Positions 1 to 64,000 of a stretch of DNA of 64,000 nucleotides are shown one piece after another. Numbering within the stretch: the stretch's first letter is position 1; every line of letters begins with the position of its first letter. The stretch comes from a virus. The translations under genes and the position numbers were made by a program. Where the stretch lies: positions 55,377-119,376 of the IMG/VR virus record IMGVR_UViG_3300042446_000849. The stretch is one strand, 5' to 3'. The notes below the pieces were generated by a model, which was not told where the DNA came from, ran no database searches, and saw only the letters and a program-made list of their open reading frames with translations.

Positions 1-1203
1 TGTTATAGTAATACTAGAAAGCGTACGTCCGACAGATGCTACAGCTGCCGCATTACTACTAATAAAATTAGAGTCTCCTAATACTGGAGTAATAATTACA
101 TTAGGTCTTGTTACGTATCCAGAACCACCGTTTGTTACGATAATTGAATCAATTAGTGCTTCTATTCTAGCAGTTGCGTTAGCAGTTGCACCACCTAAAA
201 GATTATTTTTATTAATAACAACATTAGGAGTAAACGTATAACCACCAGCACCAGGATTAATGATGTTGATACTGTTAATAATACCGTATCCTAAATTGGC
301 TGTTAAAACAGCACTAGTACCAGTGTTACCATCTAAACGAGTTAAAACAATATTAGGTGCGGCCAAATAGCCGTTACCATTATTTGTAATTGTATAACCT
401 GTAATAATATTACCTGTAATAATAGGATATGCTGTTGCTTGTCTACCACCAGGAACTAATACACCACCAGAAATTGAAATATTACATGCTGTGTTTGCAG
501 GTCCAAAGTTTGAACCTGGATTTGATATTTGAATATCTTTTAAACTAAAGTGTATTACTAAATTTGCGCTGGCGCTTGTTGAATCTTGATTTTGAATAAC
601 TACATTAGATAAACTATTATAGTTATTTCCTACGTCTTGAACATTTATAGCTCCAATTCCACCCGATCCCAAAACAGCAGTTGCAGTTGCTCCAGAACCA
701 CTACCACCCTCGAAAGTAACTGTTGGTACGGCAGAATATCCAAAACCAGAAGTCGATAAATTAATTTCACTAATTCTACCAGTTGTTGATAATACTGCAT
801 TGCCTAATGCTCTTGTACCATTAGTAGGTGCTGCAAATGTAACTGTCACGTCTGCAGCTGATATAAATGTATTTGGTGTATTGGTAATTGTTACGCCAGA
901 AACTCTACCAGAAGGTGTAGAAACTGCGTTTCTTGCAACAGATTTATCTGCTACTCTGACTAATTTTAAATTATTTCCATATGATAAAAAGTTTGCCGCT
1001 GTGAAAAAATAACCTGCAGTATCATCATTTGGATTACCAAATTGTTCTACAAGATTTCTTTCCGTGTCTACGGTTGTAACTTTTTCGACCGGTCCCCATT
1101 GAAAGGCTCCCGAAAATGCTCCAGCAGAAGTTGCTACCGCGGGAACAACCGTACTTTTATCTTCCTCGGTAACTAAAACGCCAGGTGAAAGCTGAAATGC
1201 CAT
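1..1203 (-). CDS. 18: Tail sheath protein gp18, C-terminus beyond window
   Basis: The gene starts at the ATG at 1203 and runs off the left edge, so 401 codons are visible. The N-terminus MAFQLSPGVLVTEED, followed by VVPAVATSAGAFSGAFQWGP, matches the start of T4-like contractile sheath proteins. The sheath surrounds the tail tube and contracts during DNA injection. After about residue 75 the usual sheath sequence gives way to glycine-rich repeats of roughly 50-60 residues, with cores such as SGFGYSAVPTVTF, NNGNGYLAAPNIVL and NGGSGYVTRPNVII. These look like an inserted beta-repeat domain on the sheath surface. A late promoter lies just upstream. The identity is secure; the function of the repeats is unknown. 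Confidence 0.9.
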   Translation of the reverse strand, partial: MAFQLSPGVLVTEEDKSTVVPAVATSAGAFSGAFQWGPVEKVTTVDTERNLVEQFGNPNDDTAGYFFTAANFLSYGNNLKLVRVADKSVARNAVSTPSGRVSGVTITNTPNTFISAADVTVTFAAPTNGTRALGNAVLSTTGRISEINLSTSGFGYSAVPTVTFEGGSGSGATATAVLGSGGIGAINVQDVGNNYNSLSNVVIQNQDSTSASANLVIHFSLKDIQISNPGSNFGPANTACNISISGGVLVPGGRQATAYPIITGNIITGYTITNNGNGYLAAPNIVLTRLDGNTGTSAVLTANLGYGIINSINIINPGAGGYTFTPNVVINKNNLLGGATANATARIEALIDSIIVTNGGSGYVTRPNVIITPVLGDSNFISSNAAAVASVGRTLSSITIT

Positions 1204-1254
1204 CTTCTTCTCCTTGATAATTTTATAGATAGCTCTATAATATGATTTTCTATT

Positions 1255-1262
1255 TATTTATA
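1255..1262 (-). promoter_or_regulatory. T4-type late promoter for gp18
   Basis: The minus strand reads TATAAATA here, the exact T4 late-promoter element. It lies in the short gap between the end of gp17 and the gp18 start, about 50 nt upstream of the gp18 ATG. A gp33 homologue, the late-transcription co-activator, is encoded in this window, which fits late transcription of this type. Confidence 0.65.
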
Positions 1263-1273
1263 AGTATGTTCAT

Positions 1274-2959
1274 TTAGACATTTTCAAGGAATTTTCTTTG
1301 CATTTCGTGAATCTCATCTGGAGATTTGGATGATGCTGTAAACCATATTTCGTCAGTTGTTATTACTGGAGCTTCGTGTTCTGGAACTCCCCTATCAACA
1401 ATACCAAACGGAGTCAGATTTTCTTCAATCTGTTTAAATTGTTCTTCGTACAGGGCTTTTCTTAAATTGCTATCAGTTAGGTCTTTAAAAAATGATTCGT
1501 TAGTTGCCCATGCAAACAGTACCAGAGTCATAACCAAATCGTCATGATACCCCTCGTCTGCTTTGTGTGTTCCCCGAACTTCAATAAACGTAGAAATTTC
1601 GTTTATAATATCTGGATCATGAATTAGTAATTTTGTGCCCTCAACTAAACTCTTGAACGATGTACATCCCAATCGTTTAACTTGTTTAGTTGTTCTTACA
1701 CCAAGGGTTGCCCCATTTGAAAATCCGCCAGACAGATACTGTCCCGATTTACTGTTATTTCCGACAAAGAATACATTTTCATATTCTAAGTCCATGTATA
1801 ATGTATCAGCCACTTGTTGACCGTTATCATTAATCTCAACTAAGCAATATGCTTTGTTGTAATCTTTTGCTACTTTATATATTATATTTGGAAAAAGCAA
1901 AGGACTTATCTTGTTGTTTCTATACTTGGCAACTACGGAATACGGGTATGCTGTGATATCCAATACTGTAAATGCTGAGTAATCTCCCCCTACTCCTCTG
2001 GATGTATCAGCTACAAGCATATACACCTTGTCCTCTTCTGGTTCCACAAATACATCTAAACCATCTTTACTATAGATATAGGGCTTAACCGACATTCTAC
2101 CAATTGTGTCTGGATTGACTAGGGTATTAGAAGATCCAAGGAATCTACATAAAACTTCTTGGTTGAACTTGAGTTCGCCCAGCATAGCTTTTTGTTCTGC
2201 GGCCCATTTATCATCTCTACCAGGTATTTTGCTATATGGAATAAACAATGGAACAAAGCCATTCAATTCTTGTTCAGCCTCATTCCAGAATTTCCAGAAG
2301 TGATTGTAACCAAGCGGTGTAGATGTTAATAAAATCTTTGTGGTATTACCAGCAGAAATTGTTGGATAAACAGATGTGAAGAAATCTTCTGCAACATTAT
2401 TAGGAATAATTGCTGCCTCGTCAATGTACAACCAGTTTACAGATTTACCTCGAATACCGGATGAGCTTGTTGCTGCTGTGAATACTTTAGAACCATTCTC
2501 AAGTTCAATGTCACCTTTGTTAAATGTCTTTACACCTTGTTGCATCCATATTGGAAGCATCTCATACATTAGTTCGTATCTAGAAAGTACTTCTCGAGCA
2601 GCTGAAGATTTATTTGCTAGGATGGCGACTGTCTTATTTTCTTGAAATAACGTATACCAAAGAATACAGGCGGCGGCAGTAATTGTCTTGCCTTGTTGTC
2701 GACCTTCCATCAGTATAACTTTACGATTATTAAGTATAATGTTTACTTTTTCTTTTTGACAATCGTATAATTTAAAAGGGATTAGACCTTTATCCAATGA
2801 AACAATTTTACAATAGTTCTCAATAAAGTAAATTGGATCTTGACTGCATTTTATAATTTCTTTAACCTGTTCCGAAGAATATGATATGACCGTACCAATC
2901 TGTTTTAGATTGGGGTTACCATTGTAGGATAATTTTTTATTGGTCGATGATGTTGTCAT
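1274..2959 (-). CDS. 17: Terminase large subunit gp17
   Basis: This is the DNA-packaging motor, an ATPase plus a headful nuclease that docks on the portal. The 561 residues carry a Walker A variant GRQQGKT (about 86-92), Walker B LYIDEA (about 177-182), a coupling motif around LLTSTP, and a C-terminal RNase H-like nuclease domain starting near MLVADTSRG (about 317-325). The length is close to T4 gp17. The start overlaps the end of gp16 by 23 nt, the usual terminase gene order, which suggests translational coupling. Confidence 0.95.
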   Translation of the reverse strand: MTTSSTNKKLSYNGNPNLKQIGTVISYSSEQVKEIIKCSQDPIYFIENYCKIVSLDKGLIPFKLYDCQKEKVNIILNNRKVILMEGRQQGKTITAAACILWYTLFQENKTVAILANKSSAAREVLSRYELMYEMLPIWMQQGVKTFNKGDIELENGSKVFTAATSSSGIRGKSVNWLYIDEAAIIPNNVAEDFFTSVYPTISAGNTTKILLTSTPLGYNHFWKFWNEAEQELNGFVPLFIPYSKIPGRDDKWAAEQKAMLGELKFNQEVLCRFLGSSNTLVNPDTIGRMSVKPYIYSKDGLDVFVEPEEDKVYMLVADTSRGVGGDYSAFTVLDITAYPYSVVAKYRNNKISPLLFPNIIYKVAKDYNKAYCLVEINDNGQQVADTLYMDLEYENVFFVGNNSKSGQYLSGGFSNGATLGVRTTKQVKRLGCTSFKSLVEGTKLLIHDPDIINEISTFIEVRGTHKADEGYHDDLVMTLVLFAWATNESFFKDLTDSNLRKALYEEQFKQIEENLTPFGIVDRGVPEHEAPVITTDEIWFTASSKSPDEIHEMQRKFLENV

Positions 2960-3362
2960 CTTTTTTACCTAACAATTTCATTAGTTCGCTAGTAGAACCA
3001 GCAAATACTACATTATTTTGAGTACCAATTTGAACTGGATCGTCAGCTTGCAATTCTTTAACTTGTTTCTGTAATCCTAATAAATCTTTTGAGACATCAG
3101 ATAAGGTTTTAATAAATTGCCCTGTTACCTCATAACTTCTAGGATGCTCAGAATTTTTAGATAAACTAATTAATTCTTCCAAAGTATCCTCACCTTTTAG
3201 CAACAATTTTCTCATTGTTTGTCTGGCCAATTGGTAATCATCTTCCTGATCCATTGCTTTTGTTGCATTTAAATTTTCAGGAATTGAGGGTAAATTTGTA
3301 TTTTCAGTTTCATCCATTGGATTTATATTAAAAATATCATTCAAATTTTCTATATTTTTCAT
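2937..3362 (-). CDS. 16: Terminase small subunit gp16
   Basis: A 141-residue, mostly helical protein that should recognise DNA and regulate gp17 during packaging. The central segment, with LISLSKNSEHPRSYEV and then IKTLSDVSKDLLGLQKQV, is the coiled-coil core typical of gp16 in T4-like phages of aquatic bacteria. The N-terminal 40 residues are acidic and low in complexity. Its position directly upstream of, and overlapping, gp17 supports the call. It follows gp15 with a 2-nt gap. Confidence 0.85.
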   Translation of the reverse strand: MKNIENLNDIFNINPMDETENTNLPSIPENLNATKAMDQEDDYQLARQTMRKLLLKGEDTLEELISLSKNSEHPRSYEVTGQFIKTLSDVSKDLLGLQKQVKELQADDPVQIGTQNNVVFAGSTSELMKLLGKKDDNIIDQ

Positions 3363-3364
3363 AT

Positions 3365-4114
3365 TTAAAAGTCTTCAAAGTTTTCAATATATCCAAACGA
3401 ATCAGTTACATTTGCAGTTACCGGATCAGGTTGTACTGTTATTATTTGTTGCTGAGATGTAAGTTCCGCATCATTAAAAATATTAGATGTTGTCTTTTTA
3501 ATGATACCTTGTTTATTAACAGGACCATAAAAATTAAGTTTCATCACAAAACTTAATGTCCATATAATAGATCTTCTTGTAGTTAAGTCGCCCTCATAAT
3601 CATCTTCGAATCCTATAGAATTCAAAATTATAGGCAAATCGTTTTTAATGTTAAGTTGCGGTACAGCTTTAATAGTTAAATTATAATCAGGATTAAAATA
3701 AGGTAGAATTTGTTCTATTACTTGTAATGCATCATCTTGATTTTTTGCATATACATATAAAATTACATTTATATTATACGGGGTAGGAGCATATTGTGCG
3801 TTTGCTGCAGTTGAACTATTAATTGTTCTTGATTGTTGTATTGGACTTATTTTTCTGTTAGGATCATAGTCCAACGAAATCATTTCAAATCCCATTCTAG
3901 GCAATAGAACTTGTACGTTTTGAACGTCTACATTAGGTTGTTGTCTTATCTTAGTTAAGAATTTTTGTTTAGGTGAATATGACAGCGGTACTTTTTGTAG
4001 TTGCACTACATTGCCATCAGCATCTACTCTTTGTATGGTAATATTATTAAACATATTACCAAACGCAACGATTGCTTTACGTATTGTTCCCCAATAAAAA
4101 CGTTGGTCTAACAT
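3365..4114 (-). CDS. 15: Proximal tail sheath stabiliser gp15
   Basis: A 249-residue protein similar to T4 gp15, the hexameric tail terminator that caps tube and sheath and joins tail to neck. The recognisable pattern is the N-terminal FYWGTIRKAIVAFGNMFNN, then VPLSYSPKQKFLTKI, VQVLLPRMGFEM and VIEQILPYFNPDYN; T4 gp15 has matching segments in the same order. About 25 extra residues at the C-terminus are low in complexity. Its 5' end overlaps the stop of gp14 by one base. Confidence 0.88.
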   Translation of the reverse strand: MLDQRFYWGTIRKAIVAFGNMFNNITIQRVDADGNVVQLQKVPLSYSPKQKFLTKIRQQPNVDVQNVQVLLPRMGFEMISLDYDPNRKISPIQQSRTINSSTAANAQYAPTPYNINVILYVYAKNQDDALQVIEQILPYFNPDYNLTIKAVPQLNIKNDLPIILNSIGFEDDYEGDLTTRRSIIWTLSFVMKLNFYGPVNKQGIIKKTTSNIFNDAELTSQQQIITVQPDPVTANVTDSFGYIENFEDF

Positions 4115-4863
4115 TATTTACTAACCTCACCAAAAGGATTTCTTTCAGAAAAATCCAAAACGTTATCTGCTTCTGCAGTAAAATAATCATTGTCTGCAGC
4201 ACTAGGATCATTATTTGTAGTCTGTGCTTCATTAATTATTGGAGACAAAGAATTCGATTCTGTAACTAGAGTTTCGCCGTTTTCTTGTAGCATTTCAAAA
4301 TTATCCAATGGATCAGCAAATTGATTAAACAGGTTATCTATTTCTTCGACACCGGTTTCAAACACCTCATTGGAATATTGCATTAATTCACAACTCATTC
4401 TAAAAACAAATAATTTACCCACTTGGAAAAACGGTGTTTGGCTGTCTACTTTTCTAATCTCAAATAAAGATTTTGTTAAAGGCATATAAATTATATCACC
4501 CTCAGCTGGTCTAATACTCAATACCGAATTGCCAGTTGAACCAATTGTTTCGACCCACCTTTTTCTAGAAACAACAAAATTCGCCTGGTCTCTGATTTCC
4601 AAACCGAATTTAGTAATTATTTCATCGTCACCATCGTAACCCGAAACATTTTCCATATACATCTCAATCGGATAAGCGTATTCATAACTGTTGTAAGGAT
4701 CTTCTGTTAATATAGGATCAGGGTTGAAAGGTTTTCTAGGCAAATAATAGACTTCTACGCCGTAAATCTTCATGGATTCGATAATCAACTCTTCGTATAA
4801 ATTCTGTTCAGAGCTACGACCTATCGTTTTGCCTGACTGAAAATAATGATTAACTGTTGCCAT
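4114..4863 (-). CDS. 14: Neck protein gp14
   Basis: Neck (head completion) protein of the head-to-tail connector. The 249 residues contain ESMKIYGVEVYYLPRKPFNP, an acidic region, and then FGLEIRDQANFVVSRKRW and GDIIYMPLTKSLFEIRKV, all of which line up with T4 gp14. The last 60 residues are acidic and probably flexible. A 68-nt gap separates it from gp13; an AGGAAG Shine-Dalgarno-like stretch lies upstream of the start. Confidence 0.9.
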   Translation of the reverse strand: MATVNHYFQSGKTIGRSSEQNLYEELIIESMKIYGVEVYYLPRKPFNPDPILTEDPYNSYEYAYPIEMYMENVSGYDGDDEIITKFGLEIRDQANFVVSRKRWVETIGSTGNSVLSIRPAEGDIIYMPLTKSLFEIRKVDSQTPFFQVGKLFVFRMSCELMQYSNEVFETGVEEIDNLFNQFADPLDNFEMLQENGETLVTESNSLSPIINEAQTTNNDPSAADNDYFTAEADNVLDFSERNPFGEVSK

Positions 4864-4931
4864 TTTACTATTGACTTCCTATTGACATGATGTTATCATC
4901 ATCTATGTACCGGTTTAATAAAGCCTACAAA

Positions 4932-5675
4932 TTATCCAGTAAACATATCCACTGGTAATTCAAATCTAGATTGCATCTCTGCTTCAATCTTGTTAATTTC
5001 CTCTAACGCATCTTCATATATTTTATCGGCATTAAGTGTAACTCCCCCCGGAAGTTGTACACCTGCAAACTTTTTAAGATTCTCTCCCCATTGTCTTTTA
5101 AATAGGGCAGTAGTATATTGCTTTAGAAATCTATCGTTATATACGTCTCTATATGTGTCTGGATCTAATATTCTGTAACATTCAACAATAATGTAATCAC
5201 CGACATTAGCATCTGCGCCCCAATCCATATCTACGTATAATCGATTCATATGCCTATTAAATCTAATTGGTTTAGTACCAACTAATACTTGATTAATTAA
5301 TTCTAATTCTTGTTTAACCTGATAGTAATAAATCAAATTAGTAGACATTAAGCTATAAAGGTCATTAATTAAAATTTGGTATCTAATACTAAACATATTA
5401 GTACCATCTGATCTATCAGAAAATGGTAAAATTCTGTTGATACCTACAACAGTATCGGGTACCGAAATATATTGATTAGTTAAATCTTGTGCAGTAAATT
5501 GATGTTTTAGATAAACCATTTCTACAGCATCATAATGATATTCTCTGTAGAATTGAAACGCGTCATCTATACGATCTTCAATTTGATCATCATCTACATT
5601 TATCTCAATAACAGGCGCACCTAATCTGCGCAGGCAATAATCTTTAAGTTGTTCTCTTGTTGTTACGGTTGCCAT
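4932..5675 (-). CDS. 13: Neck protein gp13
   Basis: Head-tail connector protein that acts with gp14. The 247 residues begin with REQLKDYCLRRLGAPVIEIN, then IEDRIDDAFQFYREYHYD, and near the end YTTALFKRQWGENLKKFAGV, which is the standard T4-like gp13 profile. Its place in the gp13-gp14-gp15-gp16-gp17 block matches T4 gene order. Confidence 0.92.
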   Translation of the reverse strand: MATVTTREQLKDYCLRRLGAPVIEINVDDDQIEDRIDDAFQFYREYHYDAVEMVYLKHQFTAQDLTNQYISVPDTVVGINRILPFSDRSDGTNMFSIRYQILINDLYSLMSTNLIYYYQVKQELELINQVLVGTKPIRFNRHMNRLYVDMDWGADANVGDYIIVECYRILDPDTYRDVYNDRFLKQYTTALFKRQWGENLKKFAGVQLPGGVTLNADKIYEDALEEINKIEAEMQSRFELPVDMFTG

Positions 5676-5702
5676 AATAGTCCTTTAAATATATATCTAC
5701 TT

Positions 5703-8700
5703 TTAAAATGTAGATAACGCGTATCTAACCCAATAATCTTGTTCTACGCATAAGTATACATAATTTGCGTCTGCAATTATAGAACCTTGTGCACCTCGAC
5801 TAGATGATGAAGTTGGTATAGCTGGTGAATATTTATTTGTAGATGGCGCAAAATTGCAACCATGTGTCAACACGGGCCACAAGTTGCTGCCATTGGATAA
5901 TGTTTTTCTGGCGGCATCTTCTGAAAATCCTGCGGCAGGCCACCAGCCACAACCAATAAATGATATTGGAAATACAACAGATGAATCAGATGCTTCCAAT
6001 GCTACCCAATGTGAAGAAATAGTACCAGGTATACCATTAAAGCTACACCCAGTAAGAATTCCTGTTAAGCCTGGTCTGCTTACAGTTTGTTCTACCCAAC
6101 ATTGTGCTTTACCGCCATTGTGTTCAAAGTAAACTCCGTGTAGCGCAAAACCATTCGATGATTCTTGTCCACCTACACTGTCTCCACCTGAATTAGTTAA
6201 TCGCAATCCCCATTTAGATGTGGATAAATCTGTACCCGTACCATTGCCTTCAAAACTGCCGCCTATATAATTAAATGTACCTGCTCCTACTACCCAACCA
6301 CCATAAAAATAATTGTTACCTACAGTACAACCTATCATAGTAATAGCATTTGGGCTAGAATTAGGTGTTGAAGCTGCATTTCTTTCAAATCTAAATCCAT
6401 TATTATTAAATGACAATGTTGCTCTTTGTATATGGCTGCTTAAGAAATTAGACGCATATATGCCTGTACCAAACCCTTTAATATTTACATCATCTATTTC
6501 AAAATATGCAAGTTGATTCATTGTCAGCCCTGCGCCAAACCCTGATGCGGTTCCAAGTATACCCATTTTTCTTATAGCGGAATAACCGCCAAAAGAACTA
6601 GCACTAGCACCAGTAAAATTAATACCATTTTGCCCTGAAGTTTCTTGGTAAATATAACTTGAAGCAGAACCTTCACCTTCGAAATTTACCACTTTAATAG
6701 GATCAAGTCTAAATGGCACTGATACATTTATTGGAGATGTTATTTTATAAGTGCCTGCGGGGAAAAATATTGTGCCGCCATTTGCTGCTAAAGCTGCCGC
6801 TACTGCAGCATTGATTGCAGCAGTGTCATTAGTTGTACCATTTCCTACAGCGCCATAAGTTTTTACATTATAAGTAAAACCAACTCCGGTTGCACCTACC
6901 GCCCCCGACGCGCCGGTTGAACCAACTGTACCTATACCCGTCGCACCCGTTGCACCATTTTGTCCACTAGCGCCGGTTGCACCTGTTGCCCCGACTGAGC
7001 CTGCACCCGTGGCGCCTGTTGCTCCGACTGAGCCTGTACCAGTAGCACCAGTTGCACCAGTTGCACCGGGAATAGTACTTGCCGCTCCCGTAAGACCTGT
7101 AGAGCCTCGTACACCTGTAGCACCAGTAGTGCCTAATAGTCCTGTTGCACCGGTCAACCCTGTTGCGCCAATTACACCTGAAGAACCAGTTGCACCTACA
7201 ACACTAGCTCCTGAGGCTCCTGTTGCACCAATAACACTTAAACCAGACGCGCCTGTTAGTCCAGTTGCACCTTGGACGCCAGTAGCACCTGTTGTCCCCG
7301 CTCCTGTTCCACCGGTCAATCCTGTTGCACCGGTTAATCCTTGTACACCTGTGGCGCCTCTCAATCCTGTTGCGCCTAATCCAGTAGCACCAGTCGCACC
7401 CAAATTTCCTGTGGCTCCCGTAGATCCCGTTGGACCTATTAATCCTGTTGCGCCTGTGGCGCCAGTTCCACCTATACTTCCAGGTGTGCCCGTTGCTCCT
7501 GTTAAACCAGATGCGCCACTAAACCCTGAGGCACCAGTTGCCCCAGGTAAACTTAGTCCAGACGCACCAGTTAGTCCTGTTGCTCCGGTTAATCCTGTAG
7601 CACCAGTTGATCCTATTCCTGTTGCTCCTGTAGATCCCGTTGCGCCTGTCGATCCGGGTATTACAGACGCAGCACCAGTTGAACCGGTCAATCCTGTTGC
7701 GCCAGTTGATCCTATTCCTGTGGCTCCCGTAGATCCAGTTGGACCTGTTAATCCTGTTGCACCTGTTGGGCCACCTGAAGGACCTGTTGCGCCGGTTGCA
7801 CCATCAACACCAGCACTACCTGTGGCACCTGTTGGACCACCCGATGGGCCTGTGGCACCTGTTAATCCTGTTGCGCCAGTTGTTCCTTCGCCGGTTGCGC
7901 CTGTTAATCCTGTGGCTCCCGTAGATCCCGTTAAACCTTGTATACCTGTAGCACCTCTGAAACCTGTTGCACCAGTTGCCCCTGATGACCCATCTATTCC
8001 AGACGTTCCCATATTTCCTGTAGCACCTGTAGCACCATCTGAACCAGTGGCGCCAACTAAACCTGTGGCTCCTCTTAGCCCAGTTGAACCAGTTAAACCA
8101 GTAGATCCCTGTGTGCCTGTAGCACCAACTGATCCTATTCCTGTTGCCCCTGATGCTCCTGTTGCACCCGAACCTGTGGCGCCTGTTAATCCTGTTGATC
8201 CTCGTAGTCCGGTTGCACCAATTAATCCTGATGCACCGGTTGAACCTTGTATACCTGTAGCACCATCAATCCCCGAGACACCTGTTGCACCAGGTATTCC
8301 TGTTGAACCTCTGCTACCAGTTAAACCAGTTGCTCCAGTTAATCCTGTAGCGCCTGTTAGACCAGTTGAACCATTAATTCCTGATGCACCAGTTAAACCA
8401 GTGGCGCCTGTTGAACCAGTTGCACCATTTGGTCCTCTTATGCCTGTTGCTCCAGTAATACTTTGTCCTGTGGCACCAACAGATCCTGTAGCACCTTGTA
8501 ATCCAGTTGCGCCTGAAGCACCAGATCCTGTAGCGCCTGTTAGACCAGTTGATCCTGTTGCACCTGTTAGACCAGTTAAACCAGTAGCACCAGATGGGCC
8601 TGTTGCACCATCATATAAGAATATTGCGTTTTGCGATATAGGTGTGCCTGGGACAACTATAACATTACCAGTTTGTCCAGGTTCAACTTCAACGATACCT

Positions 8701-8996
8701 TCTGCTATTCTATAACTTGTAGTTGTGTTTGCAGCATCTACATAGTAAATATATCTACCAACATTAATATTTGCTGTACTAGAATTACTCAATCCTATAG
8801 CAATTACACCATTTGATGCATCAATTACTGTAGTTATAAGTGCTGCTACAGCATTCGCAGTAGTATAAGATTTTTTAACGTAACCGTAGACATTAAACCC
8901 ATTTAAATTTATGGGTTGTTTTTGATTGTCAACAAACGTTATTTGGTCCGAATACGTCGTACCTTGAATTACTGTAAAATTAACAACTATTGACAT
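5703..8996 (-). CDS. Collagen-like tail fibre with pectate-lyase-type beta-helix tip
   Basis: A 1097-residue protein in three parts. Residues 1-129 are a beta-rich N-terminal domain ([15 protein letters not shown]), probably the virion anchor. Residues about 130-702 are an almost unbroken collagen-type Gly-X-Y tract dominated by GATG and GLTG triplets. Residues about 703-1097 begin with [20 protein letters not shown], the start of a pectate-lyase-3 right-handed beta-helix, and form the likely receptor- or polysaccharide-binding head. Collagen stalks make trimeric fibres, so this is probably a trimeric adhesin. It sits between the neck genes and a group of small tail proteins. Enzyme activity of the tip cannot be judged from sequence alone. 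Confidence 0.85.
6890..8610 (-). repeat. Degenerate 9-nt-periodic repeats encoding collagen Gly-X-Y triplets
   Basis: About 1.7 kb of short-period repeats encode roughly 190 Gly-X-Y triplets. The plus strand is rich in CCTGTTGCACC-type units. The 9-nt periodicity is strict, but codons drift between copies, so the repeat is old or kept diverse. It also creates a long proline-rich open frame on the opposite strand, which I treat as an artefact. Confidence 0.9.
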
Positions 8997-9190
8997 TATA
9001 GACCGTTATTTTTTATTTCATTATCAACTAATGTCATCAAATCATCGTTTATTGTCGTGTGGATTCCTGATAAAATAACTCGTACTTTATCTTTAACTTT
9101 TTGTAATGACCCCACAGTTTCATAAATTTCTGCAGTAATAGTTGTAGTATCTGCAACATGATCTGCTGTAAGTTGTGTAATATTGATCAT
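8996..9190 (-). CDS. Small hypothetical protein of the fibre cluster
   Basis: A 64-residue protein with no recognised domain. It is short, acidic and probably helical ([18 protein letters not shown]). It shares one base with the start of the collagen-like fibre and overlaps the preceding gene by 4 nt (ATGA), so it is translated as part of the fibre operon. A fibre-associated or assembly role is only a guess from position. Confidence 0.6.
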
Positions 9191-9669
9191 TTGAATCTTC
9201 CGTAATAAATTCTATATGCTAAGTTAATAATCTCATCGCCTGTAATATTAGTAAATCCTTGTCTGTCAAACTTGTGCTTGCATACTATTTTTAAAATTCC
9301 AGGTTCAACTATTGTTGTTATTATAGATGAACCAAGATACAACCCTGTACTAGGTTGTATAATTTCTCTGACCATAACTGAACCAGACCCACTAATTACA
9401 GAACTTCCCGAATCTGCAATACCGCCATTTATTTTATAAAATGGCATAACAAAATAGTCATCAGTATTTATTAAAGAATTATTAATCAGAATGAATTCGT
9501 CAGAACGATCTACATACTTAGCAGTTGGACTTAACGCTAATACTTTTGGAATACTAATAACACCAGGTGTGTTATACAATATGTGGGGCATTCTTTTATC
9601 TAAAGAAAACTTAGTATTTCCCGACCTATCGGTTATATTGAATGCGCCAGAATTTAAAGAAATACCCAT
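9187..9669 (-). CDS. Unknown virion-associated protein
   Basis: A 160-residue protein without a recognised family. It starts MGISLNSGAFNITDRSGN and is rich in Ile, Ser, Gly and Val with many beta-prone stretches, like a small fibre or tip protein. One-base overlap with the gene upstream and 4-base overlap downstream place it in one operon with the tail fibre genes. Confidence 0.6.
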   Translation of the reverse strand: MGISLNSGAFNITDRSGNTKFSLDKRMPHILYNTPGVISIPKVLALSPTAKYVDRSDEFILINNSLINTDDYFVMPFYKINGGIADSGSSVISGSGSVMVREIIQPSTGLYLGSSIITTIVEPGILKIVCKHKFDRQGFTNITGDEIINLAYRIYYGRFK

Positions 9670-10811
9670 TATTGAATTCCAAGATAAACTAAATTACCCG
9701 TTACCTCTACGCTTCCGTTTAGGAAATAATTAGTTGTATTATATTTGTATGTTAAAGACGAACCAAGACCAGCAAGAGTTTCTCCTTGAGGCCAAATGAT
9801 ACTGTCTGTCTGTAATGTAACTGCACCATTTCGTTCATCATATAAACCACCAGTTTGCGGATCTTCGCTACTAGCATTTTCTATAGTTCTACCCTCATTA
9901 TAACCAGTTGTTATATAGTGAATAGTTGCATTATAAGTATCATATCCATACAACGATCTAATATCTGCATATTTGTTTAAGTACGCAATAGGATCAAAGG
10001 TAATTGTGCGATCTCCCTTTTCATTTGCATAATGTAATTGGCCTTTATTATAATCTGACCCATACGCAAGTATTAAATCTGCATAACTAGCAATATATCT
10101 TAATGCATCTGCGGGAGAAATATAAAATAAGTTTATTGGCAAAACACCGTTTGTTCCTTCGGGTTCTCCCGGAATACTATTTAAATATGTGTTAGGATTT
10201 ATAGTTGTCGGTATCGAAGTTATTTCCTCATTCCCCGTCAGTCTTCTTAAGAATAGATTTAATTGTGTTGGTATATACTCATATACGCCATTTACTAAAT
10301 TTGCAGTATACAATAAGTTTTTGCTAATTTCTATAGCATAACCTAAATCATTTGGTTGTTCTGTATAAACATACTTGGAACCAACTCTTTCCCAATTATA
10401 ATAAGTATATTTTGTTTGTTTAGTAACTAATCCTGTAAATGTTTGACCACCTACAAAGAATTGAAAAAATCCTGTTCTAACAGGTGGCTTATCTAATAGT
10501 AAAAGATTGATAAATGTATTGGTATTCAAATCACCGTTAACAGAATAGTTTTCTATAAATGGACCTAATACTGGAACATCGGGTCCAATATTTTCTCTTT
10601 TAGATATTTGGCTGTAATCTGTAATCTTTATACCGTTTTGCGTTTCTTGATATAGTCTTAAATCATTAGACTGTAAAGTTTTAGTAAAAGCATAGTTTGC
10701 CGCAGATGAATATTGAGCAGTATTTTTGTAAAGATAACTTTTATCTGTACTAAATACATTACCCATAGACACAAAATCTTGGGTTAAATTTAAAAGATAA
10801 ACATTAGCCAT
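9669..10811 (-). CDS. Tail-fibre-cluster protein with tandem YIASY/YLNKY repeats
   Basis: A 380-residue protein beginning MANVYLLNLTQDFVSMGN. Around residues 225-315 it has two copies of a motif of about 40 residues: ALRYIASYADLILAYGSD, ending in HYANEKGD, and then YLNKYADIRSLYGYD, ending in HYITTGYNEGRT. The same motif is common in surface and secreted proteins of proteobacteria and in some phage fibres; its function is unsettled. The C-terminus looks beta-rich. A tail fibre or accessory role is inferred from the neighbours. Confidence 0.6.
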   Translation of the reverse strand: MANVYLLNLTQDFVSMGNVFSTDKSYLYKNTAQYSSAANYAFTKTLQSNDLRLYQETQNGIKITDYSQISKRENIGPDVPVLGPFIENYSVNGDLNTNTFINLLLLDKPPVRTGFFQFFVGGQTFTGLVTKQTKYTYYNWERVGSKYVYTEQPNDLGYAIEISKNLLYTANLVNGVYEYIPTQLNLFLRRLTGNEEITSIPTTINPNTYLNSIPGEPEGTNGVLPINLFYISPADALRYIASYADLILAYGSDYNKGQLHYANEKGDRTITFDPIAYLNKYADIRSLYGYDTYNATIHYITTGYNEGRTIENASSEDPQTGGLYDERNGAVTLQTDSIIWPQGETLAGLGSSLTYKYNTTNYFLNGSVEVTGNLVYLGIQ

Positions 10812-10812
10812 A

Positions 10813-11316
10813 TTAGAAAGATGGTACCGATGCTGTATTTTCGAATGTTAACAAAGTATATCTTCTTGTCAGTGTCGTCAATGAATCTGTGTTAACAATA
10901 TTTCGTTCTTTGATGTAAAATTTAGTACTATCCATTGCCAATGATACAATTCTAAATGAATTATTATTTACAATTTGCGCATATGTGTGTCCTGCTATAA
11001 TTTCTCTTGTGTCATAATCTATTAAAATTGCAGCTGGTACATATCCAAAATTATGTATTGATATGGTATATTCGTTGGTATTTTTAGTTGTAACACTTGG
11101 ATCGGGATCCGCAGTAACTAAAGAATAATTTTGAACAAAATCTGTTTTCGATAAAATATTTAGATAATCAAATCTAGTATCAAAATATATTCTATTCAAA
11201 TATGTTGTAGGATTTGTCAATGGTAAATTACTACCCTGTTGTCCCGTGGGGTTATTAAAGATAGATACTACCTTTTTGCCCCCAGTTGTGCCCGCCCACA
11301 AAACATTAGTTGTCAT
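10813..11316 (-). CDS. Unknown virion-associated protein
   Basis: A 167-residue protein with no recognised domain. It starts MTTNVLWAGTTGGKK and includes INHFGYVPAA-like text (ISIHNFGYVPAAILIDYD), a pattern seen in small beta-sandwich phage tail proteins. It lies 1 nt from the 380-residue gene downstream and overlaps its upstream neighbour by 4 nt, so it belongs to the fibre operon. Confidence 0.55.
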   Translation of the reverse strand: MTTNVLWAGTTGGKKVVSIFNNPTGQQGSNLPLTNPTTYLNRIYFDTRFDYLNILSKTDFVQNYSLVTADPDPSVTTKNTNEYTISIHNFGYVPAAILIDYDTREIIAGHTYAQIVNNNSFRIVSLAMDSTKFYIKERNIVNTDSLTTLTRRYTLLTFENTASVPSF

Positions 11317-12926
11317 AATTCAATTCTGATAAATTTACTGTTTAAATCAATAACCATTCTACCATCAGTTGATCTTAAAATTCCTGAAGTAATAGTACCA
11401 GCATTTTGAGAAACTTCTGATAATGCGTTTGCCGTTACTGTGATACCAGTAAAAATATTTGCAACCAATTGAGATCTAGTAATAGTACCACTTACAATTT
11501 TTGTTCCGCTAATAGAATTGCTAGCAATTTCTACCCCTGTTATTGAACCGGGTTGTATTTTACCTGTCGTAACAGCATTTGCGCCTAATTTACTAGATGT
11601 TACCGCTCCGTTAAACAACTCTCTTGTTGTTATAGTATTACTTACTAATTTTTCTCCAGTAATAACATTTGCTGCAATTTTAGATGTTATTATTGCATTA
11701 GATGCTATCTGTACATTACCTACTTGGCCTGCATTTAGAACAATATTTGTTACAGTGCCACTTACACCTGGAGAATAAAAATCCCAACTAGTTTTAGTTG
11801 TATTTAAAATATAGCTAGTACCACCTACAATAATTAAATCGCCCGGATTAAATAGTGTTACATCTGATGGCAATGATGCCAATGTTCTAACTCTTGCGGT
11901 GCCAGTATTTGCTGTAAATTGTTGTATTGTATTCCATGTACCGGAATAGATATATAACCCTTGATCTATACCAGATGTTTTTCTAAACAACTCAAATGCA
12001 TTTGCTGTTGCTGGTAAAGAACCACCCGAAGAAATTCCTCCGCCTGCACCAGAAGAACTAGAAACATAATCACTTAAATTTTTCCATGCATTATTAATAA
12101 AGATATAAGCAATTGACCCTACAACAACTGTTCTACCTGAATAATTTCCTGCATCGCCTACTACAGGCAACGTAACTAATACTTCTAGACCCGACGGTGC
12201 GCTAGATGTTATAACACTTGATAATGTTTTCCATTGACCAGAAATAAACAAATACGGTATAGCATTTGCTGTTTCATAAAAGACTGTGCCTTCTGGCGCT
12301 GTCTGCGGTTTAACCGCACCTATAGCAAATGCTGTATCGCCTCTAAATCTTACCCATCTAGAATCGGAACCAGCTAATCTTGCAATTGCAGAATCTGCCG
12401 GTAATCCTGTACCATTGCCTACGGGGTATTTAGAGAATACCCAAACATCTCCAGAATTAAATACAATCCTGCCTTCATAGTTACCCAATGTCGGTAAAGA
12501 TGAAACTACAGGAATACCATTAACAGTTACATTTGCCGTACCTGAACCAGTGACAACAGTAATGTTTGCGCCGCTTATACCGCCAGTAAATGCGGCTAAT
12601 CTAGCTAACACATAATCTTGTGTTGCTAATTCATTTGTATACCATTTAATAGTGCCATTCTCATTCAATATTAAAGAATCTGCGCCGTTTAAAGAAAAGC
12701 CAATAACACCCGAGGCTTGTCTGTACATTCCGGTGTCTTTATCACCTTGCCAAGCATATCCTGGTAATATTTTAGAATCAGATCCATAGCTTACAACTTG
12801 CCCGCCAGTATAAAGCGAATTAAAATTGTCGTTTACTTTGATGAAGGCATCGCGAAGTAAATCGCCGTCTCCACTATTCGGTGTTGTTCCTACAAGAACA
12901 TTTGGTAGATTTTTTGGGGCAGCCAT
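11313..12926 (-). CDS. Long tail-fibre-like structural protein
   Basis: A 537-residue protein. The N-terminus includes LLRDAFIKVNDNFNSLYTGG, a segment common at the start of T4-like fibre and baseplate-attached proteins. The middle has repeats with YEGRIVFNSGDVWVFSK and NYSGRTVVVGSIAYIF, which look like phage fibre beta-repeats. The last 130 residues are short Ile/Thr/Ser repeats (ITSKIAANVITGEKL, ITGVEIASNSISGTK) typical of a triple beta-spiral or coiled fibre shaft. No catalytic motif is seen. It is probably a fibre; the exact T4 equivalent is unclear. Confidence 0.7.
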   Translation of the reverse strand: MAAPKNLPNVLVGTTPNSGDGDLLRDAFIKVNDNFNSLYTGGQVVSYGSDSKILPGYAWQGDKDTGMYRQASGVIGFSLNGADSLILNENGTIKWYTNELATQDYVLARLAAFTGGISGANITVVTGSGTANVTVNGIPVVSSLPTLGNYEGRIVFNSGDVWVFSKYPVGNGTGLPADSAIARLAGSDSRWVRFRGDTAFAIGAVKPQTAPEGTVFYETANAIPYLFISGQWKTLSSVITSSAPSGLEVLVTLPVVGDAGNYSGRTVVVGSIAYIFINNAWKNLSDYVSSSSGAGGGISSGGSLPATANAFELFRKTSGIDQGLYIYSGTWNTIQQFTANTGTARVRTLASLPSDVTLFNPGDLIIVGGTSYILNTTKTSWDFYSPGVSGTVTNIVLNAGQVGNVQIASNAIITSKIAANVITGEKLVSNTITTRELFNGAVTSSKLGANAVTTGKIQPGSITGVEIASNSISGTKIVSGTITRSQLVANIFTGITVTANALSEVSQNAGTITSGILRSTDGRMVIDLNSKFIRIEL

Positions 12927-12930
12927 ATGG

Positions 12931-13137
12931 TTAACTTAAATTTAGATGGTTTTTAATTTTATCAATTTCCGCTTTTAACATATTTATTTCGTCTTTCATA
13001 TCCTGAATTAGTTTAGTCTGTTTTCTTTTTTGCTTATACTCAATTAACGCATGAGTATTAGTATTAAGAATTGCAGAACTTGCTGGGTCTATAACATACC
13101 CAGGATCGTTTTCTACGGGAATATATCTTGAATTCAT
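12931..13137 (-). CDS. Small coiled-coil baseplate-locus protein
   Basis: A 68-residue protein. The first half has NDPGYVIDPASSAILNTN; the second half is a strongly charged heptad-type helix (IQDMKDEINMLKAEIDKI). Similar small proteins occur at this locus in marine T4-like phages; the function is unknown. It lies between a fibre gene and a large baseplate gene with 1-4 nt gaps. Confidence 0.7.
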   Translation of the reverse strand: MNSRYIPVENDPGYVIDPASSAILNTNTHALIEYKQKRKQTKLIQDMKDEINMLKAEIDKIKNHLNLS

Positions 13138-13138
13138 T

Positions 13139-14857
13139 TTATAATAATGAAGTTGCTACTAAGTTTTTAATCTTAGGTAAATAAACTGGATTGTTTGCGT
13201 AGAACACAATCTTAACTTGATAATTTGCAAAAGTTTCATATGTAGATGTTATTGCAACATTTGAAACTAAGTTTGCAGAGTTTGAATATGTCAAAGCAGG
13301 TTCTAATAGTCTGTATGTTTCCTCCGTGAATAAATCGTCATTTGTTCCTGCATAAGATTTACTCACAGGCGAAACTAATGGAAGTTTAATAAAAGGTCTT
13401 GCTACTATACCATTGACAAAACTTTTATCGTTTCTAGATAATACTCTAACAAAAACTTCGATATCTGTACCAATTTTTCTATTGACATTTACTTTTACTT
13501 CCATGCCTGTAGAGTCAAATTGGTCTGCAAGCGATACAACTTTACTAATATATCTTGCCTTCGCTGTTCCGTGATTTGCAGCTAATTCAGATGTAGAAAT
13601 ATCTGCACTATAAGGCAATACGTTATTTCTAAATATTTGAGCTTTCATCAACTGTTTATCTAAAAATGGCGCAACATCTTTAGATTTTGTTGTTAATGAT
13701 ACTTGTAATTTTAAATCGCCGTTTTCTCGTAAAGATTGTCTTCCTGTTAAATTCAATTCCGAACCAGGAACAATATCGGTAAATTTTGTTTTATCTCTAG
13801 AGTTAGTATCTTCAGTTGTTTGTATTTTATATGTAACTTGTGCGGTATCACCCAAAGCAACTTCTGTACTTAACAAACGAATTCTATTATAATCTATTTC
13901 AGCAAGAGCAGGGGTTGTCATTTCAAAAGTTACTGTGCCAGGATCAAATTTTGCTTTACCTAACATAAAAGTTAAATCCTCATTCTCATCACCCAGCCAA
14001 TCTGTAGTATTCTGTGCTTTAAATAACCTACCAGCAAACGGTTGCTTAACTGTTTTACCATCGCCTGTTTTTGCGGACAATAATTGATATTTGTCCGATT
14101 TAGTATATACACAGAATGCATATTCGCCAGGCTTCAAATATATTGGATTTGCGAATACAAATGTTGTTGCTTTTGCCCCTGCTGTTGCGTCATATACGTT
14201 TATATCTGTAGGTGTCTTTGTTGATACTGTACCAGACATATATTCTGTTGTAGACGGTTTGCTACCAGACATAGGTCTTAATTCTATACTTACAGGTAAC
14301 TTATCGTCTTTAGTATAGAAGAATAAATTAATATAAGTTAAAACAATACCCAATGGATATGTCCCTGCATCTATTGTGAATGTTTGCGATAACGGATCCA
14401 ATCTTTTCTGAGTATTATTTGCATCCGCGGAAGATCCTAACGGAGAAGTTCTAAATTTTTCCGTTGTTCTTAGCGCAATTGTACCACCTTGTTCTGGATC
14501 TACGATATTTAACCCGTGATTCATTAAAGTGGTTTCAGAAATATACTTACATTTTTCTATACCATCTGCACTATCACCAAATGTTAGACGAATTTCACCT
14601 GCATTAAATTTGTATTTGCCTTCGGTGCTAGGTATATACACAAAACCAAGTGCACTACCTAATTGATCTGTAGTAATAGTATCACCTAATAATGCGCCAG
14701 TTGTTACCGGTGCTGTAAAAGGAGTTATATTAACACCATTTACATAAGTATAAATTTTTATACCAGGTGGCATTTGAGCCACCGTAAAAGACATAACCTC
14801 AGATCCCGCATAAATCGGTATTTCTGCATCTCTGGTTGATGTTATATTTGTCGCCAT
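13139..14857 (-). CDS. Baseplate-associated structural protein (cyanomyovirus type)
   Basis: A 572-residue protein. The diagnostic part is LDPLSQTFTIDAGTYPLG followed by YINLFFYTKDDKLPVSIELR and later PIYLKPGEYAFCVYTKSD, an array found in large tail proteins of T4-like phages of aquatic bacteria. It ends close to the large DUF4815-type protein and is probably cotranscribed with it. A baseplate periphery or fibre-attachment role is inferred from position. It does not resemble T4 gp9-gp12 by eye. Confidence 0.65.
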   Translation of the reverse strand: MATNITSTRDAEIPIYAGSEVMSFTVAQMPPGIKIYTYVNGVNITPFTAPVTTGALLGDTITTDQLGSALGFVYIPSTEGKYKFNAGEIRLTFGDSADGIEKCKYISETTLMNHGLNIVDPEQGGTIALRTTEKFRTSPLGSSADANNTQKRLDPLSQTFTIDAGTYPLGIVLTYINLFFYTKDDKLPVSIELRPMSGSKPSTTEYMSGTVSTKTPTDINVYDATAGAKATTFVFANPIYLKPGEYAFCVYTKSDKYQLLSAKTGDGKTVKQPFAGRLFKAQNTTDWLGDENEDLTFMLGKAKFDPGTVTFEMTTPALAEIDYNRIRLLSTEVALGDTAQVTYKIQTTEDTNSRDKTKFTDIVPGSELNLTGRQSLRENGDLKLQVSLTTKSKDVAPFLDKQLMKAQIFRNNVLPYSADISTSELAANHGTAKARYISKVVSLADQFDSTGMEVKVNVNRKIGTDIEVFVRVLSRNDKSFVNGIVARPFIKLPLVSPVSKSYAGTNDDLFTEETYRLLEPALTYSNSANLVSNVAITSTYETFANYQVKIVFYANNPVYLPKIKNLVATSLL

Positions 14858-14858
14858 A

Positions 14859-17800
14859 TTAAATTCCTACTAAAGAATAGTTTACTGATTTATATCCGTT
14901 ATTTTCAATTTGCACAGCTTTAGGATAACGCTTTTCAACTTCGTGAGCCATATATCCTTCAAACACGCCATGTCCTGCAATATCTTTAAATTCTTTTCTA
15001 TATTCATATTGATATAGATTTAACCCGTTTGGCATTTTTCTAACAAACTTGACGTTTGTTTTCATTCTTTCATCTGAGAATAATTTTTTAAGACCCTTCC
15101 ATACAACTTTTACTACTTTAACTGCAACATATGCAACAGCAACAACTGCCGCAACTTGAATAAGTACGGGTGCGGTACTAATATATGCAGCAAATGTAGT
15201 AGCACCAGATGCAATTGCTGCGGTTGCAGCTCCTAAAATAGGCACGCCGGTGGTTGCTGCAGCTAATGCACTCGCCCCCTGTGCAATTCCAGCAAAGACA
15301 AATGTTGCAGACGCTGATACAAGTTGTGTTAATCCTGTTTGCAATCCTGATAATGTAGTACTAAAAGAATTTGAAAAGATGCCGCCCAATGTGTCTGTTA
15401 AACTGGTCAATGCTGTACTAAAATTGGCAGCTCCAGAAGTTAATAGTTGAGAATTTAATAAAGATAACTCAGTCGCAGTAGCCAATCCTGCAGTTGTGCT
15501 TGGTATTACGCTACTACTACCTGTTAACCAATCGGATACAAAACTTGTCATGTCTTTCAAAGTTGTAAAACCAGAATTTACAAATTTAGATAGTCCATCT
15601 ATAGAACTTATTGAATTATAAAAATTCAAACCAATATCTCGAACCGCTCCCCACGCTACAGATAATATACTTTCTCCATAAAATGCTGCCGTATTTGCGA
15701 ATCCCCCAATTCCGATGCCATCCGCAAGGGCAGCAATACTATATGCTGTAATTACTTTTGATGCAACTAACCCACCAAATAATAACAGGCCTCCGGTTAA
15801 CCATATATTAATATTAAAGGAATTTTTCTTTGAAATTTCTGCTCTACCCACACCATCATTAATAGCACCAGGATTTACATTAATAAAACTATTTGCTTCT
15901 AATTGTGATGCAAATACTTCATTTACATATTTCATAGTAATAAGATCATTTATTTCTAAAATGTCTATATCTGCTACCACATTTAAATCTACATTATATA
16001 CTGCAAAACCGGGGAAACATTCTTGTTCGTCAGTATCAACAGCAACACCAAAATAACCACTTGTAAGATCAGCTTTATCTGTGTCGGTAAAATCTTCAAC
16101 TAAAATGCCAGATTTCAACAATGTATCGCCGTTATCATTTGTTACAATGGATCTCAAATTTGCAATTTCAATACTTTGTAATTTTACTGCTTTATCTAAA
16201 TTAATTGCAAGAGTTTCAATTTTGCCTATGTCTCGCATAGTGAAGCGTTTATTATCATCATATGTTATTTTAACATCAAAAGAACTTCTTGCATATGGTG
16301 GTATTTCTAAAACTGCAAGACTCAATTTGCTAATATCCGAGATATCGTTAATTTCTTTTGGGTTAGCGGATTCGATACCTTGTTGTACATAGAATTTATT
16401 ATACGGAGAATCATAATTTTGTAACGTATTAGTCACATAAATTCTATCTTTTCTGCCAAGATAATAAGTAACATCTGCTTCAGTGTTAACTGTAGATGTT
16501 GGTATGATTGAGGCCGCAAAATTATAATAAAGACTATCATCAATTCTTCTTGGTCTAAAATCTATTGCATCTCTCAAATTAAATTCATTTGAATCTACAA
16601 CCGATCTATAGGTTGGTATTCTAGAATAGTATGAAGCTGGATATGATTGTACTGTAGCTGGTCCTTCGCCCGTATGTGTAAAATAATCAAATAACACTAA
16701 AACATTTCCAGGAGGATTTGCTGCAGAAATAAATTTAACTGTTCCATGATCATAGAAAGTATCTCGTTGACCATTATCTAAAATATAATTGGTGTTAGTC
16801 TCAGAAATCAACGACGTCCATGCATTGGCATTTACTGGCGAAATATTAGACGTTGGTGCAATTGCAATATATGCGGTACTATCTAAAGTTACTATGTCAT
16901 TATAATTATATGATGTTGTAGAAATCCAAGATCCAAGATATTTTCCAACATTTGATAATGCATATAAATTCTTAAACGATGTAATATCGGATTTACCTAA
17001 CGAATACGCATAATCAGCCAATGCAACATTTACAATTTTTGCATGATTCTCAACTAAAGTTTTTGTTCTTGGTTGTAAATCGTCGCTTTCAATTTTTAAA
17101 GATACATCAGCAATTCCGGTGAATGACGGATCATTCATATTAATAGTTAATGTAGCGGAATCACCGGCAATTGTTGTTGTGCCTCTTTCAAAATTATAAG
17201 CACCTAAATTTGTATTGCCTGTTGCTCCACTTTTTACCAACACAATAAAGTTTGTTCTTGCAGTACTTGCAGGAATTATACCATCACCCAATGCAAATGT
17301 TTCTGGTGCAGATAATGTCTTTGAAAATACCCCAGAACTAAACACAGCATTATTAAAAACTCTTATATACTCACTTCTAATAGTATCAACATTTTTTACA
17401 TATGTTTTATTAATAGGAAATAACAATCGTTCTGCTGGTCTATTAGAATCAAATATTGTAGTTACGCCAGATGTAGCAATACCATCACTTGCAATATCTG
17501 CATAGAAGAAAGGTGAAGAATATGTAGCCGCAGTACCATGTGATGTAAGACCATTTGATACACCGACTACACTTCGTATTTGTTTTACGTTAATTAAACC
17601 ATCATAGAATGGACTACCGTTTACAACTTCTAAATATGCTTTAACATTAGTTAATGATCTAGCTTTATCAGTTGGATCCGCGGTGGCCGAAGATACTGCC
17701 GCAACTACCTCAGCCCTGACTTTTTCAATGTCTTTATTATTATTGATCCAAGTGTTGTACCAAAAATATACGCCTTCAACATCAGGCTCTCTGAATAATC

Positions 17801-19493
17801 CATAATATGGAGTATTTGCTGGACCATATCGCCCCCAAAGCTCATTTGATGTATAAATTACGTTTGCAATATATTGCCCATCGGCAACTGAAACTCCATA
17901 TTTCGTGGACCAATCTGCCCACGATGCTGGCACTTCTTTTACTGGGGAATATAAGTGATAGAATAATTTATATTGAGGTGCAACGTTGACTCCTCCAATA
18001 TAACTATCATATTCAATGTTTTTATATGCAAGTGTACCAACTAATGTATTTGCACCTGTTGGATTTTTTACACTATGTAATTCCAAAAACAACGAGCTTG
18101 CAGTTAGTTCTGTAGGTGAAATAATCTTATACTGCAAATTAGCTAATTTAAAATAATTACCCTGTGTAGTATTAATATTATAACCAGTCTTTGTTTCTGT
18201 CAAAGTAGACTTAGGAACAGAAACTTCTGTAGCACCTACCGTTCTTACTGGCAATCCCCCGACATATGCTTTACCCTCAGACAAAGAGAATTTTAAATCT
18301 GCATCAGTTTCTAGCCCAACAATTGGCGAAATCTTAAATTGATTTACTACATAGCTTCCAGATTCATCGTATGTTCTTTCTGCTAATTTTTTATCTAAAT
18401 CGGCATCTGCAGTTAACTCTGCAAGGAATTCAATTTGCCCTTTATTGTAATTTAATAAAGGAATTACATCGCCGGCAACGGTACCTTCAACTTTACCATC
18501 GTCATTGACATCTAAACTTACGAGGTTTAGATCTACTTTTAATCTATCAGCACCCGTTGCAAAATAATTTGAACTACCAAACGCAGGATCTAAAAGTGTA
18601 TTATCATCCTCACTTGTAATAATTTGTTGATCACTTAAATAACCAACCAATTTTGTTGGGTAAGCTGTGTTTTTATCCGGTACAATTCTTTGTAATGATG
18701 CTTTAACAAAAAACCCATATTTGTAAAAGATTGCATCATCCTGTGATACTATAGTTGTTGGATTTGTTGGTTTGGTAACATAAGCAACATTTTGCCCACC
18801 AATAACAACATCCGGTGCATCACTAATTTCTATTTCTAAAGTATTTACAATTTTAGTGACATACAGTTTCTTTGTTATAGAAGGATGTACTAATAAATCA
18901 CCCACTTTAATAATTGTACTTGGGTTTGTTAGGACAACCGTTTTAGAAAATTGTTTAAGTGTAGATATTGCATTTTTTGTAATATCGGTTGTTGCAATTG
19001 CAGTGTAGCTAGGTGTTGCTTTGTTTAATGCATCTGTATAATCAGTATAAAAATACAGTTCATCGTTTTCTGTAAACATACCATCATTTTCTATATTGTA
19101 TTTCTTTAAAGAAATAACAATACTAATAGGGTCACCTAATTCAGGATCATCTGCTTCATATACAAACTCTACATAACCTAAAACTTCTGATGTTGCTGTA
19201 GTAACATACGTGTTCAATAAATTTGAAACAGTAATAGGTGTGCCGCGCGAATCTGTATTTTTTAAACGAATTGTTCTTGCATCAAGATTAACTGACGGGG
19301 CAGGGCCTGAAACTTTACTACCATCTTTGAATAGAAAATTACCTACAGACTTAATTTGATTTTGTAATATTGTCTGCGATTGAGTTAGTTCTCTTGCTTG
19401 TACCGCTACACCGGGTTTGAATAACACTCGAACGAAGTTTTTATCTTCATCGAAGTCATCAAAATATGGTGAAACATTTGTTAGTACAGTCAT
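14859..19493 (-). CDS. Giant baseplate/fibre protein with DUF4815-like N-terminus and S74-type C-terminal chaperone
   Basis: A 1544-residue protein, the longest in the window. The N-terminus (YFDDFDEDKNFVRVLFKPG, then VQARELTQSQTILQNQI) matches the DUF4815-type head of large T4-like tail proteins. Around residues 1240-1450 there are several hydrophobic, Ala/Gly-rich stretches. The last 72 residues, beginning SDERMKTNVKFV at about 1473 and including GYMAHEVEKRYPKAV, form an intramolecular chaperone/peptidase S74 domain, which in other phages trimerises a fibre and then cuts itself off at the Ser of the SD pair. Ser-Asp is present, so self-cleavage is plausible. Confidence 0.8.
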   Translation of the reverse strand: MTVLTNVSPYFDDFDEDKNFVRVLFKPGVAVQARELTQSQTILQNQIKSVGNFLFKDGSKVSGPAPSVNLDARTIRLKNTDSRGTPITVSNLLNTYVTTATSEVLGYVEFVYEADDPELGDPISIVISLKKYNIENDGMFTENDELYFYTDYTDALNKATPSYTAIATTDITKNAISTLKQFSKTVVLTNPSTIIKVGDLLVHPSITKKLYVTKIVNTLEIEISDAPDVVIGGQNVAYVTKPTNPTTIVSQDDAIFYKYGFFVKASLQRIVPDKNTAYPTKLVGYLSDQQIITSEDDNTLLDPAFGSSNYFATGADRLKVDLNLVSLDVNDDGKVEGTVAGDVIPLLNYNKGQIEFLAELTADADLDKKLAERTYDESGSYVVNQFKISPIVGLETDADLKFSLSEGKAYVGGLPVRTVGATEVSVPKSTLTETKTGYNINTTQGNYFKLANLQYKIISPTELTASSLFLELHSVKNPTGANTLVGTLAYKNIEYDSYIGGVNVAPQYKLFYHLYSPVKEVPASWADWSTKYGVSVADGQYIANVIYTSNELWGRYGPANTPYYGLFREPDVEGVYFWYNTWINNNKDIEKVRAEVVAAVSSATADPTDKARSLTNVKAYLEVVNGSPFYDGLINVKQIRSVVGVSNGLTSHGTAATYSSPFFYADIASDGIATSGVTTIFDSNRPAERLLFPINKTYVKNVDTIRSEYIRVFNNAVFSSGVFSKTLSAPETFALGDGIIPASTARTNFIVLVKSGATGNTNLGAYNFERGTTTIAGDSATLTINMNDPSFTGIADVSLKIESDDLQPRTKTLVENHAKIVNVALADYAYSLGKSDITSFKNLYALSNVGKYLGSWISTTSYNYNDIVTLDSTAYIAIAPTSNISPVNANAWTSLISETNTNYILDNGQRDTFYDHGTVKFISAANPPGNVLVLFDYFTHTGEGPATVQSYPASYYSRIPTYRSVVDSNEFNLRDAIDFRPRRIDDSLYYNFAASIIPTSTVNTEADVTYYLGRKDRIYVTNTLQNYDSPYNKFYVQQGIESANPKEINDISDISKLSLAVLEIPPYARSSFDVKITYDDNKRFTMRDIGKIETLAINLDKAVKLQSIEIANLRSIVTNDNGDTLLKSGILVEDFTDTDKADLTSGYFGVAVDTDEQECFPGFAVYNVDLNVVADIDILEINDLITMKYVNEVFASQLEANSFINVNPGAINDGVGRAEISKKNSFNINIWLTGGLLLFGGLVASKVITAYSIAALADGIGIGGFANTAAFYGESILSVAWGAVRDIGLNFYNSISSIDGLSKFVNSGFTTLKDMTSFVSDWLTGSSSVIPSTTAGLATATELSLLNSQLLTSGAANFSTALTSLTDTLGGIFSNSFSTTLSGLQTGLTQLVSASATFVFAGIAQGASALAAATTGVPILGAATAAIASGATTFAAYISTAPVLIQVAAVVAVAYVAVKVVKVVWKGLKKLFSDERMKTNVKFVRKMPNGLNLYQYEYRKEFKDIAGHGVFEGYMAHEVEKRYPKAVQIENNGYKSVNYSLVGI

Positions 19494-19502
19494 ATCTTTT
19501 CC

Positions 19503-20801
19503 TTAAAATTCTATTACAAGATGTAAATTATCTGTTTGATCTATTGTTCTAGTTACAGGTTCTCTATTTTCCAAATAAAGTATTTCACCGGTGTCTTGCA
19601 TTACTTCTGATAATAAAGATTGTGTAACTATTGCTGTTGCTCCGGAAGTCCTGCCTATCACAGACTCTCCGATTGTAAATGGTTTATAATTTTCTGTTGT
19701 TCCAAATGATTGAATATATCTAATATATCCGTTTCCTGAAACCACATTTGATGTTACTGCATAAGCATTTGCTTTACTAGTAATACCAACAAGGTATTCG
19801 TTGTTTATAAATGTGCCATTTACGTTACTTACATTTATACCAACCAATCCAGATAATGTTGCAGCATTTGCCAAAACATTGCCTGTCTGCATTGGATTTT
19901 TAACTATACCCACTTTTCTAAAAGAAAATCCTGTAGGGAAATCTCCGTATCCTTCATTGTATTCGGCTTTTACATTTAACATAACATAATACGCACCTAA
20001 TTCCGATACAGGATCATATCCATGCCCATTAACAGGACTCAATATTGCTTTAATGTTTGCTAACCTGCCTGTGCCTTGATTGTCTGAAATATATGCATTT
20101 GCAAATCTATATTTTGAACCAGCATTGGTATATACAAAATCATAGATAACGCCTAAATTTTGTTTGGCTGAAATATTTGCATTTATGCCGTCGCCCTCTA
20201 TTGTAACTTTTGAGAATACTGAATAATCTAAACCGCCATTATAAATTTTAATATTTTCTATAGCACCATCTTTTGCAACAGTTGCAACATCTGTATTTGT
20301 TCTTACGGGCATCCAATTGTCTGTTAAGAACTTTAATTTGTCTGATGTAGATACAGTATATAAGTATTTCCACTTATAACTATCAGAAGTAGTAAATATA
20401 TTTAAACTTTTTCCCGTTGGTTCTACTGTAGATGCAGATCCACCTACATTGTCGATACACTTATATACATCAAAATCTCTATTGATTACATAGAAATTTT
20501 TTGTCAATAATTCTGTGTCCTCGTGGTCATATTCAGCATATATTGTTTGAGCCTCCCAATTTATACGCTTAATAACATTAACCATATTAGTAGGCACTAT
20601 GCGTTTTAAACTAACAATTTCATCCCATGTTTTAGAATAATTTTGTTGTGAATCTTTAGGGTCTGGCGGAAAATCGCCCTCACCCCAGGGGTCGGGTTTT
20701 GCTAAGAACATATATAATGTGTTTTCTCCGGAAACAGTATAACTGTCCAAGAAACTCTTAGCATTACTGATTTTAAATTTGTTAGTTACTATGTTAGGCA
20801 T
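19503..20801 (-). CDS. 8: Baseplate wedge subunit gp8
   Basis: A 432-residue wedge protein of the T4 baseplate. The N-terminus ITNKF-type start (IVTNKFKISNAKSFLDSY), then NTLYMFLAKPDPWGEGDF, IKRINWEAQTIYAEYDHED and YKWKYLYTVST match T4 gp8 segments in order. The C-terminal half is longer than in T4 and carries repeats such as VNGTFINNEYLVGITSKANA. It lies directly downstream of the protease-Calx gene, which occupies the position near gene 7 in T4. Confidence 0.88.
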   Translation of the reverse strand: MPNIVTNKFKISNAKSFLDSYTVSGENTLYMFLAKPDPWGEGDFPPDPKDSQQNYSKTWDEIVSLKRIVPTNMVNVIKRINWEAQTIYAEYDHEDTELLTKNFYVINRDFDVYKCIDNVGGSASTVEPTGKSLNIFTTSDSYKWKYLYTVSTSDKLKFLTDNWMPVRTNTDVATVAKDGAIENIKIYNGGLDYSVFSKVTIEGDGINANISAKQNLGVIYDFVYTNAGSKYRFANAYISDNQGTGRLANIKAILSPVNGHGYDPVSELGAYYVMLNVKAEYNEGYGDFPTGFSFRKVGIVKNPMQTGNVLANAATLSGLVGINVSNVNGTFINNEYLVGITSKANAYAVTSNVVSGNGYIRYIQSFGTTENYKPFTIGESVIGRTSGATAIVTQSLLSEVMQDTGEILYLENREPVTRTIDQTDNLHLVIEF

Positions 20802-20811
20802 CTATTATTTA

Positions 20812-23800
20812 TTATAAGTTAAATAGCGATGTTACGGAATCGGCTGTCAAACTATTGGATGCATTGCTTGCACGCAATGCAGGATTATCTATAGTAATTG
20901 CCGAGAACGTATCTATTTCTGTATCGTTTGTTACTTTCACTTCTAACGACTTTGCATTATATGGCATTGTTTCATTATTTATTTCGCTAAAAACACTCAA
21001 TCCTGCAGGATGTAGTACAGAGCGAATACTGCTACCCCATTCTTCTATAGACTTAGATGAACGTATAACATACGAAAATGGTTGATAAAATGCAATCGAA
21101 TCTTCTGTTGCATATTGGGTCTTGCCTTGCAGATACATATTTTCTGATAGCTGTCCCGATGTATCTTTCCAATATGATTTTGCAATAGCCATACCACCTA
21201 TGTTGGCACGCAATGTTGCAGTATCTAAAAAGCGAAGGACTATATTTCCAGTATGCGTAGCAGCCGAAGATAAATATGTGTTTCCAGAATCTATAATTTC
21301 AATTAAAGGTGATGATGTATTCCTATTTGGTATTTCTATATAGAAAAATTCAGCTTGCTCAAACAAATAATCGTCTCTAATTTCAAGAGTTATATTTGCA
21401 ATGTTTGAACTAATTGCAGGAAAATACCCGTCTAAAGAACTTATTCTATCAAAATCACCTAAAGTAATATCACCCTTTTGACCTATAATTCTCCAAGGAA
21501 TTATAGTACCGTCAGGTATATTTGAAGTGACTAATGATAAAGTAACATTGCTACCTTCAACTACCCTGGTCCTATTTGCGTTAATAACAAAATCGGGTCT
21601 GGTTGTAACTGAAGTATCTAATACTGTTATTGTACTTGATACTTGTAAAGAATATGGAAAAGTAGGATCTAATAATAAAACTATTGTTTCAAGCCCTTCA
21701 GATTTTTTATCATCTAAAACAGTTAACGTAAGATTTGCTTGTGTTTGGTTTGCTGTTCCTGTAGGTAAAAATGTAAGAACTCCGGTAAGAACACCTTCTG
21801 CAATATCATCTGCTTGTATACCAAATATTCTATATGGCACAACTGTACCAGGAGTTAGATCTACTGCCTTTATAAAGAAGTTAGCATAACTACCTTCATA
21901 TATTGCAGAAGAAACAGATGTTATACTAAATTTAACTACTATATTTGACGTTGTAGTTGAAGTATCTTTTACGATGACGCCTATGTTTTGATTTGCGCCC
22001 GTACCTGTTAAAGTTAAATAAAATGTTTCATCAAATTCTGTTTTTAAATCTTTTTTAAGATCCAGTGTTATTCTGCCTTGATTGCTACGAACATTAAAAT
22101 TTCCAGACAACGAAGTTAATCCGGTAAAATCATCTGTACCAATACCAGTTCCCGTAATTGTAAATGGCACCAATGTGTTATTAGGTATACCGCTGGTATC
22201 CAATATAATCGTTACATTGGAGCCTTCGTTTACCGTAGATGAAGTTGTTGATAGGGTATACGTTGGCACCACAATAGGATCTACAGATTTAAGTTTCACA
22301 GAAATATCATCATTGCCAGTATTAATATACAACGTGTCTATTAATGTAAGATAACGATTGGGCGACCCCTGCAAACTAAAAAGGTCATTAGCACCTCCAG
22401 CAGTGTCTGGAATTTGATTTAATTTAGCATTTGCTATTATAAGATTTCGAGCAGCACTATGAGATAATGTCGGCGATGCTTCTAACGCACATGCCAACAT
22501 GCCGGTGACCTGCGGCGCAGCCATACTCGTCCCACTAAGTTTTGCTATATAATAAGCGCTGTTTCTTGGATCAGGTACAGGAGTAGTACCTGTCGTGGCG
22601 CCGGTAGTTGTAAGCCACGCACTGGCAATAAGTGCTCCGGGTGCATACAAATCAACTCTTGGACCACAAGAGCTCGTGTCTTGTTTTCTGTCTGCACCTG
22701 GACTTGAAATTGAAGATGATATATTACCTACACATATGACAGTCGATGTGGAACCCGGTGAAGAACCTTGGTTAAAATATATAGGATTACCCGAATTAAT
22801 TCCCGATGCTGTCACAGTATTGTTATAATCAATATCGGTGGGATCGGTTGTTATTTTAACACTATCATTACCAGCGCAGGCTACCATAATAATGCCAGCA
22901 TCAATACAAGCTTGTATATCAGCATCCATCGCAGCATTTCTTAGTCCAATAAGAACATTATTGCTGGAGTTAACAATAATGCCATACGTTGCCAGCTGAT
23001 TAATAGTAAATGGGCCAGACACAGTTGAGCCACGATATGTCAGAGAAGTGATATTACCATATGGGATTGTGTAGCGAGAATACCAACTACTGTTTACGAT
23101 TGTTGGCGTCATGTTGCCAACTGAACGTTTTTGGTTGTGCCACTCTAATATGTATTTGTACAAATAGGTATATTGTACGCCACCTGTTACATATTGAGGA
23201 CTTATGTTATAGATGTTAGCATTAGGCGCCCAACCTTGCGTATTTCCCGCAGCAATACCTGCCACGTGTGCTGCATGTCTGCTATCATCAGAAGAAGAAG
23301 TACGATTAGTTGTTATTGGAGGATTATATACACTGCCATATGCGGCATCACCGGGTATGTTTAGATTATACCAATTAAAATACTTTACTCTACTGCCGCC
23401 AGTGCCATCTGAATTCACAGCAAATTCAGGATGAGATGGATCTAAGACCCCATCTACGATAACTATATCAACGTTTTTACCACTGGCTTTAAGCGCAACT
23501 GTACCAGACAAGTTTGAAGTTGCAGTGGCTGGCGAAGATCCCCAATTGTTATTAGGATTAGACCCATACCAAGACCTATATAATCCCCAATTGCGGTCTA
23601 AATTAGTCACAGTAAATGACTTGCTCCAACTGCCAGATGTTCTAGACCAAGAAATCAAATTAGTTGAGTCAATCAAAAGCCCACCTGCAACGCCAGATAG
23701 TCTCAATACAAATGTTTCATCTGATTCTGTTTTTAAATCGTTCTTAATATTTAAAGTTATTCTACCTTGATTATTGAGAATAATAAAGTTACCAGACAAC

Positions 23801-23958
23801 GAAGCTAAACCTACAAAATCGTCTGTATCAATACCTGTACCAGTAATTGTATATGGCACAAGTGTATTATTCGGTATACCTACAGTATCCAATGTAATTG
23901 TTACAGCGGAACCTTCGTTTACTGTAGATGATGTTGCTGATAGAGTATACGTTGCCAT
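20812..23958 (-). CDS. Subtilisin-family serine protease with four Calx-beta domains and a gp7-like baseplate tail
   Basis: A 1048-residue mosaic. Residues about 3-90 are a Calx-beta domain. Residues about 120-545 are a peptidase S8 domain with Asp169 (IVIVDGVLDPSHPEF), His228 (DDSRHAAHVAGIAAG), oxyanion Asn364 (VACAGND) and Ser478 (LSGTSMAAPQVTG), so the full triad is present. Residues about 565-930 hold three more Calx-beta domains. The last ~100 residues contain FYQPFSYVIRSSKSIEEW and VLHPAGLSVFSEI, the C-terminal signature of the gp7-like baseplate protein of marine T4-like phages. The gene abuts the gp7-like N-terminal gene with no gap. I infer a virion-bound protease that attacks host surface protein. 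No signal peptide is seen, and cytoplasmic or structural use cannot be excluded. Confidence 0.85.
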   Translation of the reverse strand: MATYTLSATSSTVNEGSAVTITLDTVGIPNNTLVPYTITGTGIDTDDFVGLASLSGNFIILNNQGRITLNIKNDLKTESDETFVLRLSGVAGGLLIDSTNLISWSRTSGSWSKSFTVTNLDRNWGLYRSWYGSNPNNNWGSSPATATSNLSGTVALKASGKNVDIVIVDGVLDPSHPEFAVNSDGTGGSRVKYFNWYNLNIPGDAAYGSVYNPPITTNRTSSSDDSRHAAHVAGIAAGNTQGWAPNANIYNISPQYVTGGVQYTYLYKYILEWHNQKRSVGNMTPTIVNSSWYSRYTIPYGNITSLTYRGSTVSGPFTINQLATYGIIVNSSNNVLIGLRNAAMDADIQACIDAGIIMVACAGNDSVKITTDPTDIDYNNTVTASGINSGNPIYFNQGSSPGSTSTVICVGNISSSISSPGADRKQDTSSCGPRVDLYAPGALIASAWLTTTGATTGTTPVPDPRNSAYYIAKLSGTSMAAPQVTGMLACALEASPTLSHSAARNLIIANAKLNQIPDTAGGANDLFSLQGSPNRYLTLIDTLYINTGNDDISVKLKSVDPIVVPTYTLSTTSSTVNEGSNVTIILDTSGIPNNTLVPFTITGTGIGTDDFTGLTSLSGNFNVRSNQGRITLDLKKDLKTEFDETFYLTLTGTGANQNIGVIVKDTSTTTSNIVVKFSITSVSSAIYEGSYANFFIKAVDLTPGTVVPYRIFGIQADDIAEGVLTGVLTFLPTGTANQTQANLTLTVLDDKKSEGLETIVLLLDPTFPYSLQVSSTITVLDTSVTTRPDFVINANRTRVVEGSNVTLSLVTSNIPDGTIIPWRIIGQKGDITLGDFDRISSLDGYFPAISSNIANITLEIRDDYLFEQAEFFYIEIPNRNTSSPLIEIIDSGNTYLSSAATHTGNIVLRFLDTATLRANIGGMAIAKSYWKDTSGQLSENMYLQGKTQYATEDSIAFYQPFSYVIRSSKSIEEWGSSIRSVLHPAGLSVFSEINNETMPYNAKSLEVKVTNDTEIDTFSAITIDNPALRASNASNSLTADSVTSLFNL
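22003..22260 (-). repeat. Calx-beta direct repeat, copy 2
   Basis: This 258-nt segment encodes residues 567-652 of the protease gene. It is a close relative, in both DNA and protein, of the N-terminal Calx-beta segment at 23692-23949 (YTLSTTSSTVNEGS against YTLSATSSTVNEGS). The protease domain lies between the two copies, which suggests domain duplication. Confidence 0.8.
23692..23949 (-). repeat. Calx-beta direct repeat, copy 1
   Basis: This segment encodes residues 4-89 of the protease gene and pairs with the copy at 22003-22260. Runs such as CCTTCGTTTAC followed by GTAGATGA are shared on the plus strand. The high DNA identity (roughly four in five bases by eye) points to a fairly recent duplication. 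Confidence 0.8.
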
Positions 23959-25335
23959 TTAAAATCCAGGATATTTGTATCTAATTGATCTTACATTTGG
24001 AATAGATGTAATTGTAGCATTATGTGAGGTATTGTCAATTGGACTAAACACATTTCCAGTATAATATGCGTTTATATTTTTACCTCTGACTAAACCGTGT
24101 TGTATTGGAAATGTTAAGGTAACTTGTCCATTTTTAACAATATAAGTTCCTGTTAAAGATTCAGTTGGTAATCCGGGATCAATTATTGTCTTTGCGCTAT
24201 AATTTAATCCGGGTTCAATAATTTCTATATTTGTGATTGCGCCAAATCTATTCACACTATTAATTTTTGCTCTTCCAAGAATACCCGCCTCGTCAGTAAT
24301 ATTTATTGCATTATTCTTTTTATATCCTAACCCACCGTCGACGATATCTATTCTGCTAACAACTGAATATAGTCTTGCTGTTAATTTGGTTGTTGTAAAA
24401 TTTTCACCTGTGAGTAATATAGTTTTTGTTGCAGATATTTGTTCGTCTGCTAAAAATTCTCCAGTAATACTAGTTGTATCTAACATTAATTCATATACAT
24501 CAAATCCGTTCAAATCAATTTTAATTACTTTATTAACAATTGCTTTTGCTTTTGACGTTATACCAACTATTTCAGTATTTTCAAAATCAAAAATGTTTTG
24601 TCTACCGGTAATTTGCTTAACTCTTAGAGCTCTAGGAGTAACCAATTTTCCATCAGATGATTTTAAAACAATATCATACGGATAGAAGAAATCAATAGAT
24701 TCTCTGTAAAGAACATTGAACAATAATCTATATGCGGGCTCAGTGCCTTTTTTACTATAGATTTCTCTTATTTTCTTTATCAGCAACCTATTATTTGCGC
24801 TGCTAGAAACAGTTAAATCGCTTGCATAATTTTGAATAAATCTAGTAACTAAATTTTCTGTTGTCTCATCGATGTCTGCATATTTAGAAATATCCTGTAA
24901 TATCTCTTGTGCTTGATTATTTTGTTCTAAAAATTCATAGTATGCTTTTATGAATGTGACAAACATACCATAATCAGATTGTATGAAATCTGGTAACTGA
25001 TCCTCAACTAAAATTGATAATCTATTTTGTATTCTTTTAAAAGGATTCTCTGCACCATTACCGTTATGCAAGGTATAAATTAAAGGATCTCTTAATTGTG
25101 CTAAATTCTTAAAACTATCTGGTATATAAAATTCACCCGTTCTACCATAAAATGTTAGTGTCTGATAAATGCCTTTGCCGGCTCTATCTATATCTGCTTG
25201 TATTGCTTCTTTACGTGTAGTGTATAACGGATAAAACCATCCTTCTAGATAACCAGCAAAAGATTCGGGTCTAGATGTTCCGTATAATTTTAAAGGACCC
25301 AATAAAGTATCGGGCGCAAAAATATTTTCTGCCAT
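23959..25335 (-). CDS. 7: gp7-like baseplate wedge protein, N-terminal part
   Basis: A 458-residue protein. After an unusual N-terminus it has LVEDQLPDFIQSDYGMFVTF, then KAYYEFLEQNNQAQEILQ, IDETTENLVTRFIQNYASDL and LLIKKIREIYSKKGTEPAYR, the conserved front half of the large gp7-like wedge protein of aquatic T4-like phages. The back half has GGLGYKKN and PGLNYSAK beta-repeats similar to those in the sheath. In related phages, as I recall them, the same polypeptide ends with a FSYVIRS/HPAG segment; here that segment is on the next gene, fused to the protease. The protein therefore looks split. Symbol by analogy and gene order. Confidence 0.7.
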   Translation of the reverse strand: MAENIFAPDTLLGPLKLYGTSRPESFAGYLEGWFYPLYTTRKEAIQADIDRAGKGIYQTLTFYGRTGEFYIPDSFKNLAQLRDPLIYTLHNGNGAENPFKRIQNRLSILVEDQLPDFIQSDYGMFVTFIKAYYEFLEQNNQAQEILQDISKYADIDETTENLVTRFIQNYASDLTVSSSANNRLLIKKIREIYSKKGTEPAYRLLFNVLYRESIDFFYPYDIVLKSSDGKLVTPRALRVKQITGRQNIFDFENTEIVGITSKAKAIVNKVIKIDLNGFDVYELMLDTTSITGEFLADEQISATKTILLTGENFTTTKLTARLYSVVSRIDIVDGGLGYKKNNAINITDEAGILGRAKINSVNRFGAITNIEIIEPGLNYSAKTIIDPGLPTESLTGTYIVKNGQVTLTFPIQHGLVRGKNINAYYTGNVFSPIDNTSHNATITSIPNVRSIRYKYPGF

Positions 25336-25336
25336 T

Positions 25337-27181
25337 TTATTGTGCGGTTACTGTTACTGTTAACCCAGCTAAACGCTTGGATGTTGTATCTAATGTGCCA
25401 TCATCTATAATAAGTATTAAATCTTTTGTTGCGTTAATATCTAATTCTTCAATTTTAGCATAAAATCGAATGTCACTTGTGTTTTCAATATATCCTGCAG
25501 GATTTAAACTTGCTATAGATATTGTTCCATTGACATAATCAACGGTTCCTAGTGATGATACTAATAAACTATCTGTATAAAGATCATATAAATTTAAACT
25601 ACTAGTACCGTTTGTTGTTAAAATATCTTTAATGTATACTGCTTTTATATCATCATTTATTTTATAAAAAAATCCTGTAGACTGTATGCTTCCTGATAAT
25701 AATTTATTTGCAAATTTTATAGTTGTTGCGCCGGTATAACTATTTGATATATTAACTACAGGCGTTATTCTTTTATGAATTCTAAAATTTGTTACGTTAC
25801 CAACAATGGATGAGTTAATTGAATCTATTGTCTTAGATAATTTAGAATATACAAAATCCTTATCAAATTGTTGTAGTTCTGTAGAAAAATATTCTTCAAT
25901 TTTTGCTTTAGCTAAGATTTGTATTTCGGGTGTGGTATATCTTGAATTTGCTGGATCAAATTTTACTTTTGTTTCCAAAGTAATATGTAAGTAATTTGGA
26001 TCAACAAATTCAGGTATAATAGACATTATTTTTTTATCTTGTAAAATGTCTTGCAATATTTTATTTTTAAGTTCTGTATTAATAGTGTAGCCAAAATATG
26101 GCTTCAATGAAATAATAACCTTACCATATTTTGGTGGAATGTTTTCTTCTCCTCCCCAAACAGATACAGATTCCACTAACGGATAATTGGATTCAATAAT
26201 TGCTTTATAATCTTTTGCTGTCACTGCTCTATTAAATGAAGATAAGAAACGAGGAGCTTTAAATTTAATGTCTTCTAATGTGTCTGGTTCAGCACCACCC
26301 GTTGAGTTTGTTGCCGCTATTATAGTAGACCCTAAATTAACACCGCCTACAAGTGCGCCCAACGAAAATCTTTGTTCTATCTCCCCAGACACATTGCAAA
26401 CGGAACCATTACTAATTAAGTATTCAATTTTTACTAAATTACCAGATACTAATTTTTTGCCCAAAATATTGTCACCAAAAAATATTTCATAAAATCCAGA
26501 AGGATTTTCTTCTAAGAAAAACACTTTTGATTCGGCTGTCAATGCTTCTAAATTGTCTGTTAGACTATAACTTTGTGTTGTTAGATCAGTGTACGAATTT
26601 TGAACCGTTACCCTAATTGTGGTTGTATCTATATTTTTATTTGGTATTGTATATTTTTCTTCAGGTCCAGAAACATCAACTCTATAAACATAACTTAATG
26701 ATTCACCCTCTACTATGTCAATATCTGTGAATGTATAGACACCATTTGTTGGTTTAATTGTTACTGAATCTAAGTTTGAAAACGTATACTGAGTATTATT
26801 AATTGTTGTGGTAAAGGGTGAAAACTTAGGTAGTGTTAAAGTGGGCGGCGTATCTACCGGATCATTAATTGTGAATGAAACTTTTGCTATAGCGCTTCTA
26901 TAAGACAATGGTCGATATCCCAAATGTTTTGCAATTGATACCGCAGATTCTCTTTTAACGACAGAATCTAAAAACATTTCATTCGCAACCATATTTGCTA
27001 AGTAAGCATTATAGTGTGTATTGTATGATAACAAATCTATTAGTATAGATAAACTAGATGCTTCAAAATCATAATCTTTAAAAATAAGATTATTATCTTT
27101 ATCTCTATAGTTTGTTAAAAATTGTTTGAGATTGACTTTAATATCATCAAAGTCTAATTCTGCTAATCTGTAATTTGCCAT
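25337..27181 (-). CDS. 6: Baseplate wedge subunit gp6
   Basis: A 614-residue core wedge protein, homologue of T4 gp6 and related to the gpJ/TssF families of contractile systems. The N-terminus LAELDFDDIKVNLKQFLTNY, then EASSLSILIDLLSYNTHYNA and YLANMVANEMFLDSVVKRES, is highly characteristic. It abuts gp25 with no gap, as in T4 (25, then 6). Confidence 0.95.
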   Translation of the reverse strand: MANYRLAELDFDDIKVNLKQFLTNYRDKDNNLIFKDYDFEASSLSILIDLLSYNTHYNAYLANMVANEMFLDSVVKRESAVSIAKHLGYRPLSYRSAIAKVSFTINDPVDTPPTLTLPKFSPFTTTINNTQYTFSNLDSVTIKPTNGVYTFTDIDIVEGESLSYVYRVDVSGPEEKYTIPNKNIDTTTIRVTVQNSYTDLTTQSYSLTDNLEALTAESKVFFLEENPSGFYEIFFGDNILGKKLVSGNLVKIEYLISNGSVCNVSGEIEQRFSLGALVGGVNLGSTIIAATNSTGGAEPDTLEDIKFKAPRFLSSFNRAVTAKDYKAIIESNYPLVESVSVWGGEENIPPKYGKVIISLKPYFGYTINTELKNKILQDILQDKKIMSIIPEFVDPNYLHITLETKVKFDPANSRYTTPEIQILAKAKIEEYFSTELQQFDKDFVYSKLSKTIDSINSSIVGNVTNFRIHKRITPVVNISNSYTGATTIKFANKLLSGSIQSTGFFYKINDDIKAVYIKDILTTNGTSSLNLYDLYTDSLLVSSLGTVDYVNGTISIASLNPAGYIENTSDIRFYAKIEELDINATKDLILIIDDGTLDTTSKRLAGLTVTVTAQ

Positions 27182-27580
27182 TTATCGTACTCTACTTAGT
27201 AAAGTTGTAATTGTTATTGGATTGTCTGTATTCTTTAAAGCAAATACTATATTCACAAGTAAATCGTTATCCTCAACTGTTTCCGAAACATTTACCTCTA
27301 TTAATCTAACTCTTGTTTCAAATTTTGTTATTGATTGCTGTATAGTTCTTTCCATTGCAAGTTTTACTGCTGGCGAAAAGTTTTCAAAAAGCAATGAATG
27401 TACTTGTGTACCTATTTCGGGATGAAAAGGTCTTTCAAAATTTCGTGTTTGTATTAGATGTTTTAAAGCTGTTTTAACTGCTTCCTCATCTGTTTTTAAA
27501 TACAGGTCTTTCGTAAAAGGGTTAACCTTAAAAGAAAGATCTAAATCTACAAACTTTTTTATCGATTTTTGTGTTGCCAT
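27182..27580 (-). CDS. 25: Baseplate wedge subunit gp25
   Basis: A 132-residue lysozyme-like-fold wedge protein, homologue of type VI secretion TssE. The conserved motif is ERPFHPEIGTQVHSLLFENF, corresponding to the EPR core that nucleates the sheath. Length equals T4 gp25. Upstream is hub gene 5. Confidence 0.95.
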   Translation of the reverse strand: MATQKSIKKFVDLDLSFKVNPFTKDLYLKTDEEAVKTALKHLIQTRNFERPFHPEIGTQVHSLLFENFSPAVKLAMERTIQQSITKFETRVRLIEVNVSETVEDNDLLVNIVFALKNTDNPITITTLLSRVR

Positions 27581-27592
27581 AATTGATATTTA

Positions 27593-30124
27593 TTAACCTA
27601 GATTTACCAATTTATTGTATTTAGATTGATGGTTCACAAATGTTTGAACACTTGCGCCCCTTGATTGTACCAATGCGCCTTTGTCAGATAAGAACGCAAC
27701 GTGTATCCATGCAACTCTAATTTTATCTGTGCCGGCATATGTTTCATATTCTAAAAGAACTTGTCTGTGAGGAACATTTGCTGTAATCCATGCGGCAATA
27801 TCTTTAATATCGCTAATTTTTCTATTTGGCCAAACTAAATCTGCAGCAGCACCTATTCCATGATCACTACCATTTGTGCCAATTCTAAAACCGCTACTAA
27901 TAATCATACCTGGATATTTTGCATTAATCGGCTCTAAAACATTTTCCGCCAACTGTATTAGATTACAAACAATATCTTGCTCCTGTAATCCTCGTTGTGC
28001 TTGTAAGGCTGGTCCAAATTTCCCAACTAACAAATTACCAAGTGTAAACGATTTTGATAATTTAAATGATCGAGGAAAACTGTTATTAAACTTAGTGCAT
28101 ATCTCACAATCTGCTTGTAATATTTTTGCGTTTGATACTACACCAATGCTTCTAGCAAACAAGTCTCCTGCTTTAGGAGTTAGTTGAATATTATTTGATA
28201 TTTCACCTGCCGCTTCTCTTTGTTTATTATATGCATCTGCTTCTGGCTCGCCGGAATCTAATAAGAATGAATCATCATTTAAAGCTTTTCTTTGTAATAC
28301 TGGTATTTGTGTAGTGTTGGGTGTCTTCTTTGTTGGTGGTGTTAATACACTTAATGCAATTGCTTTTATAATATTTGCACCCATTTTTGTTTTTACTATT
28401 GCAGCATCAATTAATACTGTTAATCCACCCTTCAAACTTAATGTGCCAGTAGAACTAGACTGAAGATTTAAATCTGAACTAGATTTAATATTAATTGCTC
28501 CACCACTAGATCTCATACTTATGCTTTTGCCTTGTATGTTGATAGCTCCTTCTGATGCAATATCTAAACCTTTTTTTGCAGTTACAATTGCTGTATCTGC
28601 AACTACAGCTATGTTGCCTGCGGATTGAACTAAAGTATCGCCGCGCCCTGTTACTGACAAATCACCTTCTACTTCTATAACAGCATTGTCCTTAACTAAT
28701 ATACTTGTTTTGCCTTCCACGGTTAAACAATGCGCACCCTTAACATAAACAAAATTATTACGATCCATTATCTCATAATTTTCGCCTACTGTTTTCCTGA
28801 CCATTGACCCATTTACATCTATTTCAATATAGGTTCCTTTTTTGTGGAATACCTGTATTCTTTCAGCGTTAGGTGTACTATCTATTTCTATAACATGACC
28901 AGCTTCTGTTTCTATTACTTGATTATATGGGTAATTGCCCGCAAATGCTGGATCAGGCTCATCCCAAGTTTGAGATGTTCTAGCCAATTGTATATTTTCT
29001 ATCTTATTATTTTCTTTTACCTGAAAAGATAAATGAGACCTATCACCTACTGCAAGTTTATTAACATCGGATAACCCGGCATACTCAAATTTTGGATATT
29101 TTTTATTGGGATCTTCAAACCCCTTTGCCTTAGCTAAATCTTCATTATTTAATGTAGATGTATTTGGTAAATAGTTACCCGCTTCTTCATATGTTCTAAA
29201 AAACTCTGTAGAGTCACCGCCCAATATAGAATTGCCAACGATAAAAAAGTCTCTTGCCTTTGTACCAGCATATGTTTTTTTATCTAACTTGTCAGAATTT
29301 TTTGCTCCCATTACGTGAGCAGATGCTAACAACCCACCTACAACTTGATAGTTATCTGTTTCTTTTACCTTGCCCAATCTGACTAACGTATCATAGTTAC
29401 TTTTCGTATAATCAAACATTGCTGTTTCTTGAACACTTGTACTAGCTAAAAAATCACTTTTAGATTTTATGCCGCCTTTGTTTGTCCAATTTAAATTGTT
29501 GTCTGCTATATCACTAGTGATAATTCCCCCAGGCGGTCTTCGTAAATATCCAAGATCAATTAGCGTAGATAGTGATAACTGATATTTTCCCAATTCTCCA
29601 CTATCACCAACTTTAGTGTAAACACCCGCTGATAAAGTATCGCCTATTGCTTTAGTTAATTTTGTTAAGTCTTGAGACTTTAAAGGTAATAAAGTTTCCG
29701 TGGCATCTAATTGTACTGCATCATTCTTAATAGCATTGCCCAATGGATCATATACTATATTATTTCTACTGTCTTTTAGTGTGTTTGTTTCTATACTTGC
29801 TTGAACCTGTTTTGCTTTTGTTTCTGCATTTGACGATGGTTTGCCTGCAATCGTTCCCATCATTACAGGTTGTTGTGCCTCCTCACCATCTAAAAACCAA
29901 CCCACAACCCAAGAGCCAGTTACTATTCCTATCGGTGTTGTTCCAACTCCTGATGCTGCCGCCGAAGTTATTGGTTGTATAGGTATAGCCCATGGCAAGT
30001 CTTTTGTCGGTAATATTGTTATGTCATCAGTGTGGTATCCAAATATTCTAACTCGGCAACGACCAAGTTTTTCGGGATCGTCTCTACTCTCAACAACACC
30101 TGACCACCAAACCATTTCTTTCAT
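27593..30124 (-). CDS. 5: Baseplate hub/needle protein gp5 with a lytic-transglycosylase-like insert and an M15-type peptidase tail
   Basis: An 843-residue spike protein. Residues about 1-110 are the gp5 OB-fold (WWSGVVESRDDPEKLGRCRV, WVVGWFLDGEEAQQPVMMG). Residues about 165-310 resemble a lysozyme/transglycosylase-type domain (GELGKYQLSLSTLIDLGYL; GGLLASAHVMGAKN) in the place where T4 gp5 has its lysozyme. Residues about 430-620 are a repetitive beta-helix needle (AINIQGKSISMRSSGGAINI). The C-terminal ~150 residues have SDHGIGAAADLVW, fitting the SxHxxGxAxD zinc motif of M15 peptidases, and a later His in WIHVAF. It therefore appears to carry two peptidoglycan-cutting domains. A 4-nt overlap joins it to gp27. 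Confidence 0.85.
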   Translation of the reverse strand: MKEMVWWSGVVESRDDPEKLGRCRVRIFGYHTDDITILPTKDLPWAIPIQPITSAAASGVGTTPIGIVTGSWVVGWFLDGEEAQQPVMMGTIAGKPSSNAETKAKQVQASIETNTLKDSRNNIVYDPLGNAIKNDAVQLDATETLLPLKSQDLTKLTKAIGDTLSAGVYTKVGDSGELGKYQLSLSTLIDLGYLRRPPGGIITSDIADNNLNWTNKGGIKSKSDFLASTSVQETAMFDYTKSNYDTLVRLGKVKETDNYQVVGGLLASAHVMGAKNSDKLDKKTYAGTKARDFFIVGNSILGGDSTEFFRTYEEAGNYLPNTSTLNNEDLAKAKGFEDPNKKYPKFEYAGLSDVNKLAVGDRSHLSFQVKENNKIENIQLARTSQTWDEPDPAFAGNYPYNQVIETEAGHVIEIDSTPNAERIQVFHKKGTYIEIDVNGSMVRKTVGENYEIMDRNNFVYVKGAHCLTVEGKTSILVKDNAVIEVEGDLSVTGRGDTLVQSAGNIAVVADTAIVTAKKGLDIASEGAINIQGKSISMRSSGGAINIKSSSDLNLQSSSTGTLSLKGGLTVLIDAAIVKTKMGANIIKAIALSVLTPPTKKTPNTTQIPVLQRKALNDDSFLLDSGEPEADAYNKQREAAGEISNNIQLTPKAGDLFARSIGVVSNAKILQADCEICTKFNNSFPRSFKLSKSFTLGNLLVGKFGPALQAQRGLQEQDIVCNLIQLAENVLEPINAKYPGMIISSGFRIGTNGSDHGIGAAADLVWPNRKISDIKDIAAWITANVPHRQVLLEYETYAGTDKIRVAWIHVAFLSDKGALVQSRGASVQTFVNHQSKYNKLVNLG

Positions 30125-31467
30125 TTCTGCACCTCTTTACTTAGAAAAGAATTTCTAGTAACATCCATTGTAATATAATGCGTTCTAAGATTGATTTTAT
30201 GTGATAAACTTGTAATCAAATAGTAACCTGAATACAACAGATCATCTACATATTCAGTTTTATCTTCTTCAGTTAAGGCTCCGCCTTTTTTCTTTGGCAC
30301 TCTAACTTGTATAATGTTACCTGCTTCTACATCTGTTCTTCCGGGTATTACCAGTTCCATTTTTAAATTATCCAGTTCTACCAAATTTGATCGTCTATTA
30401 CCAAAGATATTTTTATATTTTACATCAAAATTTTCTGGATTATCATTGTGTAGTTTTGAATAACTAAAATTTATATCGACATATGATAATGCGTTTCTTA
30501 CAATTGCTGGATCAAATATTGGTGTAGATTTTGTCCCATCCATATGATTGTATTTTGAGAATTCTGTGCCGTGATCGTAATCAACATTTGTAAATTTTTT
30601 ATTATATAAATCCACATCGATTATTCTATTGGACAAATAACCAGACATAGAATTATCTAACTGATCAAATGATTTACTAACACTTAAATTTTTAATTGCG
30701 TACATAGATTTATGCCGCTCATCAGTTGTAAGTGAATTAATAAAAGACTGAGAGTAAATATATTCGCCTATACTTAATTCTGCGGGGTTTTTAAATAACG
30801 CGCCAATGTTACCAAAATAAAATCCTTTGGTAGTTTCCCAAAATAAGTAATTTGCTGGTTCATTATTCTTAGGAAAAGTTTTGCTCGCAATCCAATTGAT
30901 ACATTCTACGGGTGTCCATCCTGGACTTACAAATTTTATAGTATTTGATGACTCACCAAATATTACTAAAGGTGTTTTTACCTTACCAAGTTCAGAAGTA
31001 TCTAACGCAACATTTCTATCAGCTTGCATATAATCTAGATATATTCTCGCAACCAATTCTTCAGGTGTACCTTCAAATCCTTTAAAGATTGGATTGAGTA
31101 CATCATTAAATGTTTCTATAGATGCAAAATTTAATTGGTATACCAAAGTACTACCATCATTATAATATTTTTTGTCTTCTAATCCATATACTTTAAATGC
31201 TTTAGATATTGCATCTTTATCATCTAGACTAGGAGTTTTTACTGTTATAATTAAATACTCTTCACCCAACAACGCAAATTCTTCTGCAAGATTTCTGCTG
31301 TCAGATAAAGTTAACGTACCAGATACACCTGGTGCAAATATACTTTCGTAAATATTTAATTCAATCAAGTAATCTGTGAGATTGACATACTTACCTTGTG
31401 TAATAGATACTAGAACAAGATTTTGTATTAATACTTCACCAGGTGTTTGTAGAACTTCTTCAAGCAT
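30121..31467 (-). CDS. 27: Baseplate central hub protein gp27
   Basis: A 448-residue hub protein; with gp5 it forms the centre of the baseplate. Segments IELNIYESIFAPGVSGTLTL and SRNLAEEFALLGEEYLII, then VYGLEDKKYYNDGSTLVYQL, TPEELVARIYLDYM and the C-terminal YYLITSLSHKINLRTHYITM correspond to the gp27/tube-like hub fold. It neighbours gp5 and gp53. Sequence identity to T4 gp27 is low, but order and motifs agree. Confidence 0.8.
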   Translation of the reverse strand: MLEEVLQTPGEVLIQNLVLVSITQGKYVNLTDYLIELNIYESIFAPGVSGTLTLSDSRNLAEEFALLGEEYLIITVKTPSLDDKDAISKAFKVYGLEDKKYYNDGSTLVYQLNFASIETFNDVLNPIFKGFEGTPEELVARIYLDYMQADRNVALDTSELGKVKTPLVIFGESSNTIKFVSPGWTPVECINWIASKTFPKNNEPANYLFWETTKGFYFGNIGALFKNPAELSIGEYIYSQSFINSLTTDERHKSMYAIKNLSVSKSFDQLDNSMSGYLSNRIIDVDLYNKKFTNVDYDHGTEFSKYNHMDGTKSTPIFDPAIVRNALSYVDINFSYSKLHNDNPENFDVKYKNIFGNRRSNLVELDNLKMELVIPGRTDVEAGNIIQVRVPKKKGGALTEEDKTEYVDDLLYSGYYLITSLSHKINLRTHYITMDVTRNSFLSKEVQK

Positions 31468-32075
31468 TATGTTTGTATTAATTTCTTATAGTTAGTTAAA
31501 ACTTCTTGCACAATTTCCGGTTTTAATATTTTAATATTTCTATAACCTTCATTTTTATTTTGTTCAATTTCAAAATTACTTTCAAATTGAACTATTGTAT
31601 TTGAGGTTTGATATGATATTGGTGTATTAATTGCATCAGGATCTGTATCTTCAAATAGTATTCTAATTGGGTCTTTATGTGTAGATTCTTCATCAAGAAC
31701 AAAAAATGTTTCTACCTGATATCCTTTTGCATTTACCGCTCTATTAATAGTAAAAACATTTTGATCTGATCCATATTTGTCGGAAACAACTTTAAATAAA
31801 TTTTCTTCAGACAACGGCCATTCAAATCTAGGATCAATTACATTATTAACCATTAATATTAGCCAATGTAAATTTTGTGTACCATAAAATCTATATGAAA
31901 TATCTTCGGGAGTTTCGCCGTGAAGAACTTCATAAGTTTCATAGAACGAAGAGTTTTCTTGATATTCTTTAGATAGTATAACTCTTTTAAAAATGTCTAC
32001 TACAACCTGTTCGCTGTCATAATCATCTAGTGTATATGATATCCTTGGGAAGCTTTCGAAAAAATTAGTAGCCAT
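31467..32075 (-). CDS. 53: Baseplate wedge subunit gp53
   Basis: A 202-residue wedge protein. Conserved parts are FFESFPRISYTLDD, the LysM-like central region VLHGETPEDISYRFYG, and NLHWLILMVNNVIDPRFEWP, standard for gp53. One-base overlap with gp27 and 11-base overlap with gp48 tie the three genes together. Confidence 0.9.
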   Translation of the reverse strand: MATNFFESFPRISYTLDDYDSEQVVVDIFKRVILSKEYQENSSFYETYEVLHGETPEDISYRFYGTQNLHWLILMVNNVIDPRFEWPLSEENLFKVVSDKYGSDQNVFTINRAVNAKGYQVETFFVLDEESTHKDPIRILFEDTDPDAINTPISYQTSNTIVQFESNFEIEQNKNEGYRNIKILKPEIVQEVLTNYKKLIQT

Positions 32076-33207
32076 TTTCTTCTATTCCTTCAGAAGTCAT
32101 TTGTTCTAGTTCTTTGAATGTTAAATTAATACCAACTTCAACAGGAGACCCATCTTCAAATGTTGCAAATTGATCGCCGCCATACTCTACCGACATATCT
32201 GTTAATGCACATTTGGCAAATTTATTAATATAATTATTTTCTTTGTCTTTAAAATAATATTGAATATCAAATTCCGATGGATAAATGTAGAATAATTTTC
32301 CGCTAGTCAATTCCGGATGCATATGTATTTTAAGCATCTCAATTATTTTAAATACTTTTTGACTTTCACTTTTATTCTTTGGGAAAAATTTATATCTAAA
32401 GTTAAATGTTCTATAATCTACAGATTCAAAAAGAACTTCTCTAAAAGGATTTGTTTTTGTTCTTGAAGATAACTCTCTCAAATCATTTAAAGTTCCACCA
32501 GCACGATTACCTAATTGTGGTAGTTTAACTAATTCGCTCAAGAACCTTGCTTGTATTTCTTTTGACATATCGCCAAGAGCACCCCTTGTTGCTGCAGCAG
32601 ACCCTTCGACTAACATACCTGTTAAGGCGCCCATATCCATATCACCATAATTTACACCATATTTTACAGATGGTCTTTCTTCAACGTGTAATGTAATTAC
32701 TTCTTTTAGCCTTAGTGTTGATCCAGATGAAAATGGTTCATAATTCATTTTATCTATCATATTAGTAATAAGCCTTGCACCGCCACCTGCAATTGCCGAT
32801 CTTTTTAGTGTGTCAAATATTTTAGATCTCATACCAACACTTGCCAAAAAGGCACCTGCAGCCGCAATCTTACCCGCGTTGTCTTTTACTGTTGTTACCC
32901 CTGCCTCTGCCGCAGATTGCGTTATTCTAGAAGTATTTTCATTTAACGCATCTATTCTTTTTTGTTCGTCTATACTTACAAGATGATCGGAAAACTGTGC
33001 TCTTTTTCCCTGGGTGCTTTTTTCACGTACATTAATGTAAAATGCAACATAATGCTGTAAATCCGGTTTTACTCGCAACCCTTCCGGATATTCAAAGGTA
33101 CCAATATTGTACCCTCGTATTTGATCTTGATTCTTATACGGTGCTTCATTTTGTTTTCTACCCTCAGATACTACATCAGAAGGGGGAGTAAATTGAGATT
33201 GGGCCAT
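32065..33207 (-). CDS. 48: Baseplate tail-tube cap gp48
   Basis: A protein of 380 residues that caps the hub and starts the tail tube. Conserved segments are YPEGLRVKPDLQHYVAFYIN and, in the C-terminal half, FESVDYRTFNFRYKFFPKN followed by IEMLKIHMHPEL. I place the start at the ATG at 33207 (MAQSQFTPPSDV). The frame stays open to a TTG at 33264, but that would overlap the divergent gp4 gene and would lie upstream of the TATAAATA promoter. Confidence 0.85.
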   Translation of the reverse strand: MAQSQFTPPSDVVSEGRKQNEAPYKNQDQIRGYNIGTFEYPEGLRVKPDLQHYVAFYINVREKSTQGKRAQFSDHLVSIDEQKRIDALNENTSRITQSAAEAGVTTVKDNAGKIAAAGAFLASVGMRSKIFDTLKRSAIAGGGARLITNMIDKMNYEPFSSGSTLRLKEVITLHVEERPSVKYGVNYGDMDMGALTGMLVEGSAAATRGALGDMSKEIQARFLSELVKLPQLGNRAGGTLNDLRELSSRTKTNPFREVLFESVDYRTFNFRYKFFPKNKSESQKVFKIIEMLKIHMHPELTSGKLFYIYPSEFDIQYYFKDKENNYINKFAKCALTDMSVEYGGDQFATFEDGSPVEVGINLTFKELEQMTSEGIEENGY

Positions 33208-33216
33208 GTCTGTGGT

Positions 33217-33224
33217 AATAAATA
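33217..33224 (+). promoter_or_regulatory. Candidate late promoter for the plus-strand gp4 operon
   Basis: The plus strand reads AATAAATA, one base from the T4 late consensus, about 27 nt before the gp4 ATG. It lies between the divergent gp48 and gp4 genes. It is a weaker match than its minus-strand partner. Confidence 0.4.
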
Positions 33225-33239
33225 TTGTTGGATCATAAT

Positions 33240-33247
33240 TATTTATA
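33240..33247 (-). promoter_or_regulatory. T4-type late promoter for the baseplate operon
   Basis: The minus strand reads TATAAATA exactly, 33 nt upstream of the gp48 ATG at 33207. It would drive gp48-gp53-gp27-gp5 and the rest of the leftward baseplate operon. Confidence 0.65.
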
Positions 33248-33250
33248 TAG

Positions 33251-33706
33251 ATGACGTATACCAAAACCTACAAGGGCAAATTTAGAGTCGATAATCCCGG
33301 CAAATATAAGGGCGATATAAGCAATATTGTTTATAGATCTCTATGGGAATTGCGATTTATGAAATGGTGCGATAAGAACCAATCTGTAGAGGAATGGGGC
33401 TCTGAGACCGTGATTGTGCCCTACATATCGCCGATTGATAGGAAAGCACATAGATATTTTGTTGACTTTTATGTTAAAGTTAGGAACAAAAATGGTGCTC
33501 TTCAGAAGTATCTAATAGAAATTAAGCCCGAGAGGTTCACAAAACCTCCGGCAATACCAAAGAAAAAGACTAAAAGATTTATAGACGAAGTCTTTCAATA
33601 TAGCGTAAATGACGCAAAATGGAAAGCTGCTTTTGAATTTTGTAAAGATAGAAACATGACTTTTATGATATTAACAGAAAAAGACCTAGGGATAATTAAT
33701 GGCTGA
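33251..33706 (+). CDS. 4: Head completion protein gp4
   Basis: A 151-residue protein similar to T4 gp4 (gp50), needed to finish the filled head. It contains VDNPGKYKGDISNIVYRSLW, then KNQSVEEWGSETVIVPY and FVDFYVKVRN plus YLIEIKPERF. The spacing of D in VDFY and E-x-K in IEIKP fits a TnsA/PD-(D/E)XK nuclease fold. It starts the only plus-strand operon in the window and overlaps the next gene by 8 nt. Confidence 0.88.
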   Translation: MTYTKTYKGKFRVDNPGKYKGDISNIVYRSLWELRFMKWCDKNQSVEEWGSETVIVPYISPIDRKAHRYFVDFYVKVRNKNGALQKYLIEIKPERFTKPPAIPKKKTKRFIDEVFQYSVNDAKWKAAFEFCKDRNMTFMILTEKDLGIING

Positions 33707-34274
33707 TAACATTTTTAAAACAGTTAATATGAAAGCTGGCGATGCCCAGAAATCATACACTTGGTATAGAAATCAGGTCAGAAACTTAGGTTCTGGCGTG
33801 TCGGGTTTACAGTTAATACGTAACGAAACTTTAACTAATAGAATAAAACCGGGTGAAATGTACTTGTTTATGTATGATCCAAAGCATAAAGATACGTTGC
33901 CATACTATGACACAATGCCATTGGTACTTCCTTTTAAACAATTACCCGATGGTTTTTTAGGTATTAATTTACACTATTTGCCTTATCTAGCTAGATTTAA
34001 TTTATTGGGCGCACTCAGTAAATTAGCAACAGATAAGAACATGGATGAAAAAACACGAATACAAATTTCGTGGCAAATATTAAACAGTTCTACAAAATAT
34101 CTAGCCGCAACTGCGTGCGTGAAGCATTATCTAAACGATCATTTAAGAACAAGATTTTTAAAAATAGATTATCGCGATTGGGTAACAGCGGCAATGTTGC
34201 CAGTTGAAAACTTCAAGAAAGCAAAGAAAGAAGTTGTATGGCAAGAAACAAAAAACAAATTCAAGTGGTATTAA
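33699..34274 (+). CDS. 2: gp2-like DNA end protector/virion protein
   Basis: A 191-residue protein. GEMYLFMYDPKHKDTLPYYD, then PLVLPFKQLPDGFLGINLHY and LNSSTKYLAATACVKHYL are conserved in T4-like phages of aquatic bacteria, where the family is usually labelled DNA end protector gp2. The link to T4 gp2 is by family label and by its place next to gp4; I cannot confirm it from residues alone. Confidence 0.65.
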   Translation: MADNIFKTVNMKAGDAQKSYTWYRNQVRNLGSGVSGLQLIRNETLTNRIKPGEMYLFMYDPKHKDTLPYYDTMPLVLPFKQLPDGFLGINLHYLPYLARFNLLGALSKLATDKNMDEKTRIQISWQILNSSTKYLAATACVKHYLNDHLRTRFLKIDYRDWVTAAMLPVENFKKAKKEVVWQETKNKFKWY

Positions 34275-34982
34275 ATGGCTAATTTTTCTCTAAAACGATT
34301 TCAAGCGGAAGTAAGACAACGAGGTCTTGCTAAACAAAACAGATTTGAAATACTGTTTCCTATACCTGCAGGATTACAAAGAGTATTTAAAGATATTCAA
34401 ATTGTAAATATGTTCTGCGAATCTACAAGTTTACCGCCTCAAAATATAAGCGTTAAAACTCAAAGAATTTACGGGCCGGTTTATCAGAGGCCTGTTAGTG
34501 CGGACTACGGCGGAGAAGGTATAACTATGACCTTCTTATTAGATCAGCAAATGGATATTAAAGCATTATTTGACGCTTGGCTGGGAATCGTTGTTGATCC
34601 AAAACAATACTTTGTGCACTATCAAAGCGATTATGTTGTACCTATTGAAATTATGCAACTTAACGAAAAAGATGAAATAACATATTCTGCATTGTTAGAA
34701 GATGCTTTTCCTAGAAACTATACGTTACTCGAATTGAATCAAAGTTCAACAAATAGCTTTCATAAACTAAGTGTAACCTTTGTTTATAGAAGATGGTCGC
34801 CTAACCACAGAATAACAAATGGTATAACATATTCTGATATTATGGCTTCAATCACACCTACAGTAATTGGATCTGTACCAAATCCTGCATATGGTTTAGA
34901 GAAAGAACAGGGATGGTATTCAAGCTCAAGAGTAACTGCACCTAAACCGCAAACTGAAGATATGATAAATGGACTTTTATAA
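34275..34982 (+). CDS. 54: Tail-tube initiator gp54-like protein
   Basis: A 235-residue protein with a tail-tube-type fold: SLKRFQAEVRQRGLAKQNRF at the start, a ligand-binding-like beta region (MTFLLDQQMDIKALFDAWLG), and KLSVTFVYRRWSP near the end, the gp19/gp54 family ending. As gp19 would be elsewhere near gp18, gp54, which sits on the baseplate and primes tube assembly, is the better fit. It starts one base after the gp2-like stop. Confidence 0.7.
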   Translation: MANFSLKRFQAEVRQRGLAKQNRFEILFPIPAGLQRVFKDIQIVNMFCESTSLPPQNISVKTQRIYGPVYQRPVSADYGGEGITMTFLLDQQMDIKALFDAWLGIVVDPKQYFVHYQSDYVVPIEIMQLNEKDEITYSALLEDAFPRNYTLLELNQSSTNSFHKLSVTFVYRRWSPNHRITNGITYSDIMASITPTVIGSVPNPAYGLEKEQGWYSSSRVTAPKPQTEDMINGLL

Positions 34983-34998
34983 TTAAACTGGAGAAATT

Positions 34999-35691
34999 AT
35001 GGCATTACCTAAATTAGAAACCCCAACATATGAATTGATTTTACCCTCTAGCGGAGAAAAAATTAAATACAGACCATTCTTAGTTAAAGAATATAAAATA
35101 CTTCTTACGGCTTTAGAATCAGATGGTGAGGAGATACACAGGATTATAACAGAGTTGGTTGATGTTTGCACATTCAATAAACTAAAGATAGACACACTAC
35201 CAAATTTTGATATTGAATATATTTTCTTAAATTTAAGAGCTAAGTCTGTAGGTGAAAATACTAATCTAACATTACAATGTAATAATTGCGAAAACAAAAT
35301 AAATTTTGAATTGGATATTACCAAAGCAGAAGTTAAAAAAGATCCAGCACATACTACAAAGATATTGATATCGGATAAAATTGGATTGGAAATGCGATAT
35401 CCAAAATTTGACGAAATGATTATAATATATCAAAATTTTAAATCTGAAAGTGTTGTTGAGCTTCTTTGCTCTTGTATTAAGTCTGTTTATACTGACGAAC
35501 AATTATACGATGATTATACTAAAGAAGAATTAATAGAATTTGTTAACTCTTTTTCAAAGAATCAATTTTCAATGCTAGAACAATTCTTTATCACTATGCC
35601 AAAAGTAGTACAACATATTGAACAAGATTGTCCAGCATGCGGTGCCCACAACGAATTAAATCTGGAGGGCCTGCAGAATTTTTTCGTCTAA
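34999..35691 (+). CDS. 26: Baseplate hub/tail-assembly protein gp26
   Basis: A 230-residue protein of the T4 gp26/gp51 family. Early LPSSGEKIKYRPFLVKEYKI and a zinc-ribbon-like pair (CNNC at about 95, CPAC at about 214) are typical. An AACTGGAGAAATT ribosome site precedes the ATG. Its 3' end carries a slippery T TTT TTC with an upstream GGAGGG, and the downstream gp51-like frame is in -1, so a longer fusion of about 290 residues may also be made. Confidence 0.85.
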   Translation: MALPKLETPTYELILPSSGEKIKYRPFLVKEYKILLTALESDGEEIHRIITELVDVCTFNKLKIDTLPNFDIEYIFLNLRAKSVGENTNLTLQCNNCENKINFELDITKAEVKKDPAHTTKILISDKIGLEMRYPKFDEMIIIYQNFKSESVVELLCSCIKSVYTDEQLYDDYTKEELIEFVNSFSKNQFSMLEQFFITMPKVVQHIEQDCPACGAHNELNLEGLQNFFV

Positions 35692-35870
35692 CTCTTTCAC
35701 ACGAAGGTCTGGTTAACTATTATCAATTAAATTTTTCGCTTATCAATAATCACAATTATTCGTTATCCGAATTAGAAAATATGATTCCGTGGGAAAGAGA
35801 TATTTACGTTACTATGTTAATAAATTATGTCAATGAACAAAATGAGAAACTTAAACACAAAAAAATCTAG
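35637..35870 (+). CDS. 51: gp51-like baseplate hub assembly protein, -1 frame relative to gp26
   Basis: The conserved part is FFRLTLSHEGLVNYYQLNFS, then YSLSELENMIPWERDIYVTM, a signature of small gp51-type proteins that follow gp26 in aquatic T4-like phages. The only starts in this frame are a TTG at 35628 and an ATG at 35637, both inside the gp26 zinc-ribbon codons and without a spaced Shine-Dalgarno. Conservation begins exactly at the slippery site, so it may be reached by -1 frameshifting from gp26 (61 residues added) and not by its own start. Confidence 0.7.
   Translation: MRCPQRIKSGGPAEFFRLTLSHEGLVNYYQLNFSLINNHNYSLSELENMIPWERDIYVTMLINYVNEQNEKLKHKKI
35664..35685 (+). promoter_or_regulatory. 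Probable programmed -1 frameshift site in gp26
   Basis: GGAGGG (35664-35669), a 9-nt spacer, and the heptamer T TTT TTC (35679-35685) in the gp26 frame, two codons before its TAA stop at 35689. A -1 slip continues into the gp51-like frame. An internal Shine-Dalgarno about 10 nt before the slip site stimulates -1 frameshifting in E. coli dnaX. Downstream structure is weak (a 4-bp stem). Confidence 0.6.
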
Positions 35871-35878
35871 GCAAATAA

Positions 35879-37432
35879 ATGTTACCTCAAAACTCGTTAA
35901 GCAATTCTGATAGACAAATATTAGATACAATAAAATCTCAGAATACGCATCTTGATGCTCAGACTAGAGTGTTGCATACTTTGTCTGATTCTATAATGAG
36001 CTTTAAACGAGATCAAAAGAAAGATTATAATTCTTTGCGTAATGATATAAAAACTATGCAAAGAGAGTTCTTTACTGGCAATGCAAAGGGAATGACTGAT
36101 ATTAAGAAATATTTTGAAAAGACTAAGAATACCAGACCAGAAACATCATTCAATAAAGAAAAAGATACTGATAAAGGTTTCTTCAAATCTGCAATAAACA
36201 AGTTATTTGGACCATCTAAGTATCAACAAAAGATGATGGATGAAATTTCAATGGTTAGAGAAATTTCTGAAATACAAGCAACAGACATTGGTTTTATTAA
36301 AAAACAATATGAAGAAGGTCCTCGCGCGCGAGAAAGAGAATTGTTGGCACAAGCTATTGCTAGTAAATTAGATTTAAATGGTGGCGACAGCAGTAAGGGT
36401 ATGTTGGGAATGTTAGGCGCTGGTATTATAAGTGCTCTTGGTGGTATTTTAGGAAGTCTTGGTGGTATCATTACGGCAGCAATTGCAGCAGGTTTTGCAA
36501 TACTAAAAGGATTAATTGAAGCATTATTAGGATCTAAAGGATTGCCTGGAGGGTTGCCCGACGACGCTGATCGTAATAAAAAGGGAAAAGATGGCAGAGG
36601 CCCAATACCCACGGAAGAACCTGGTAAAGTGCCTACACCTGGCGGCCCTATACCTTCACCTACACCTGGTGGTGGTTCTTCTTCTCCTAGATTACCTGGC
36701 CCTAACGTTCCTCAATTACCTGGGCCAGAAAAAACCGGTAACCCAATAGAAGACAGAATGCGAGAACGTGCACAGCAAAGAGCAGGTGGAGTCACGGACG
36801 TAAAACAAAAAATGCCGGGTATGCCTGGTAAGGCCAAGTTAGCATTAGGTACAGGCATACTGTCAAGATTATTTGCGGGTTTGTATTCTGGCGATTTGAA
36901 TGCAAATGATGAAGAAGAATTAAGAAAACGTCAAGAAAAAGGACCAACAATTGATCCAGCTAGCTTAGCTGCCACAGAAGATTTAACCGGTATACTACAA
37001 GCAAATACTGAAAAGACAGTTGAGAGTTCAGATAATATTAATGGCGCCCTAAAGACTGTCATCGAAGGTTTAATAAATTTTGAACAGCAAGTAGAAGAAG
37101 TGGCTGAGGCTTTTGGTAAAGGTGTAATGGAAAAAGCAATACCTTTTTTGGATAAAGCTGGAGAAATTACTTTATCTAATGGTCAGTCTATAAATTTATT
37201 ACCAAATTTAGGAACATCTGCTGCTGAAGTATTAGACCAAATGTATGAAGAAACAAAAGGCTATGCCAAGGCAGGTATGGAGGCAACGGCACCCATTATC
37301 AATAATATAGTAAATCAAATGACGCCAACCAGCCCAGTATCAATGCCAATGGTTGCGGCAACAGCAGTCGCGGCAGGTGCAGGTATAACAGCTATATCTC
37401 GATATCGCAACCGCGGTGGCCGTATAAGATAG
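35879..37432 (+). CDS. 29: Probable tail tape measure protein (gp29-like)
   Basis: A 517-residue protein. The first 160 residues are charged and helical (coiled-coil-like), followed by an Ala/Gly/Ile hydrophobic stretch (about 185-220, GIISALGGILGSLGGIITAA), a Pro/Gly-rich linker (about 225-285), and a helical C-terminus. This layout, the length near T4 gp29 (590), and position after gp26/gp51 fit a tape measure. No direct sequence signature was recognised, so the T4 symbol is by position. Confidence 0.6.
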   Translation: MLPQNSLSNSDRQILDTIKSQNTHLDAQTRVLHTLSDSIMSFKRDQKKDYNSLRNDIKTMQREFFTGNAKGMTDIKKYFEKTKNTRPETSFNKEKDTDKGFFKSAINKLFGPSKYQQKMMDEISMVREISEIQATDIGFIKKQYEEGPRARERELLAQAIASKLDLNGGDSSKGMLGMLGAGIISALGGILGSLGGIITAAIAAGFAILKGLIEALLGSKGLPGGLPDDADRNKKGKDGRGPIPTEEPGKVPTPGGPIPSPTPGGGSSSPRLPGPNVPQLPGPEKTGNPIEDRMRERAQQRAGGVTDVKQKMPGMPGKAKLALGTGILSRLFAGLYSGDLNANDEEELRKRQEKGPTIDPASLAATEDLTGILQANTEKTVESSDNINGALKTVIEGLINFEQQVEEVAEAFGKGVMEKAIPFLDKAGEITLSNGQSINLLPNLGTSAAEVLDQMYEETKGYAKAGMEATAPIINNIVNQMTPTSPVSMPMVAATAVAAGAGITAISRYRNRGGRIR

Positions 37433-37433
37433 G

Positions 37434-37456
37434 AATAGGGCCATAAAGGCCCTATT
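37434..37456. terminator. Hairpin between convergent operons
   Basis: AATAGGGCC (37434-37442), ATAAA loop, GGCCCTATT (37448-37456): a perfect 9-bp stem two bases after the stop of the tape measure gene and 20 nt from the end of gp32. There is no clear T-run on either side, but the position suits a bidirectional terminator. Confidence 0.6.
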
Positions 37457-37475
37457 GGTAATTAGACTTAACTAA

Positions 37476-38405
37476 TTAATCTTCAGCTAATTTAGCGAAG
37501 TAGGATAAAGACTCGTCGTCATTATCAAAGTCGATATCTTTAGGAGGCGCTTTAACTGGCGCCTTTTCTACGACTGGTCGATTTGCTTTGGGTGCAGACT
37601 CAACTTGTTCGTTCAAGTCTGTTTCGTCAGCCCGCTTGCCTGGTGCAGTGCCACCTGCTAGTCCCATGACCATAACAAATTTCTTTTTCAATTCGTCATA
37701 AGATTTAAAGTGCTTCTCATCTAAGAACTGTGTCAAAGAATGTTGCTTGCCCCAAATGCTTTCGATGATGGAATCATCTTCAGAGATGGCGCTTGCAGCT
37801 TCGAACTCAGACTTATCATAATTACGATAGCCTTCAACATTGCGAATCTTCAACTTGAAGTTTGCGCCTGTATCAAAGTCAAATACATTGACTGGCTTTT
37901 CGTCTTGAAACTGAGGCTCAGCCATATCTTTAATTTTATCAAAGATTTTCTTACCGAATTTATAAAGGAATACTTTACCTTCATTTTCGGGATGTGCTGG
38001 GTCTTTAATTACTAAGATGTTAGTAATATAACTTAGCTTGCGCTTTTGTTTACGAGCAATTTCTTTATTTGCTTCTGAACCGGAATTCCAGAGTTCTGTG
38101 TTAAACTCAGAAACAGGATCTGCTTTACCTAATGTGGTCAAAGAATTCTCGATGTACCATTTACCACCTGGGCCTTGGAATCCATGATTCCAAACGCGAA
38201 CCCAGGGTAGATCTTCGCCTTGAGGTGTTGGCAAGAATCGAATAACAGCATAGCCGTTACCTGCCTTGTCCACTTCCGGAGACCAGTAACGATCATCCGC
38301 GCCTCGAGATTCCGATTGGGGGTTTGCGATCTTTTCTACCTCTTTCATGAGGCTGTCAAATCCGCCGCGGGATTTTCTAAGATCAGATAGTGAGTTGATT
38401 GCCAT
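37476..38405 (-). CDS. 32: Single-stranded DNA-binding protein gp32
   Basis: A 309-residue ssDNA-binding protein central to replication and recombination. The OB-fold core has NGYAVIRFLPTPQGEDLPWV, then VWNHGFQGPGGKWYIENSL; the C-terminus is acidic (DIDFDNDDESLSYFAKL), the protein-interaction tail. The Cys ligands of the T4 zinc site are absent; there are no Cys in this region. The same loss is typical of cyanophage gp32, as I recall it. A consensus sigma-70 promoter lies 130-160 nt upstream. Confidence 0.95.
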   Translation of the reverse strand: MAINSLSDLRKSRGGFDSLMKEVEKIANPQSESRGADDRYWSPEVDKAGNGYAVIRFLPTPQGEDLPWVRVWNHGFQGPGGKWYIENSLTTLGKADPVSEFNTELWNSGSEANKEIARKQKRKLSYITNILVIKDPAHPENEGKVFLYKFGKKIFDKIKDMAEPQFQDEKPVNVFDFDTGANFKLKIRNVEGYRNYDKSEFEAASAISEDDSIIESIWGKQHSLTQFLDEKHFKSYDELKKKFVMVMGLAGGTAPGKRADETDLNEQVESAPKANRPVVEKAPVKAPPKDIDFDNDDESLSYFAKLAED

Positions 38406-38449
38406 AATATTTCCTTTTCGTATTTACGGTGTATAAAAGTATGTTTGTA

Positions 38450-38644
38450 TTAACGTCGTTTAATTTTAATATAATTCGCATATTCATAATCAAAGTCATC
38501 TTCAGTATCATCCAATTTTTTAGATGATGCTATATTATATATAAGTTTTTTATGCTTGTCAATAGCAGTTTTCTTAGATATATTCTTTATTTTGCCTTCT
38601 CGATAGTCATAATCGGAAGACAAATTTCGTTTTTTAATACTCAT
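38450..38644 (-). CDS. Small basic hypothetical protein
   Basis: A 64-residue protein, first half very basic (KKTAIDKHKK), second half with an acidic patch (DDTEDDFDYEYANYIKIKRR). No family recognised. A perfect sigma-70 promoter lies inside it, so the segment serves both as gene and as gp32 leader, or the frame is incidental. Confidence 0.5.
   Translation of the reverse strand: MSIKKRNLSSDYDYREGKIKNISKKTAIDKHKKLIYNIASSKKLDDTEDDFDYEYANYIKIKRR
38534..38562 (-). promoter_or_regulatory. Consensus sigma-70 promoter upstream of gp32
   Basis: The minus strand has TTGACA (38562-38557), a 17-nt spacer and TATAAT (38539-38534). Both hexamers are exact. Transcription would lead to gp32, whose start is about 130 nt downstream. 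Confidence 0.75.
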
Positions 38645-38670
38645 ATTAAAAAGTGAGGTTCCTTTTACCT

Positions 38671-38892
38671 TTATGTTTCGTCATTCTTATTTGAATGCAC
38701 TACAATGTACGGCCAATGTGAAATTTTCTTCGTTAATTCGGCTTGGTTGTACGCCATCTTCATTAAATATCTCTGTGTCTCTTTTAGGGACTCAATTGTA
38801 TTACCTAGTAATTCTCGAGTAATCAATAATTCTTTTTCAAGAGTTTGAATCTTCTGTGTTGTTATGTCCAACTCTTCGTCTAAATATTGCAT
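38671..38892 (-). CDS. Small coiled-coil protein between gp32 and gp59
   Basis: A 73-residue protein from the ATG at 38892 (MQYLDEELDITTQK); a TTG at 38910 would add six residues. It is nearly all charged helix with heptads (IQTLEKELLITRELLG). It overlaps the end of gp59 by 56 nt. No function recognised; the location inside the 32-59-33 replication block suggests a replication or recombination role, by inference only. Confidence 0.55.
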   Translation of the reverse strand: MQYLDEELDITTQKIQTLEKELLITRELLGNTIESLKETQRYLMKMAYNQAELTKKISHWPYIVVHSNKNDET

Positions 38893-39460
38893 CGAATTTT
38901 TCCTTATCAAACTTTAAAAACGGTTTGTATTTTCTAATTAGTCTTGATATATCTGGCCACATAATTTTGTCTTGTATTTCAGAATCAAATGTGTCTAGAT
39001 ACGGTCGTATTTTTTCAAGAATAACTAGAGTCTCTAAACTGATAGTTTTTCTAAGAAATGCTTTTATTATATATGGATGGTATGCTTTTGTGATTTTAAA
39101 GGAATCGTCGAAAGTTAGCTTCTCTGAGTCTAATTCTTCAATCAACCTATCAATATCGTTAGTAAAGATGTATGACAAACTCTCTACTCGCTTTTTCCAA
39201 TCTGTATATCTTTGATTTGCTTCTGAGTCAAACATCCCGCCCCATCGATCACCAGACACGAAGTTAGCTATTAAGAAATTAGCTACTTCTTCGTCAGAGT
39301 AGGTTTTAGAAACTTTTTTAATAGAGAACAAATCTTTTCTCTTCGCAAAAGCCTGACGACTTGCTCTCACTCTTCCGCGCTGTTGAATCGCATCATAATT
39401 TTCTGTAGTGAAATGTAACTTTAATGCCAAGTACATTTTATACACTGAATATTCGTCCAT
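38837..39460 (-). CDS. 59: Helicase loader gp59
   Basis: A protein of about 207 residues resembling T4 gp59, which loads helicase gp41 at forks through gp32. YSVYKMYLALKLHFTTENYD, then VRASRQAFAKRKDLFSIKK and VANFLIANFVSGDRWGG, fit the T4 protein (VYKLYLMIKQHMNGKYD and so on). The ATG at 39460 is used; a GTG at 39466 overlapping the gp33 stop is an alternative. Gene order 32-(two small)-59-33 mirrors T4. Confidence 0.82.
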   Translation of the reverse strand: MDEYSVYKMYLALKLHFTTENYDAIQQRGRVRASRQAFAKRKDLFSIKKVSKTYSDEEVANFLIANFVSGDRWGGMFDSEANQRYTDWKKRVESLSYIFTNDIDRLIEELDSEKLTFDDSFKITKAYHPYIIKAFLRKTISLETLVILEKIRPYLDTFDSEIQDKIMWPDISRLIRKYKPFLKFDKEKFDAIFRRRVGHNNTEDSNS

Positions 39461-39462
39461 AA

Positions 39463-39729
39463 TCACAATGGTAGTTTTCCCCGTTTTTTAAAATAATTTT
39501 GATCTTCTGCTTCTGATTGAATCTTATCTTTCAGAGACTGATTAATTAATTTAGACACAGACTCAATATCAATGTCTACTTCATTACAATATTGTATAAC
39601 AGCATCCATATAACCGATCTTTTCTCTAAACACTCGTTCTTCTATGTGTAGTGAAAATTCATTAGGTGATCTAAATTTTTTAGTAATAATCAAACTATCA
39701 GTTAAAATATATTGTACTTCTTCGTTCAT
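39463..39729 (-). CDS. 33: Late transcription co-activator gp33
   Basis: An 88-residue protein. The pattern LHIEERVFREKIGYMDAVIQ, YCNEVDIDIESVSKLINQ and a short hydrophobic C-terminus (RGKLPL) matches gp33, which bridges host RNA polymerase and the sliding clamp at late promoters. Its presence agrees with the TATAAATA elements upstream of structural genes. It overlaps the bilin reductase stop by 4 nt. Confidence 0.8.
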   Translation of the reverse strand: MNEEVQYILTDSLIITKKFRSPNEFSLHIEERVFREKIGYMDAVIQYCNEVDIDIESVSKLINQSLKDKIQSEAEDQNYFKKRGKLPL

Positions 39730-40397
39730 TGTGTTTCCGGGAAAAGAACCTCATCCATAAAATTCATAAACACATCTTTATCTACTCCGAAGTTAATCAT
39801 CATCGCAGGTGTATGTGGATTTAATTTTTGGTTCTTACAGTAATTGTTATGTGCTTCTTTATAATTGTCTTTTGACTCTATACCTACATTATATAGGTAA
39901 TAGTCTAGATTGTCAATAACCGTAGATGCTAGTTGATCAAATTCTTCTTGAGTTTGAATGTTTCCCGCCGCCAGCATATTTGGACTGAAAATGCGCTTAG
40001 CCCAATCTGGTAATTCTCTTGGTTTGTTCCAAGTAATTTTTGACATCTTATCCTGGTACCAATCATATGTTTTTGAGTCGCCAGTATGTGAGAAATCGTG
40101 GAATGCACCTGTAATTTTGTTTTGTCCGCATACTATGTCAAAACCAAAAATGGGGTCTGAGGAATTGTGATGCGGGAAGATACACATATGCATGACCCAC
40201 ATCTTTTTATGTTTCGTGGCATCTACAATCTCAATGTGTGCTCTACGAAATTTGTCAGAAGTCCAAATATAATTTTCCCACGTAAAATTATCAGACTCGT
40301 GTCTATATTCTGGCTTCAAATCTTCAGGTGTGTATGACTCTAATTTTTTAATAATATCTTTTGCAAGCTTGTTGGCCTGCGGCCACACTTCAATCAT
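39726..40397 (-). CDS. Ferredoxin-dependent bilin reductase (PcyX/PebS/PcyA family)
   Basis: A 223-residue enzyme of the FDBR family, which reduces biliverdin IX-alpha using ferredoxin. Family signatures are RRAHIEIVDA (Glu56), MWVMHMCIFPHHNSSDPIFG (His70) and FGFDIVCGQNKITGAFHDFS (Asp87). The 17-residue spacing from His to Asp equals that of the catalytic pair in PcyA (His88/Asp105), as I recall the numbering. The product cannot be fixed from sequence by eye; phage members make phycoerythrobilin (PebS, PcyX). It sits directly after heme oxygenase with an 8-nt overlap, forming a heme-to-bilin cassette. Confidence 0.88.
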   Translation of the reverse strand: MIEVWPQANKLAKDIIKKLESYTPEDLKPEYRHESDNFTWENYIWTSDKFRRAHIEIVDATKHKKMWVMHMCIFPHHNSSDPIFGFDIVCGQNKITGAFHDFSHTGDSKTYDWYQDKMSKITWNKPRELPDWAKRIFSPNMLAAGNIQTQEEFDQLASTVIDNLDYYLYNVGIESKDNYKEAHNNYCKNQKLNPHTPAMMINFGVDKDVFMNFMDEVLFPETQ

Positions 40398-40923
40398 TAT
40401 AATCTTTCAACATATTAATATTATGAGTAAATGCCACATTGGCTTCTTCGGCTAATGATACATTTAATTTCTGTCTCACATTTGCAATTAGTTGTGGTAA
40501 ATTTTCAAACTGAAACATTCTATTACTACCAGGTAATAATTTAGCTAACATTTGTCCGCCGAACATATCGCCCATATGTCTTACATATACATGAGCTAAC
40601 ATTTTAGTTGTATCGTCTTTAATTGTTTCTAAATAATTAATATAATTAATTGTTGACGCATTTAACTTGCCACTGGATGCCCCATCGCCTATTAATTCAT
40701 TGTAGTCTAATTCGATTGCTTTTGCTCTTTTAATATTGTCTATACCTTTAAAAATACCTAGTCGTGAACCATGCCACTCTAAATTTTGATACAGTACTAG
40801 CAATTGATACAAATAGTCAATATATTTGTCTCTGTCAACTTGACCTTTGAAAATTGATTTAATAAAAGGTTGCTCTTCAGCTTCCTTGTGTTTTTCCGAA
40901 GTTAATTCTTTTAATGTACTCAT
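40390..40923 (-). CDS. ho1: Heme oxygenase (biliverdin-forming)
   Basis: A 177-residue heme oxygenase that opens heme to biliverdin, CO and iron with ferredoxin as likely donor. The proximal His12 lies in SEKHKEAEEQPFIKSI (the HxxAE motif), and the distal helix motif is VRHMGDMFGGQMLAKL (GDxxGG). It is shorter than bacterial enzymes of about 220-240 residues, as phage forms often are. It precedes the bilin reductase in the same operon and overlaps the 2OG oxygenase by 4 nt. Confidence 0.92.
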   Translation of the reverse strand: MSTLKELTSEKHKEAEEQPFIKSIFKGQVDRDKYIDYLYQLLVLYQNLEWHGSRLGIFKGIDNIKRAKAIELDYNELIGDGASSGKLNASTINYINYLETIKDDTTKMLAHVYVRHMGDMFGGQMLAKLLPGSNRMFQFENLPQLIANVRQKLNVSLAEEANVAFTHNINMLKDYND

Positions 40924-41528
40924 AAACCTCCCATTCCACCGCTAGGTGGCGGAAATCCCAAATATTGTCTGTGGTCATATTTGTAATCTCTATACTTACC
41001 AAATTTATCTACATAATGTAGAAACGCTTGTGTTTGTCTTTCGCCTTTGTATTCATCTCGCCAATGTGGTAAGATATCACCCTTGTAAACAATAAGATCT
41101 CCTGGTTCTAAAAAGATAGGAAAACGCTCACCTTTTAAATTATCAAACCAAATTTCCCAAGGTTCAGGATCTACAGAAATATTAACAGTGGTTGAAAATT
41201 CGCAACTTGGTCTATCAGTATGTTCTGTCATTACTGCACCTTTATAATATATCCTCGCATAGGTATAAGTATTATAAAGTTTTTTACCTGTTATATCTTC
41301 CATCATTGGTAACATTTGTACAGATAATGTTTCGAAACAAGCCGCAGAATAATAAGCAAAACTATTTGTTACTTGGGTATCACCAAACATAAATTTGTTT
41401 TCCTCACTTTGACCACCCTTCATATAAGTTACTCTTTTTAGTAACTCAAATTCCAAATCTAGATGTTCTACTAATTGAGGTTGAATTGCGCCTCTTACAA
41501 CTTCATATAGATTGTCTTTAAATGACAT
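40920..41528 (-). CDS. 2-oxoglutarate/Fe(II) oxygenase
   Basis: A 202-residue dioxygenase. The metal triad is visible as HTD (TEHTDRPSCEFSTTVN) and a distal His in DILPHWRDEYKG, followed by RQTQAF with the 2-oxoglutarate-binding Arg. The substrate is unknown. It is the first gene of the ho1-bilin reductase operon, with overlapping starts and stops, so it may act on the same pathway or simply share control. The C-terminus ends in a Pro/Gly-rich tail (GFPPPSGGMGGL). Confidence 0.82.
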   Translation of the reverse strand: MSFKDNLYEVVRGAIQPQLVEHLDLEFELLKRVTYMKGGQSEENKFMFGDTQVTNSFAYYSAACFETLSVQMLPMMEDITGKKLYNTYTYARIYYKGAVMTEHTDRPSCEFSTTVNISVDPEPWEIWFDNLKGERFPIFLEPGDLIVYKGDILPHWRDEYKGERQTQAFLHYVDKFGKYRDYKYDHRQYLGFPPPSGGMGGL

Positions 41529-41541
41529 ATTATTCCTTAAT

Positions 41542-41577
41542 AAAAAAAGTAGGTTATTCTGTTACGAGGAAACCTAC
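41542..41577 (-). terminator. Rho-independent terminator of the tmRNA gene
   Basis: On the minus strand GTAGGTT (41577-41571), a 15-nt loop and AACCTAC (41555-41549) form a perfect 7-bp stem followed by seven T residues (41548-41542). It ends the tmRNA transcript just before the oxygenase start. Confidence 0.8.
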
Positions 41578-41595
41578 CGAAACCCTAAGCAGCGT

Positions 41596-41628
41596 TTAGG
41601 CTGCTAAAGCGAACTGTTCGTCGTTTGC
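41596..41628 (-). other. tmRNA tag-peptide reading frame
   Basis: The frame GCA AAC GAC GAA CAG, then TTC GCT TTA GCA GCC TAA, encodes ANDEQFALAA and stop; with the tRNA alanine the tag is A-ANDEQFALAA. The six bases before the resume codon are GTAAAT, with A at -4 as required in E. coli. The ending ALAA is a ClpXP-type degron. E. coli's encoded tag is ANDENYALAA. Confidence 0.9.
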
Positions 41629-41734
41629 ATTTACGTTTTTTGCTTCTTCGGCCGAGTTACCTCAACCCTGCGGGTTTCACATTCCCGAGCTGTCCACTCT
41701 GTTACTAATTGCCCTGTCGAAACTATTCAGGCCC

Positions 41735-41849
41735 CTCAAAAAGATTTTTCCATCTGTCTAGTGCTTCGAAGTAGCTGATCCAGACACATCCTTCACATCC
41801 TCTACCACAACACGTAGTTGGTTCTTGTGGCCTAGGATAAAAATCTTTT
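41735..41849 (-). other. tmRNA intervening segment with processing stem
   Basis: The 115 nt between the encoded CCA and the coding-piece 5' end. Its ends are complementary: AAAAGATTTTT (41849-41839) pairs with AAAAATCTTTT (41749-41739), extending the acceptor stem by 11 bp. The interior has a CCACAA/TTGTGG hairpin. The segment should be cut out by host RNases to give two RNA pieces. Confidence 0.75.
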
Positions 41850-41909
41850 TGGTGGACCTGGGGGGATTCGCACCCCCGTCCAGAACACCGTTCTCTTTGC
41901 TTCATACAG

Positions 41910-42119
41910 CTATAAAATATTAGTTAAATCTCCAACATGCACATATCCATCAACTTTTAGATTAGGATCGCTAATACACTCTAACAAGACATGCCTTTTA
42001 TCAACATCGTCAGGATGAAAGTGTTTGACAACAAATTCATGTCCTCGATATTTGTCATAAAAAGGTTTGAATGGTGGTTTGTAAACCTTATCTAAAAATT
42101 TAACTTTTTGTGATAACAT
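41910..42119 (-). CDS. Small hypothetical protein
   Basis: A 69-residue protein ([20 protein letters not shown]) with a later [14 protein letters not shown]. It looks like a small beta-barrel with basic N-terminus; no family recognised. It ends within the first bases of the tmRNA acceptor piece, so the tmRNA could be processed from the same transcript. Confidence 0.55.
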
Positions 42120-42172
42120 ATTATATATTGTCTAGAATTGAAAATCTATTATATAGTTGATCTTTTATTATA

Positions 42173-42826
42173 CTAGATCAACTTCCATTTCTTATATTCT
42201 GCTCGTAGCTCTTTAAATCCGTCGATCCATTTGTTTCGTTTTTCTACAAACACCAATGGCTTTTCATCATCTACTGCTATGAGCACTACTAATTGTGGTA
42301 CTGGTATTTTAGTCATCTCTTCGAAAGCAACGGCATATGCTGCACATTGCATAAAATAATCATGAATATCATCATGATGTTTTATACGTCTGGATGTTTT
42401 GAAATCTATTACTGACATTTTACCATTGTATTCACCTATACAATCTACAGTCCCTGCGACTTCTAGATGATCTGAATATAATGGTTGTTCTAAAGCGTGA
42501 ATGTTGTCAATGCTATGAAGTACCGGTTTCATATTTTGCCACATCTCAACATCAAACATATTTGGAACAATTTCCTTGTTTAAAAGATATTGTTCACATA
42601 AGCTGTGAATGCGCGTTCCACGGCCAGCGGCCTTGCTAGATATTTTGTTTGCTTCTTCTTCGCCTACTCTCTTACGCCATTCTATAATTGCTTGTTTTTT
42701 AAGCAATCCAGTGACAGTAGTTACAGACGGGTATGCTTTACCCGATGGTGTTTCATAAACACGGCTACCATTATCAGCGGTAACTCGTTTTAGTTTAGGA
42801 AACTCAAGTTGTACATGATTAAACAT
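42173..42826 (-). CDS. PD-(D/E)XK exonuclease (RecB/Cas4-like)
   Basis: A 217-residue nuclease. GTRIHSLCEQYLL provides the N-terminal His, GTVDCIGEY the Asp, and MSVIDFKTSRR the DxK core; QCAAYAVAFEEM is the motif IV glutamine/tyrosine region. Phage members degrade host DNA or process replication ends. It overlaps the MazG-like gene by 8 nt. Confidence 0.85.
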   Translation of the reverse strand: MFNHVQLEFPKLKRVTADNGSRVYETPSGKAYPSVTTVTGLLKKQAIIEWRKRVGEEEANKISSKAAGRGTRIHSLCEQYLLNKEIVPNMFDVEMWQNMKPVLHSIDNIHALEQPLYSDHLEVAGTVDCIGEYNGKMSVIDFKTSRRIKHHDDIHDYFMQCAAYAVAFEEMTKIPVPQLVVLIAVDDEKPLVFVEKRNKWIDGFKELRAEYKKWKLI

Positions 42827-43169
42827 AAGGTTTTAGATTTGGAGGTTTCCATCCTTCGGGTTTTAATATTTTACCATCTTCGCGACGAATTACTTTACCA
42901 GTTTTATAGTCAATTTTATGCAGATTACTATCAGCAACTTCTTTCCAAGCGCCTCTAACATCAAAGCCTTTCATATGACAATAACCTAGAATAACCCAGA
43001 TCATATCCATACAAGCATCTAATTGCTCTACATCGTCTCGCATAACCGTTGCTTGACGGAATTCATCATATTCTTCAGCAATCAAATCGCGATATAAATG
43101 AACATTTTCCTCACAAGGTTTTTGTTCGCACGCCTTCAAAAACACATCCACATCAAGTATCATTGACAT
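42819..43169 (-). CDS. MazG-like NTP pyrophosphohydrolase
   Basis: A 116-residue all-alpha NTP-PPase. Metal-binding motifs are EEYDEF and DACMDMIWV; the C-terminal NLHKIDYKTGKVIRREDGKI and GWKPPNL is typical of phage MazG-like proteins. It could hydrolyse non-canonical or alarmone-type nucleotides; the true substrate is not known. It follows the endolysin gene. Confidence 0.82.
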   Translation of the reverse strand: MSMILDVDVFLKACEQKPCEENVHLYRDLIAEEYDEFRQATVMRDDVEQLDACMDMIWVILGYCHMKGFDVRGAWKEVADSNLHKIDYKTGKVIRREDGKILKPEGWKPPNLKPYV

Positions 43170-43181
43170 AATTTACCTTTA

Positions 43182-43808
43182 TTAGCCGGCCAAAATTTCT
43201 AAATTGTGCTCGTAATGTTTTTTACGATCTTCTAATCCTATTGTACCACCATTGATCTTCTTTGTCAATAGTAATATATCCTTATTATCTGCAATAGCAT
43301 TTAATTTGTTTTTTGTCCAAAACCAACAAGCAGATTCAATAGCACCATCCATTGTTTCGCAATAATGAACAGCATCTTCTAATGTTAGCCCAATAGAGTT
43401 GGCAAATGCTTGATAATTTAATTTACCTGTAAGTTGGATAGCACCACGACCTCTGTGTGCATAACCATCACCGGAAGCTTCGGGTCCGTTACCCATTCTG
43501 TTTGCGTAAATTCTGTTTGCGATCTTTTCAGGTTTGCGCTCATATTCTTTTGCCAATGCTTCTGTTGCGAAATACTTTTTAAATAATCCCAACAATCCTT
43601 TGGCGCCATAATTTAAATTTTCTTGTAGTACAGTAAAGTCTAAAGACTCATGACCACATTGTGCTAAAAATGCAGCAACTCTTTCGACAGTTGTTATCTC
43701 ATACTTCGGCAACACATTTTCAAGTGCCTCAAATAAAACAGGGATGTTTTTATTTCTAGATAAACATTGCTGTAACTTTTCTTCAGTAAATTCAAACTCA
43801 AAACTCAT
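43182..43808 (-). CDS. Endolysin, glycoside hydrolase family 19
   Basis: A 208-residue muramidase/chitinase-type lysin. AAFLAQCGHESLDF carries the first catalytic Glu; GYAHRGRGAIQLTGKLNYQA is the GH19 signature. There is no signal peptide, so it needs the holin encoded at 58.8 kb to reach peptidoglycan. Confidence 0.9.
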   Translation of the reverse strand: MSFEFEFTEEKLQQCLSRNKNIPVLFEALENVLPKYEITTVERVAAFLAQCGHESLDFTVLQENLNYGAKGLLGLFKKYFATEALAKEYERKPEKIANRIYANRMGNGPEASGDGYAHRGRGAIQLTGKLNYQAFANSIGLTLEDAVHYCETMDGAIESACWFWTKNKLNAIADNKDILLLTKKINGGTIGLEDRKKHYEHNLEILAG

Positions 43809-43818
43809 TTTATTCTCC

Positions 43819-44373
43819 TTATACTTCTATATAATTTCTATCTTTAGTAAACCAAATTGGCATTGTATATCTAGTACCAACAACTGTACTAACACCGTGA
43901 CTATATTCTATGCCTGCGGGATATAATGCCAATTTGCCCTTCATAGGTTTAATAAAATGTGGACCGTGTCCCGGAAAAAAGGTTTCGCCTCCGGCAAAAT
44001 CATCGTTCAAATATAATACTCCGGAATAATTTCTCCAAGAACAGAAATTTGGTTCGCCTTCTTGATCGCAGTTGTCTGCGTGTAAAATCATCCCGGAGCC
44101 GCTTTCCCAAGAAACCAAATCTGTGTAATCTGGATACAGATATTCTTCATTGAATACTTTTTTTGCTACGGCTGTTGCATCAAACTTAAATGCATTAACC
44201 CAGCGTTTAATTGTGTAGTCTTGAATATTACTGTAATCTATAGTTTTACCGTTGAATAATCTATTGCGCCCACTTACGTTCATCCTTGGTCTCGTACTAA
44301 ACCAAGCAACGATTGTGTCGCATAAATCATCCGGTAAAAAGTTCTCAAATTCATAGATTTGATTATCTCTCAT
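43819..44373 (-). CDS. Prolyl-4-hydroxylase-like 2OG-Fe(II) oxygenase
   Basis: A 184-residue dioxygenase with a clean triad: HADNCD (MILHADNCDQEG), distal His in IEYSHGVSTVVGTRYTMPIW, and Arg for 2-oxoglutarate. The core YSGVLYLNDDFAGGETFF is standard for phage P4H-like proteins. Substrate unknown; hydroxylation of a virion protein such as the collagen-like fibre is conceivable but untested. Confidence 0.88.
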   Translation of the reverse strand: MRDNQIYEFENFLPDDLCDTIVAWFSTRPRMNVSGRNRLFNGKTIDYSNIQDYTIKRWVNAFKFDATAVAKKVFNEEYLYPDYTDLVSWESGSGMILHADNCDQEGEPNFCSWRNYSGVLYLNDDFAGGETFFPGHGPHFIKPMKGKLALYPAGIEYSHGVSTVVGTRYTMPIWFTKDRNYIEV

Positions 44374-44381
44374 TTTAACTC

Positions 44382-45134
44382 CTAATTTGTTTCATATTTA
44401 TTTTCATATTCTAGTCTCGCTAATATATATTCCTTAACTATAGAAGATCTTACAATGTCACCTGTGCCGAATTCAAAAGTCTTAAAACTTGGCATCATGT
44501 CTGCAATTGCCATAAACTTCTTTAATCCAGACATATCGGTTTTTTTGTATAAATCAGTTTGTCTAAAGTCTCCGCAAAATATGATCTTTGACCGTGGCCC
44601 TACTCTGGTCATTATAGAATTTAATTCCATGTCAGTCATATTTTGACACTCATCTACAATTATAATAGAATTACTCAAAGTAATTCCTCTAACAAAAGAG
44701 GTTATCATAAATTGTACTGCCTTTTGCTCTACAAGTCTTGTATATGCGTCTGGCCTATCAAATAAGTCTTGACAAATTTCTACATATGGTGCGGTATATA
44801 CTTCTGTTTTTTCTTTTTCGTCTCCAGGCAAATGCCCAATTTCTCTACTAGGCACTGCTGATCTAACTATTACTATCCTTTGATATTGATTTCGTTTATC
44901 TAAAACCTCATCTAATGCATGGTATAACGCTATGTATGTTTTTCCTGTTCCTGCAACTCCGTGTAACAAAGAAACTTTCGATTTCTCATATGCATCAAAA
45001 AACCCTTTCTGATTGTCAGTTAATGGCTTAATGGTCTTCATATCTGATAAACATAACTTCAACTTATTATTAGTTATAGTAAGTTGGGGTGTTTGATTAT
45101 TTTGAATCTGAAGGTTAGTTCTTGCTTTTGCCAT
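44382..45134 (-). CDS. phoH: PhoH-like ATPase
   Basis: A 250-residue P-loop ATPase. Walker A GVAGTGKT at 59-66, Walker B IIIVDECQNM, and FCGDFRQTD are exact PhoH features. The family is common in phages of aquatic bacteria; the role (RNA helicase/nuclease-linked or phosphate-stress related) is unsettled. Shine-Dalgarno AGAGGA precedes the start, and a hairpin lies just upstream. Confidence 0.92.
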   Translation of the reverse strand: MAKARTNLQIQNNQTPQLTITNNKLKLCLSDMKTIKPLTDNQKGFFDAYEKSKVSLLHGVAGTGKTYIALYHALDEVLDKRNQYQRIVIVRSAVPSREIGHLPGDEKEKTEVYTAPYVEICQDLFDRPDAYTRLVEQKAVQFMITSFVRGITLSNSIIIVDECQNMTDMELNSIMTRVGPRSKIIFCGDFRQTDLYKKTDMSGLKKFMAIADMMPSFKTFEFGTGDIVRSSIVKEYILARLEYENKYETN

Positions 45135-45161
45135 GTGCGTCCTCTTTGGATAGTACGAAAT

Positions 45162-45187
45162 GAGGACAATTTCTAAGGATTGTCCTC
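45162..45187. promoter_or_regulatory. Hairpin in the leader of phoH
   Basis: GAGGACAAT (45162-45170), 8-nt loop, ATTGTCCTC (45179-45187): a perfect 9-bp stem between the zinc-ribbon gene and phoH. There is no T-run on the minus strand, so it may be a processing or attenuation element and not a terminator for the minus-strand genes. Confidence 0.5.
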
Positions 45188-45222
45188 CCGATTTTTAAAG
45201 TGGGATTTTAGCATCATATATT

Positions 45223-45483
45223 TTAGCGTCTGCTCAACTTATCTGAAAGATTAGCTTGACGACCGTTAGTCGAATTAATCTTAGATAAAACTTCCCTAAA
45301 TCCGTTGTCTATAGTTCGTACGCCTAAACGGACAGGGTCGCCGAAGGGAATCGGCGTTGTGTGGTGAGATTCGTATTTGGTAGAATTGCAGGTAGGGCAA
45401 TGTTGATTTTCCCTTTCCGAAATTCGACACATAACTTCAAAAATGTTTGAGCACTCAGAACATTTGAAATCGTAAAATGGCAT
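45223..45483 (-). CDS. FmdB-type zinc-ribbon protein
   Basis: An 86-residue protein. MPFYDFKCSECSNIFEVM with a second CPTC pair forms a four-Cys zinc ribbon of the FmdB family. The C-terminus is basic. A regulatory or nucleic-acid-binding role is the usual guess for the family. Confidence 0.8.
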   Translation of the reverse strand: MPFYDFKCSECSNIFEVMCRISERENQHCPTCNSTKYESHHTTPIPFGDPVRLGVRTIDNGFREVLSKINSTNGRQANLSDKLSRR

Positions 45484-45523
45484 TAATTAGCTCCTAATAC
45501 AATTATATATTAAATTGTAAGTT

Positions 45524-46537
45524 TTAATTTGGATGAGGAATAGAATCCACAATATTTGTCAATGATTGATCAAATGTGTACTTAGGTGTCCATCCAAGGT
45601 CGTTTCCTATATTATTTATGCTAGGAACACGACTTGTAACGTCTTGATACCCTGCACCGTAAAATTCTCCGCTAGATTTAACACTAATTGTAGCTTTTTG
45701 TTTAGTTAATCCTGCATCTTCTAATTGATCAATTACTTTTAAAGCAACTTCTCTTACAGATAGATTATTCCATGGATTGCCTACATTATAAATTTTACCA
45801 TTAGATATTTCTTCATTTAGAAGAATTTCTTTTAACGCTCCAACGCCATCTCTAACATCTGTAAAGCATCGTTTCTGATGACCACCATCGACCAATGTTA
45901 CTTCACCCCTAAATAAAGCATCTCCGATTAATTGTGTAATTAATCTTGAAGAACCTTCTGATGTTGCTTCTAATGTATCAAGATAAGGGCCTACCCAGTT
46001 AAATGGTCTAAATAATGTAAAGCGGAAACCGTCTCGTTGATTCATCGCAAAGATTACACGATCAAGCAATTGTTTGGAGCAAGCATAAATCCAACGAGAA
46101 TACTTAATAGGACCATATACCAAATCTGTAGTCTCTTCGTCAAACGGTGCTTCACCTTTACCATACACTTCAGAAGTAGATGGGAATAAAACACGCTTAC
46201 CTAATTTTTGTGCCAATTTAATTACACGAAGATTTTCTTCAAAGTCTAATTCAAACACGCGCATTGGTTGTTCAACATATAGCTTAGGTGTAGCAATAGC
46301 AACAAATGGTAATAACACATCGCATTCTTCAATTAACTTATCAATAATATTATGATCTTCCATAATATTCAATTGATGGAATTCAAAACGATCATCCTGT
46401 GGTAACATATCGGTGCGAGTCTTATACTTGTCGACACCTACAATTTTTACATCGCTAAAACGATCATCTGCTAAAATCGAATTACTCAAGTGATATCCGA
46501 TAAATCCATCAGATCCTAAAATTAAAATTTTCATCAT
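45524..46537 (-). CDS. ArnA-like UDP-glucuronate decarboxylase/extended SDR
   Basis: A 337-residue NAD-dependent SDR. LILGSDGFIGYHLSN is the Rossmann motif, FPSTSEVYGKGEAPF and RWIYACSKQLLDRVI hold the Ser/Thr and YxxxK catalytic residues (here YACSK). The run of LLPFVAIATPKLYVEQPMRV, FELDFEENLRVIKLA and TLFRPFNWVGP closely follows the decarboxylase domain of E. coli ArnA. It probably makes a UDP-4-keto-pentose or a related sugar. It overlaps the next gene by 4 nt. Confidence 0.85.
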   Translation of the reverse strand: MMKILILGSDGFIGYHLSNSILADDRFSDVKIVGVDKYKTRTDMLPQDDRFEFHQLNIMEDHNIIDKLIEECDVLLPFVAIATPKLYVEQPMRVFELDFEENLRVIKLAQKLGKRVLFPSTSEVYGKGEAPFDEETTDLVYGPIKYSRWIYACSKQLLDRVIFAMNQRDGFRFTLFRPFNWVGPYLDTLEATSEGSSRLITQLIGDALFRGEVTLVDGGHQKRCFTDVRDGVGALKEILLNEEISNGKIYNVGNPWNNLSVREVALKVIDQLEDAGLTKQKATISVKSSGEFYGAGYQDVTSRVPSINNIGNDLGWTPKYTFDQSLTNIVDSIPHPN

Positions 46538-47280
46538 AACCTTTCAAGTCTTATTTTCTTTTCATTAGAAACAATCTCATTAATCATTTTACTCACGGTG
46601 TCTTCACCTCTAGAGGACAAAATAATTTTTTGCTTGTCTCTTTTACTTTTCATTGTCATACTGTTCATAGCTTTAGTAATAATAAACTCGCCAGTATATA
46701 ATTCTGTTTCTATTTGTATTTTCAATCTTCTTTGAAATTGCTTTGAAATGTTTACTGTAGAAATATCATCTATAATATACTCACCGTATTCATTATGGTA
46801 TATTTCAACATTTTTGTTTTTTAGATATGAATCTAAAGACGCAATGTGATACAGATATTCAGAAACAGTATTTCTTTCAATACCCCAATTATAAGTACAT
46901 TTTATAACTTTGTCAACATCTAAACCAGATGTTAATTGGTCAAAAATTATAGAATATCTATGTTGTGATAAAATATATGTAGGTATACCTTTAACAAGTG
47001 CAGATGCTTCTTGTTTTTCGGCACTACTTGAAAATCCTTTTTCTACATATATCTTAGTGGGCTGTAACTCTAAGCAATCTTTAAGATCACTTAGATGTTT
47101 GTCTGTTGCAGATGCGATGTAAATAGGTAATCCCCGATATGAGGCTTTTTTAATGGCCTCTCGGGAATATGTATTTTCTGATTTTTTACTACCAACATAA
47201 ATGGGTTTAATTCTGTGACTCAATAATTTAGAGCCTAAAACTCCTGCCCATTTACCGGTACCATAGATTATTGCATGCAG
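46534..47280 (-). CDS. Rossmann-fold oxidoreductase (Gfo/Idh/MocA-like), CTG start proposed
   Basis: The conservative start is a TTG at 47223 (229 residues). Reading upstream in the same frame gives HAIIYGTGKWAGVLGSKLL, a complete GxGxxA dinucleotide-binding motif joined to HRIKPIYVGSK. No ATG/GTG/TTG lies upstream before a stop at 47304, but CTG at 47280 has GAGGAG seven bases before it. I therefore propose a CTG start (248 residues), overlapping the methyltransferase stop by 13 nt. The middle IYVEKGFSSSAEK resembles the EKP motif of Gfo/Idh enzymes. Likely NAD(P)-dependent sugar oxidoreductase. Confidence 0.65.
   Translation of the reverse strand: MHAIIYGTGKWAGVLGSKLLSHRIKPIYVGSKKSENTYSREAIKKASYRGLPIYIASATDKHLSDLKDCLELQPTKIYVEKGFSSSAEKQEASALVKGIPTYILSQHRYSIIFDQLTSGLDVDKVIKCTYNWGIERNTVSEYLYHIASLDSYLKNKNVEIYHNEYGEYIIDDISTVNISKQFQRRLKIQIETELYTGEFIITKAMNSMTMKSKRDKQKIILSSRGEDTVSKMINEIVSNEKKIRLERL
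46888..46916 (-). promoter_or_regulatory. Consensus sigma-70 promoter inside the oxidoreductase gene
   Basis: TTGACA (46916-46911), 17-nt spacer, TATAAT (46893-46888) on the minus strand. It could drive the ArnA-like gene and the genes below it. Confidence 0.65.
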
Positions 47281-48413
47281 AGTATTTCTCCTCGATGTCC
47301 TCTACTTACTAATTTAGCTTTAATGTCATCAAATACATTCCATGCTACAACAAAAACAAGTGCATCTTTATCTAAATCTTCTGGGCTAGTAATTAACTTA
47401 TCTGTCCCTGGGAAATAGTAGCCTTGTTTTAACTCATTGTCGTCAACAACACCTGTTAGTTTAGAATTAACTAAATGTAATGTATATAATGATGTTACTG
47501 CTTTTGCGGCCGCACCATAAGCAACAAAAGGTCTATCATTTAATAAAGCTTTCATTCGATCTTCACGATCAGAGTTATATTGCTCTACATCTTTTTTAGT
47601 TTGTTCCCAATCTACATTAGGCTTAACAACATCAGAAACGCCGCTCAATTTTCTAGCATAGATCCTAAAACTAACACCATGGGTGTTAATTGCGATATGT
47701 TTTTCTACAATTAATCCAGCGCGCTCTAAAAGTTTAGAGAATGAGTATGGGGAATAGTAATCAATGTGTTCGTGATAAACATTGTCTAAGAACTTTCCGC
47801 TTAGAATACCCGACTGGTCACCACACTCTACAACTAATACGCCACCTGGTTTTAACGCATTTGAAATAGCTTTAACAACATCTAATGTGTCAGGAATATG
47901 TGCAAGTACATTGTTTGCCAGGATAAAATCAAAGTTGTTTTCCCATGCTTGTGTTTTAACTAAAGATGTAGTAAAGAAATCTGTAATTACAGGAATATTT
48001 TTACTTGTATGTTCTTCGATTAAATATTCGGATGGCTCAACCCCGACAACTTCCATGCCATATTCTTCTTTAAATTGTTGTAGCAAATAACCATCGTTGC
48101 TACCAATCTCAAGAACTTTATTTGCACTACCTGCCCCATACCGTGTACAAACATTTTCAGCATAGCTTTCAAAATGTTTTCTAAATGAAGCTGATACTCC
48201 AGATTTATACTTGTATGTTGAAAATACGTGGTCTGGGTCTGGAGCAGATGCCAATTGCATATGACCGCAATCAGAACAACGATTTAGTTCTAATGGGTGT
48301 CTGTAAAAATCTGGTTCAGAGAAAAGAGCATTGGCTACCGGAGAATTCGGTAATGCTAGCCAGTGCTTTAGATCATTACTGCCGCAACAACGGCAAACAT
48401 CATACTTCAACAT
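47268..48413 (-). CDS. Sugar C-methyltransferase with zinc-binding N-terminus
   Basis: A 381-residue protein from the ATG at 48413 (MLKYDVCRCCGSNDL); a TTG at 48434 is possible but less likely. Cys pairs CRCCG and CSDCGH form the N-terminal zinc site. KVLEIGSNDGYLLQQF is the SAM-binding motif; FLDNVYHEHIDYYSPYSF and VAYGAAAKAVTSL are typical of the TylCIII/NovU-type C-methyltransferase family acting on nucleotide-linked keto-sugars. It sits in the sugar cluster. Confidence 0.85.
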   Translation of the reverse strand: MLKYDVCRCCGSNDLKHWLALPNSPVANALFSEPDFYRHPLELNRCSDCGHMQLASAPDPDHVFSTYKYKSGVSASFRKHFESYAENVCTRYGAGSANKVLEIGSNDGYLLQQFKEEYGMEVVGVEPSEYLIEEHTSKNIPVITDFFTTSLVKTQAWENNFDFILANNVLAHIPDTLDVVKAISNALKPGGVLVVECGDQSGILSGKFLDNVYHEHIDYYSPYSFSKLLERAGLIVEKHIAINTHGVSFRIYARKLSGVSDVVKPNVDWEQTKKDVEQYNSDREDRMKALLNDRPFVAYGAAAKAVTSLYTLHLVNSKLTGVVDDNELKQGYYFPGTDKLITSPEDLDKDALVFVVAWNVFDDIKAKLVSRGHRGEILCMQ

Positions 48414-48795
48414 ATTGTTCGTGCAATGGTGCAATTTTTACAATATCTTCATCATATGTAGTTGCATCTCGCTTGTGTTCTGAGATAACTACCATGATAG
48501 AATCAGTTTCAAAAACCATCTCATGGTCAATCATAGGACCCGTCTTGAACATATCACCTTTGCTATAGTGCTCACGATGGATCTTTGTTTCACCATGGTT
48601 GCGCCAGTAGAACATCATTTCACCTGATACTAGATAGCAGGTATGTGTGTCTGTTTTGTGATAGTGATTGGCACGAAGTGCGCCTGGCTTAGACCAAATC
48701 ATTTGGACATTAGCGTCGCCATGTGTAAGGGGGAGAATTGTGCCGCGGTCGTCTGTGTAGCCTTGCTCAACCGGTACTCGATGTGTTTCTGTCAT
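48400..48795 (-). CDS. Cupin-fold protein (sugar epimerase-like)
   Basis: A 131-residue single cupin. GALRANHYHKTDTHTCYLVS with EMMFYWRN is cupin motif 1 with its metal-binding His; KGDMFKTGPMIDHEMVFET is motif 2. Similar cupins act as epimerases or isomerases of dTDP-sugars. Its gene overlaps the C-methyltransferase, so a role in the same nucleotide sugar is likely. Confidence 0.75.
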   Translation of the reverse strand: MTETHRVPVEQGYTDDRGTILPLTHGDANVQMIWSKPGALRANHYHKTDTHTCYLVSGEMMFYWRNHGETKIHREHYSKGDMFKTGPMIDHEMVFETDSIMVVISEHKRDATTYDEDIVKIAPLHEQYVEV

Positions 48796-48804
48796 AATTG
48801 CCTT

Positions 48805-49347
48805 TCAATTAAATTCATACCAAGATGGTATAGTTCTTTTTTTCCAATTCGCTAAATGCTTTTTAGCACCTACATAATAATTTATATACGATTGTATTGA
48901 GTTATTTTTAACTCTATATTCTTCTGGCATTGCAGGTGTAGGTTCAGTAAATCCTACACCTTTAGGAATATGTGTTGGTGGCGCGCGTAATGCATCTATT
49001 AGTCGAGCAGTCGCATGAATTTTACCATACCTATAAGTATATTCGTTTAATACTGCAATTAATAATTTATATAACCATTCATAATTTTCATAAGAATGTC
49101 TTACCCAAATTGCTGAAGGATGATTGGCATGAGTAGAACGGTACAAAGTATATTCACGCTCATCGGAAAGAATGTATTTGGTTTGTTTTCGATTAGTTTT
49201 ACTGACACCCACAGATTGAGTACCATCAAGAATACGATGAGCAGTAGAAAGAAGTTGAGCATATTCTAAAATCATTTTAACGACATGCTTGTCGTTATGT
49301 AATTCAGCGCAAGTTTTAGGGTCATGATGTAAATAAAAAATATTCAT
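48805..49347 (-). CDS. Conserved phage protein (pyrimidine-dimer-glycosylase-like)
   Basis: A 180-residue protein. LHHDPKTCAELHNDKHVVKM, then EYAQLLSTAHRILDG, HPSAIWVRHSYENYEWLY and FTEPTPAMPEEYRVKN form a pattern widespread in T4-like phages. It is sometimes annotated as a pyrimidine-dimer DNA glycosylase, based on a remote match to that family; no experimental support is known to me. Confidence 0.65.
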   Translation of the reverse strand: MNIFYLHHDPKTCAELHNDKHVVKMILEYAQLLSTAHRILDGTQSVGVSKTNRKQTKYILSDEREYTLYRSTHANHPSAIWVRHSYENYEWLYKLLIAVLNEYTYRYGKIHATARLIDALRAPPTHIPKGVGFTEPTPAMPEEYRVKNNSIQSYINYYVGAKKHLANWKKRTIPSWYEFN

Positions 49348-49613
49348 AAAGTTTCTATAGATTTCAATATGTCTGCAATAATTTGTTTAGACTTATTTGA
49401 CAATAGACTTGAGGATTTTGCTTCAACCAAAGATTTAATAACTGTCACAGGATCATATGACTCTAAAGTTTTATCAGTAACTTTTTCGGGCAAGTTGCCA
49501 AAAATATTTAAAGCAATAACTGTCAAAACAATCTCATCCTCAGTATACAGGGGTATTTTATACCCTTTAAATAAAGTTCGTTTCTCTGGAAATCTATAAA
49601 TCTTTGCGATCAT
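49344..49613 (-). CDS. Hypothetical small protein
   Basis: An 89-residue protein (MIAKIYRFPEKRTLFKGYKI) with a helical C-terminus. No family recognised. A late-promoter-like CATAAATA lies 19 nt upstream, and a 4-nt overlap couples it to the next gene. Confidence 0.6.
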   Translation of the reverse strand: MIAKIYRFPEKRTLFKGYKIPLYTEDEIVLTVIALNIFGNLPEKVTDKTLESYDPVTVIKSLVEAKSSSLLSNKSKQIIADILKSIETL

Positions 49614-49631
49614 AAAAGCACCTTTGCTTTT

Positions 49632-49639
49632 TATTTATG
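49632..49639 (-). promoter_or_regulatory. Candidate late promoter
   Basis: CATAAATA on the minus strand, one base from the T4 late consensus, 19 nt before the ATG at 49613 and just past the end of the ligase gene. Confidence 0.45.
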
Positions 49640-49640
49640 C

Positions 49641-50966
49641 TTACTTTACAGATTTACTTGCCTCTGCCGTACTTTTATCTTCACGTAATTCAATAAATCT
49701 AGGTAAGAACAAACTCTCACTTTCGCCAGATCGTTCTTTAATACGTGCATTATAACGTACAGTAATAATTTTTCCTATTACTTTTTTGTCAAACTCTGCT
49801 CGTTGTTCATCCGAATAACCAGAGCCAACATTAACACGAATAACACCGTCACTTGTTTCGCATACTAGTGCGCCTAAGCGACCTTTGTTTTTACCAGTAC
49901 CTTCTTCCCAGTCAACTACCATCAGATCACATTCAAGTTCTCCCTTGAACTTAATTTGATCTTTAGATCGGCGATCTTCCCAAATACCTGTTTTGGATTT
50001 TAGAATAGTACCTTCTTGACCTTCTGCCAAGAACTTCTCAAAGATTTTTTGTGCTTCATATAAAGTATCTACTTGCTTAGTCCACACTAAATCTACATAA
50101 TGTCTAAATTGGTCAAAATTAGATTTAACGTGTGAAATACAATTATTGAGTTTGCCCAATCTAACATTGTAGGGCTCTTTGTCAATACCTTGTTTGAATG
50201 AAGCATATGGAATAGCATCCCACAATGTAGCTCGTACGTTTTCAGCTTCAGTATTACTCATTGTACCTTTAATTGCTTTAGATAAAATGCCGTTACCTGT
50301 TTGTCTATTAACTGGTTTACCTGCATAATCTGCAACTAACAATTCACCATCGAATACCATATCATCTTTATAGAATTCTGCCATCTTAATAAATGGTATT
50401 GGGAATGATGGATTAGGAATAGTTATTTCCTTACCATTGCGTGATCTAAATTCTACTACGCCGTCTTTGACGATTGCATTGAATCGCATTCCGTCGAGCT
50501 TGAGCTGACAAAGCGCGGGGAGTGCGATTTTGTCGACAAGCTTTTGGTCGTATCCAGAAGCCAACATAACTGGGTATGTCGAAATAATACCGGGCCAAAT
50601 TTTATTTGCTGTGGCTTCGGAGACTCCGCAACGGAGGTCTTTTGCAATAACACGCTCAATGATTTTGGCATTTTCTTTACTCAAGTTAGATAGAACATTA
50701 CGTAGATGTGAAATAGCATTGTTGCCTGTTACTGTTCGACTAGACAATAGTGATAAATCATCTAATGCCTGTTCCAAAGTTTTGCTCTCTGAAACAAAAT
50801 CGTAACTTGGAATTTTTCTAATGTAGAATTGAATGAACGGGTCAAGTGCAAGATAGAAAACTTGTTTAAGTGTTTTGTTATCTTTGTTTTTAACAAGAAT
50901 TGCTTCTTTAGCTAAACGGGAATTATCATTTGCTAATTGTTCAAATATATTATAGATCATACTCAT
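49641..50966 (-). CDS. 30: ATP-dependent DNA ligase (gp30-like)
   Basis: A 441-residue ligase. The adenylated lysine is K156 in CQLKLDGMRFN, with later motifs EFRSRNGKEI, FDGELLV, EGTILKSK and DQIKFKGELECD. Size fits T4 gp30 (487). It seals nicks in replication and repair. A consensus sigma-70 promoter lies 20-50 nt upstream, and TTTTTCTCC-type pyrimidines (GGAGAAAAA on the minus strand) give the ribosome site. Confidence 0.95.
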   Translation of the reverse strand: MSMIYNIFEQLANDNSRLAKEAILVKNKDNKTLKQVFYLALDPFIQFYIRKIPSYDFVSESKTLEQALDDLSLLSSRTVTGNNAISHLRNVLSNLSKENAKIIERVIAKDLRCGVSEATANKIWPGIISTYPVMLASGYDQKLVDKIALPALCQLKLDGMRFNAIVKDGVVEFRSRNGKEITIPNPSFPIPFIKMAEFYKDDMVFDGELLVADYAGKPVNRQTGNGILSKAIKGTMSNTEAENVRATLWDAIPYASFKQGIDKEPYNVRLGKLNNCISHVKSNFDQFRHYVDLVWTKQVDTLYEAQKIFEKFLAEGQEGTILKSKTGIWEDRRSKDQIKFKGELECDLMVVDWEEGTGKNKGRLGALVCETSDGVIRVNVGSGYSDEQRAEFDKKVIGKIITVRYNARIKERSGESESLFLPRFIELREDKSTAEASKSVK

Positions 50967-50986
50967 TTTTTCTCCTTAACAATACT

Positions 50987-51015
50987 ATTATAACACCATA
51001 TTAAAAAGGTGTCAA
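50987..51015 (-). promoter_or_regulatory. Consensus sigma-70 promoter of the ligase gene
   Basis: TTGACA (51015-51010), 17-nt spacer ending in TGGTGT, TATAAT (50992-50987). The TG before the -10 also gives an extended -10. Confidence 0.8.
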
Positions 51016-51209
51016 GCATTATATGGGATAAATGGATTAAATTGTGGATTAATTGAAAAAGAAACCTTATATTTTGGTTCATTCGCAATTACCGTCTTTT
51101 TAATCTCTTCGATTTTCTCTAAACTAGCATAAACACCTATAATACCTTTTCGTTTTACACGATTAATATTATCCAAATACTTAGCTTCGAGAATAAATTG
51201 GTTAAACAT
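51012..51209 (-). CDS. Small hypothetical protein
   Basis: A 65-residue protein from the ATG at 51209 (MFNQFILEAKYLDNINRVKR). It contains IIGVYASLEKIEEIKKTV. No family recognised. It starts one base after the DsbA-like stop; its own stop codon lies within the -35 of the ligase promoter. Confidence 0.6.
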   Translation of the reverse strand: MFNQFILEAKYLDNINRVKRKGIIGVYASLEKIEEIKKTVIANEPKYKVSFSINPQFNPFIPYNA

Positions 51210-51210
51210 A

Positions 51211-51489
51211 TTAAGCAGTTTCTTTAGCCATTGTAGTGGTATTAGTAATAGCTTGATACATTGATTCAAACTCTTCGTGTTCCTCTAGCTCAAGACTAAA
51301 GTTTTGCTTGTGATAAACTCGTGCCATACGACGGAATGTCTTTTTAGACAATAGTTGTTTCTCACAAATTTCGTTGATAGCTTCTCGAATGAATTCACGT
51401 TCGCCTTCGATGCGTGTCATCGATGAACTAACTTCTTTCATGCAATCTAAAATTGCTTTACGATCTACTGGGCTGGATGGGATTGTCAT
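51211..51489 (-). CDS. dsbA: DsbA-like double-stranded DNA-binding regulator
   Basis: A 92-residue helical protein. IEGEREFIREAINEICEKQL, then KKTFRRMARVYHKQNF and EEHEEFESMY, resembles T4 DsbA, a dsDNA-binding protein near late promoters. Related small proteins are present in most aquatic T4-like phages. Confidence 0.7.
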   Translation of the reverse strand: MTIPSSPVDRKAILDCMKEVSSSMTRIEGEREFIREAINEICEKQLLSKKTFRRMARVYHKQNFSLELEEHEEFESMYQAITNTTTMAKETA

Positions 51490-51491
51490 AA

Positions 51492-52259
51492 TTAAGGTTT
51501 CCTTTCAATATCATCTTCAATACAATTATCGCCATACTGGATTTCGATAATCTTCAATGGGACTTCAGCTTCATTGCAAAGCTGATGCCACTCTGTTTTG
51601 CCAATATGTAGACTTTCAAATTTCTCATAAGTCCCTTTTAGCTCAACATCTGTGCTTCGATTTAAACTATAAACCGTAGCTGTTCCTTCTGCAACGAACC
51701 AATGTTCTCCACGATCTTTATGTCGTTGCATGCTTAAACATTTACCAGGATCAACAGTAAGTTCTTTTAACTTTACTTCCTTGTCTTGTTCGTGTAGTAC
51801 TCGGTAATATCCCCAAACTCGATCTGTTTTTGGGGCTTTCCATTCTTGAAGAATCCAAGAACTAGAGTTCATTTTGTTTTCGCCACCTACACCGAATAAA
51901 AATTCTAGGTTATCATCTATAATATCCATTTCCGGGATATTCTCTTTTGTACGGTCTCCACCATTAGCAAAAATAATTTTTTCGTTAGGATATATCTCTC
52001 TAACTTTACGTATAGCATCCTTAGCAGAGTTATCATTGTCATCGAAGTTGATAACTCTGCCTATATCTTGTAAGGAAGCAACAATAGTTGCACGCTCTTC
52101 CCAGGGCATAAACGGCGAACCTTTTTTACGAGTCAACCATGCATCAGAATTTACACCCACAACTAACAAATCGCCTAATTTTTTAGCTGATTTAAAATAT
52201 TCGATATGACCAGAATGAATTGGATCGAAACCACCTGTTACTAAAACTATTGTTCTCAT
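51492..52259 (-). CDS. Cytidylyltransferase-cupin fusion
   Basis: A 255-residue two-domain protein. Residues 1-130 are a nucleotidyltransferase with GGFDPIHSGHIEYF (HxGH) and VVGVNSDAWLTRKKG, of the HldE/RfaE-2 cytidylyltransferase type. Residues about 145-255 are a cupin like the mannose-6-phosphate isomerase domain of ManC (VWGYYRVLHEQDKEVKLKEL; LSMQRHKDRGEHWFVAEGTA; EWHQLCN). It probably activates a sugar phosphate with CTP and isomerises it. Confidence 0.85.
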   Translation of the reverse strand: MRTIVLVTGGFDPIHSGHIEYFKSAKKLGDLLVVGVNSDAWLTRKKGSPFMPWEERATIVASLQDIGRVINFDDNDNSAKDAIRKVREIYPNEKIIFANGGDRTKENIPEMDIIDDNLEFLFGVGGENKMNSSSWILQEWKAPKTDRVWGYYRVLHEQDKEVKLKELTVDPGKCLSMQRHKDRGEHWFVAEGTATVYSLNRSTDVELKGTYEKFESLHIGKTEWHQLCNEAEVPLKIIEIQYGDNCIEDDIERKP

Positions 52260-52648
52260 TAGCGCCTCATACTTGAAATAGATTTTGCCTCATCATCACT
52301 AAAGATAGGCACAGCATTGGATTTGTGCATAGTACCAATACCGATAATGTTAGTGCCAGTATACTGAGGAATACCCTTAGTACAAACTGCACCACTATGA
52401 CCGGTGTCTAAACTCTTAATGTGATTGCTTGTTTGCCTGCCCGCAGGAGCAGATAAAGTATATGATAAAGACTCGAATGTCTTTTCTACTTTTTTCTTTT
52501 GAATTGCTTGCCCGTGTTGAGCAAGTACTTGTTGCCAGCTGCCATCAAGGTCACGAGCACGCTTTGCTTCTTCAGCAGAACGATACTTGTGTTTGCCTTT
52601 TTTCTTACCGTTTGTAGATAACCAGGGTCCAACAATATGCATTGTCAT
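52259..52648 (-). CDS. Conserved phage protein of unknown function
   Basis: A 129-residue basic protein. HIVGPWLSTNGKKKGKHKYR at the N-terminus and GTNIIGIGTMHKSNAVPIFS near the end are strongly conserved among T4-like phages. The role is unknown. It overlaps the cytidylyltransferase start by one base and has a consensus promoter 24-52 nt upstream. Confidence 0.75.
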   Translation of the reverse strand: MTMHIVGPWLSTNGKKKGKHKYRSAEEAKRARDLDGSWQQVLAQHGQAIQKKKVEKTFESLSYTLSAPAGRQTSNHIKSLDTGHSGAVCTKGIPQYTGTNIIGIGTMHKSNAVPIFSDDEAKSISSMRR

Positions 52649-52671
52649 AAAAACTCCATTACGAATAATTA

Positions 52672-52700
52672 ATTATAACATCTTTTGACGATGTTGTCAA
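52672..52700 (-). promoter_or_regulatory. Consensus sigma-70 promoter
   Basis: TTGACA (52700-52695), 17-nt spacer ending in GATGT, TATAAT (52677-52672), upstream of the gene starting at 52648. The stop codon of the proposed frameshift extension (52699-52697) lies within this -35. Confidence 0.8.
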
Positions 52701-52851
52701 GTCTTATCAAAAGCCCTAAATTTATGTTCAAGAAACATTCTACTATCGTGATTAGGATCGTCGGGAATCGTTCCTTGATCTGACCATTGTTCTTTTGGCA
52801 CAGAAACTGGTTTTTCTTTGAACCAGGTCAGGATGCGTTCAAAGAATCCGT
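52697..52851 (-). other. Probable -1 frame extension of the 163-residue protein
   Basis: This frame encodes 51 further residues beginning DGFFERILTWFKEKPVSVP and ending EHKFRAFDKT, then TGA. It has no ATG, GTG or TTG between the preceding in-frame stop (TAA, at the AATAAG codons near 52886) and the slip site, so it can only be reached by frameshifting, apart from a late internal ATG that would leave 13 residues. The composition (aromatic, Lys, Pro) is protein-like. Confidence 0.65.
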
Positions 52852-52873
52852 CTTTTTTGCCTTCGGTTCTCCC
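52814..52873 (-). promoter_or_regulatory. dnaX-like programmed -1 frameshift cassette
   Basis: On the minus strand: GGGAG (52873-52869), 10 nt, slippery A AAA AAG (52858-52852, in frame as GCA AAA AAG), 5-nt spacer, then TTCTTTGAAC (52846-52837), 13-nt loop, GTTCAAAGAA (52823-52814), a perfect 10-bp stem. The zero-frame stop lies in the loop. Order and spacings match the E. coli dnaX frameshift signal. Confidence 0.75.
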
Positions 52874-53319
52874 AATGGCGGAATGATTGGCTTATTAGGC
52901 AATAGACCAGGAAAAGCTTCTCTTACCAAATCTTCTTTCAATGATTTGTATTTAGTTTGTAGTTTTCTATCTTTAGCTAGACACACTGCTTCAGCTTCTG
53001 TCCAATGAATGCCTTCAAGCAATTGAATAAACAACTGCTCTTTTCTAGCGCGAGTCAAATTAACATCATTTTGTAACCAAATATAAAAACGTCTAAATTC
53101 TACATAAAGATTTGACTCAGAATAACCTGCAGGTATAGATGTATCCTTTTTGTAAGGAGGCTCACCTTCAGGTAAACTCATTTTAACATTTGGATCAAAA
53201 TTAATTTGCAACATCCCTTTTAGAATAGGATGGTCATATGCTCTTAATGTTTTAATCTTGGCTTCTTTGGAGCCAGCCTTTTCAACTTCATCAAAAATCT
53301 GTGGGATAGATGTTTTCAC
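52828..53319 (-). CDS. Conserved T4-like phage protein (DUF6433-like), GTG start
   Basis: A 163-residue protein; ILKGMLQINFDPNVKMSLPE, then LYVEFRRFYIWLQND and RKEQLFIQLLEGIHWTEAEA are conserved in T4-like phages of aquatic bacteria (DUF6433 by recollection). The start is GTG at 53319 with GAGGAA seven bases before. The 3' end carries a frameshift cassette that would give a 207-residue form. Function unknown. Confidence 0.75.
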   Translation of the reverse strand: MKTSIPQIFDEVEKAGSKEAKIKTLRAYDHPILKGMLQINFDPNVKMSLPEGEPPYKKDTSIPAGYSESNLYVEFRRFYIWLQNDVNLTRARKEQLFIQLLEGIHWTEAEAVCLAKDRKLQTKYKSLKEDLVREAFPGLLPNKPIIPPLGEPKAKKTDSLNAS

Positions 53320-53320
53320 T

Positions 53321-54202
53321 TTAAAATTCCTCTATAACTTCTAGCATGTTCTTCATTTTATGTTCAACAAAGAAAGTTAATAATTTACTTTTATCTTTTG
53401 TCGGCTTATCGGTATAAGTATTTATAATAGATTCTTTAATTGAAGTTGGGATGCAATCAAAACTAACTAGTTTGCGATTACGCTCATAATTTGTTTTGAA
53501 CTCAGCATCCTGTGGCATAGCATCAAAATCTTTATACCATATATCCAATTTATCTTGTCTAATAGCTTTTTGTCTTGTACCGGTTACAATACTATCATCT
53601 GCAGAAAGAACATTGGGGATACCATCACCCTTGTCACCTCGAATAATATGTTCAAACAAATATTTTTCTGGGCTAATATCTGATTTTACATATTTCTTTT
53701 GAATAGGTGAAAATTGTTTAACATTCTCATATTTTTGCAATTGAATAAAGTCATGATCGCCTGATAATACTAAGAATGGTTTTGGTTCTGAAAACAATAC
53801 ATTACTAGTATCATTTGTCTGAGACCATTCTGCCAATACTGCAATCACGTCATCTGCTTCTGCGCCATCGACATTAATTACTTTATATGGGAAGAATACA
53901 TCAATCTCACTCCTAATAAGATTCAATGCTTCAAAAATTTGTTTCCAATCTAAGCCAGATGCTTCACGAGCTTTTTTCCTACCGGCCTTATAGAACTTAA
54001 ATGCTTCTCTGCGCCAATAATTTTGATTGTCGCAAGCAATCACAATCTCGCCAAATTCTTTACCGAATTTTTGTTTATAGCTTCTAATAGAATTTAGAAT
54101 CATATGACGCAGAAGTGGTACTTGCACTTCGATGTCATTGCGGCTGCCAATCTCCATCATAAGATTAGAAATGGCTGTTTGATTAAAGTCAACTACGATC
54201 AT
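53321..54202 (-). CDS. rnh: 5'-3' exonuclease/RNase H (T4 Rnh type)
   Basis: A 293-residue FEN-like nuclease that removes RNA primers. Acidic metal ligands are visible in MIVVDFNQTA, VINVDGAEADDVIAVL and LVLSGDHDFIQLQ, and the helix-turn RGDKGDGIPN is the usual H3TH signature. Size equals T4 RNase H (305). Its position near dsbA recalls the T4 33-dsbA-rnh order. Confidence 0.92.
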   Translation of the reverse strand: MIVVDFNQTAISNLMMEIGSRNDIEVQVPLLRHMILNSIRSYKQKFGKEFGEIVIACDNQNYWRREAFKFYKAGRKKAREASGLDWKQIFEALNLIRSEIDVFFPYKVINVDGAEADDVIAVLAEWSQTNDTSNVLFSEPKPFLVLSGDHDFIQLQKYENVKQFSPIQKKYVKSDISPEKYLFEHIIRGDKGDGIPNVLSADDSIVTGTRQKAIRQDKLDIWYKDFDAMPQDAEFKTNYERNRKLVSFDCIPTSIKESIINTYTDKPTKDKSKLLTFFVEHKMKNMLEVIEEF

Positions 54203-54213
54203 GATATATTTTC

Positions 54214-55161
54214 TTAAGTTAGTTTTACTGTTACACTATTTGTTGGCGGCGTTACTTCAGTACTGACAGATGCAATGACATTACCGTAAATATCATAATA
54301 TGCTGCACCCGATTCATTTTGTTGTTGAATCGCTGCCGCATAAACTGACAATGTTTGTTTAACATTTGATTTTAATGTCAGATCAAATACTTGATTACCG
54401 CAACCTGATAACAAATTATAAACAATCTGTGTAATTTGAGAAGTTACTGCACTTCTAATTGCTGCCTTGTTTACTATTGTATTGAAGTTTAAATTAAATC
54501 CGTCGATTGTTGTTTTAAATGTTGCCAAAGCAGTAACTACATCAGCAATACCCAATCCACTTGTTAATTTTGCGGTAATAGCATCAATTAAGTCTTTGGT
54601 TTTTAATGATTCTGTTAATGCTTTAAGGTCAATATCAGGAACGTCACCGTTAGGTGTACATCCACTGCCCAATAAATCTTGTAAAGAACAACCACCGGCA
54701 TTAGCTGACCCTGAAGCTGGTCCTACTCCCGACAATCTATCAGTATTTGTTTTAAAATCTTGTAATGCCGTTTTATTAGCAACAAGAGCCGCTTTTTGAG
54801 CAGTTAGTGTTGCATCGCCTGGACTTGAAACAAGACCATCATCAACAGTCGCTATCCTAGCATCAATGCCTGCAATAGCAGCGGTGATAGATGTACCAAC
54901 TGGATTTTGGTATAGTTGCCCGCCAATTTTTTCCATGACATCTGAAAAATCACTAGCAGCCGCCTGCGCCGCATTTATAGTTGCGGTTACTTGATCAATT
55001 AGTTGTTTAATTTCCAATAACCCAGTTGGTATCAAACCACCTTGAGCGGCCTGTGCTTTGCCTTGGCTCAACTGAGAATAAAGTTGTTGTAATGGATTGC
55101 CGCCTATCTGAGATAAAATAATCTTGATAAGCGAGCAATATGTTAATTTTAACACTGACAT
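54214..55161 (-). CDS. Unknown helical protein
   Basis: A 315-residue protein rich in Ala, Leu and Gln with long helices (LLEIKQLIDQVTATINAAQA) and two small Cys-containing stretches (GGCSLQDLLGSGC; LLSGCGNQVFD). It resembles proteins of unknown function in marine T4-like phages; a virion role is possible. No catalytic motif. Confidence 0.6.
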   Translation of the reverse strand: MSVLKLTYCSLIKIILSQIGGNPLQQLYSQLSQGKAQAAQGGLIPTGLLEIKQLIDQVTATINAAQAAASDFSDVMEKIGGQLYQNPVGTSITAAIAGIDARIATVDDGLVSSPGDATLTAQKAALVANKTALQDFKTNTDRLSGVGPASGSANAGGCSLQDLLGSGCTPNGDVPDIDLKALTESLKTKDLIDAITAKLTSGLGIADVVTALATFKTTIDGFNLNFNTIVNKAAIRSAVTSQITQIVYNLLSGCGNQVFDLTLKSNVKQTLSVYAAAIQQQNESGAAYYDIYGNVIASVSTEVTPPTNSVTVKLT

Positions 55162-55165
55162 ATAG

Positions 55166-56290
55166 TTACCTCATAATTCGTAAAATGATTGTATCTATAT
55201 TTATCCTACCATTAACCGCTTGTTCTTTAGCCTTAATATCATTGATGTATGTTCGCAACTTAACTTTGCCTGCACCCATTAGATCTTTAATTTGTTCTGC
55301 AGGTTTACGTAGTGTCTTTTGCTTAGATTTATCTGGTGACCAATTTTGCAAAGCCGACCCCTTAACAGTCATACCTTTTGTAGACTCAGACGTATAAACT
55401 GCTAGCTTACGAGTTTTAGTATTAAATAACCAGACTTGTTCTGCACCTACAAGATCAATTGCTTTTGCAGATGTCAACCCAAGTTCTTCATCTTTAACTT
55501 TATACTTAAGAGATTTAATCTGTGTGACTGCAGGCTTTTCTCTTACTGCTCGAGGTTTGCGATTTGCTTTCTTAAATTGTGAGTATTTCTCGCAATCAGC
55601 AATAAATGCCTCAAATAGCTTAACTAAGTTCTTTAGTTTGCGTTTATTGATATTAGAATAACCCTCAATCGTTTGAGAATCTTTAGTATCAACGACTGCA
55701 TTATATTGATCTAATTTTTTCTGTGCCCATTCTTTAATGTCTGAAACATATGGTCCAGGAATTTGATTAGATTTTAAATTATTGTATAAATTAATCTCAA
55801 CATCATTCTTAATGAAGTCATCAATCAATCCTTCGACTTCGCCAATATACTCAGAAGTCTTTTCCTTCATTACATCTTGAATAGAAGGTTTTTTAACTGT
55901 GCCAATAGGCGTTACAACCTTAGCAACAGACTTTTTATTGTAGAATCTGTTTTTGCCTAACCGAATCAATTCATCAAGTGCATTATTAAAACCTTGCATA
56001 TGAGTAGGTGATAATTTTGCGCCTTGAAGAACTAGTCTAGCAACCCAACCATACGTAATATGAACATCTTTCTCTTCAATTTCAGAAAAATATTTCGCAT
56101 CTTCTGGTCTATTATGTTTAATATAATATTCGTAATACTTGTAAGAGTCAGCACGAGTCTTTTCTGCAGAATACCAATTATTAATACGCATCAAGTCTGC
56201 GTTATAGTTTACAGAAATAGGATCAAGGTGCGAAACCGTAGGTTCCGAACCATATGTGCGACTCAAATCATGTTCACGTTTAGATGCCAA
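55166..56290 (-). CDS. Conserved phage protein of unknown function, TTG start
   Basis: A 374-residue protein. LIRLGKNRFYNKKSVAKVVT in the middle and VWLFNTKTRKLAVYTSEST near residue 300 belong to a family found next to recombination genes in aquatic T4-like phages; role unknown. The start is TTG at 56290, with AGGGGA six bases upstream and an 11-base overlap with the gene above. The C-terminal half is basic and lysine-rich. Confidence 0.7.
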   Translation of the reverse strand: MASKREHDLSRTYGSEPTVSHLDPISVNYNADLMRINNWYSAEKTRADSYKYYEYYIKHNRPEDAKYFSEIEEKDVHITYGWVARLVLQGAKLSPTHMQGFNNALDELIRLGKNRFYNKKSVAKVVTPIGTVKKPSIQDVMKEKTSEYIGEVEGLIDDFIKNDVEINLYNNLKSNQIPGPYVSDIKEWAQKKLDQYNAVVDTKDSQTIEGYSNINKRKLKNLVKLFEAFIADCEKYSQFKKANRKPRAVREKPAVTQIKSLKYKVKDEELGLTSAKAIDLVGAEQVWLFNTKTRKLAVYTSESTKGMTVKGSALQNWSPDKSKQKTLRKPAEQIKDLMGAGKVKLRTYINDIKAKEQAVNGRINIDTIILRIMR

Positions 56291-56597
56291 TTTTATCCCC
56301 TATTGTAAATTTAATTTCTCTGATAGAATCATACCTACACGATCGCCATTCGTTTTTCTCTAAATCAAAAACAGAAAGCACGTCGTCATTTTCTTTTCTG
56401 ACGCGATCTGTTTTCTTTTCTAGAATCGGTAACGATGATTCGATAAGAGTACACTTCATTTTTCTTATTGTATCATCTTTCTTCAAGAAAGTCAAATTCA
56501 CAATGTCCGTTCTAAGAACGCCTTGTAACCATTCCCTAAATAACTTCTGTTCTTTCGAATCGGCTTCTTTATACCAAGTTGGGGATTCTAAATTCAT
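56280..56597 (-). CDS. SH3-like small protein (DUF2693-type)
   Basis: A 105-residue protein: LTFLKKDDTIRKMKCTLIES and LSVFDLEKNEWRSCRYDSIR match the small beta-barrel family DUF2693, common in T4-like phages. It overlaps the glycosyltransferase-like gene by 29 nt. Function unknown. Confidence 0.75.
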   Translation of the reverse strand: MNLESPTWYKEADSKEQKLFREWLQGVLRTDIVNLTFLKKDDTIRKMKCTLIESSLPILEKKTDRVRKENDDVLSVFDLEKNEWRSCRYDSIREIKFTIGDKIGI

Positions 56598-57675
56598 TTT
56601 GTACGGCTTTCAAAATAGTTTCCACGCGATTATCGACATGGTAATTGTTCATAATTAAATTGTGACGAGCTAAAATGCCGTCTTTACCGGTTTCATCAAA
56701 TATTTTATTTGCTTTTTCAGTAATTGGTAATGGATTTTGAATATCTTCATAATCATAGAATAAAATATAATCATGCATATTAACAATATCTCTATGATAT
56801 TTTAATGAGCGAGGAACGATTGGAATTCCTCCAGTAATTAAAGCATCGTATATTCGAATTGGCGCATCATTCAATACTGGAACAATCCAATGTGCTTTAT
56901 GACTGCACCATTCGGTAAATCGATCCAACATATCTCGGCTATGATAAGAACCATCTACTAATTTTACATTTGGCAATGTTTTATGTAGTGTGGTTAAATT
57001 CTTTTGACGTAATGGGAATTGCGGATATTCAATGTGTGTTCCTAATGGATCATTGCTACGATCTGTGTCTGTAATAAGATTTAAATGTTCTTTTAAATAT
57101 TCTTTAGACCATTGAATAGTACCAGACCCAACCGGGCCTGCCATGATATTATTAAATCTTGATAATGGTTCAAGATTATCAGAGTGTGTTGGTACGTAAA
57201 GATCACATGACGCAGCTAGCATACCTGACAGAGCAAACCAGTGGTGGTTATCAAAATCCCAAATAACGAATGCAGATGTAGGTGAATTTAAATACAATTC
57301 GATAAAACGATTTAAATTATTATCAGTCATCACATTGTTATTACTTAAAATAACAACTGAGTTCTCAAATACCTTTGGTGCCGAATTCATATTAAAGAAG
57401 TGCATATTTGCACCTTTTGGTTTATATGTAACAGCATGGAAAATATGGTCAGTTAAGTAAACTTGTCCTGAAAAGTTTTTGCTTAAATTTTCAGCAAGGT
57501 TTCTTACTCGAATATTTTTCAAGCGAACCATATCATAAATTAAATCTTGTTGAGATTGAGCACTAGTTCCAGCAATTGACTGGGCAATGTTATTTGCAAT
57601 GCCATTGGTAGAGCTAATGTAATCAACTAGATTTGTTGGTGGCGGCGGTGTATCCATATTATAAAATACTGACAT
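56569..57675 (-). CDS. Glycosyltransferase-like protein
   Basis: A 368-residue protein. NDAPIRIYDALITGGIPIVP with later YHRDIVNMHDYILFYDYED is the donor-binding pattern of GT-B-type transferases (the Glu/Asp-x7-Gly-x-Pro loop region). The N-terminal half has a Rossmann-like segment (VYLTDHIFHAVTYK; VVILSNNNVMTDNN). It could glycosylate virion protein or DNA; the sugar cluster supplies likely donors. Call at family level only. Confidence 0.65.
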   Translation of the reverse strand: MSVFYNMDTPPPPTNLVDYISSTNGIANNIAQSIAGTSAQSQQDLIYDMVRLKNIRVRNLAENLSKNFSGQVYLTDHIFHAVTYKPKGANMHFFNMNSAPKVFENSVVILSNNNVMTDNNLNRFIELYLNSPTSAFVIWDFDNHHWFALSGMLAASCDLYVPTHSDNLEPLSRFNNIMAGPVGSGTIQWSKEYLKEHLNLITDTDRSNDPLGTHIEYPQFPLRQKNLTTLHKTLPNVKLVDGSYHSRDMLDRFTEWCSHKAHWIVPVLNDAPIRIYDALITGGIPIVPRSLKYHRDIVNMHDYILFYDYEDIQNPLPITEKANKIFDETGKDGILARHNLIMNNYHVDNRVETILKAVQNEFRIPNLV

Positions 57676-57923
57676 TATTCGTAATCCTCTTCGTCATCTA
57701 AATTTCTATTATTTGCCAGATTTCTAATTCTATTTTGTAAATGATCTAAAATAAGAACATGACATTTATCTGGGCCTACAGTTTGATCAAATACCTCAAA
57801 CACTCTTTGTAACATTGCGCAATTAAACATTAATAAATCTTCATCATTGTCGCACATCATCAGTTGGCGATCTACGGGTTTCATTAGATCTCGCATACGG
57901 TTTTCTACTTTTGAATCTTTCAA
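57675..57923 (-). CDS. Conserved small acidic protein, TTG start
   Basis: An 82-residue protein; the core is LLMFNCAMLQRVFEVFDQTV, then GPDKCHVLILDHL. The start is TTG at 57923 with AGAGG seven bases upstream, one base before the stop of the gene upstream. It overlaps the glycosyltransferase start by one base. No function recognised. Confidence 0.65.
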   Translation of the reverse strand: MKDSKVENRMRDLMKPVDRQLMMCDNDEDLLMFNCAMLQRVFEVFDQTVGPDKCHVLILDHLQNRIRNLANNRNLDDEEDYE

Positions 57924-58088
57924 TTAACGACCTCTGCCGACTTTCTTTTGAATGGCTTTATTCAGTATAGGAAGATTTTTTGGTCTTACTGTGTTTGCTA
58001 ATGCCTGCAAGTCTGCTAAAGGTTTCGAATGTAATTTTGGTTTTCCTGATTTCGTTGTATTGGTATCAAGCTCTTTATTGTTTGCCAT
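57924..58088 (-). CDS. 54-residue basic protein, easily missed
   Basis: MANNKELDTNTTKSGKPKLH and ending IQKKVGRGR, 54 residues, ATG at 58088. It sits exactly between the phosphomannomutase gene and the 82-residue gene, has a consensus promoter 58-86 nt upstream, and ends with a GGTCG-rich stop region used by its neighbour. Basic, with no recognised family; a nucleic-acid-binding role is a guess. Confidence 0.7.
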   Translation of the reverse strand: MANNKELDTNTTKSGKPKLHSKPLADLQALANTVRPKNLPILNKAIQKKVGRGR

Positions 58089-58100
58089 AATGTCTCCATT

Positions 58101-58799
58101 TTAAAATGCTTTTAGTTTTTGCCAAGTATCCATCCAATTAAGTACATTATAACACCCACCTATATTGTTGTCAATAATAACTTTACCTAAAGGATAATCA
58201 TTACCCACCTTATCCATACGGTCTCCGAAGAAATGAACTTCTTTTTCGTCTGGTAAATATTTGAGTATTTGAGATTTGTCGGCGCCTTTGGCAAATATGT
58301 CAATGCCCGTTTCGCCCCCGACAACGGCCTGTACAGTAGACCATTTGTTGTTGATTTCGTTTGCAATATGCTCTCGCTCAAGATGAATTCTATCCCATTG
58401 ATAGTATTCGTCTCTTTCAATACCTATAGCATTACGACCAACTATTGAAAAGTTTAACATCCCGATTCTTTCTTCGAAATGTTTACCATATTTAAAATTA
58501 TATCTAGAATAATACAGTTTGTTTTCAAGAAATAGCCATAAATCATCAGGACATTTCCAATCGCTTTTGTAGATTAATTTACCTTGTTGATAAATTGCAT
58601 TACCTGAGCAATTGAAAGAAAACCTGGCTTTGTTGACCAGGTCTTCTCCAAGCTGTTCTATAGTTTTTTCAAGATCAGATCCTGTCACAAATGCAACAGG
58701 ATGTTGATCCATAAAATTATTAAACCAAACTTTAAATTCATTATCTATAACGCCACGACTCGGTGTGAGTGTGCCATCCACATCAAATATAAAATACAT
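58101..58799 (-). CDS. Phosphomannomutase-like HAD phosphatase
   Basis: A 232-residue HAD protein. FDVDGTLTPSRG is motif I (Asp4/Asp6), FVTGSDLEKTI motif II, and AVVGGETGIDIFAKGADKSQ plus VHFFGDRMDKVGNDYPLG motif IV, the pattern of eukaryotic-type phosphomannomutase. It would interconvert mannose-6- and mannose-1-phosphate, feeding GDP-mannose. It fits with the Nudix hydrolase at 59.6 kb. Confidence 0.82.
   Translation of the reverse strand: MYFIFDVDGTLTPSRGVIDNEFKVWFNNFMDQHPVAFVTGSDLEKTIEQLGEDLVNKARFSFNCSGNAIYQQGKLIYKSDWKCPDDLWLFLENKLYYSRYNFKYGKHFEERIGMLNFSIVGRNAIGIERDEYYQWDRIHLEREHIANEINNKWSTVQAVVGGETGIDIFAKGADKSQILKYLPDEKEVHFFGDRMDKVGNDYPLGKVIIDNNIGGCYNVLNWMDTWQKLKAF
58146..58174 (-). promoter_or_regulatory. 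Consensus sigma-70 promoter inside the phosphomannomutase gene
   Basis: TTGACA (58174-58169), 17-nt spacer ending in GGGTGT, TATAAT (58151-58146), driving the 54-residue gene and those downstream. Confidence 0.75.
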
Positions 58800-58810
58800 A
58801 ATAAATTACC

Positions 58811-59227
58811 TTATGCTTTACCTTCTACTTTTTCTTTTGTACGGCCATAAGCAGCGATACCAAGAACGGCACCCATTGCAATATGATATAGCCCAGCACC
58901 TTGAAGTGTTAAAGGTTGCCATTGGCTCGTAACTTGACCTGCGGACATTGCTTGAAGCAATGACCATAAGATTGGAAATACAACAAAGTCTGCTGTACAG
59001 GTCATCATGTAGACCCAACCCATAACAGGCCGCCATTTTTTGTTGATCCAATCTGTACTATCTTTATCATGTGCAACTAGTACATCTGCACCGGAGTGCA
59101 TTGCACCACCGGGGCTTTTTAACATCTCAGGATTACCAGATTGGTATCCTGTAGGTGGGGTTGCGTTAGTATTAAAAGGCGTTGGATTTCTTTTTTCTTC
59201 TTCAGCGTGATCGTCCCAATTTGCCAT
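58811..59227 (-). CDS. Holin (3-TM family)
   Basis: A 138-residue protein with a polar N-terminal 60 residues and hydrophobic C-terminal segments (WVYMMTCTADFVVFPILWSL, then GAGLYHIAMGAVLGIAAYG). WRPVMGWVYMMTCTADFVV followed by PLTLQGAGLYH is typical of the phage 3-TM holin family. It would release the GH19 endolysin through the inner membrane. Confidence 0.8.
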   Translation of the reverse strand: MANWDDHAEEEKRNPTPFNTNATPPTGYQSGNPEMLKSPGGAMHSGADVLVAHDKDSTDWINKKWRPVMGWVYMMTCTADFVVFPILWSLLQAMSAGQVTSQWQPLTLQGAGLYHIAMGAVLGIAAYGRTKEKVEGKA

Positions 59228-59242
59228 TTTTATCCCTTTTTT

Positions 59243-59548
59243 TTATTTTTTTATCTTTTTTGCTCTTGGAGCCTTTGATGCAGCTGTTTTTCTAGCTCTT
59301 GTAGCCACTGGTGCAGTTACAGCTGCTACTACGACAGGGTCTGCCGGTGTAGCAATTAGTTCGGCTGGTGCTTGACCTTGTGCCTCGACCACAACATCTG
59401 CAGGAGCAGGTGCTGGAGCAGTTGGCGCTTCGGCAGCGGCGGCAATAGCAGGTGATGCATTGATTTTTTCTTGTCTTGCTGCAAGATCAAGAGTTGGTTC
59501 TTCTGTTTTCTTTGGTTCTAACCCAAACAATCTTCTTAAAATACTCAT
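59243..59548 (-). CDS. Ala/Pro/Lys-rich low-complexity protein next to holin
   Basis: A 101-residue protein: short amphipathic N-terminus (MSILRRLFGLEPKK), long Ala/Pro/Val tract (IAAAAEAPTAPAPAPADVVV), and a strongly basic C-terminus (ASKAPRAKKIKK) reminiscent of histone-like tails. Role unknown. Confidence 0.6.
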   Translation of the reverse strand: MSILRRLFGLEPKKTEEPTLDLAARQEKINASPAIAAAAEAPTAPAPAPADVVVEAQGQAPAELIATPADPVVVAAVTAPVATRARKTAASKAPRAKKIKK

Positions 59549-59635
59549 TTCAGTATCCTTTTATAGTTAATATTAAAAGTCACGGCAAGAACCGCAACAG
59601 CATTATATATTTAACACAATTCACACCTCACTATT

Positions 59636-60079
59636 TTATGAAATTGTGTCTTCAAATAATGGAAATGTGGTTACTTTGAATCTTTTTGGTAATTCTTCGA
59701 ATAATCCATATTCTTCACTGGTCCCATCCAAAATAATTGAAGGTAAGCCTTCAAGATCACCTACCCAGACAATACTTAGGGTGCAGTAATCGGTTTTCTT
59801 GCTAAATGAGTTGGATGTATAGCGATCTTCGTAAAATCCGATTGGATAAAGTTCGCCTTTGAAATCTATACCGATTTCTTCTTTGATTTTTCGCCTGGCA
59901 GCATCGATTGCTCGCTCACCTTTGTGAATTCTGCCACCAATAGGCCAGAAAACCCCTTTGCAGGGTTCCTCGGTTCTTTTAATTAACAATAATTTGTCAT
60001 TATAACGTAAACAAACATCAACGCACAAATTTACAGTATTTTTAATTATCTCTTTATATTGTTTTTCAGGAATAAACAT
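59636..60079 (-). CDS. Nudix hydrolase, GDP-mannose mannosyl hydrolase-like
   Basis: A 147-residue Nudix protein. The box runs GRIHKGERAIDAARRKIKEE (about 48-67) and ends EIG; the usual RE pair is RK. The N-terminus FIPEKQYKEIIKNTVNLCVD and KLLLIKRTEEPCKGVFWPIG recalls E. coli GDP-mannose mannosyl hydrolase, which also has a variant box. With the phosphomannomutase nearby, GDP-mannose or a related sugar is the likely substrate. Confidence 0.75.
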   Translation of the reverse strand: MFIPEKQYKEIIKNTVNLCVDVCLRYNDKLLLIKRTEEPCKGVFWPIGGRIHKGERAIDAARRKIKEEIGIDFKGELYPIGFYEDRYTSNSFSKKTDYCTLSIVWVGDLEGLPSIILDGTSEEYGLFEELPKRFKVTTFPLFEDTIS

Positions 60080-60097
60080 TATTTCTTTTCATAATAA

Positions 60098-60289
60098 TCA
60101 CACTTCAATATCTATGTACCTACCAAGTTTCAAATCAACACTACGTTTTGGGTCAATTTTTTCTATTCTTTGCTTTTCTATTGCTTTGCGATCAGTTTCA
60201 ATTCTAGTTTGTCTAGAAGTTTCTTGCATGCGTAGAATATTTGCCTGATGTGCGGCATAGTAATCTAATGATACTTTTGAAATCTTCAT
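60098..60289 (-). CDS. Small charged hypothetical protein
   Basis: A 63-residue, highly charged helical protein (QTRIETDRKAIEKQRIEKI). No family recognised. It starts 4 nt after the stop of the next small gene upstream. Confidence 0.5.
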   Translation of the reverse strand: MKISKVSLDYYAAHQANILRMQETSRQTRIETDRKAIEKQRIEKIDPKRSVDLKLGRYIDIEV

Positions 60290-60293
60290 ATTG

Positions 60294-60539
60294 TTATTTA
60301 TTATCTAAAAAATGTTGTTTAATTTCTGCTATGCAATCTACACGAAACGCATTTTCAATTTGATCTCGATAATCTTTATATCCAGGAGATAAATTTTCAA
60401 TTACAGTAATACATTCGTTAATAAGCATATCTGCGAATCTTTCGGGATCTATTAAAAGAACCGATTGCATTTGTCCATCAACTAAAATTGTTTTATACTG
60501 CTTGGACAATTCGGCAAATTGCTTAATTTTTTCATTCAT
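60294..60539 (-). CDS. Small phage protein of the MNEKI type
   Basis: An 81-residue protein from the ATG at 60539 (MNEKIKQFAELSKQYKTILV). FADMLINECITVIENLSP belongs to a family of short helical proteins repeated in this part of T4-like genomes; relatives here start at 60932, 61984 and 62219. Function unknown. It overlaps the membrane peptide upstream by 4 nt (ATGA). Confidence 0.65.
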   Translation of the reverse strand: MNEKIKQFAELSKQYKTILVDGQMQSVLLIDPERFADMLINECITVIENLSPGYKDYRDQIENAFRVDCIAEIKQHFLDNK

Positions 60540-60673
60540 AATAAGTAACTCCAAAGTCTAAGTATCCAGTATATAAACCAATATACAATAACAAGCAGTA
60601 CCAGGCCCCAAAAGGTTAACACTGCTGTCATGAACGCAGTTCCCAATAGTTTTATAATAAGGTCAAATATCAC
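60536..60673 (-). CDS. 45-residue membrane peptide, GTG start
   Basis: The frame runs from GTG at 60673 to a TGA overlapping the next ATG by 4 nt. It encodes IFDLIIKLLGTAF, then LTFWGLVLLVIVYWFIYWIL and a basic RLWSYLL end: one or two membrane spans rich in Trp, Tyr and Leu. Too short for most gene callers. A small inner-membrane role (for example superinfection or lysis timing) is only a guess. Confidence 0.65.
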   Translation of the reverse strand: MIFDLIIKLLGTAFMTAVLTFWGLVLLVIVYWFIYWILRLWSYLL

Positions 60674-60680
60674 TGTTAAC

Positions 60681-60932
60681 TTACTCTTTAACTCCAAAAT
60701 GTTCTTGATATTTATTTAGCAATCTTTCAAATGCATTAAATGAAAGTTCTTGTTTATTAATTTCAATGCATTCTTTCACGATCAACTCGCCAAATTTTTC
60801 AATAGCTTCTTTATCATAAGAATCCATCTGATCCCAGCAACCGCTAGCTGTTAGACCAGACTTATACATCAAATCGTCAATTTTAGAATCCATATAATTT
60901 CCTGCGGTAGTAAATTTTAAATCGTTCATCAT
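60681..60932 (-). CDS. Small phage protein of the helical repeat family
   Basis: An 83-residue protein (KFTTAGNYMDSKIDDLMYKS), with DKEAIEKFGELIVKECIEIN resembling the (F)AxLIxxEC core of its neighbours. It abuts the gene upstream. Function unknown. Confidence 0.65.
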   Translation of the reverse strand: MMNDLKFTTAGNYMDSKIDDLMYKSGLTASGCWDQMDSYDKEAIEKFGELIVKECIEINKQELSFNAFERLLNKYQEHFGVKE

Positions 60933-61163
60933 TTAACCACCAAAATTTTTAATAATTAGATTGAGGGCATTGATAGCGGCGCCATTACCAACAACATCCT
61001 CGGGATGAAGCCAGTATCCTGTGGGATTATCATCAGTACGAGGATTCTTACGCCATTCGGTCAATTCTTTTTTTAGATAGTTTCGATGTTCTTTTAAATT
61101 TAGTAAAGTAATGCGATCGGCTGCTTCGCCGTCTAATGTAATAGGTCCAAATCTTTTATTCAT
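60933..61163 (-). CDS. Small conserved phage protein
   Basis: A 76-residue protein from the ATG at 61163 (MNKRFGPITLDGEAADRITL). It contains LKEHRNYLKKELTEWRKNPR and WLHPEDVVGNGAAINALNLI, a recurrent T4-like small protein. It ends 1 nt before the next gene. Function unknown. Confidence 0.65.
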   Translation of the reverse strand: MNKRFGPITLDGEAADRITLLNLKEHRNYLKKELTEWRKNPRTDDNPTGYWLHPEDVVGNGAAINALNLIIKNFGG

Positions 61164-61164
61164 A

Positions 61165-61386
61165 TTATTTCCAAGCGTTATATAATCCAATTAAACAAGT
61201 AACGATTGCTACAATATTTACCGTCATCTGAGGCTTATTCATTACTCGTATAGTCCATGTCAAGAACATAACGGTACCTAATGTAAATGCAACAATATTA
61301 TATGGATAAGCATCTGGCCCAACGGCATTGCAAACGTGTCCAATGATGATGAATACTGCGCCAACCCATTGAATGATGTTATTCAT
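61165..61386 (-). CDS. Small integral membrane protein
   Basis: A 73-residue protein with three hydrophobic stretches (IIQWVGAVFIIIGHVCNAV; YNIVAFTLGTVMFLTWTI; TVNIVAIVTCLIGLYNAW). No family recognised. Its start shares one base with the end of the gene upstream. Confidence 0.65.
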   Translation of the reverse strand: MNNIIQWVGAVFIIIGHVCNAVGPDAYPYNIVAFTLGTVMFLTWTIRVMNKPQMTVNIVAIVTCLIGLYNAWK

Positions 61387-61787
61387 TATTCGACTCCGTA
61401 TTCTTTCTTAATATCGGCAGAACCACACCAGCCGGACTTATTATAGGCAATACGAGCACAATCGGCGGCAACCAAACGGGCAAAGTTCTTATTAAACAGA
61501 TCACCCCAATACTCTTCGGACTTTTCGTATTCGTAATCGGTAAAGGTCTCTGCGATATCAGCAAGCTTTTTAATCCGACTCTCACTATCCCCATCTCCGG
61601 TTTTTCCAACGCCAGTTTTGCTACTCTCCGAATCCACACCTTCACGACCAGCGTCGAAAGCGGCTATGAGCCATAACACCATGTCATTACGGGGCGCACC
61701 TTGATCTAAGACCTCAAAGAATCGTTCCGATCGAAGGGAGAAAGACTCAAGTTCGTCGAACCAGTCTTCAAAGATATCGTATGTCAT
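61386..61787 (-). CDS. Unknown acidic phage protein
   Basis: A 133-residue protein (MTYDIFEDWFDELESFSLRS), acidic, with FNKNFARLVAADCARIAYNK near the end, echoing the helical family around it but longer. No function recognised. It overlaps the small gene upstream by 4 nt. Confidence 0.6.
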   Translation of the reverse strand: MTYDIFEDWFDELESFSLRSERFFEVLDQGAPRNDMVLWLIAAFDAGREGVDSESSKTGVGKTGDGDSESRIKKLADIAETFTDYEYEKSEEYWGDLFNKNFARLVAADCARIAYNKSGWCGSADIKKEYGVE

Positions 61788-61984
61788 AGATATTCCGCAG
61801 CGTCATCAAAGCCATTATCAATTAGAGTTTGCTTATGTTCCGCGGTTAACAGTTTCACAAAATCCCAGATCTCTCTGTCATAGTCGTTAGACCAATCGAC
61901 TCGGCCAGGACCAGGTCCCCAGGGTTCGTTTTGCCAGAACACAAAGCCAGCTTCTTTAAGTAATTCAAGAATACGATTATTCAT
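61784..61984 (-). CDS. Small phage protein of the MNNRI type
   Basis: A 66-residue protein from the ATG at 61984 (MNNRILELLKEAGFVFWQNE) with WGPGPGRVDWSNDYDREI; a typical T4-like short protein related to the 81-residue one at 60.3 kb. Function unknown. It overlaps the upstream stop by 8 nt. Confidence 0.65.
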   Translation of the reverse strand: MNNRILELLKEAGFVFWQNEPWGPGPGRVDWSNDYDREIWDFVKLLTAEHKQTLIDNGFDDAAEYL

Positions 61985-62219
61985 TATCATCTTTAATCTC
62001 CGGAAAGTTATATCGCTGCCAATCAGACTTGATACCATACATCTCTCGGATCTTCTTCACAGTAAGATTAGCGGGATACATGGGTTCAAGAGAACGCATT
62101 AAGTCACAAGCGTCATCTATCAGTAGCTCAGCAAAGCGCTGAAAGTTATCCCCAAGCATGAGTATTTCCCTATCAGTGAACTCTGCCTCTTTTACGTATT
62201 TTAGTACTCGTTCATTCAT
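61977..62219 (-). CDS. Small phage protein of the MNERV type
   Basis: An 80-residue protein (MNERVLKYVKEAEFTDREIL), with FQRFAELLIDDACDLMRSLE and a C-terminal VKKIREMYGI. It belongs to the same small-protein family as its neighbours. A near-consensus promoter lies 45-73 nt upstream. Confidence 0.65.
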   Translation of the reverse strand: MNERVLKYVKEAEFTDREILMLGDNFQRFAELLIDDACDLMRSLEPMYPANLTVKKIREMYGIKSDWQRYNFPEIKDDNE

Positions 62220-62605
62220 GTAGTCTGTCCTTGTAATCTGATATATGCTGATATCGTGTAGTCATTATAATTGATTTTCCAATAAGTGTAAAGTCTCAAT
62301 TTGTCCATTGCTTTATCAATACGCTCTGTAATCTCTGAAACGGGTAAATTGTTATCTACTGTAAAAGGAATACGCCATTCTTGCTCTGTCACCTCATCGA
62401 ACGTATTCGGGTCTACTCGCTTAATATTTTGTTTATGCACTCTCTTATTGTAGTATATCTTATTGAGGACTAGGAGTGTAGTATTGACATAGCCGTTTAG
62501 GGTGTCTGCAGGGCCATTTGCCCGTGTAGAGATAGTAGATGGAAAGTCGGGCATATCGGAGAAAAATGAGTCTTTGAGTTGTGAGTGTGGGATAATGGAA
62601 GTCAT
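62216..62605 (-). CDS. Hypothetical protein
   Basis: A 129-residue protein (MTSIIPHSQLKDSFFSDMPD) with LNKIYYNKRVHKQNIKRVDP and a beta-rich C-terminus (LRLYTYWKINYNDYTISAYI). No family recognised. The 185-nt stretch upstream (62606-62790) has no gene I can support; it holds a short TATGCT/AGCATA inverted repeat at about 62743-62759. Confidence 0.6.
   Translation of the reverse strand: MTSIIPHSQLKDSFFSDMPDFPSTISTRANGPADTLNGYVNTTLLVLNKIYYNKRVHKQNIKRVDPNTFDEVTEQEWRIPFTVDNNLPVSEITERIDKAMDKLRLYTYWKINYNDYTISAYIRLQGQTT
62264..62292 (-). promoter_or_regulatory. Near-consensus sigma-70 promoter
   Basis: TTTACA (62292-62287), 17-nt spacer, TATAAT (62269-62264), 11 of 12 consensus bases, within the 129-residue gene and upstream of the gene starting at 62219. 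Confidence 0.6.
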
Positions 62606-62790
62606 AGTAGAATGGTATATAGAATGTTTTTGTAGCGCAAAATTTTCTGGGGGATTTTTTCTGGAGAATTTCTTTGAGGAATACTGTGTAGGAAATTGTG
62701 TAGACAGAAAGGGTTTGGATTGATAATATTAGACGGTCGCTATATGCTATATAAGCATACGCTGATTCTTGCTGTGCTAATTAGGGGGGT

Positions 62791-62952
62791 CTATCTGTCG
62801 GGGCTATTCACCTTGTCTAGGTCATCGGCGATTATGGTTGCTATTCTAGCGCCAGCAGCATCTAGGGCCTTATACGCTATTAAGAAGGACTCTCGACCGG
62901 ATGCCGTAAAGGCCACCCAGCCTAGCACGAAGCCTATAAGCATATTAGACAT
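62791..62952 (-). CDS. 53-residue membrane peptide coupled to the AAA ATPase
   Basis: ATG at 62952 overlaps the ATPase stop as TAATG. It encodes MSNMLIGFVLGWVAFTASGR and a helical remainder ending DDLDKVNSPDR, then TAG. One N-terminal membrane helix. No family recognised. Stop-start coupling strongly suggests it is translated. Confidence 0.7.
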   Translation of the reverse strand: MSNMLIGFVLGWVAFTASGRESFLIAYKALDAAGARIATIIADDLDKVNSPDR

Positions 62953-63854
62953 TATGCACCCTGTGTGAGCACATACTTAGCGAGCTGTTTCCAATCGCCA
63001 CCCTCTGCTCTGATCTTTGTGGTTGCTATGAGTGATCGCAAGCTAAGGTTGCTGACCTTGTTCATGTTCTCTCTGATGAACGCAATCGCATCTTTCTTTA
63101 ACTGCATGTGATAGTCGCTGAGGAACTCGGGGTCTGCTACGAGTGTTTCCATGCGCTCGACCTTCTGCTCTTGCGTCATGCTCAAGTCTACGCACATAGC
63201 CCTGCTCTTGACTGCTTGGTCTACACGATCAAGATCCATATTGCTGATGAACACGATTGTGCCTGTGAATTTGAATGTCTTTGGCAGATCGTCATCTTTG
63301 AAGTCTGCGTTCCAGGAGATCCAACGATCACCGTATGAGTCTAATGCACCCTTGAGCAAATTCAACGCTACGGGGTCTTTCAACACGCTATCGCAGTCGT
63401 CGAATACTAAGACTTGACCGTTACCCTCGAACAGCGTTCTGTAGAGACCTTTTGCTGTAGAGAAGCCTTTGATTAAGCGAAATGCTTTCGGGGTGTTGAT
63501 TCTGGCACCGATCTCGAACTGACCCAAGTCAGTGGTGTCTTGCATGCCGTGACTCTTAAGAGCTTTCAACACTGTGTGCGTCTTACCCAGACCGCCTTGG
63601 CCTGTGATAATTGCACTTGCGATCGTCTTCTTAGCCACCATGTTGACCATTTGCTCTACGAATGCGAAGCGCTCGTTGATACCAAATTCGGAAGCCTTGG
63701 GAGTGACATCGTTGCTTTGTGAGCCGATTACGAAACCCATCTTTGCAATGGTCTCTTTGACATAACCTTCATGCTTTGAACGAGCCACCATCTTACCGTC
63801 TACGAAACCTTCGAAACGGGCCTTTTGCTTGTTGAACTTTACGATCGCTTCCAT
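62952..63854 (-). CDS. AAA-type ATPase
   Basis: A 300-residue ATPase from the ATG at 63854 (MEAIVKFNKQKARFEG), with AAAGGA eight bases upstream; an ATG at 63878 is less likely. Walker A ITGQGGLGKTHTVL, Walker B VLVFDDCDSVL and sensor-1 FTGTIVFISNMDLDR are clear. The N-terminal domain is small. G+C is higher than in most of the window. The role is unknown; phage relatives are annotated simply as ATPase. Confidence 0.85.
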   Translation of the reverse strand: MEAIVKFNKQKARFEGFVDGKMVARSKHEGYVKETIAKMGFVIGSQSNDVTPKASEFGINERFAFVEQMVNMVAKKTIASAIITGQGGLGKTHTVLKALKSHGMQDTTDLGQFEIGARINTPKAFRLIKGFSTAKGLYRTLFEGNGQVLVFDDCDSVLKDPVALNLLKGALDSYGDRWISWNADFKDDDLPKTFKFTGTIVFISNMDLDRVDQAVKSRAMCVDLSMTQEQKVERMETLVADPEFLSDYHMQLKKDAIAFIRENMNKVSNLSLRSLIATTKIRAEGGDWKQLAKYVLTQGA

Positions 63855-63884
63855 TTTGTTTCCTTTTTGCTGTATCATGTCTAT

Positions 63885-63913
63885 ATTATAACACCTTTTA
63901 GTACCCTTGTCAA
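63885..63913 (-). promoter_or_regulatory. Consensus sigma-70 promoter of the ATPase gene
   Basis: TTGACA (63913-63908), 17-nt spacer ending in AGGTGT, TATAAT (63890-63885). Both boxes exact, extended -10 TG present; about 30 nt from the start codon. Confidence 0.85.
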
Positions 63914-63925
63914 ATAACGGGTTAC

Positions 63926-64000
63926 TTAGGGTTTCATTGTGTAGAAGTAATAAAAGAAGGGGCCAAATGCAATCGATACAAATAGCGCGGCTTGTGCTAG
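63926..64000 (-). CDS. C-terminal end of a membrane protein, cut by the right edge
   Basis: The minus-strand frame ends with ALFVSIAFGPFFYYFYTMKP and TAA at 63926; 24 residues are visible. The hydrophobic aromatic tail suggests a small membrane protein. Too short to identify. Confidence 0.4.
   Translation of the reverse strand, partial: LAQAALFVSIAFGPFFYYFYTMKP

Follow-up and report, generated by a model that had tools for sequence, protein, structure and literature searches.

Introduction

Proteins of the gp7 type are part of the (gp6)2-gp7 wedge, and glycan-degrading enzymes are well known on phage tails. VrlC appears to replace T4 gp7 in pelagi- and cyanomyophages, as stated in an excerpt of one paper (PMC7029224), and an excerpt of another describes the gp7 orthologue of Vibrio phage XM1 as attaching the tail spikes (PMC10457771). 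Subtilase genes in the tail regions of cyanophages have already been annotated, and a comparative paper mentions two cyanophages with a gene for an S8 peptidase (PMC3037559). Neither a split gp7 nor a subtilase fused to the baseplate is the subject of any paper that our literature search returned, and none of these papers describes conserved baseplate proteins with a protease as an exchangeable module.

The window, which is the whole stretch of 64,000 nucleotides analysed here, comprises bases 55377-119376 of a 119,376-base IMG/VR virus record. Its gp6 is only 37-38% identical to those of the nearest named relatives, the Methylophilales phage Melnitz and Pelagibacter phages, and the window virus is therefore an uncultured, distant T4-like phage. 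A preliminary description proposed that a subtilase and Calx-beta modules had been inserted into, and had split, a gp7-like core baseplate gene, which would put an active protease on the outer baseplate.

Results

Two genes for the parts of a gp7-like wedge protein

The genes run on the minus strand, as do all features given below, in the order gp5-like hub (27593-30124), gp25, gp6 (baseplate wedge, 25337..27181; PHROG 219, 1.6e-149), a 458-aa gene (23959..25335), a 1048-aa gene (20812..23958), gp8 (baseplate wedge, 19503..20801; PHROG 438, 1.6e-109; PF09215, 62.3 bits) and the gene of a DUF4815 protein. The 458-aa and 1048-aa genes abut, with a single TAA between them. The 1048-aa gene is a fusion encoding a beta-sandwich domain (1a), an S8 subtilase, three further beta-sandwich domains (1b, 2 and 3) and the C-terminal part of a gp7-like protein (gp7C). 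An assembly chimera as the origin of this fusion is ruled out by its presence in separate contigs: L003, from another metagenome, holds the 1048-aa gene at 100% identity, and L002 holds a truncated copy.

The 458-aa protein (gp7N, protein P0002) is assigned to the N-terminal part of a split gp7/VrlC-like wedge protein by its match to PHROG 17744 (baseplate wedge, 6e-42), by the synteny gp25-gp6-gp7N-gp8 and by alignment with unsplit homologues, in which about 100 of its N-terminal residues have no counterpart. It also matches a protein annotated as VrlC in Synechococcus phage S-MbCM7. Two profiles are divided between the adjacent proteins. The N-terminal part of Baseplate_wedge PF23786 matches the 458-aa protein (26.2 bits) and positions 209-282 of 284 match residues 922-994 of the 1048-aa protein (15.3 bits), both under the Pfam cut-off of 27; of the 497 positions of PHROG 26741, 6-275 match the former (E 8e-31) and 375-434 the latter (E 3e-5). 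The gp7C segment (residues 906-1048, YQPFSYVIRS ... LHPAGL; 20815..21243) matches PHROG 4406, virion structural, at 4e-12. The preliminary description had recognised the separate upstream gene and the displaced C-terminus, and had proposed comparison with an unsplit homologue; such a homologue, L070 (515 aa), bears this out, being collinear with both window proteins and ending in the counterpart of gp7C.

Searching PDB sequences with the gp7N profile gave no match. The top Foldseek matches of the L070 model (pLDDT 73.0) were 9f4a_A0 from Klebsiella phage KP1 (1031 residues, E 8.6e-6) and 5iv5_BJ from T4 (1.9e-4); the Foldseek rows name only complexes, and we take both chains to be gp7. Against T4-type baseplate chains the TM-scores are 0.15-0.16, with VIA Z 9.3 and rmsd 13.9 and 17.6.

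The split point lies at about residues 361-373 of L070, in a loop between the strand ending at 360 and the strand starting at 371, a position that was placed by eye and near which the last residues of gp7N are misaligned in alignment A7. The junction reads PGF-TAA-ATG in the window and is similar across the split clade, where the second gene usually starts directly at the gp7N stop or within 1-3 nt of it. Stop-codon read-through was sought at this junction across the clade, and the stop was always TAA, with ordinary operon spacing. The 54 sequence-distinct, complete unsplit gp7 frames range from 239 to 1474 aa, and in several of them gp7N and gp7C are separated by hundreds of additional residues (for instance residues 349 to 781 of L071), so that the split site is evidently tolerant of insertion.

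The split in relatives without a protease

Five scans for contigs in which the gp7N gene is not fused to gp7C, the window's own record excluded, yielded 74 contigs. Their downstream gene is complete and lacks S8 in 55, is truncated and lacks S8 in its visible part in 6, and carries S8 in 6 (L002, L003, L018, L280, L021 and L022, of which L002 and L003 are identical to the window where they overlap it); 7 are uninformative, 6 ending inside gp7N and 1 having no downstream frame. L069 and L126, with gp7C but no gp7N, were omitted from this count, as was the one weak locus found by a genome_contigs scan with the gp7N profile. A further locus outside the count, L153, encodes a 483-aa gp7N and a separate 101-aa gp7C, perhaps through another split or a frameshift.

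The same split without a visible protease is thus found in 61 of 67 informative contigs, including the window's nearest S8-less neighbour, L004, whose gp7N is 98% identical. A second gene that joins beta-sandwich domains to gp7C is a feature of this uncultured clade as a whole. In the nearest S8-less loci, gp6, gp7N and gp8 are 86-98% identical to those of the window. These loci contradict the preliminary claim that gp7 was divided by a joint insertion of the protease and Calx modules, and rule out protease insertion as the cause. What stands of that claim is that a beta-sandwich insertion accompanies the split; the protease was a later addition, made on more than one occasion. Since most relatives lack the S8 domain, it is dispensable for assembly.

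The insert and its flanking beta-sandwich domains

A single insert of about 1.7 kb sets the window apart from its S8-less relatives, with a copy of the first beta-sandwich domain on either side of it. The downstream copy, domain 1b (codons 564-649, 22012..22269), is the domain with which the second gene natively begins in this clade: it is identical to L005 and L006 at 233 of 258 nt, protein alignment agrees, and a GTG codon stands at the position of the relatives' ATG start. Domain 1a (codons 1-86, 23701..23958) is the extra copy and precedes S8 at the place where free-standing relatives have an N-terminal domain of about 80 aa. It shares 206 of 257 nt with copy 1b and 216 of 258 with L005, L006, L008 and L009, and is about equidistant from several relatives (207-216 of ~258 nt for L004-L010). 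Because the downstream copy is native and the upstream copy equidistant in this way, the sequences suggest another member of the group as the source of the S8 domain, which would have brought a beta-sandwich copy along.

Domains 2 and 3 with their linker (about residues 677-905, 21244..21930) were delimited by alignment with L004-L010, L023, L024 and L026 and are strand-rich in the model. At E 0.1, Pfam Calx-beta, PF03160, gave no match in the window protein; among related proteins it gave 28.5 bits in L021, over the cut-off of 27, and 22.1 bits in L022, under it. The Foldseek matches of the window model include NCX1, mixed with other beta-sandwich proteins. We therefore call these domains Calx-beta-like, a provisional label that draws on the predicted fold and on the Pfam matches in related proteins.

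The subtilase domain

The S8 catalytic domain spans about residues 112-545 (22324..23625), and Peptidase_S8 (PF00082) matches residues 160-517 with 88.3 bits (cut-off 21.8). The set named in the preliminary description, the triad Asp169, His228 and Ser478 with the oxyanion residue Asn364, is intact, its letters lying in VDIVIVDG, RHAAHVAG, SGTSMAAP and CAGND, respectively. The predicted structure of the whole protein has a mean pLDDT of 75.1 and a pTM of 0.49, and its S8 part is mostly at 84-97 over residues 151-360. Foldseek matched the modelled S8 to 2b6n, 1s2n and 2prk with probability 1.00 and TM-scores by target of 0.68-0.71 (2b6n 0.71); in alignments with proteinase-K-like structures, H228, N364 and S478 coincide with catalytic positions, the 2b6n alignment covering H, N and S. 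The domain is accordingly predicted to have the proteinase-K/subtilisin fold. Structure alignment A6 took in 22 of 28 S8 pieces and 23 of 36 beta-sandwich-gp7C rows.

By the Nei-Gojobori method, dN/dS of the window S8 is 0.18 against L169 and 0.16 against L172, values that are rough with dS > 1; all computed pairs lie within 0.07-0.20 except the near-identical pair L169-L170, which gave 0.31. A ratio as low as 0.18 fits a functional enzyme.

Repeated gain at one gene boundary

On a gp7N tree of 66 split rows, obtained by a quick search, the presence of S8 needs at least four changes, which sets the minimum number of S8 acquisitions at this boundary at four. The S8 domains of L018, L280 and L021 are 32-34% identical to that of the window, and those of L018 and L280 are 52% identical to each other. 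A single clade for the site's S8 domains was rejected by the AU test (p 2e-90) on a careful tree of 28 of the 91 S8 rows, which were chosen by the analyst, with the site group named after a first tree. One ancient S8 at the site, lost many times, is thereby ruled out. The branches of L021 and of L018/L280 are long and their exact placing in the tree is uncertain; it appears safe to read the sequences as dissimilar subtilases (31-34% identical) having entered the same gene boundary at least three times, in the window, in the L018/L280 family and in L021/L022.

The other loci retain traces of the same boundary. L018 retains seven codons from the start of the second gene (MTTYRLS, followed by TGA) between the gp7N stop and the subtilase gene, and this TGA-ended remnant overlaps the start of the separate subtilase gene. 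The complete locus of L280 reads gp6, gp7N, a 1054-aa pro+S8 protein, an intact 529-aa beta-sandwich-gp7C protein and the start of gp8.

A propeptide-less clade and its carriers

The free-standing phage subtilases of S-H38, S-CREM1, L190, L018 and L021 have a conserved N-terminal domain of about 80 aa, perhaps a propeptide, which resembles inhibitor I9 propeptides weakly (best 17.1 bits, cut-off 21.2). The window S8 lacks it, and PHROG 9158, which represents the phage S8 family with this domain, matches only from profile position 109 on. A search of the virus record for the missing domain, run without a positive control, did not find it elsewhere. In the free-standing relatives this domain may be needed for folding.

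The window S8 belongs to a propeptide-less clade (13 rows, SH-aLRT 99; 8 rows with 100/96 in the careful tree); rows outside this clade that also lack the N-terminal domain are L235, which is cut at its 5' end, L238 and P-SSM2. Among the best 79 of at least 578 S8 loci, a sample biased towards the window's S8, the carriers in this clade include the OB domain of a gp5-like hub (L172, L173 and L175), 746-aa proteins encoded just upstream of gp6 and gp7 (L169, L170 and L174), 1085-1135-aa proteins (L171 and L176-L178) and a 5087-aa open frame with two S8 copies (L180). The gp5 assignment is based on a PHROG hub/tail-lysozyme match of L172 (3.5e-24) and on 44% identity over 99 aa to the window's gp5; no name could be given to the carrier part of the 746-aa and 1085-1135-aa fusions. 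Elsewhere among phages, pro+S8 genes lie between an unsplit gp7 and gp8 (L190 and L244) or just before gp8 (for example L182-L185).

Discussion

We consider it fairly probable that each of the two genes encodes one half of a single wedge protein, that their boundary is a repeated landing site for subtilases, and that the window's subtilase is a baseplate enzyme which cuts a host-associated protein. In an ancestor of the clade, a gp7/VrlC-like protein would have broken at a loop, roughly at residues 361-373 of L070, and its C-terminal half would have gained two to three beta-sandwich domains at the new N-terminus. Within the wedge, the two halves presumably come together again with gp6 and may leave the beta-sandwich string as an outward stalk. 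The exposed N-terminus of the second gene would then have been the site at which subtilases landed repeatedly. In the window lineage, a propeptide-less S8 and a second copy of domain 1 would have arrived together and been fused in frame; at the same boundary, three further lineages have a subtilase as a gene of its own, complete with an N-terminal domain. The window enzyme would thus be made as a structural component of the baseplate, and may act during adsorption or penetration by cutting a protein located at the host cell or in its surroundings.

The gp7 orthologue of XM1 holds tail spikes, which would place a chain fused ahead of gp7C at the outer baseplate. Related cassettes also occur on the hub protein, and the simplest common function would therefore be proteolysis at the host surface or during penetration. 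The preliminary proposal of an active protease on the outer baseplate gains strength from these fusions to other tail proteins, such as the gp5-like hub, and from purifying selection. Counting against our reading are the loss of the catalytic Asp or of the triad in some related S8 copies, the many relatives that assemble without S8, the missing N-terminal domain, which the enzyme may need in order to fold, and the low confidence of gp7C in the monomer model, which bears on the presumed reassembly.

The S8 fold could serve mainly as an exposed binding domain, its catalysis incidental or lost, which we regard as unlikely for the window protein. The S8 domains of L018 and L280 have Glu at the catalytic Asp position (read by eye in L280, which was found after the 90-row alignment had been made) and the second of the two L180 copies is degenerate, so that the fold can persist without the triad; the locus also shuffles beta-sandwich and DUF4214-like segments. 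Some S8 copies may, judging from these substitutions, be only binding domains. Yet D-H-N-S is kept in the window and in 87 of the 89 other aligned phage rows (88 of 90 in all, the exceptions being L018 and the second L180 copy), and dN/dS is low in the computed pairs other than L169-L170.

Slightly less credible is a maturation enzyme that cuts the phage's own baseplate or tail-fibre proteins in assembly, its tethering to the wedge being incidental. Free-standing pro+S8 genes do lie among assembly genes, beside gp8 or between gp7 and gp8 (L190, L244, S-H38 and S-CREM1), but the clade includes 55 complete loci that lack S8 at this place. As the nearest of them encode gp6, gp7N and gp8 so similar to those of the window, no obligate cleavage of these proteins needs S8 at this site, and different S8 families at the same site argue against such a role as well. 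Since near relatives that share these wedge proteins do without an enzyme at this site, assembly processing is less likely than proteolysis at the host surface. That the gene encodes a free, non-virion enzyme expressed with the late operon, its gp7C end a relic, is more doubtful still: gp7C has low confidence in the monomer model of the 1048-aa protein and free-standing subtilases occur in the same operons, but the split clade keeps gp7C strongly conserved, and the window shows no second gp7C-like frame in the interval from gp7N to gp8.

Returning to the landing of subtilases on a divided wedge protein, the S8 unit is best read as a portable protease cassette that has repeatedly docked on baseplate proteins, and it is probably displayed on the virion, where it would cut a host-surface or matrix protein. 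The pattern suggests that these viruses may be able to equip the baseplate with an exchangeable protease. More tentatively, and with a confidence that stops somewhat short of an even chance, we propose that a propeptide-less cassette moves between T4-like tail proteins, that the split-gp7 boundary is an evolved docking site, and that the virion protease is exchangeable and acts on a host protein barrier at infection. Presence of the enzyme on the virion would point to such a barrier in the hosts of these phages, for instance a surface layer, a pilus, or an outer-membrane or matrix protein, and would provide a natural portable protease module. The two-gene gp7 shows that a core wedge protein can be divided at a place where its relatives accommodate long insertions. 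Because a protease was gained independently and repeatedly at a single boundary, its selective value can be tested.

Like T4 gp7 and the VrlC of cyanophages and pelagiphages, the window proteins stand between gp25-gp6 and gp8, with N- and C-terminal segments that match wedge profiles. Unlike them, they are encoded by two genes, the C-terminal one carrying three to four beta-sandwich domains and a subtilase. The 'subtilisin-like serine protease' genes of cyanophages (S-H38, S-CREM1, Sf-FR1, and T4-GC 292 of P-SSM2) belong to the same S8 family; cyanophage S8 genes are 30-42% identical to the window's (tblastn) and often lie beside baseplate or tail-fibre genes. In contrast to the window's, they are free-standing and not fused to gp7, and those of S-H38 and S-CREM1 have the conserved N-terminal domain that the window's lacks, which was not recognised in P-SSM2. 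Another close parallel to the window's S8 is the fusion to the gp5 OB domain in L172, L173 and L175, whose propeptide-less S8 domains fall in the same clade, are 68-71% identical to that of the window and are likewise joined C-terminally to a conserved baseplate protein; there, however, the carrier is the central hub and not the wedge, and gp7 is unsplit in L172.

Gp7 architectures and a segment shared between baseplate proteins

A segment of the DUF4815 protein (14859-19493, minus strand), at residues about 520-631, recurs C-terminal to the separate subtilase at the gp7 boundary of L021, a split-clade contig, where its counterpart occupies residues 536-646 (35%). The segment carries the pattern YGLYR..D..GL.YW, which we take to resemble DUF4214. 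Its occurrence in both proteins points to domain shuffling among baseplate proteins.

In the split clade, gp7N carries ~100 additional N-terminal residues compared with the unsplit gp7 homologues in our alignment; in the window, this extension comprises residues 1-100 of the gene at 23959-25335 (minus strand). In L153, a contig of a distant lineage, gp7N (483 aa) and gp7C (101 aa) also lie in separate frames, representing either a second split or a frameshift. In addition, an unsplit gp7-like protein of only 239 aa is encoded in L029 (1611-2330), with the N and C segments directly adjacent.

Several contigs contain more than one S8 domain. L180 has two within a single giant open frame of 5087 aa; the active site of the second copy is degenerate and reads G-H-D-D. 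Multiple subtilase domains or genes cluster at short distance in L225, with three S8 profile segments in one 902-aa ORF and a 548-aa ORF adjoining, and in L199, with two pro+S8 genes (subtilases with the conserved N-terminal domain).

Other tail genes of the window

The collagen-like tail fibre (1097 aa; 5703-8996, minus strand) shows weaker matches to tail-spike families, one of which carries a colanic-acid degradation name. In the gp5-like hub protein (27593-30124, minus strand), the closing stretch, in the C-terminal third, presumably resembles an M15-type peptidase, according to a motif recognized by eye.

Follow-up and report, generated by a model that had tools for sequence, protein, structure and literature searches.

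A heme oxygenase gene and a bilin reductase gene of a clade sister to PcyX, paired before gp33 in a T4-like phage genome fragment

Adjacent genes for heme oxygenase (HO) and ferredoxin-dependent bilin reductase (FDBR) are a known type of phage accessory gene. In the PcyX system (structure 5owg; phage Mosig, QOI69017), a phage FDBR gene lies beside a heme oxygenase gene, and in Mosig the pair adjoins the neck genes. PcyX has been reported as specific to phages. The freshwater pmoC phage CB_2 (527 kb), which has valaS and in which the cassette is broken, carries an HO and a PcyA/X reductase lacking Asp55, and this enzyme pair has been shown to make phycocyanobilin (PCB; PMC11480375). The reason for bilin genes in phages of heterotrophic bacteria is acknowledged to be an open question (PMC11480375). 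The locus described here was found in a 64,000-nt stretch of IMG/VR virus record IMGVR_UViG_3300042446_000849 (positions 55,377 to 119,376; hereafter the window), the record itself being a 119-kb fragment with T4-like gene content. The pair sits in a dense minus-strand run consisting of a permuted tmRNA, a dioxygenase-like gene, HO, FDBR, gp33, gp59, two small open reading frames (ORFs), and gp32, of which the following features are discussed:

41523..41973 (-), betaproteobacterial-type tmRNA, permuted (two-piece) (RF01850, 101.5 bits; RF04321, 121 bits; ARAGORN), tag ANDEQFALAA
40920..41528 (-), putative Fe(II)/2-oxoglutarate dioxygenase-like protein (phrog_2954, E=3.5e-52; H103-x-D105...H155 motif)
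40390..40923 (-), HO, 177 aa, compact form (PF01126, HmuO matches, invariant residues, model pLDDT 92.8)
39726..40397 (-), FDBR, 223 aa, AX clade, sister to PcyX (PF05996, 5owg, tree, residues, model pLDDT 94)
39888..39916 (-), predicted sigma-70 promoter, TTGACA-17-TATAAT (12/12 match), within the FDBR gene and ~160 nt upstream of gp33
39463..39729 (-), gp33 late-transcription coactivator (PF16805, 76 bits; phrog_254)
38837..39466 (-), gp59 helicase loader (PF08993/PF08994; phrog_269)

The HO and FDBR genes overlap by 8 bp, in agreement with an earlier note on this DNA that had described an overlapping pair, and 4-bp overlaps join the dioxygenase-like gene to HO and FDBR to gp33. The FDBR matches Fe_bilin_red (PF05996) at 80.3 bits (Pfam cut-off 31) and the HO matches Heme_oxygenase (PF01126) at 79.1 bits (Pfam cut-off 23), with PcyX 5owg (E=5e-43) and HmuO 1iw0 (E=7e-12) as the respective top PDB sequence matches. 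AlphaFold2 models of the two proteins (pLDDT 94.1 and 92.8) were compared with known structures using Foldseek; the FDBR model matched PcyA (TMq 0.84) and PcyX 5owg (TMt 0.86), with PcyA, PebA, PcyX, and PebB as the top matches, and the HO model matched HmuO (TMq 0.83). The PF05996 domain and the FDBR fold together place the reductase among the ferredoxin-dependent bilin reductases. The HO is shorter than usual and contains the proximal His (His12) and distal GDxxGG helix (here of GDxFGGQ type) that define HO-1/HmuO, with His12, Gly118, Asp119, Gly122, and Gly123 invariant in 19 aligned sequences. Where dS was finite, dN/dS values against relatives lay within 0.016-0.115 (FDBR) and 0.05-0.26 (HO). 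Both genes are complete, have intact catalytic residues, and are under purifying selection, and the complete route from heme through biliverdin to a reduced bilin that had been proposed for the locus is borne out at the sequence level.

The FDBR phylogeny (65 sequences, rooted with PebA/PebB/PebS as the outgroup; the CB_2 FDBR was not among the sequences, and L230, a very long branch with 10 changes per column, was excluded from the conclusions) assigns the window protein to a clade with 22 representatives (support 99/96). Its sister clade comprises 5owg, Mosig, and two sequences from bacterial metagenome-assembled genomes (100/93). The two clades are joined with support of 100/99, followed by alphaproteobacterial PcyA and then by cyanobacterial and cyanophage PcyA. 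The window FDBR thus falls on the AX side of the tree (99/99) and does not group with the cyanobacterial and cyanophage PcyA proteins, and the tree rules out a cyanophage origin for it. Both checks suggested by the earlier note, the phylogeny and an alignment of the catalytic Asp and His, leave the protein among the FDBRs with these residues retained. Its Glu56, His70, and Asp87, conserved among close relatives, correspond to Glu76, His88, and Asp105 of PcyA, so that at these three residues it agrees with PcyA in the functional sense. At the position shared by PcyX Asp55 and PcyA Glu76, Glu is present in 44 of the 44 distinct window-clade proteins that cover the site (aligned count), while all 66 Mosig-clade proteins have Asp according to a regular-expression count, which misreads some partial or cyanobacterial sequences. 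The window FDBR therefore has neither the catalytic Asp55 nor the placement within the 5owg and Mosig clade by which PcyX is recognized, and the description "PcyX-type" in the earlier note holds for the sister relationship but not for membership in PcyX itself. Identity between the window FDBR and PcyX is ~35-37%. At the Ile86 position, Val is found in the window clade and in alphaproteobacterial PcyA, and Met in PcyX; at the Tyr238 position, the window clade and alphaproteobacterial PcyA both have Phe. Overall, the alphaproteobacterial PcyA proteins of the AX clade (e.g., L088-L091, L094) have identical residues at five active-site positions (Glu/Val/His/Asp/Phe), although they are bacterial, are ~25-30% identical to the window FDBR, and lie outside the phage clades; one of them (L089) used as a query against viral contigs retrieved no relatives. 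The window clade suggests that PcyX arose within a phage lineage, on a single branch, when Glu was replaced by Asp. A PcyX-like FDBR that has the PcyX Asp and a heme oxygenase close by was also seen in both L085 (3387-5684) and L086 (3898-5131). Binning had assigned these contigs to Neomarinimicrobiota (335 kb) and Halobacteroidaceae, and they could be bacterial or viral DNA.

The predicted product of the window FDBR is PCB rather than phycoerythrobilin, because the site of Asp55 and Glu76 is occupied by Glu, the CB_2 FDBR without Asp55 makes PCB (PMC11480375), and Glu76 is PcyA-specific and required for reduction of the 18-vinyl group (PMC10151467). For the window clade, this amounts to a product prediction from one residue. 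Two points speak against it: the hydrogen-bond partner of Glu76 in PcyA, Tyr238 (PMC9800206), is replaced by Phe213 in the window FDBR, as it is by Phe in alphaproteobacterial AX PcyA, and FDBR product specificity has been found not to be reliably predictable from sequence (PMC13193486). Were the replacement of Asp55 by Glu to leave regiospecificity unchanged in an otherwise PcyX-like pocket, the enzyme would make phycoerythrobilin as PcyX does; PcyX 5owg is its closest characterized relative by sequence, and its clade is closer to PcyX than to any PcyA. This outcome is nevertheless considered unlikely, given that the residue distinguishing PcyX from PcyA is of the PcyA type in all relatives covering the site and that the CB_2 precedent yielded PCB.

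A scan of viral contigs recovered 75 related loci, which we take to be of freshwater origin from the IMG dataset numbers. The order HO-FDBR-gp33-gp59-gp32 is kept in those relatives that cover the region, many of which also have a permuted tmRNA upstream of the cassette, and the pair is both widespread and constrained within one phage lineage. The closest cultured relative by major capsid protein (62.6% identity), Methylophilales phage Melnitz (MZ577097), has a comparable order (PhoH-PDDEXK-tmRNA-gp33-gp59) without the HO-FDBR pair between tmRNA and gp33, and its tmRNA is of alpha type with a glutamine riboswitch. Since the pair lies before gp33 in the window clade and beside the neck genes in Mosig, related phages carry it at two different genomic locations. 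What distinguishes the locus from the described systems is the combination of a reductase sister to PcyX, a PcyA-type active site, a fixed location before gp33, and a promoter-like sequence embedded in the FDBR gene. The fixed location, the embedded promoter, and the dioxygenase-like gene upstream do not feature in the earlier note. The dioxygenase-like gene is close to the cassette in relatives other than one group (L065-L068, L070, L071). Its product had no Pfam match and no significant PDB match, so the putative assignment rests on the H-x-D...H motif, whose triad is invariant in 16 homologues including that of Mosig. The PHROG label "ferrochelatase" looks unsupported for this protein with an H-x-D...H triad and appears to have been carried over. 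Separately, cyanophage bilin-reductase genes near annotated 2OG-Fe(II) oxygenase genes were observed in L083 (1-257) and L253 (1-283) (Sf-FP1 and S-SCSM1).

The phage host is inferred to be an aquatic, non-cyanobacterial, and probably non-photosynthetic bacterium, probably a betaproteobacterium. The earlier note had also suggested, from the tmRNA tag, a host outside the cyanobacteria, which appears probable from the betaproteobacterial-type tmRNA, the kinship with Melnitz and Mosig, and the failure to find psbA in 19 records. The capsid and the terminase large subunit (TerL; 50.5% identical to that of Melnitz) are nearest to Melnitz, which infects a methylotroph, and Mosig, which infects SAR11. 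Similarity searches with the tmRNA against 299 and 399 genomes returned short conserved-core matches only. A cyanobacterial host, in which the cassette would support phycobilisomes, could be argued from the T4-like family, the PcyA and PebS genes carried by cyanophages, and a TerL that is 47-49% identical to cyanophage TerL. These points are set against the capsid and TerL affinities, the tmRNA type, the psbA result, and the position of the FDBR outside the cyanobacterial and cyanophage PcyA group, and such a host is regarded as highly improbable. Unlike CB_2 with its valaS, the window phage has no detected alaS (TIGR01821) or three-gene valaS cassette, in which alaS accompanies hemO and pcyA/X; alaS was not found in G000 or 21 related records (fragments). 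With a source record of 119 kb that is itself a fragment, the absence of a gene carries little weight.

The window contains 10 sites with at most one mismatch to the sigma-70 consensus (1.7 expected), and the perfect match within the FDBR gene has a promoter-like counterpart, agreeing at 11 or 12 of 12 positions, in a similar location in all 45 distinct loci. For the Asp codon in the -35 element, all 51 distinct FDBR genes use GAC, versus 141 of 770 (18%) elsewhere in those genes; the genes are related by descent and do not represent 51 independent events. The -10 element is written TAT AAT every time in the distinct FDBR genes compared. Between the -35 and -10 elements, the codons differ from gene to gene. 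The protein motif DN...YN is conserved, but this motif does not explain the codon choice at the promoter site. The T4 late-promoter pattern TATAAATA was of no use as a guide, with fewer matches (3) than expected (12.8). The sequence in the FDBR frame is thus promoter-like and may serve as an overlapping promoter for gp33-gp59; if it does, a phage losing the FDBR gene would lose the promoter as well, and this may be part of the reason for the cassette's persistence here. The embedded promoter offers a testable explanation for an accessory gene remaining at one place. Carried to its extreme, the same argument would have the FDBR gene retained mainly as a carrier of the gp33 promoter, with the enzyme dispensable. 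The shared promoter position and the GAC bias are compatible with that extreme, but dN/dS is low along the gene and the catalytic residues and the partner HO are fully conserved, and it is accordingly given very little credence.

The reading favored on balance is that the two enzymes make up an auxiliary metabolic cassette with which a T4-like phage would dismantle heme via the PCB route, and which contains an embedded promoter ahead of gp33. During infection, the phage HO would open host heme, yielding biliverdin IXalpha, CO, and Fe(II). A four-electron reduction by the FDBR would then convert biliverdin to the blue-green pigment PCB. The electrons would probably come from host ferredoxin, since a search for ferredoxin (Fer2) in the 119-kb phage fragment found none. 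Rather than light harvesting, the likeliest benefit would be heme dismantling with release of iron, in which the FDBR would dispose of biliverdin. The main rival is that the bilin serves as the chromophore of a host phytochrome or bilin-binding globin, through which the phage would alter host light sensing. PCB made by the CB_2 phage enzymes does assemble a functional phytochrome (PMC11480375), and heterotrophs contain bilin-binding globins (PMC10151467). However, no phytochrome PHY domain was found in the window record or 18 related records, and inspection of the phage record by eye revealed no bilin-binding gene, making a chromophore role a doubtful alternative to heme dismantling. A wider proposal, put forward tentatively and at somewhat less than even probability, is that T4-like phages forming a large clade, with non-photosynthetic freshwater bacteria as hosts, produce PCB for which those hosts have no known use, with the FDBR gene bound to its site by the embedded gp33 promoter.

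Some further observations concern the tmRNA and the wider record. Permuted tmRNAs also occur by the cassette in L016 (482-856), L054 (4503-4886), and L069 (4471-4903), and their varied tags (ANDNSYRMVA, ...ANDDYFTQDLKLAA, and ANDDVFYEDLRLAA) suggest differing hosts or turnover. Within the permuted tmRNA of the window, a 60-aa ORF (41723-41905, minus strand) encodes an Oxidored-like domain (PF09791, 44.8 bits); it runs from the tRNA-like piece across the intervening segment, and its sole in-frame start codon is within the tRNA-like part. The nine nucleotide differences from L007 are all synonymous, as would be expected of a genuine protein-coding gene nested in the tmRNA; in relative L010, the tmRNA segment is shorter and lacks this ORF. 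Finally, the source phage record (G000) seems on inspection by eye to carry FolE-like and QueE-like genes resembling those of the 7-deazaguanine pathway at 40872-42481 (outside the window, in L080).

What the first reader, a model, noticed from the sequence alone, without database searches (positions are those of the whole stretch)
41549..41915. Phage-encoded circularly permuted tmRNA
The minus strand shows all marks of a permuted ssrA: T-arm and encoded CCA before the 5' half, a GGGCCUG/CAGGUCC acceptor stem with a G3:U pair, P2 complementarity between the pieces (ACAGCT with AGCTGT), an ANDEQFALAA tag and a terminator. tmRNA is known in some mycobacteriophages in one-piece form; I am not aware of a well-described two-piece tmRNA in a T4-like phage. 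A phage copy could keep ribosome rescue running or redirect tagging during infection.
Basis: partly seen in the sequence, partly recalled or inferred. Interest (0 to 1): 0.95.

Follow-up and report, generated by a model that had tools for sequence, protein, structure and literature searches.

The report
Phage tmRNA gene with nested protein gene
A T4-like virus of bacteria carries its own ribosome-rescue RNA in a known circularly permuted, two-piece form, and the stretch between the two pieces, normally discarded spacer, encodes a conserved small protein; in related viruses this spacer is an exchangeable slot for many different small genes.

Summary
Minus strand 41911-41542 holds an intact circularly permuted tmRNA gene (ARAGORN; Rfam RF04321 121 bits, E 4e-23; best subtype RF01850, beta) with tag ANDEQFALAA. 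Its novelty claim is out of date: two-piece tmRNAs of T4-like phages are published (Melnitz, PMC9004378), in the same gene neighbourhood.

What is new lies between the two pieces. The window's 115-nt intervening segment (41849-41735) encodes an Oxidored-like domain (PF09791, E 1e-11); among relatives 69 of 77 substitutions there fall on third codon positions (dN/dS 0.01). In 175 viral permuted tmRNA genes the segment is 25-491 nt and closed by a covarying end helix (10.65 of 12 pairs; 7.63 when ends are re-partnered). Of 21 segment clusters over 200 nt, 17 hold one ORF filling the segment (0.04 expected), including thioredoxin and DUF2061 proteins. Near-identical segments sit in tmRNA genes whose 5' halves are only 43-62% identical, so they behave as swappable cassettes. 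Sampled bacterial permuted tmRNAs have 5-48 nt segments (one has 116). I found no description of this in the held literature. Processing, translation and function are inferred, not shown.

The parts
41850..41911 (-). acceptor (3') piece of the permuted tmRNA: P2 strand AGCTGT 41911-41906, T-arm, acceptor 3' strand CAGGTCC 41860-41854, ACCA 41853-41850
   Evidence: RF04321 and RF01850 alignments, ARAGORN, sequence
41735..41849 (-). 115-nt intervening segment, closed by the end helix AAAAGATTTTT / AAAAATCTTTT and ending TGAG; its inside codes in frame for an Oxidored-like domain
   Evidence: helix; coding:
41723..41905 (-). nested ORF, 60 aa plus stop, [60 protein letters not shown]; starts in the acceptor piece, stops in the 5' half; the PF09791 match (residues 24-54) lies wholly in the intervening segment
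   Evidence: start codon inferred
41549..41734 (-). 5' (mRNA-like) piece: acceptor 5' strand GGGCCTG 41734-41728, P2 strand ACAGCT 41693-41688, pseudoknot region, tag
41596..41628 (-). tag reading frame ANDEQFALAA with stop TAA
   Evidence: sequence
41542..41577 (-). final stem GTAGGTT / AACCTAC with seven T, terminator-like
   Evidence: sequence; not listed by the scan (loop too long for its rule)
41910..42119 (-). upstream ORF, 69 aa, whose stop codon ends 4 nt before the ATG of the nested ORF (possible translational coupling)
   Evidence: coupling inferred from spacing

Best explanation
The phage makes its own alanine-type two-piece tmRNA from a permuted gene read as part of a longer gene block. 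In the primary transcript the acceptor stem runs on into a helix formed by the two ends of the intervening segment, and UGAG (UGAU in relatives) next to the 5' half faces ACCA of the acceptor end and can partly pair with it, so the immature CCA is covered. Host RNase P cutting before GGGCCUG and host 3'-end processing at CCA would free the two tmRNA pieces and release the intervening RNA. In this phage lineage the intervening segment is also a protein gene. In most relatives with long segments it carries its own Shine-Dalgarno sequence (inside the helix), start, ORF and stop (often the UGA of UGAU). In the window the conserved Oxidored-like domain lacks its own start and is in frame with an ATG in the acceptor piece, so the protein would be translated from unprocessed transcript, starting at 41905, perhaps coupled to the upstream ORF. 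The tmRNA, with host SmpB, would rescue stalled ribosomes and add a normal ClpXP-type tag; the cargo gene is co-transcribed with it. Shown by sequence: the tmRNA, the helix, the coding selection, the cassette exchange. Inferred: processing, translation, function.
For: Permuted tmRNA. PF09791 in the window's segment, E 1e-11, 44.8 bits versus cut-off 24. Five distinct relatives: substitutions by codon position 4/4/69 in that frame, dN/dS 0.01; the other two frames do not behave so. Wider set of 48 loci: 323/250/1324 over 168 pairs (pairs are not independent). End helix in 84 segment clusters: 10.65/12 pairs versus 7.63 +- 0.15 re-partnered (0 of 2000 reach it), slid 5.9-6.9; unbiased first scan alone 10.66 versus 7.15 +- 0.22. 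Window precursor folds with acceptor stem continuing into the segment helix, z -3.7. ORFs filling the segment: 17/21 clusters of 200-600 nt versus 0.04 expected, 12/18 of 110-200 nt versus 0.79; first scan alone 7/9 versus 0.04 and 6/9 versus 0.6. Cargo domains: thioredoxin E 4e-21 and DUF2061 E 3.5e-20, GNAT and CxxCxxCC. In two cargo families 23 of 28 copies lie between a tmRNA acceptor end and a 5' half, four show one of these and are cut at a contig end, and one 66% relative is elsewhere. 43 of 138 pairs have segments at least 90% identical but 5' halves under 75% identical. After shortening the segment ARAGORN still of 34 long-segment genes as permuted tmRNA, mostly with tags ending in AA.
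Against: No expression data. The window's nested ORF has no Shine-Dalgarno site and no start inside the segment; one of 30 distinct segment-borne copies (L361) lacks the acceptor-piece ATG. Segments under 80 nt show no excess of ORFs (7 versus 6.4 expected), so the segment need not code. A few cargo clusters show weak or no purifying selection (L159, L213), though with few changes. Seven of 34 long-segment genes were not called by ARAGORN even after shortening. The cultured Xanthomonas and Stenotrophomonas phages with this helix show no clear ORF.
Confidence: 0.8

Rival explanations
1. An ordinary phage permuted tmRNA; the intervening segment is structural spacer and its ORFs are chance or passengers without consequence.
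For: Short segments show the helix without ORF excess; bacterial segments of 5-48 nt are spacers, many with a hairpin; the tmRNA halves are intact by themselves.
Against: dN/dS 0.01 in the window's segment, Pfam domains in several segments, 17/21 long segments filled by one ORF.
Confidence: 0.1
2. Decayed or captured host ssrA (pseudogene or imprecise excision relic), as proposed for prophage ssrA fragments.
For: Phages are known to pick up ssrA pieces (discussed in PMC9004378).
Against: All halves, stems and tag are intact; about 175 viral copies with covarying structure; the 5'-half motif TGNATAGTTTCGACAGGGC was found in no tmRNA of the GTDB genome collection (the sole hit lies in a coding ORF); same gene neighbourhood as Melnitz.
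Confidence: 0.03
3. A modulator: the phage tmRNA competes for host SmpB or redirects tagging to alter infection, rather than simply supporting rescue.
For: No SmpB in the record; a tmRNA-like-domain-only RNA like that of mycobacteriophage DS6A strongly inhibits tmRNA (PMC4131195).
Against: Here the tag ends in ALAA and the RNA is complete, unlike the tag-less DS6A form.
Confidence: 0.12

Closest known systems
Methylophilales phage Melnitz two-piece tmRNA (MZ577097; PMC9004378)
   Same: T4-like phage, permuted tmRNA, same neighbourhood (PhoH, PDDEXK nuclease, small ORFs, tmRNA, gp33, gp59, gp32), segment with end helix TAAACACTT/AAGTGTTTA and TGAT; it also holds an unannotated ORF behind a Shine-Dalgarno-like sequence
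   Different: alpha-type tmRNA, tag ANDNYVPVDYALAA, glutamine riboswitch just downstream; the window is beta-type and no riboswitch was found in it
Betaproteobacterial permuted tmRNA (RF01850)
   Same: best-scoring Rfam subtype, permuted order, ANDERFALAA-like tag
   Different: the bacterial loci matched to this model here have segments of about 5-43 nt and no ORF; 5'-half motif differs
tmRNA genes interrupted by a group I intron, some with homing endonuclease genes (tmRNA_intron, PMC11915505)
   Same: a protein gene inside a tmRNA gene
   Different: that intron sits in the T-loop and self-splices, and the mature RNA is one piece; here the protein gene sits between the halves of a permuted gene and no group I intron family matches in the window
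Cultured Xanthomonas phages Rb1 and X1, Stenotrophomonas phage QDWS359
   Same: permuted tmRNA, not annotated as such, with segments of 107-126 nt and the same end helix plus TGAT
   Different: no clear ORF in the segment; other tags

Membership tests
permuted tmRNA (RF04321) | covariance model match above the gathering score | tested here: met
   121 bits versus 47, full length
permuted tmRNA (RF04321) | acceptor half with encoded CCA upstream of the mRNA-like half | tested here: met
   CCA ends 41850; 5' half starts 41734 on the minus strand
permuted tmRNA (RF04321) | alanine identity pair G3:U70 | tested here: met
   GGGCCUG / CAGGUCC read from sequence
permuted tmRNA (RF04321) | tag reading frame ending in a ClpXP-type tail and stop | tested here: met
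   ANDEQFALAA*
permuted tmRNA (RF04321) | two mature RNA pieces made from one precursor | not testable with these tools
   needs RNA data
permuted tmRNA (RF04321) | charging with alanine and work with SmpB | not testable with these tools
   no SmpB in the record; host SmpB assumed
beta_tmRNA (RF01850) | match above gathering score and best in its clan | tested here: met
   101.5 bits versus 84
Oxidored-like domain (PF09791), nested ORF | Pfam gathering score | tested here: met
   44.8 bits versus 24, residues 24-54
Oxidored-like domain (PF09791), nested ORF | translated protein | not testable with these tools
   coding selection only
group I intron tmRNA | group I intron in the T-loop region | tested here: not met
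   T-arm intact; no intron family in the window

The most novel reading that the evidence does not exclude
The intervening segment of phage permuted tmRNA genes is a dedicated, exchangeable gene cassette whose expression is gated by tmRNA maturation. The end helix hides both CCA and the Shine-Dalgarno site. RNase P cleavage releases an mRNA whose UGA stop lies one nucleotide from its 3' end, so slight trimming makes it a non-stop message that tmRNA itself would tag. Cargo would then be made mainly when trans-translation is saturated, much as for the bacterial rescue factor ArfA.
Probability: 0.15. Interest if true: 0.88.

Novelty: new variant of a known kind. Interest (0 to 1): 0.72.

Why it matters
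Spacers of permuted tmRNA genes are usually treated as discarded linkers. Here one tmRNA locus yields a structured RNA and, by coding selection, a protein, and across many viral contigs the spacer acts as an exchangeable slot for thioredoxin, acetyltransferase, membrane and metal-binding proteins. That gives a new place to look for hidden phage genes (ARAGORN missed many of the long-segment tmRNAs), a natural bifunctional RNA, and a testable question: how translation of a nested gene and processing of the surrounding tmRNA are reconciled.

Tried and rejected
Novelty as first two-piece tmRNA of a T4-like phage: rejected by Melnitz. Riboswitch in the locus: no Rfam match in the window except tmRNA. 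Phage SmpB: none in the record. Host by tmRNA identity: a scan with GGGCCTGAATAGTTTCGACAGGG found nothing and TGNATAGTTTCGACAGGGC only a chance site in a Legionella ABC ATPase gene; host left open, the beta-type match is only a hint. Cultured phage with the same gene: none close; the nested domain has no tblastn match in 50,697 phage records. ORFs in segments under 80 nt: not above chance. My first parser for bacterial segments failed on many loci and was replaced. Sharkady and Williams 2004 is not held, so older remarks on intervening segments could not be checked.

Full report
1. The observation. ARAGORN finds one gene in the window, a permuted tmRNA on the minus strand with tag ANDEQFALAA. 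Rfam agrees: RF04321 121 bits, E 4.4e-23, and within its clan the beta-type model RF01850, 101.5 bits. Acceptor stem with G3:U, T-arm, encoded CCA, P2, tag and a final stem followed by T residues can all be read from the sequence. The record is a linear 119,376-bp viral contig without SmpB.

2. The surroundings. The locus lies in a T4-like genome: baseplate proteins and gp32-like ssDNA-binding protein, gp59 helicase loader and PhoH, gp33-type late coactivator. Order on the minus strand: PhoH, 2OG oxygenase, endolysin, MazG-like protein, exonuclease, a 69-aa ORF, tmRNA, a protein of PHROG family 2954, heme oxygenase, bilin reductase, gp33, gp59, gp32. In phage Melnitz the tmRNA lies between a PDDEXK nuclease plus small ORFs on one side and gp33, gp59 and gp32 on the other, with PhoH upstream. 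So the position is shared between distant T4-like phages, which suggests that the site, if not the sequence, is old.

3. What is known. Melnitz's two-piece tmRNA and 53 distinct two-piece tmRNAs in phage records were published in 2022 (PMC9004378). The current tmRNA database counts 79 phage sequences and 11,946 permuted ones (PMC11915505). A phage permuted tmRNA by itself is therefore a new member of a known kind.

4. Relatives. A scan of viral contigs for the 5'-half motif and one for an acceptor end followed by TAAGGA gave 175 permuted tmRNA genes (the window and three cultured phages included) whose intervening segment could be cut out. Segment length runs from 25 to 491 nt. The second scan is biased towards segments that begin with a Shine-Dalgarno-like sequence, so key tests were repeated on the first scan alone.

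5. The end helix. The first 12 nt of the segment and the 12 nt before its last four pair at 10.65 of 12 positions in 84 segment clusters. Re-partnered ends give 7.63 +- 0.15 and none of 2000 reached the observed value; slid ends give 5.9-6.9. First scan alone: 10.66 versus 7.15 +- 0.22. The last four bases are TGAT in 66 of 84 clusters and can pair with ACCA apart from one A-C mismatch (read from sequence). In the window, acceptor stem and segment helix form one long stem in the predicted fold, z -3.7. A shorter hairpin with TTTTGAT is also seen in some bacterial segments (for example L303, L309), so the helix looks inherited and enlarged in phages.

6. The segment codes for protein. With ends fixed and the inside shuffled, ORFs that fill the segment are expected in 0.04 of 21 clusters of 200-600 nt; 17 are seen. 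For 110-200 nt it is 12 of 18 versus 0.79, for 80-110 nt 11 of 22 versus 3.6, and for 40-80 nt there is no excess. First scan alone: 7 of 9 versus 0.04 and 6 of 9 versus 0.6. Typical layout: CCA, then TAAGGA, a start at nt 9-23, and a stop that is often the UGA of TGAT; many products end in VSL because the helix strand is also coding. Pfam names some of them: thioredoxin and DUF2061, GNAT, CxxCxxCC and Oxidored-like. dN/dS is 0.10-0.27 in eight families; in others it is higher or rests on few changes.

7. The window's own segment. Its 115 nt encode [38 protein letters not shown], a PF09791 Oxidored-like domain (E 1e-11). Among five distinct relatives 69 of 77 substitutions are at third positions in this frame and dN/dS is 0.01; over 48 loci the third-position excess holds. 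There is no start codon in the segment. In 29 of 30 distinct segment-borne copies the frame is open back to an ATG in the acceptor piece, whereas free-standing copies have their own start, MYPRPQEP or similar (L388-L390). In L388 and L389 such a copy lies just before a tmRNA-type T-arm, a possible source of the nested form. The 60-aa reading would thus overlap both tmRNA halves. The upstream ORF stops 4 nt before this ATG, so coupled initiation is possible; this is inference.

8. Cassettes. For two cargo families found by protein search, 23 of 28 copies lie between a tmRNA acceptor end and a 5' half, four more show one of these and are cut at a contig end, and one distant relative is elsewhere. 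Segments 90-100% identical occur in tmRNA genes whose 5' halves are 43-62% identical, with different T-arms (43 of 138 pairs have segments at least 90% and 5' halves under 75% identical). The segment is therefore exchanged separately from the tmRNA body. How is not shown; homologous recombination at the conserved T-arm and acceptor sequences is the simplest idea.

9. The tmRNA stays intact. With the segment shortened in silico, ARAGORN of 42, 32 of 38, 34 of 35 and 27 of 34 genes in rising length classes.

10. Bacterial control. Of 32 bacterial loci, segments run from 5 to 48 nt in 31 and are 116 nt in one (L307); I saw no ORF-filled segment. These were mostly the top-scoring matches of one search, which favours short segments, so a bacterial case is not excluded.

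11. Mechanism and limits. Processing by host RNase P and 3' enzymes, translation of the nested frame, charging, SmpB use and any benefit to the phage are inferred from known tmRNA biology. Searches of the held open-access literature for intervening segments or ORFs in permuted tmRNA genes found no such report, but key older papers are not held.

Noticed in passing
39726-40923 minus: Heme oxygenase (PF01126) and ferredoxin-dependent bilin reductase (PF05996) genes two genes from the tmRNA: a phage bilin-pigment cassette in a phage with a beta-type tmRNA.
   Followed up: partly
L284 45984-46436 (Melnitz): The published Melnitz tmRNA also holds an unannotated ORF in its intervening segment (MFKWLSKTRLVVITRDYFRERNRKADAKIPKYLSGTRSVYD..., read).
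   Followed up: partly
L152, L153, L154: Xanthomonas phages Rb1 and X1 and Stenotrophomonas phage QDWS359 carry permuted tmRNAs that their records do not annotate as such.
   Followed up: partly
L047, L058, L094, L118, L161, L182: Some related phage tmRNAs have very long predicted tags, such as ANADTFEFGALNFTGNTVRGAANEGRFALAA; not checked against ARAGORN misreading.
   Followed up: no
L388, L389: A free-standing Oxidored-like ORF lies just upstream of a tmRNA-type T-arm, a possible ancestor of the nested form in the window.
   Followed up: partly
L307: One bacterial alpha-type permuted tmRNA has a 116-nt intervening segment without an evident ORF.
   Followed up: no
L164, L183, L202 and others: A second viral tmRNA core with D-loop GGATCGATT and T-arm GGGGGCAGTGCCC, sharing cargo segments with the window's type.
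   Followed up: partly

Follow-up and report, generated by a model that had tools for sequence, protein, structure and literature searches.

In a T4-like phage, the gene for a DUF6433 protein appears to carry a conserved -1 programmed ribosomal frameshift of the dnaX type, and the protein itself is predicted to adopt the fold of the DNA-binding domain of a DNA ligase. We place the probability of this combined reading, which does not extend to the role of the protein, at about 0.85. The gene lies in the window analysed here, a stretch of 64,000 nucleotides (positions 55,377 to 119,376 of IMG/VR virus record IMGVR_UViG_3300042446_000849).

The whole signal is on the minus strand, near the 3' end of the DUF6433 gene (52828–53319), which begins with GTG at 53319, encodes 163 amino acids in the zero frame and is found just downstream of a T4-type RNase H gene. 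A Shine–Dalgarno (SD)-like stimulator, GGGAG (52869–52873), stands 10 nt 5' of the slippery heptamer A AAA AAG (52852–52858), which is read as GCA AAA AAG in the zero frame. Five nucleotides past the heptamer begins a perfect, A+U-rich stem of 10 bp, whose 5' arm TTCTTTGAAC (52837–52846) and 3' arm GTTCAAAGAA (52814–52823) enclose a 13-nt loop (52824–52836) holding the zero-frame stop, TGA (52828–52830). The -1 frame extension (52697–52858) consists of two lysines, 51 further residues and a TGA at 52699–52697. The predicted products are thus a protein of 163 residues, terminated in the zero frame, and one of 207 residues made after the slip. The elements and their spacing, the 51-residue frame and the two product lengths had all been put forward in an initial annotation made from the sequence, and each was recovered here on the minus strand. 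Its further remark that the -1 ORF has no usual start codon needs qualification: GTG and ATG are present, but both are downstream of the zero-frame stop and neither is conserved.

The RNase H gene (rnh; 53321–54202, minus strand; PF02739/PF09293, phrog_107) is immediately upstream of the DUF6433 gene, and a gene matching phrog_27048 (52259–52648, minus strand) immediately downstream. Upstream of rnh are genes for proteins of 315 (54214–55161) and 368 (56569–57675) amino acids, both on the minus strand and without a PHROG match. A promoter-like site, TTGACA-N17-TATAAT (52672–52700, minus strand), starts in the region of the -1 stop and faces the downstream gene. It is of sigma-70 type, matches the consensus at 12 of 12 positions and has TG ahead of the second box. 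Most homologues have a TATAAT-containing sequence past the -1 stop, and in many the -35 box would overlap the FDK codons of the extension, so that gene end and promoter are layered.

Homologues were collected by three scans of IMG/VR, one with the 163-residue protein (80 loci), one with the conserved tail motif (80 loci, on contigs partly shared with the first) and one with a divergent member (19 loci). After removal of duplicates these gave 66 distinct sequences. Every one of them has A AAA AAA/G in the correct frame, with AAG in 33 and AAA in 33, whereas of the 622 Lys-Lys codon pairs elsewhere in these loci 5.8% match the motif. The distance from heptamer to zero-frame stop is exactly 28 nt in 59 of the 66, the rest having 31, 34, 40, 46, 61 or 73 nt. 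In many members the -1 frame opens merely 3 nt ahead of the heptamer, the previous -1 stop directly preceding the slip site, so that the frame is open only from there onward.

An alignment of homologues had been proposed in the initial annotation as the check on its reading, and it yields the A6R run and the -1 ORF in 66 of 66 sequences and a 3' stem in almost all. Seven A residues at the run, which it had taken as the mark of an assembly error, do occur in half of the relatives, but as A AAA AAA, by a wobble change of G to A and not by insertion. Homologues lacking the -1 ORF, its other ground for doubt, were not encountered inside the extension-bearing clade (66 distinct sequences), and the related sequences included none in which the two frames are fused into one ORF. 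A AAA AAA is a weaker slip site than A AAA AAG in E. coli (PMC5009743), and its presence in half of the relatives was counted against the frameshift reading.

Past the zero-frame stop, all 66 sequences encode a common peptide in the -1 frame. This tail starts with the consensus K K x G F F E R I L T x F K, continues through a variable acidic and proline linker and ends with K E x W S D x G x x P x D P x Y D x R x F x x x x Y R A F D K Y, as in the example EQWSDQGTIPDDPNHDSR. Its W and R are present in 66 of 66 sequences, D in 65 and G in 64, and A is also invariant, while the codons for G, D, P and R vary synonymously. Read in the -1 frame, the tail has a pN/pS of 0.52; the two remaining frames give 0.89 and 1.27. 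These values are rough because pS is near saturation, but they leave the frame preference clear; the upstream zero-frame gene has a pN/pS of 0.25. The new frame is under selection at the protein level, and at every intact locus with an extension this extension is in the -1 frame relative to DUF6433.

The signal had originally been described as adding a domain. The 51 residues are indeed conserved, but the word domain is generous, as AlphaFold2 on the extension alone returned a low-confidence model (pLDDT 66) with two short helices, in which the tail looks mostly disordered. When the tail was sought in other proteins by tblastn over 50,697 phage records, one chance match (Ochrobactrum phage H61) was obtained; there was no match in Pfam and a single PHROG match, at E 0.055, among 17 members. 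A match to PCNA in the PDB was dismissed as chance, involving a 16-residue amphipathic helix with a per-domain E of about 290. As far as these searches reach, the tail is without credible known relatives.

The stimulatory elements flanking the heptamer are conserved to different degrees. Segments of 46 nt taken 3' of the heptamer had a median folding z of -2.5 against dinucleotide shuffles, with 26 of 42 below -2, whilst at five control offsets in the same gene region the medians fell between -0.84 and +0.06. When the structure of the window was imposed on 41 sequences, 85% of cells were paired, compared with 26–56% when the partners were slid by 1–3 columns. Pairs in which both sides had changed were no more numerous than in shuffles, and two of five covariation measures failed to beat shuffles, leaving moderate support from covariation for the 3' stem-loop. 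The stem core, CUUUGAA/UUCAAAG, doubles as coding sequence for the conserved FFE and FK residues; its central pairs are invariant for this reason, and true compensatory changes are few. The weak RNAalifold consensus on the full set (-1.36 kcal/mol) is explained by the lower stem, which differs between lineages. In divergent members the stem has another sequence and a hairpin is still found at about the same place (loci L113, L078 and L079); that of L113 is ACCCUU/AAGGGU and that of L078 GGCUUC/GAAGCC with a bulge. Predicted hairpins of differing sequence at a like position are counted as better evidence for the stem than pair covariation.

An SD-like core 8–13 nt upstream of the heptamer was found in 38 of the 66 homologues, far more often than at 81 in-frame control positions, where its frequency averaged 7% and nowhere exceeded 34%. 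The element is present in the window and absent from about 40% of homologues. A 5' SD-like stimulator is a feature of dnaX and is optional in the -1 frameshift class.

Ribosomes translating the DUF6433 mRNA would reach GCA AAA AAG and be held up there by the 3' stem-loop and, in many relatives, by the SD-like sequence about 10 nt 5' of it. A fraction of them would slip into the -1 frame and produce the 207-residue form with its 51-residue tail, whilst those that do not slip would stop at the TGA in the loop and release the 163-residue form. That frameshifting occurs in the host, and with what efficiency, we infer from the sequence. In E. coli dnaX, efficient -1 slippage is brought about by A_AAA_AAG together with an SD-like sequence on its 5' side and a hairpin closely following it (PMC5009743). 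The likeness to this gene, the source of tau and gamma, extends to the SD-like element 10 nt 5', the A_AAA_AAG heptamer, the stem-loop about 5 nt 3' and the production of two forms with a common N-terminal part. The gene and protein are nevertheless different ones, the DUF6433 stem is rich in A+U, A_AAA_AAA replaces A_AAA_AAG in half of the relatives and the SD-like element is not universal. Furthermore, frameshifting in E. coli dnaX leads to the shorter form whereas in DUF6433 it would lead to the longer, although a few other dnaX genes have been suggested to make a longer product by frameshifting (PMC5009743).

The longer protein could also be made from mRNAs of altered length if RNA polymerase added or dropped an A at the run. 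Such transcriptional slippage at poly-A is known in some dnaX genes, including that of Thermus with its nine A (PMC3711429, PMC5009743), and the slip site is an A run in all DUF6433 homologues. The run is, however, of 6 or 7 A in the 66 sequences and never longer, which is under the at least eight typical of transcriptional slippage sites (PMC3711429). The enriched RNA stem about 5 nt to the 3' side and the SD-like element act on ribosomes, and the direction of the frame change is constant, all of which makes transcriptional slippage improbable. Translational coupling, by which the -1 ORF would be a separate small gene on which ribosomes reinitiate close to the zero-frame stop (at an overlapping CTG or TTG, for instance), is slightly less probable again. 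The zero-frame stop and the -1 ORF do overlap, and in some relatives a TTG or GTG lies at -1 or at +5 to +8 relative to the stop, but the position of the start codon is not conserved and seven homologues have no ATG, GTG or TTG in the stretch at all. Conservation of the tail sets in directly after the heptamer, in the FF, F and K columns, and reinitiation gives the heptamer itself no reason to be invariant.

It might also be argued that the letters conserved past the stop are regulatory DNA, belonging to the promoter of the next gene, and not coding sequence. The perfect TTGACA-N17-TATAAT which begins in the -1 stop region speaks for this, as do the FDK codons that many relatives have where a -35 box would be. 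The promoter spans just the last few codons of the tail, however, whilst the block from W to R is at least 30 nt upstream of it and varies synonymously with its amino acids kept; indels, moreover, leave the -1 frame open in all homologues. We consider this explanation the least likely of those that invoke a biological cause. The homopolymer run at the junction is the kind of place where an assembly or sequencing error might split one gene into two frames, yet the same frame relation recurs in the 66 distinct sequences, which come from many metagenomes, and none of the copies found is fused in frame. An error at one site cannot account for this, and the explanation is rejected as having a negligible probability.

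The carriers of the extension are mostly uncultured T4-like phages. In a maximum-likelihood tree of 48 DUF6433 proteins, all 20 extension-bearing rows formed one group with support of 98/98, set off by a long branch. A single gain at the base of the clade would be the simplest reading, and no loss of the extension was seen among clade members. The DUF6433 proteins of cyanophages and of Pelagibacter, Methylophilales and Sinorhizobium phages (T4-GC 313) belong to the same family, several being encoded directly downstream of rnh, but the A6R-linked -1 extension is absent from those examined (including L082–L091). Three other environmental DUF6433 clades (L187–L252) have no matching -1 extension either; L191 and L196 do have an A AAA AAG, but it is not followed by an extension, and their next gene lies in the +1 frame.

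Other genes are met at the same gene end. In marine cyanophages (L083, 1917–2204; L084, 1905–2162) the gene that follows, T4-GC 314, begins before DUF6433 ends and is likewise in the -1 frame; it has its own start and a sequence unrelated to the tail. In L236, L237, L244, L245, L247 and L249 the gene end is overlapped or adjoined by the reading frame of another small charged protein, which in most cases has its own start. The end of the DUF6433 gene has therefore attracted partners, adjacent or overlapping, repeatedly and in several clades.

The 119-kb record to which the window belongs is that of a T4-like phage with its own gp23, gp33 and gp59. Its major capsid protein is closest, at 62.6%, to that of Methylophilales phage Melnitz, and psbA, a sign of cyanophages, was not found in four genomes. 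A tmRNA gene (41505–41973, minus strand; tag ANDEQFALAA), matched by both the beta_tmRNA and tmRNA_permuted models of Rfam, is of the betaproteobacterial type, and a two-piece tmRNA has been described in Melnitz (PMC9004378). A betaproteobacterial host is a reasonable guess; comparison with genome contigs gave no close relative and hence no clue to the host from that source.

The base protein belongs to DUF6433 (PF20025; E 1e-28, 100 bits against a curated cut-off of 38.9) and to phrog_461 (E 7e-39), both Pfam and PHROGs giving a family label with no functional annotation. An AlphaFold2 model built from 39 homologues (pLDDT 85, pTM 0.77) resembles the N-terminal DNA-binding domain of T4 DNA ligase. 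The top Foldseek matches of the model were to T4 ligase (probability 1.0, E 2e-3), and the best by VIA-align was the DNA-binding domain of the same enzyme (Z 14.4 over 129 residues, 3.6 Å), at a Z, near 14, that is close to the reach of unrelated helical models. Each of the 50 entries among the VIA matches listed was a DNA ligase or a complex containing one, and phages, bacteria, archaea and eukaryotes were all represented. In a library of viral structures the nearest were DUF6433-like proteins, followed by phage ligases. At the level of profiles, hhalign against nine phage ligase N-terminal domains gave 97.7% over 131 columns, and a PDB profile search had T4 DNA ligase among four weak matches.

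The likeness to the T4 domain (gp30; PDB 5wfy, 6dt1) lies in the predicted fold, across some 130 residues, and in a remote match between sequence profiles. The common part of the two forms (about residues 1–142) is best explained as a stand-alone relative of the T4-type ligase DNA-binding domain. The ligase-domain motifs (T)GNAAI and RDLxCG are not kept in the DUF6433 protein, and DNA binding would not be implied by the shared fold. Nor can the protein be a ligase, because at 163 or 207 residues it is without the nucleotidyltransferase (KxDG) and OB domains. The same phage, in contrast to this stand-alone domain, also encodes a full-length ATP-dependent DNA ligase (49641–50966, minus strand; phrog_114, E 1e-127), the N-terminal domain of which resembles DUF6433, and three large relatives have a complete ligase gene as well. 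In the cyanophage genomes DSL-LC02 and DSL-LC03 the DUF6433 gene is labelled 'DNA ligase' (in Synechococcus phage DSL-LC03, L082, OR003938.1, 1477–1923); the catalytic domains are absent. Identity with the gp33 co-activator or the gp59 helicase loader was rejected, both being found elsewhere in the phage of the window and in three related genomes. In T4 ligase the contact with the clamp is made by a loop in the nucleotidyltransferase part and not by the DNA-binding domain (PMC6698739, PMC12121391), and clamp binding of DUF6433 is therefore not inferable from T4 ligase.

Among the -1 frameshifts annotated in phages, the majority belong to genes for tail assembly or other virion components. DUF6433 has in common with the tail assembly chaperones of the lambda G/GT type that a -1 slip late in a short ORF would yield a C-terminally extended form, but it differs in its place beside RNase H and near a ligase gene and in its predicted ligase-domain fold. 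A tail chaperone frameshift was rejected, there being no match to a tail chaperone family and no such neighbourhood. DUF6433 was not mentioned in the literature searched, in keeping with the initial impression that the family is undescribed, and no description of its frameshift was found there. Frameshifting is not mentioned in the main text of the T4-like cyanophage paper of Sullivan et al. 2010 (PMC3037559), nor in the Melnitz paper (PMC9004378). Mechanisms of this kind have been described before; what is apparently new is the gene, its tail and its setting.

A role in DNA replication or repair, like the partner involved, is speculative and on balance less likely than not; as a best guess, the DUF6433 protein might be an accessory factor of lagging-strand maturation or of nick handling, binding DNA or a partner in the replisome. 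The most likely reading overall is that frameshifting sets the ratio of the short to the tailed form of such an accessory protein. Through its amphipathic helix and conserved C-terminal peptide, the tail would anchor a constant share of the molecules to a partner. The dnaX strategy is to obtain two replisome subunits from one gene. It is attractive, though somewhat more doubtful still, to consider that two DUF6433 forms held at a ratio fixed by frameshifting, the tailed one docking on the replisome, may be an independently arisen phage counterpart of this strategy.

The probable DUF6433 frameshift lies in a neighbourhood of DNA metabolism, and a diverse clade of T4-like phages has retained it without exception. 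Standard gene calling drops the C-terminal module which it would add to the protein. For a family present in hundreds of cyanophage records, the predicted stand-alone ligase DNA-binding-domain fold would be a first structural identity, and the role of DUF6433 in phage replication thereby becomes testable.
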